Part shown: piece by piece, positions 1-11,966 of the stretch
Position numbering within the stretch: the stretch's first letter is position 1
How the letters are laid out: every line of letters begins with the position of its first letter
From: Pseudonocardiaceae bacterium
GTDB taxonomy: Bacteria; Actinomycetota; Actinomycetes; Mycobacteriales; Pseudonocardiaceae
Direction: 5' to 3'
Assembly: GCA_025937115.1 (NCBI GenBank)
Contig: JAICSB010000051.1
Location: 1-11,966, forward strand
Length of the DNA stretch: 11,966 nucleotides
Translations under genes and position numbers: made by a program
The notes under the pieces: generated by a model
The model's database searches: none
What the model was told of the DNA's origin: nothing
Seen by the model: the letters and a program-made list of their open reading frames with translations, nothing else

Positions 1-1334
<1,334 letters not shown>

Positions 1335-1412
1335 GGATCACCTCGGATGTCGGTGGGAGTCCTTGGGATCCAATCACGGGTGGCGGTCGGCCCGCAGGTG
1401 AGTAAGGCCCGG

Positions 1413-1438
1413 GGAAGACGTGACCACCCGGACGGGTT
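1413..1438 (+). promoter_or_regulatory. Possible SigH/SigR-type promoter of the DsbA-like gene
   Basis: GGAAG at 1413-1417 is followed by an 18-nt spacer and GTT at 1436-1438. The actinobacterial SigH/SigR consensus is GGAAT/C, 17-19 nt, GTT; the fifth base of the -35 box is off consensus. The position suits a transcript starting a few bases downstream and the ATG at 1468. In M. tuberculosis, Rv2466c is a known member of the disulfide-stress SigH regulon, which supports the call. The match itself is short and could be chance. Confidence 0.45.
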
Positions 1439-1467
1439 GTACGACGCATCGAGGAACGGAGAGTGTG

Positions 1468-2115
1468 ATGACAATGACGGCGGGCCATAACAGCGAAGTT
1501 CTCACCGAGCGCCGGCCGGCGCGCGTTGATGTCTACTTCGACCCACGGTGCCCCTGGGCGTGGATCACCTCGCGATGGATCCTTGAGGTGGCTACGGTGC
1601 GGGACATCGATGTGCACTTCCGGGTGATGAGTCTGTCGGTGCTCAACGAAGACCGACAGGTCAAGGAGGATTACCGGAAATCGATGGACAAGGCCTGGGG
1701 GCCGGTACGGGTGTGCATCGCCGCCGCTCGCGACCACGGGGACAAGGTACTCGAGCCGCTCTACACCGCCATGGGCACGCGAATCCATAACGAGGGCAAC
1801 AAGGACCTCGACGCGGTGATAGCGGCCGCCCTGGACGAGGTAGGCCTGCCCGCAGAGCTGGCAGCAGCTGCGCACAGCACCGAGTACGACGAGGAATTGC
1901 GGGCTAGCCACGAGGCCGGCATGGCTCCGGTCGGGTTAGACGTCGGGACCCCGACGATTCACGTGGACGGGGTGGCCTTCTTCGGACCGGTGCTGTCGAA
2001 AATTCCGCGTGGCGAGGAAGCCGGGAAGGTCTTCGATGGCACCCTGCTGTTGGCCAGCTACCCACATTTCTTCGAGCTCAAGCGAACCCGGCACGAGAAG
2101 CCAGACTTCTCCTGA
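1468..2115 (+). CDS. DsbA-like thioredoxin-fold reductase, Rv2466c family
   Basis: Predicted cytosolic mycothiol-dependent reductase of the DsbA superfamily; M. tuberculosis Rv2466c reduces nitro prodrugs and is induced by disulfide stress. It is 215 residues, against 207 for Rv2466c as I recall it. Family signatures are [10 protein letters not shown] near residue 33, [26 protein letters not shown], and a C-terminal [12 protein letters not shown]. The active site reads FDPRCPWAW: Cys28 is present, but the second cysteine of the CPWC motif is Ala31, making a monothiol site. No signal peptide is visible. I chose the ATG at 1468, with GGAGAG 4 nt upstream; ATG 1474 is also possible. The upstream in-frame GTG at 1420 would lie inside the probable promoter. 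Homology is clear; the loss of the resolving cysteine makes the exact reaction less certain. Confidence 0.93.
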
Positions 2116-2331
2116 CCCGGCAAGCGGGCCTGCGGCGGTGGGGTGGCTGATGTGCTCTGACCTGCTGTCGTGACGTCTTGGGAACCCTCTGCCAACGTAG
2201 CGTCCGACTCACCTACCACGCAGGTTCTTGTGAATGACGCTGTTCCCGCTGTCGCTAGAGTGAGAGTCCGCACACACGCCCACTGGACTATAGGTCGACA
2301 GGGGGACGCGTCATTATGAGGAGGCCACAGG
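2116..2331. other. Spacer upstream of the cold-shock gene
   Basis: This 216-bp stretch holds no supported gene. It contains the promoter and leader of the downstream cold-shock gene, but I find no convincing -35/-10 pair. TATAGG at 2289-2294 is a possible -10 without a good -35. A long leader would be usual for cold-shock genes. Confidence 0.4.
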
Positions 2332-2535
2332 GTGGCACAGGGCACGGTGAAGTGGTTCAACGGTGAGAAGGGCTTTGGGTTCATCAGCCCCGACGGGGGC
2401 GGCCCCGACGTGTTCGTGCACTTCTCGGCGATCGTGGGATCGGGTTTCCGGAATCTTGAGGAAAACCAGCGGGTTGAGTTCGAAGTCACCCAAGGCCAGC
2501 GCGGGCCGCAGGCCGCAGACGTCCGCGCTCTGTAG
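2332..2535 (+). CDS. Cold-shock domain protein (CspA family)
   Basis: Small single-strand RNA/DNA-binding protein acting as an RNA chaperone in cold or growth stress. The whole protein is one OB-fold cold-shock domain of 67 residues, the normal family length. RNP1 is KGFGFI at residues 13-18 and RNP2 is VFVHF at 27-31; the opening [16 protein letters not shown] and the ending [10 protein letters not shown] are typical of actinobacterial CspA. It starts at a GTG with a perfect AGGAGG at 2319-2324, 7 nt upstream, so strong translation is expected. It is the last intact gene before the tRNA remnant and the decayed island. In M. tuberculosis I do not recall a csp gene here, so it may have come with the island or belong to the local core. 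Confidence 0.96.
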
Positions 2536-2632
2536 AGACACGCAAAGAGGCACCGGATTTCTGGGCCTGTCACGATCGGCAGTGCGGCGGGGTGCCGCTG
2601 CTGGGCGCTATCGGACGCATCGGCACGCGGCA

Positions 2633-2688
2633 GCGGAGTGTAAATCCGTCGGCTGACGCCTTCCAAGGTTCGAATCCTTGACCCGCCA
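2633..2688 (+). tRNA. 3' half of tRNA-Tyr(GUA), probably a remnant or attachment site
   Basis: From 2633 the sequence gives a tRNA 3' half. The anticodon stem GCGGA/TCCGT (one G-U pair) closes a 7-nt loop with GTA at 2640-2642 (Tyr). A long class II variable arm follows, GGC-TGAC-GCC. The T-arm is CAAGG-TTCGAAT-CCTTG, and the 3' acceptor strand ACCCGCC with discriminator A ends at 2688; CCA is not encoded. The 5' half is not normal. GGCGGGG at 2586-2592 could pair with 6 of 7 acceptor bases, and CCGC 2595-2598 with GCGG 2627-2630 as a D-stem, but that leaves a 28-nt D-loop and a 103-nt RNA. So it is either a tRNA altered in its D-arm or, more likely, a 3' tRNA fragment of the kind left by integration. 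No second copy of the T-arm occurs in the window. Confidence 0.7.
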
Positions 2689-2873
2689 CGCAGCAGAAAA
2701 GGCCATTGACCAGCACAGGAACGGTTGACGGCCGACGTTGGTTGCGTCCGGCACTGTCCTACTGTGTCCGGCCGTTCACAGCCAGTCGCGCCCTATACGC
2801 GCCCCAGCGCCCGGCTCCATGTCGGAGATGGTGATGCCTTGCTGCTGCCTGACAATCGTGCATGCTGGGACTC

Positions 2874-3015
2874 GTGTGGCATCCCGTCGGCCTGGCGCAG
2901 TCCGACCACGCGGTGCCCCGGGGGCGGCTGCTCCCCCAACTACCGGCCGAGCTTGCCAGGCTTGCCCTCGGGGCACCGCGTGGTAGCCCTCGGGGAGGTC
3001 GACGGGATGCCACAC
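2874..3015. repeat. Large imperfect inverted repeat (two inverted copies of one coding motif)
   Basis: Outer arms 2874-2889 and 3000-3015 are perfect 16-bp complements. Inner arms 2905-2920 and 2969-2984 are another perfect 16 bp. The 15-nt stretches between them face each other and pair in part, so the whole 142 nt could form one long hairpin. Read outward-in on either strand, both copies encode the same motif pattern: WHPV-x-L-x4-HAVPRG. The plus copy reads WHPVGLAQSDHAVPRG and the minus copy WHPVDLPEGYHAVPRG. The variable residues differ while the conserved ones keep the same codons. This looks like two inverted copies of a short gene segment, not a simple terminator. I do not recognise the protein. 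Confidence 0.8.
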
Positions 3016-3440
3016 CCAACTCCCCGACCCCGCACCGGGCTTGACGTTTGGCATCGGCCATCCCGGAGGCCTGCCCGCCCGGCGAGAGCATGATGTGTTT
3101 GGGGCGCTGCGTTTGCTGATGGTTTGCTGATGTAGCGCCGGTGAGTCAACGCCGGCCAGGGCTTTAGTGGGGCTGGAACCGTTGGTTCGCCTGCGAAGAC
3201 GCGGGGCTCTCTGAATCAATATGCGTCGTGTACTAATGTATGTGCATATGCAAGTACAAATAGCAGGCATACACCAGACGGGCACGGGTCCCTACCGGCG
3301 TTGTTACGGTTCGTGGTCGAGTTAGTAATTTCGAGTGAAACGGGAGGGCGGGTCTACCGGATCTGGTGAGGTAAACCTAAGCTGATTTCCGTCAGTTCGA
3401 GTGATCCAGGGGGAAATGGATCTAGTGTTCGGTTTAGGTT
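3016..3440. other. Spacer without a supported gene, GC content falling
   Basis: No open frame here looks coding. It holds a perfect tandem duplication of 11 bp (GTTTGCTGATG at 3111-3121 and 3122-3132), enclosed by GGCGCT 3103-3108 and AGCGCC 3134-3139, which could form a hairpin. A palindrome TGCATATGCA lies at 3243-3252, flanked by GTACT and AGTAC; it could be an operator, but no gene starts nearby. Base composition drops sharply from about 3200 onward, marking foreign DNA. Confidence 0.5.
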
Positions 3441-3530
3441 GAGGCTTATTCAGGACAGTATTATTGATCTTGTGATACCCATCCCGAGCTGCAACGATCA
3501 GTCGTCAATCAAGATCGCTGAATAAGCCTC
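3441..3530. repeat. 90-bp element with perfect 13-bp terminal inverted repeats
   Basis: GAGGCTTATTCAG at 3441-3453 is exactly complementary to CTGAATAAGCCTC at 3518-3530. Inside, GATCTTG 3466-3472 is complementary to CAAGATC 3510-3516. The unit is AT-richer than the genome. It could be a miniature transposable element or the remains of one, or an RNA hairpin. I see no clear target-site duplication and do not recognise the ends. Confidence 0.6.
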
Positions 3531-3647
3531 GCTGTATCGCTGACTCAACTTGTGGCACGGGGCACTGATTCTCCGTAGAAGGTTCCCTGTGGACGCTCTA
3601 TGATCCGAAGGTCACTAATTGATTAACGCTAATTAAGGAGTACTGCT

Positions 3648-3988
3648 GTGCTGGTCACGACTGTCGCCAATGACGTTCCCCACCCGGTTAATGCAGCGTT
3701 CACCAGCAACGGGGGGGGGGCCACTTCTTGTATTCTTTGCAGGCTCTGCATTCCATGCAGCGGGTGGGAAGATTACTATGAATTTGCTGTTGGATGGAAA
3801 CGTCCTGACATCGGCCTCGGTCTACACCAACGAGAAACAATCCCACAAGGCACTGGTGCCTGTTTTCTTTTACACGTGTTCAATAAAGGCCGGGACACAC
3901 GCATTTACAGTGGAGAAAGGGGCCAATGCGGAAGTCGGCACAAAACGATTACTTTACTATTATTGTCACCGAATTCTCTCTAGACTAG
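3648..3988 (+). pseudogene. Small beta-rich protein gene with two homopolymer frameshifts
   Basis: A GTG at 3648 has an excellent AAGGAG Shine-Dalgarno sequence at 3635-3640. The first frame opens MLVTTVANDVPHPVNAAFTS and runs into ten Gs at 3711-3720. Removing one G moves into a frame reading GPLLVFFAGSAFH, NLLLDGNVLTSASVYTNE, SHKALVPVFF and AGTHAFTVE. Removing one A from AAAA at 3942-3945 then gives NDYFTIIVTEFSLD and a stop at 3986-3988. The repaired product is about 112 residues, mostly alternating beta-strand patterns with the flow FAGSA-LLDG-VYTNE-SHK-LVP-AGTH-NDYF. I have an impression of actinobacterial single-domain beta-sandwich proteins of unknown function, but no firm family name. 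Both breaks are +1 in homopolymers, so they may be sequencing errors, phase variation at the G tract, or decay. Confidence 0.6.
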
Positions 3989-4415
3989 CGGTGACTGGCC
4001 GGGCAGGGTTCTCGGCGGGCGGAGCTGGGCTTCCCTGCTGCTCTATGGGGTTCCTGGTACAGCTATGTCGAAAACTAACGGATATCGGCGGCGCACGTAG
4101 TCACAGAGGCTGCGCTGAGGGTGCGCGGTCGAGAGGCCCAGCGTCCGCCGTAGTTTTCAGCGGCGTGAACCCGCAGGTGAGGTACTTGCGAATTGTGTTT
4201 TCAGCGGAGGGAGGCTGGCTGCCGCTGAAACATCGCTTTCCAGCAGCAGCCAGCCTTTCGCCCCTTGCCGCAGTTAGCATTGAGTCGGCCGTGTCAAAGC
4301 AGCCTTTCCCGCCTTAACACGGTTGACTCGGCGTTAAACGTTCAGAGCGAGGGACGCTTATGAGGGCCTGACCAAGGCCGTGGTCTGATTTCTGGTGACT
4401 GTCCTCGCTTGGCGG
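3989..4415. other. Spacer with a hairpin, no gene supported
   Basis: No open frame shows coding character; the long plus-strand frame crossing it is only the shifted continuation of the preceding broken gene. GGCTGGCTGC 4213-4222 pairs with GCAGCCAGCC 4246-4255 (10 bp, followed by TTT) and could be a weak terminator. The motif TTTCAGCGG occurs directly around 4154 and 4199, and inverted around 4222, giving several competing pairings. Confidence 0.45.
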
Positions 4416-4444
4416 TTGACGGTCACATCGACCATGAGTTTAAT
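4416..4444 (+). promoter_or_regulatory. SigA-type promoter of the Cys-rich peptide
   Basis: TTGACG at 4416-4421, a 17-nt spacer and TTTAAT at 4439-4444 match the housekeeping consensus at five of six bases in each box. Transcription would begin near 4451, about 30 nt before the ATG at 4482. This is the clearest promoter in the window. Confidence 0.6.
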
Positions 4445-4481
4445 TGACACTGGACAGCAGCCGCTACGCGGAGGTCCAATC

Positions 4482-4607
4482 ATGATAATTGCCCGGGTTG
4501 TTCGTCTGATAGCTCCGGTACTGCCTGGTTGTGCCTGCGGTCCGGACTGCAAGTGCGGCTGCCAGCAAGGTGGCCCGTGCAAGGGCGGAGGCTGCGGCCA
4601 GTGCTGA
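4482..4607 (+). CDS. Cysteine-rich metallothionein-like peptide, 41 residues
   Basis: A 41-residue ORF with ATG at 4482 and GGAGG at 4470-4474, 7 nt upstream, behind a near-consensus promoter. The N-terminal 15 residues (MIIARVVRLIAPVLP) are hydrophobic with three arginines. The C-terminal 25 residues carry eight cysteines, at 17, 19, 23, 25, 27, 33, 38 and 41, in CAC, CKC and CGC clusters among Gly, Lys and Gln, with no His or aromatic residue. CxC repeats of this density are typical of metallothioneins, which hold Cu(I) or Zn(II) in the cytosol. It does not resemble the mycobacterial copper thionein MymT or the BmtA/SmtA family as I remember them. A metal-binding role is inferred from composition only; a cysteine-rich ribosomal peptide is the alternative. 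It stands alone in the island, with no visible metal-transport neighbour. Confidence 0.7.
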   Translation: MIIARVVRLIAPVLPGCACGPDCKCGCQQGGPCKGGGCGQC

Positions 4608-4935
4608 ACGGGCCCGGTATGGAGTACCAGGCAGGCAATCCGTGCCGGCACGGAGGGAGCCCTCGGCGGATCGATGGTTGTTCTCACTCACGGTTAGGTT
4701 ACGCGGCGAAATCGTCGCCGGGAGAGGGCTGGGGACGACTTCGATCGACGGAACAGACCGAGTTCGACGTGATCCTCATCGAGACGGGATGCTCATCGAG
4801 TCGGGGGAGAAGAAGGTCTAATTGTTGAGATGCTTGCTCGGTTCCTCGGAGCACGATAAGTTACAAGGGGGACAATTGTTCCAATTCTGCATGGGTTCGA
4901 TAAGGAAAATTCATCTACTCAGGGGGTCGACGTAG
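4608..4935. other. Spacer with a bL12-like scrap and a weak promoter
   Basis: No intact gene. At 4751-4821 the plus strand reads EQTEFDVILIE and, after a frame change within a duplicated CTCATCGAG segment, ESGEKKV and a stop. This is close to the EFDVIL...G-x-KK start of the ribosomal bL12 C-terminal domain and may be a fragment. TTGTTC 4876-4881, 17 nt and GATAAG 4899-4904 form a possible weak promoter for the gene at 4936. ACAATTGT 4872-4879 is a small palindrome overlapping it. Confidence 0.35.
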
Positions 4936-5292
4936 GTGTTGAGATTTCTATCTGATTGGTCGCATGAGCAAAGCGGCGACATTTGTCCAGGGGAATCGTT
5001 GTCCATCGAGTACGCTAGCGAGCGGCTCCAGGACTGCCGTGCCAAGCGCTACGGGCAAGACGCCTGGAGCATTACCGTCGGCATGCGCTTCCATCCGGGC
5101 GGAAGCGAGCAAAAGGGTGCGGTGACGACTCGAAAACAAAACGGCGAAATTGTGGCGGCGCCGCTAACAGTTGAGGTGCCCATCGGCACGACGAGGATCG
5201 AACTGTGGTTTCAGAATACTGACCACACGGGGTGTGTTGCTTGGGATAGTCGGTACGGTCAAAACTACTGGTTTGACGTCATTCCAGCTTAG
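4936..5292 (+). CDS. DUF6209-like small protein
   Basis: A 118-residue protein starting at a GTG with AGGGGG at 4921-4926. It ends with the pattern WFQNTDHTGCVAWDSRYGQ followed by NYWFDV. This, with CRAKRYGQDAW near residue 34, FHPGG near 52 and LTVEVPIGTTRIELWF in the middle, is what I remember of the DUF6209 family, a single beta-rich domain of unknown function in actinobacteria and some proteobacteria. Three cysteines (17, 34 and about 100) are present. No signal peptide or membrane segment is seen, so it should be cytosolic unless exported another way. A 7-bp hairpin follows the stop, so it is probably a single-gene unit. The alpha/beta hydrolase starts 264 bp downstream on the same strand. 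Composition is AT-richer than the flanks, consistent with transfer. The family name is from memory and unverified. Confidence 0.75.
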   Translation: MLRFLSDWSHEQSGDICPGESLSIEYASERLQDCRAKRYGQDAWSITVGMRFHPGGSEQKGAVTTRKQNGEIVAAPLTVEVPIGTTRIELWFQNTDHTGCVAWDSRYGQNYWFDVIPA

Positions 5293-5298
5293 ATACTG

Positions 5299-5321
5299 CG
5301 TGTCACGACCAACCTGACACG
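5299..5321 (+). terminator. Short hairpin after the DUF6209-like gene
   Basis: CGTGTCA 5299-5305 pairs with TGACACG 5315-5321 around a 9-nt loop, 6 nt after the stop codon. There is no T-tract, so it is only a possible terminator. From 5322 to 5556 I see no supported gene. Confidence 0.35.
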
Positions 5322-5556
5322 GAGGCTATCCCCGACCATGGCCCTTCGCGCTGGCGTTGATCGGATCGGTGACGGCGGGCTCTGATTGTCGCGCTTGAAG
5401 AGCGAGTGCAGAAGAGGATGCGCGCGCCGGGGCGCGGGTGGGCAGCGCGGATGACATCCGTGAGAAGGATCATCGCCTCGGAGACCGAGGTCAAAGGCTT
5501 TGAGTAGCCCGTCACTCAGTCCTGCGGCATCGCGGGAACATTTCGAAAGGACTAAC

Positions 5557-6786
5557 ATGACCGAACCAACCGTACAGCCATGGAACGTATTGTCGCCCAG
5601 AACAGCAGCCAAGCCACCGCCGGCGCCCGAACCGGATGAGATCTGGGACGATATCGGGCGGGGTACCGCGTGGGTCTACCGTAGCCCCAACCACACCAAG
5701 GTGGTCAGGCCCGTAATCATCTCCGATGGCTTCAACTCCGACAAAAGCGAACTAGACGAGCTTTGGCACGGCATGGAGCGCGGGGAGTTCCCCTTCATTA
5801 CAGAGCTACGGAATCAGGGAAGCGACCTGATCATTCTCGGTTATAATGAGAGGTCCGCGTCGATTCTGGAGAACGCAGAAGTCGCGACCGCGTGCATCCT
5901 TAAGGCGGCCAGCGAACCGAGCAGAGAAGTAGACCTGGCGGTCGGCGGCTTCAGCATGGGGGGTCTCGTCACGCGATACGCCCTCGCGAAGATGGAACAT
6001 GAAGAAGAGGACCACCACACAGAGCTGTACTTCTCTTATGACAGTCCGCACCGGGGTGCCTGGATCCCAATCTGTCTACAAGCGCAGGCACATTTCCTTC
6101 GGCCGCTCACAGCTGACATGTCTAACCAGATCAACAGTCCAGCCGCCCGTCAACTGCTGTTGTGGCACATTGCAGAATACAACGATACACCGGCCGAGGA
6201 TCCACTGCGCCGGGAGTTCCTGGACGAGCTAAACCGCGTCGGATGGTGGCCAAGAGAGCCCCACAAGCTTGCCCTCGCCAATGGGTCGGGCAGCGGTGAC
6301 GACAACGGAGTTCCGCCCGGAGCGGAGGCGCTGAAGTGCACTGGTCAACTCCATATTTTCAACACCACGACGCTGTACACCCAGGCTTCTGGCGACAACG
6401 AACTCGTCGCAAAGCTGAAGTGCACTGTCATTGACAATCCACCCAGCACCGAGCAGCCCATCGAGGTATACACAAACGAGATGCTGGAATTTGACGGTGC
6501 CCCGGGAGGAACACTAGAAAGTTTTGGGATAGCCCGTGATGTAATCGCCACCTACGCCCCGCTGGCAGTGACGAAATCAGACTACCGCTCGATCTGTTTC
6601 GTTCCATCCATCAGCGCGGTCGCAATCCGGGATCCCAGCAACCGCGAGAACCTATACGTCGACATCAGCGAGCTTCCAAAGGAAGACAGCGAACTGGACG
6701 AATTCCTATGTGCTACCGACAATCAAGCTCACTCACTGATGACCGAGGAACTTGGTAGACGACTCCTCGATCGGCTACCGAAGTAA
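5557..6786 (+). CDS. Alpha/beta hydrolase, PGAP1/lipase-like
   Basis: A 409-residue putative serine esterase or lipase. The start at ATG 5557 has GAAAGGA 5 nt upstream; an in-frame ATG at 5500 lacks a good site. The fold opens with VRPVIISDGFNSD near residue 50 (strand and oxyanion region). The nucleophile elbow is GFSMGG at 131-136, with Ser133 as nucleophile and GLVTRYAL behind it. SYDSPHRGAWIP at 160-171 is the conserved strand seen in PGAP1/DUF676-type lipases. Near the end, FVPSISAV (348-355) and CATDNQAHSLM (385-395) supply the likely catalytic His392. The first 45 residues are Pro-rich and probably disordered. There is no signal peptide, so it acts in the cytosol unless exported otherwise. 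The substrate is unknown. Codon use is AT-richer than in rpiB or pepN, which fits acquisition with the DUF6209-like neighbour. Confidence 0.85.
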   Translation: MTEPTVQPWNVLSPRTAAKPPPAPEPDEIWDDIGRGTAWVYRSPNHTKVVRPVIISDGFNSDKSELDELWHGMERGEFPFITELRNQGSDLIILGYNERSASILENAEVATACILKAASEPSREVDLAVGGFSMGGLVTRYALAKMEHEEEDHHTELYFSYDSPHRGAWIPICLQAQAHFLRPLTADMSNQINSPAARQLLLWHIAEYNDTPAEDPLRREFLDELNRVGWWPREPHKLALANGSGSGDDNGVPPGAEALKCTGQLHIFNTTTLYTQASGDNELVAKLKCTVIDNPPSTEQPIEVYTNEMLEFDGAPGGTLESFGIARDVIATYAPLAVTKSDYRSICFVPSISAVAIRDPSNRENLYVDISELPKEDSELDEFLCATDNQAHSLMTEELGRRLLDRLPK

Positions 6787-7164
6787 TACCAGCCCAAGCG
6801 GCGACTGGTAAGCGCAGTACCGAACAGCAACTTTTCGGGGAATGGGTGGAGGAGGTGACGGGACTGGGCGGCGGCGCCATGGCAATGGCCGCTGTCGAGG
6901 GAGTCCCTGCTGAGGCGGTATTGATGCGCGTGATTCAGCTTGTTGATCACCTCCGTTGCGGTGGTGCGCCTGCCGGGGACACAGGGCGTGCGACCGGGCC
7001 GTGACCGAGCACGGCCCCGCCAGGGCCGCGCGCAGTGTCGTGGTTCCGGTCGCACACCCCGGCGACGTCCGCGTTGCCGAGGGGTGCGAGCGCCGCCGCA
7101 GGCGGCCCTGCTCCCATAGAACCAAATTCGGCAGCAACGCACTGTAAATCGCTGTGTAGTCCCG
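6787..7164. other. Spacer, no gene supported
   Basis: About 380 bp with several long open frames on both strands, as is common in GC-rich DNA, and none convincing. The most protein-like is the plus frame open from 6759 to the stop at 7002-7004 (containing VTGLGGGAMAMAAVEGVPAE). It has no well-spaced Shine-Dalgarno sequence before its ATG at 6879 and no family I recognise. The stretch probably consists of remnants lying between the hydrolase and the insertion sequence end. Confidence 0.4.
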
Positions 7165-7401
7165 CCTGATGCTTGACGTTGCGGTCTCACCTGATGCTTG
7201 ACATCGGGCTGATCGGCCTTTCCCTCCTGTCCTTGTATGGACGGTGAGGGGGAGGCCGGGAATGGTTCTTGGTGGAGATGTCTGTTGTCGAGCAGCGCTA
7301 CCGCGCGGTCCTTGCGGTCGAGCGTGGTGAACCCAAGATCGCGTTGGCGGCCCAGTTCGCGGTCTCGCGTCAAATCCTGCATACCTGGTTGATCCGGTAC
7401 G
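7165..7401 (+). mobile_element. Left end of an IS481-family insertion sequence, truncated
   Basis: CCTGATGCTTGAC occurs twice, at 7165-7177 and 7190-7202, followed by about 75 bp of leader and the start of a transposase frame at 7278. I have seen CTGATGCTTGACATCGG-type sequence at the ends of actinobacterial IS481 elements, but this is from memory. Homology to the transposase stops about 7401, where the upstream region of the XRE regulator begins, so the rest of the element was deleted. No right end is present. Confidence 0.6.
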
Positions 7402-7439
7402 CGCCGTTGATAGCGTGGGCACGTGCGTGGTGCAGGTGA
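7278..7439 (+). pseudogene. IS481-family transposase, N-terminal fragment
   Basis: From ATG 7278 the frame reads MSVVEQRYRAVLAVERGEPK, then IALAAQFAVSRQILHTWLIR, about 42 residues matching the N-terminal helix-turn-helix of IS481-family transposases (usually VAxRFGVSRQSVHxWLxRYE). The remaining 12 residues to the stop are unrelated, and the DDE catalytic domain is absent. The gene is therefore a dead 5' fragment, where a full transposase has roughly 300 or more residues. GGTGGAG lies 3 nt before the ATG. Confidence 0.75.
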
Positions 7440-8374
7440 TCAGCTCAGCATCGGCGAGCGTATCGCCTTCTAACGGCGTCGCCGCGGATTGTCGCAGGTT
7501 GTGCTCGCTAACTTGGTGGGTCGGACTGAGGATTGGCTGAGCAAGATCGAGCGTGGCGAGCGGGAGATCCGTCGGCTAGATGTGCTCGCGGATGTGGCGC
7601 GGGCGCTTCGCGTCATGCTCGGTGATCTGCTTGGTGAGCCTGTGCTGTTGGAGAACGACGAGGAGCATGATGACGTTCCGGCCATTCGGGACGCATTGAT
7701 GGCTCCCCGGCGGCTGTCGCGGACGCTGTTTTCGTCGTCGATGCCGTTGGAGTACATCGACCCGGTTCCGGTGACGCGGCTGGCCGAGGGTGCGTGGGTG
7801 AGTTATCAGAAGGGCGATCTTGGCCAGGTCGTGACGGCGCTGCCTGGCTTGATCAAGACGACTCAGCAGATGGAGACCGCTTCTAGCGACGATGCGGATG
7901 AGTCAGACGACCCGTTGGTATTGGCGTCGGCTGCCCGATCGGGAACCCACGCGCTCCTGGCGGTGGGTCGGTTCGATGACGCTGTGGAACTGGGCGAAGT
8001 CGTCGCCCGATGGCTCTCGCCGAGGATGGGGAGCGGTGATCCTGCGGCGCTGAGTTTGTACGGGATGCTTTTTCTCCGTACGGCGGTGGCTGCCGCTCGT
8101 CAACAAGACCGGTCGACGGCAAATGAGCTGTTGGCACAGGCTCGTCGCGCGGCCGATCAACTGGGGGTGGACGCGAATTATTGGCCTGGTCGCCAAGGAT
8201 GACGACGCGCTGCAAACGCTGCTCACCGCTGAGCGGAAGTCACCGGGGATCGTGCGGCACAGTGCGGTCGTCCGGGAAGTCGTGCGGTCGATGTACCGGC
8301 GGGCTCCGGCGACCGCCGGTAAGAAGTCCTCGCCGCTGCTGGCGCTGGCCGAACGCTGCAGGGCGATGGGGTAG
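7423..8374 (+). pseudogene. XRE-family helix-turn-helix regulator, broken
   Basis: DNA-binding regulator of the actinobacterial XRE type with a TPR-like C-terminal sensor part. The reading frame from GTG 7423 gives RGAGDQLSIGERIAF, then TAA at 7471-7473 where the family has Tyr (IAFYRRRRGLSQ), then RRRRGLSQVVLANLVGRTED and IERGEREIRRLDVLADVARA. It stays open to about 8185. There LGVDANYW jumps into a different frame reading GLVAKDDDALQTLLTAERKS, which runs to TAG at 8372-8374. In intact relatives I recall roughly 40-60 more residues between those two points, so an internal deletion with a frameshift is likely. A TTG at 7489 could restart translation, but it lacks a Shine-Dalgarno sequence and would lose the first HTH helix. 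It sits 4 nt upstream of the flavoprotein gene, its usual partner. Confidence 0.8.
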
Positions 8375-8378
8375 CCGC

Positions 8379-8938
8379 ATGGGTTCACGAGTGCTGGGGT
8401 TGGTCGGTTCCGGCTCAGGTGGGCTGGAAGAGTTGCTTCCGCACCTGATCCGGCCCGCCCAGGATGCAGGGTGGACTGTCGCAGTTACGCTCACGCCGAC
8501 CGCCGGCCGGTGGCTGCAGGAATCCGGGACGCTCGCGGAAATAGAAGAGGCGTCAGGCTTTCCGGTGCGCGTTGATCCTCGCTCGCCGACCGAACGCAGC
8601 CCACACCCGCAGGTGGACTGTTACCTGGTCGCCCCGGCCTCGGCGAACATGGTCGCCAAGCTCGCCCTCGGGATTGCCGACAATCAGGCATTGACACAGG
8701 TCAACGAGGCGATTGGCATCCCTGACCTGCCGGTGGTCGTGTTTCCCCGCGTGAACGCTGCGCACGCCCGGCACCCGTCGTGGGACAGCCACATTGATGC
8801 CCTGCGCCGGGCTGGTGTGCACCTTGTTTACGGTGAGGACGTCTGGCCGCTGCACGAGCCGCGGAGCGCGCCGGGCGCGAGCTGCCCTGGTCTGCGGTGC
8901 TCAACGCGGTGAACGCGGCCGTTCCCGTCGCCCGCTAG
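8379..8938 (+). pseudogene. Flavoprotein (PPCDC/Dfp-like), frameshifted near the C-terminus
   Basis: FMN-binding flavoprotein of the HFCD family, related to phosphopantothenoylcysteine decarboxylase. In actinobacteria it commonly follows an XRE regulator, and its substrate is unknown. ATG 8379 lies 4 nt after the regulator's stop, implying translational coupling. VLGLVGSGSGGLEELLPHL opens the Rossmann-like fold. The signature is VAPASANMVAKLALGIADNQ, and VVFPRVNAAHARHPSWDSHI follows. In the current frame it ends at TGA 8910-8912 after WPLHEPRSAPGASC (177 residues). Shifting one base at about 8870 gives GRELPWSAVLNAVNAAVPVA and a stop at 8936-8938, the expected family ending, so one base seems to be missing in the run of GC. 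The core domain is complete and the altered tail might be tolerated. Either a sequencing error or real decay is possible. Confidence 0.75.
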
Positions 8939-9001
8939 CCTGTTACCGCAGCCAACGGCGACCATTACAGCTCACCGAGGGGGTCCTGGGCAGGGGCCGG
9001 A

Positions 9002-9361
9002 TCACAGTCTGCTCAGGGCGTCCACCACGTCGTCCGCGAAGGGCAAGTGCTTACGCAGTCCTGTTGTTGTCAGTGCCAGATTGGCGACTGGGCAGTTGCA
9101 CACAAATCGCAGGTGGCGGCCCTGGTCGATAGCGAGTTCGTTGGCCTCGAATAGCACGCGCAGCCCGGCAGATGCCAGGAACTTCAGACCGTCAAGATCT
9201 ACTACAACGATCTGGGCAACGGCAAGCTGTGCGGACAGACACGCGGCTAGCGTTGGTGCAGTCAGCGCGTCCACCTCACCAGTGACGCTGACGACGCGTG
9301 CATCGGGACCGTAATCGGTCACTTGGAAACCGACGAGGGGCATCGGGAACTCGCTGCTCAC
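9002..9361 (-). CDS. Anti-sigma-factor antagonist (STAS domain)
   Basis: A single-domain STAS protein of 119 residues, the size of SpoIIAA/RsbV homologues. Such proteins bind an anti-sigma kinase and release a stress sigma factor; phosphorylation of one serine switches them off. VVSVTGEVDALTAPTL (23-38) is the beta-strand/loop of the fold. VVDLDGLKFLASAGLRVL (53-70) holds the phospho-acceptor region, with Ser64 at the conserved position before A-G-L; the usual Asp before it is Ala63. I took GTG 9361 as the start, but no clear Shine-Dalgarno sequence precedes it; ATG 9343 is the alternative and keeps the whole domain. No sigma factor or anti-sigma kinase gene is next to it, so its partner lies elsewhere. 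It is intact and convergent with the flavoprotein. Confidence 0.9.
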   Translation of the reverse strand: MSSEFPMPLVGFQVTDYGPDARVVSVTGEVDALTAPTLAACLSAQLAVAQIVVVDLDGLKFLASAGLRVLFEANELAIDQGRHLRFVCNCPVANLALTTTGLRKHLPFADDVVDALSRL

Positions 9362-9769
9362 AACCGTACGATATAGGGTAAATCCCGCAGGAGCAGGTTA
9401 GCCGGGATGCTACCCAGTGGGTGCGCGGCTGTACAGACAGTCAGCACCGCTGGATCGTTGCCATCGTCGCAGGTCAACGGTCTGAAGTGAGTGGCTCAAC
9501 CGCCCGGCCAGCCCTCCCCCACGCGGGGCCCGCAACCCGTCGTGAGCCCAGTGCACCATTCCACTTGGCTGTCGGTAACCGTTACTCAAATGTTCACCCT
9601 TGATTCACCAATAATTCCGATAAGTGGGCGAAGCAAACGCGGATGTAATCGAGGCAGAGAGAGGCCCGTGTCAGCTCCGGCAGGCCTGTGGCCTGCCGGC
9701 GATAGCCGGCCGAGGAGTCGCAGGGACCCCCCGGGGTCAAGCCGTTACTTCCCGTTCCGTCCGGCCCCT
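9362..9769. other. Spacer with a strong short hairpin, no gene supported
   Basis: About 400 bp. CCGGCAGGCC 9677-9686 and GGCCTGCCGG 9690-9699 form a perfect 10-bp stem with a TGT loop, without a T-tract. From GTG 9491 a frame begins AQPPGQPSPTRGPQPVVSPV, continues as a plausible beta segment (WLSVTVTQMFTLDSPIIPIS) and then becomes Arg/Gly-rich. It may be the beginning of a gene cut by later insertion, but I cannot assign it. The upstream region of the STAS gene lies here too. Confidence 0.4.
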
Positions 9770-9922
9770 CCGGAGGTGACCCGCTTGGCACGGCTGACCT
9801 ACGTCGAGGGTGAGGACGGGATGCCCGCGCTCCGGCATCTCTACGCCTCGACCCTGGTAGCCCAGGGAGCAAGCTGGTCGCGGATCCTGAACGGCCTGAT
9901 GACGCCCTGGCCGGGTACCTGA
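9770..9922 (+). pseudogene. Tyrosine recombinase (phage-type integrase) C-terminal scrap
   Basis: The frame ending at 9922 contains PALRHLYASTLVAQGASWSR. Integrases of the lambda type have HDLRHxYAS-x-LIAxGxS in box II, with Arg and His as catalytic residues; here the preceding HD is PA, while R, H and the YAS-LVA-G run are kept. The Tyr box that should follow after about 25 residues (LGHxxxxxTxxxYxH) is absent, and the frame ends LNGLMTPWPGT. Upstream there is no catalytic first Arg box in frame. It is therefore a fragment, not a working enzyme. It lies at the right edge of the accessory stretch, with the tRNA remnant at the left edge. Confidence 0.5.
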
Positions 9923-9977
9923 AACCTGTTTCTGCACGTCAGTAGATTGGCGGACTCATCCTAACCGCCTGTTTGCT

Positions 9978-10039
9978 CCGACATGGGGACATATCGGGGT
10001 AAACAGGCCCTCAATAGCCCCGATATGTCCCCATGTCGG
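9978..10039 (-). terminator. Perfect 22-bp hairpin with pseudoknot potential at the hydrolase 3' end
   Basis: Arm 9978-9999 is exactly complementary to arm 10018-10039, with an 18-nt loop. On the minus strand the first arm encodes the last residues of the MBL hydrolase (PDMGTYRG), and the stop codon lies in the loop. No T-tract follows, so it would be an I-shaped terminator or an mRNA-stabilising structure. In addition, AAACAGGC in the loop (10001-10008) is complementary to GCCTGTTT at 9967-9974 just beyond the stem, so the RNA could form an H-type pseudoknot. Confidence 0.7.
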
Positions 10040-10829
10040 GCGGGTGCAGCCTGGCTAGGGCGGCGAAGGTGGTTGGAGGGGTGAAGGGGGAGAGGGCGGC
10101 TGCGGCGTTGTGGTCTAGCTCGGCAGACTGGACGGCTCGGCATAGGTCTGCTAGGGCGGTGAGGTCGTCACGTTGGGCGGCGACGAAATCGGCGGTTACC
10201 GGGTCGCCGTGTCCGGGGACGACCGTGCGCGGCGTCATGCCGAGGAGTTCGGTCACCGCGGCGGGCCAATCGAGCGGGAAGGCGTCGGTGAAGTCGGGAT
10301 CGGCACCCTGCTCGACGAGATCTCCGACGAATAGGATACTGGTATCAGGCGACCACACCACGACGTCATGGTCGGTGTGCCCCCGCCCGGGATGGGTCAG
10401 CAGCACCCGCCGACCGCCGAGGTCGAGCTCGACAGCATCAGTGATCAGCCGATCCGGCACCACCGGACGCACCAGCGCCGCGTCGTACGGTGTGCGCTGT
10501 GCGCGGGACCAGGCCAGCGCCTCGGCGTGCTGCACCGCACCGCCTCTGGCCAGGTCATCTCGGCACCGCGGATGCGCCCACACCGTGGTCGGCATGAAGG
10601 CCGCGGTGCCCAGGCAGTGGTCGAAATGGGCGTGGGTGAGCACCACGGTGCACGGCCACGAGGTGACCTGGCGAATCGCGGCGCGCAGTTCAGCGCCCTG
10701 ACCAGGATCGCTGCGGGTGTCGACGACCAGAGCATCGGAATCCCCGATCACCAGCCCCACGGAGAGATCCAACTCGGCGTACCGCCGAACCAGCACCCCA
10801 TCCGCCAATTCAACCCACCGCGCCGTCAC
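10011..10829 (-). CDS. MBL-fold metallo-hydrolase
   Basis: Zinc hydrolase of the metallo-beta-lactamase superfamily, 272 residues. THAHFDH at 65-71 is the HxHxDH metal motif (H66, H68, D70, H71). Further metal ligands are His151 in PGRGHTDHD, Asp170 in LFVGDLVEQG and His207 in VPGHGDPV, so the full set is present. The substrate cannot be read from the motifs; glyoxalase II-like, lactonase-like and beta-lactamase-like members share them. No signal peptide is visible, so it is probably cytosolic. GTG at 10829 has GGAGAG 5 nt upstream. It is divergent from rpiB, with about 50 bp between their starts. Its last codons form one arm of a perfect hairpin. It looks functional and lies on the conserved side of the island boundary, although I do not recall an equivalent beside M. 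tuberculosis rpiB. Confidence 0.92.
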   Translation of the reverse strand: MTARWVELADGVLVRRYAELDLSVGLVIGDSDALVVDTRSDPGQGAELRAAIRQVTSWPCTVVLTHAHFDHCLGTAAFMPTTVWAHPRCRDDLARGGAVQHAEALAWSRAQRTPYDAALVRPVVPDRLITDAVELDLGGRRVLLTHPGRGHTDHDVVVWSPDTSILFVGDLVEQGADPDFTDAFPLDWPAAVTELLGMTPRTVVPGHGDPVTADFVAAQRDDLTALADLCRAVQSAELDHNAAAALSPFTPPTTFAALARLHPPDMGTYRGY

Positions 10830-10879
10830 GAACTCTCCTCACCGCTGTCACGGTGCCGCCGTACCCGGTGATCCGCGGT

Positions 10880-11371
10880 ATGGCAATGTTGCACGCCGTG
10901 CGCGTCTATCTCGGTTCCGATCACGCTGGCTTCGAGCTCAAGGCCTTTCTGGTGGAGCACCTCACCAGTCTCGGCCACGATGTGGTGGACGTCGGCCCCG
11001 ACGTCTTCGATGCCGACGATGACTACCCACCGTTCTGCATCGCGACTGCTCGCCGGGTGGTAGCGGACTCGGGCAGCCTCGGCGTAGTGATCGGCGGGTC
11101 GGGCAACGGCGAACAGATCTCCGCCAACAAGGTCGTGGGCTGCCGGGCCGCACTGGCGTGGAGCACCGAGACGGCTGGGCTGGCCCGAGAGCATAATGAC
11201 GCCCAGGTGATGGGAATCGGCGCTCGGATGCACAGCCCCGCCGAGGCGGCGGAAATCGTCGAGACGTTTCTCACTACACCGTTCTCCGGTGGTGAGCGAC
11301 ACTCCCGCCGGATCGGGCAGATCTCGACCTTCGAGACCACTGGGGAAGCACCCCCGATCTCCGCAAGCTGA
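10880..11371 (+). CDS. rpiB: Ribose-5-phosphate isomerase B
   Basis: Interconverts ribulose 5-phosphate and ribose 5-phosphate in the non-oxidative pentose phosphate pathway, in the cytosol. VRVYLGSDHAGFELK (7-21) is the phosphate-binding start. DADDDYPPFC (44-53), then GVVIGGSGNGEQISANKV with Glu78, mark the actinobacterial subgroup in which a glutamate serves as the catalytic base; the E. coli type uses a cysteine in this region. ALAWSTETAGLAREHNDAQV and GIGARMHSPAEA follow, and the tail resembles M. tuberculosis RpiB, including APPIS near the end. From ATG 10880 it has 163 residues, the usual size. ATG 10886 or GTG 10853 are possible starts, as no strong Shine-Dalgarno sequence decides. 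The glycosylase gene begins 10 nt after its stop, as in the Rv2465c-Rv2464c pair. Confidence 0.95.
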   Translation: MAMLHAVRVYLGSDHAGFELKAFLVEHLTSLGHDVVDVGPDVFDADDDYPPFCIATARRVVADSGSLGVVIGGSGNGEQISANKVVGCRAALAWSTETAGLAREHNDAQVMGIGARMHSPAEAAEIVETFLTTPFSGGERHSRRIGQISTFETTGEAPPISAS

Positions 11372-11381
11372 GCTTCCAGCG

Positions 11382-11857
11382 ATGCCGGAAGGTAATACGA
11401 CACACCGGCTGGCTCAACGCCACCAACGGTATTACGGCGGGTCGCCAGTGGGAGTATCCAGCCCGCAGGGTCGATTTACGGCAGCCGCCGCCGTCCTGGA
11501 CGGACTGGTGCTGCAGCGCGCCGAAGCGCATGGCAAGCACCTTTTTTACATCTACCGGCCCGATCTCGTGGTGCATGTTCACCTCGGTCTCTATGGCGCT
11601 TTTACCGAGGCCGTGTTGCCGGTGCAGCCGCCTCGCGGGCAGGTTCGCATGCGTCTTATCGGTGCCACGTACTGGACGGATCTGCGGGGGCCGACGGCAT
11701 GCGAATTACTCACTGAGCCCGAGGTGGCTTCGGTGCTGGCCCGGCTGGGGCCAGATCCGCTTCGTCGTGACGACGACCCCGACCGGGCGTGGGCAAAAAT
11801 CTCGCGTTCCCGGGCGCCGCTGGCACGTTGTTGATGGACCAATCGGTACTTGCCGGC
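11382..11857 (+). pseudogene. Fpg/Nei-family DNA glycosylase, frameshifted and truncated
   Basis: Base-excision repair glycosylase/AP lyase, closest to M. tuberculosis Rv2464c as I remember it. ATG 11382 begins MPEGNTTHRLAQ, keeping Pro2 (the catalytic N-terminal proline after Met removal) and Glu3. GKHLF supplies the conserved lysine, and VHVHLGLYGAFTE and DLRGPTACELL follow. The frame ends at TGA 11832-11834 after RSRAPLARC (150 residues). One missing base near 11825 would restore LLMDQSVLAG, the LMDQ-x-VIAGVGN motif of the family. Homology stops at about 11857, where the reverse-strand HicB stop codon lies. The helix-two-turn-helix DNA-binding motif and the zinc finger (about 110 more residues) are missing, so it cannot be an active enzyme. 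Confidence 0.85.
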
Positions 11858-11966
11858 TTAAGCAGCGTCGATCGTGAGGACCCCGACGGCCGACGGCCGC
11901 GGAATCGGATCCCCGTGCGTGCGCAAGCTGTCGATGTGCAGCGGGATTGCTTCTCGCATCAAACGG
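11858..11966 (-). CDS. HicB-family antitoxin, C-terminal end (runs off the right edge)
   Basis: The minus strand reads MREAIPLHIDSLRTHGDPIP, then RPSAVGVLTIDAA and TAA at 11860-11858. This matches the end of HicB-type antitoxins (AIxLHIESLREDGEPIPEP-x-x-VEVxA), which neutralise the HicA mRNA interferase and often regulate their own promoter. Only about 35 residues are in the window, too short to show the N-terminal RNase H-like fold or any DNA-binding part. In the usual order hicA would lie upstream, beyond the right edge. The gene ends exactly where homology to the glycosylase stops, so the two arrived side by side through a rearrangement. Confidence 0.7.
   Translation of the reverse strand, partial: RLMREAIPLHIDSLRTHGDPIPRPSAVGVLTIDAA

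Follow-up and report, generated by a model that had tools for sequence, protein, structure and literature searches.

A candidate divergent MtpA-type metallothionein gene in a variable chromosomal interval of a Pseudonocardiaceae bacterium

SmtA/BmtA-type metallothioneins and mycobacterial MymT are small, cysteine-rich, cytosolic metal buffers. The 41-residue peptide described here is likewise small and cysteine-rich and would be a cytosolic metal buffer of a similar sort. A closer relative appears to be MtpA of Streptomyces coelicolor. Excerpts of the published record label SCO4227 "Metallothionein protein (mtpA)", beside SCO4228 phoU, and tabulate mtpA under the phosphate starvation response (PMC2267785). 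Other excerpts place mtpA "immediately downstream of phoU" with a promoter that responds to magnesium and not to manganese or zinc (PMC11019849), and report that phosphate limitation up-regulates mtpA independently of PhoP (PMC3282765). A review speculates on an oxidative-stress role of the MtpA metalloprotein (PMC7866108). The excerpts of literature searched contained no measured metal binding by MtpA, which is not proof of its absence in print. Relatives identified with MtpA by phoU gene order have the core CxCGxxCxCGCQxGxxC in common with our peptide, and most carry LP(L/V)LGA before the first cysteine.

The peptide is encoded within an 11,966-nt window, by which we mean the whole stretch of DNA analyzed, at positions 4482 to 4607 of the plus strand. 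Translation of this ORF gives MIIARVVRLIAPVLPGCACGPDCKCGCQQGGPCKGGGCGQC, with cysteines at positions 17, 19, 23, 25, 27, 33, 38, and 41 of the 41 residues. An earlier note on this DNA had claimed a 41-residue ORF with eight cysteines in 25 residues, and the translation bears this out, the cysteine core being CACGPDCKCGCQQGGPCKGGGCGQC (positions 4530 to 4604, plus strand). Nowhere else in the window does a stop-to-stop segment contain at least eight cysteines per 25 residues, or even at least six, and a segment with eight arises in only 2 of 300 dinucleotide-preserving shuffles of the window. The hydrophobic N-terminal stretch that the note described is also real. Its end, APVLPG (codons at 4512 to 4529, plus strand), aligns with the LP(L/V)LGA segment found in most of the 115 relatives considered below; such a segment is lacking in several other relatives. 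Codon usage is uneven along the ORF, with a GC3 of 0.38 in the first 16 codons against 0.57 to 0.81 in nine other ORFs, and of 0.80 in the cysteine core.

Candidate signals for expression lie close to the ORF. The ribosome-binding site that the earlier note called perfect is indeed so, since a GGAGG Shine-Dalgarno sequence (4470 to 4474, plus strand) sits 7 nt 5' of the ATG. The promoter that it called near-perfect is a candidate sigma-70-like site, TTGACG-17-TTTAAT (4416 to 4444, plus strand), with a match of 10/12, the sole one of that level or better in the window, compared with a mean of 0.33 in 60 shuffles. Its -10 box has no A at the key position 2, and the site therefore went unreported by the site scanner; for the same reason, "near-perfect" is too strong a wording. 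Downstream, a perfect 8-bp inverted repeat with no spacer and no T run (4639 to 4654) starts 32 bp past the stop codon, and to call it a terminator is only a guess. A scan upstream of the ORF with RicR-, SmtB-, and PHO-like motifs found no RicR- or SmtB-like operator. It gave two PHO-like matches, at 4321 and 4414, each with two mismatches, which we regard as chance.

The peptide looks like an orphan because Pfam and NCBIfam offer no family at E ≤ 1, plasmid sequences give no match, a single-sequence homology search of proteins returned no candidate, and the two PDB matches, both to succinyl-CoA ligase (E of 0.49 and 0.93), were dismissed as chance. PADLOC, PHROGs, and Rfam likewise contain no match. 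Among the matches listed for loose DNA patterns in viral contigs were mainly simple-repeat-like Gly/Cys frames, as judged by eye. A family-based search gave a different picture. An alignment of 19 peptides retrieved 546 proteins at E ≤ 0.01 from the protein collection, with mild circularity in that the window peptide was one of its rows. About 80 of the best 120 are named Streptomyces and six have the UniRef name Metallothionein; two relatives match Metallothio_5 below its cutoff (15.1 and 14.2 versus 25 bits). The contrast between 546 proteins found by a family profile and none of the curated Pfam or NCBIfam models shows how such families escape curated libraries.

To place the peptide, we used a profile built from 115 relatives with the window peptide excluded; these are the best 120 of the 546 minus five longer than 58 residues, a set biased toward the best-scoring members. 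The window peptide scores 37.3 bits against this profile. The best scores among three sets of 2,000 controls were 10.0 for full shuffles, 19.0 for core shuffles, and 33.9 for shuffles with the cysteines fixed, and none of the 6,000 reaches the score of the peptide. Since no cysteine-fixed shuffle equals it, the residues beside the cysteines also carry family signal. These controls, together with those for cysteine density, lead us to reject the reading of a functionless chance ORF, which the shortness of the frame, its place between larger ORFs, and the imperfect promoter match might otherwise favor and to which we attach next to no probability.

Counted by column, seven cysteines are invariant in all 115 relatives. 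The window peptide keeps six of these in register and has glycine at the seventh, reading CKGGGC where the relatives have CQCGGxC, and its two later cysteines may stand in for the missing one. Because one of the seven invariant cysteines is replaced, we call the peptide divergent MtpA-type and not MtpA. Cysteine conservation in related loci had been set beforehand as a test, and it is found throughout the 115. The metallothionein-like reading of the earlier note gains from this conservation and from a heavy-metal-associated (HMA) domain fusion with CsoR-family repressor and P-type ATPase genes on either side, described below. The accompanying claim of resemblance to no known family is not supported, as the peptide can be placed in an actinobacterial family, in which the Streptomyces-type members adjoin phoU. 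The statement in the earlier note that standard gene calling would miss so short a gene holds only in part: MtpA-type relatives, mostly of 42 to 58 residues compared with 41 here, do appear in protein collections, for the most part as hypothetical proteins.

Within the family, the window peptide differs from Streptomyces-type MtpA in several respects. Its gene lies away from phoU, its C-terminal cysteines are rearranged in addition to the replaced one, and it does not have the longer polar N-terminus of Streptomyces-type members. Small peptides from three Nocardia species (L166, L183, and L228), VLPCACGPDCRCGCQ(D/E)GG, have a short N-terminus and a first half nearly identical to that of the window peptide. 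They end in CSC(G/E)D(E/K)C(R/Q)HE, however, whereas the window peptide ends in CKGGGCGQC. No metal genes were recognized by eye in the three Nocardia neighborhoods.

We clustered the neighbor genes of 40 relatives, of which 23 loci are Streptomyces-type. PhoU and PhoP occur together in the same 17 of the 40 neighborhoods (Pfam identification on one locus), and all 17 are among the 23 Streptomyces-type loci (14 from a set of 20, plus L359, L360, and L362). Except in L334, where it lies more than 3 kb off, PhoU is encoded on the same strand and ends less than 1 kb upstream (16 of 17). The vicinity of phoU is not universal, as 23 of the 40 neighborhoods have no PhoU match. The window peptide would be MtpA-type by profile, and the relatives would be MtpA by gene order beside phoU rather than by the SCO4227 sequence. 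A second Streptomyces-type setting without PhoU comprises L325, L329, L332, L335, L338, and L341; four of these six loci share an ORF just downstream, and four have a cytochrome bd oxidase-like gene upstream, as judged by eye.

The phoU association raises the question as to whether the main job of an MtpA-like peptide lies in thiol/oxidative or phosphate-starvation stress, with metal binding secondary. Besides the adjoining phoU genes, the excerpted reports cited above speak for such a role, with mtpA in the phosphate starvation table, its PhoP-independent induction under phosphate limitation, and the link to oxidative stress drawn in the review. Against it, the window copy has no recognizable phoU or phoP nearby, the upstream PHO-like matches are weak, and the fusion of relatives to a copper-chaperone-type domain points to metal. 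We consider a primary stress role unlikely. In the window, a PhoU match is lacking at E ≤ 1 and any PhoP match has an E of 0.10 or higher, and membership in a phosphate operon was rejected on the lack of recognizable phoU or phoP.

The best pointer to the metal is, by analogy, the context in Propioniciclava and its kin. Their modules, CxCGxDCxCGCQ(D/E)GK(P/A)CTC, have the cysteine spacing of the window peptide through the sixth cysteine. Unlike the window peptide, they are fused to a CopZ-like domain, occur in up to four copies, and have genes for a repressor of the CsoR family and for a P-type ATPase as neighbors. In both Propioniciclava loci seen in 12-kb context (L357 and L358), the module is joined to an HMA-type (CopZ-type) domain, with the repressor before it and the ATPase after it (Pfam matches on L358 only). 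Among the 15 other ORFs of the window tested, no metal or phosphate genes were recognized, and searches with eight metal-, phosphate-, and sigma-related gene types gave only weak matches (best E of 0.045).

We propose, with a probability of about 0.7, that the ORF is a genuine small gene for a divergent MtpA-type bacterial metallothionein, a cytosolic thiolate metal buffer, carried as an accessory gene in a variable interval. The peptide would most likely be made in the cytosol, where its CxCGxxCxCGCQxGxxC core would wrap thiophilic metal ions in a cysteine-thiolate cluster and thereby buffer or detoxify them. Thiolate binding is predicted here from family and composition, and expression, the metal, and the cellular role are likewise predictions from sequence. 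Cu(I) would be a first guess and Zn(II) or Cd(II) a second; Cu(I) is a guess and not a result because no metal gene was recognized among the window ORFs tested and the Nocardia neighborhoods appear, by eye, unrelated to metal. We regard this small metallothionein-like gene as real and probably functional, of the MtpA type and not a new kind. The assignment links what looked like an orphan ORF to a family that has a name but, in the excerpts of literature searched, no metal-binding data, and should be useful for annotation.

The peptide gene lies in a 7.9-kb variable interval (2134 to 10047). The interval has a GC content of 60.9% (0.574 at 3001 to 7000) against 65.3% and 66.5% in the flanks, and the 1-kb windows holding the ORF fall to 55 to 59%. 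The flanks carry, in order, a conserved pepN-like gene, an Rv2466c-like nitroreductase gene, a metallo-beta-lactamase (MBL)-fold gene, rpiB, and an fpg-like gene. We take the first of these to be pepN from the gene order of Mycobacterium tuberculosis and from translated similarity, with no domain match. Of the ten genomes that match the nitroreductase best, the eight that were read (all but G062 and G044) keep the nitroreductase-rpiB-fpg order, and in one of these eight the MBL gene lies between.

Nine loci were compared, one from each of the ten genomes most similar in the MBL gene except G707; four span the interval and five are one-sided contigs. Interval length in the four is about 0.8 kb (L379), 6.7 kb (L381), 0.8 kb (L382), and 2.4 kb (L384), compared with 7.9 kb in the window. 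The flanks of L379 are nevertheless 90% and 87% identical to those of the window, and the MBL side of L377 is 95% identical before the sequence becomes mostly different to the contig end. None of the nine loci, including the four that span the interval, holds a comparable cysteine-rich ORF, and no exact direct repeats of 10 to 25 bp were found between the two junction zones. The lower GC content and the differing interval lengths support the view that the peptide gene is accessory cargo, which would be carried between the genes for a mycothiol-dependent nitroreductase and an MBL-fold protein.

Such a position also invites the reading that the ORF arrived with an insertion and has since lost its function, as a decaying or unexpressed remnant. 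The low GC content of this part of the insert, the loss of one invariant cysteine, and an adjacent DUF6209 match that covers only positions 126 to 236 of a 237-position profile are in line with it. The start codon, ribosome-binding site, and cysteine core are all present and the ORF is intact, however, and together with the GC3 of the core this makes a remnant quite improbable. The DUF6209 ORF (4936 to 5292) begins 328 bp past the peptide gene and is either truncated or a short form.

One further reading would make the peptide a precursor that, after ribosomal synthesis, is modified by the flavoprotein whose ORF spans 8181 to 8912. This ORF has a flavoprotein-family match and weakly resembles a peptide-cysteine decarboxylase model, and the last residue of the peptide is a cysteine. 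The decarboxylase match reaches only 16.5 bits against a cutoff of 215, though, and the flavoprotein ORF lies 3.6 kb off, past a hydrolase-like ORF and a regulator. With no further modification enzyme recognized among the ORFs tested, and a cysteine core that fits metallothionein-like relatives, we hold a precursor role to be very improbable. Within 7489 to 8912, an HTH regulator ORF (phrog_5823, E of 7.8e-55) overlaps the flavoprotein-family ORF.

A tightened DNA pattern, CxCG[A/P/S/T]DCxCGC, searched in one genome per species, gave 93 genome loci, 53 of which have an extended motif with one further CxC. Among the other 40 are frames due to chance or repeats, along with some likely relatives missed by the strict regular expression (e.g., L190 and L232). 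Loci with the extended motif span Actinomycetota, alphaproteobacteria, Bacillota, Bacteroidales, and Verrucomicrobia/Akkermansia. In whole-genome profile searches, 47 of 345 genomes matched in the class of S. oceani, and all 30 of those read contain the core. In the order of Nocardia, 8 of 348 matched, with stand-alone peptides in G003 and G257 and a tail in G277; the five remaining, unconfirmed matches (E of 4e-4 to 8e-4) are probably chance, and L273 to L275 were left unread in the orientation of the match. The family of G024, the genome with the best nitroreductase match to the window, gave matches in 13 of 297 genomes, at 14 places, of which one is a stand-alone peptide and 13 are tail-like.

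The same cysteine module forms the C-terminal tail of zinc-finger anti-sigma-like proteins at L344 to L353 and L361, with the core near the middle of each locus. Eleven of 13 tails were read in context (L320 and L322 left out). The strict regular expression fits 9 of the 11, L344 and L347 being variants by eye, and the single protein tested has a zf-HC2 Pfam match. Of these 11 loci, each of 11 to 12 kb, 8 contain an ECF sigma factor, 5 an ArsR-type regulator, 4 a P-type ATPase, and 4 a PepSY protein. A tail of this kind paired with an ECF sigma factor could possibly act as a metal-sensing sigma/anti-sigma switch. The tails are the more surprising result and perhaps a better lead than the peptide itself.

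More speculatively, and at somewhat less than even odds, the window peptide would be one mobile representative of a thiolate module, CxCGxxCxCGCQxGxxCxC, that is portable and distributed across several phyla. That module would serve as a stand-alone metallothionein (here, in Streptomyces-type loci, and in Nocardia), as single or tandem HMA fusions in Propioniciclava, and as the metal-sensing tail of ECF-paired zinc-finger anti-sigma factors, the window copy being an accessory metal-resistance cassette moving through an insertion hotspot. Should a single module underlie the metallothioneins, the copper-chaperone fusion, and the anti-sigma tails alike, sigma release under metal control becomes directly testable. 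At L343 (genome G257), a stand-alone 30-residue family peptide is separated by about 2 kb from an ORF that falls into one cluster with the anti-sigma proteins; an ECF sigma match and a PepSY gene are also nearby, and the module may there have split off as its own gene.
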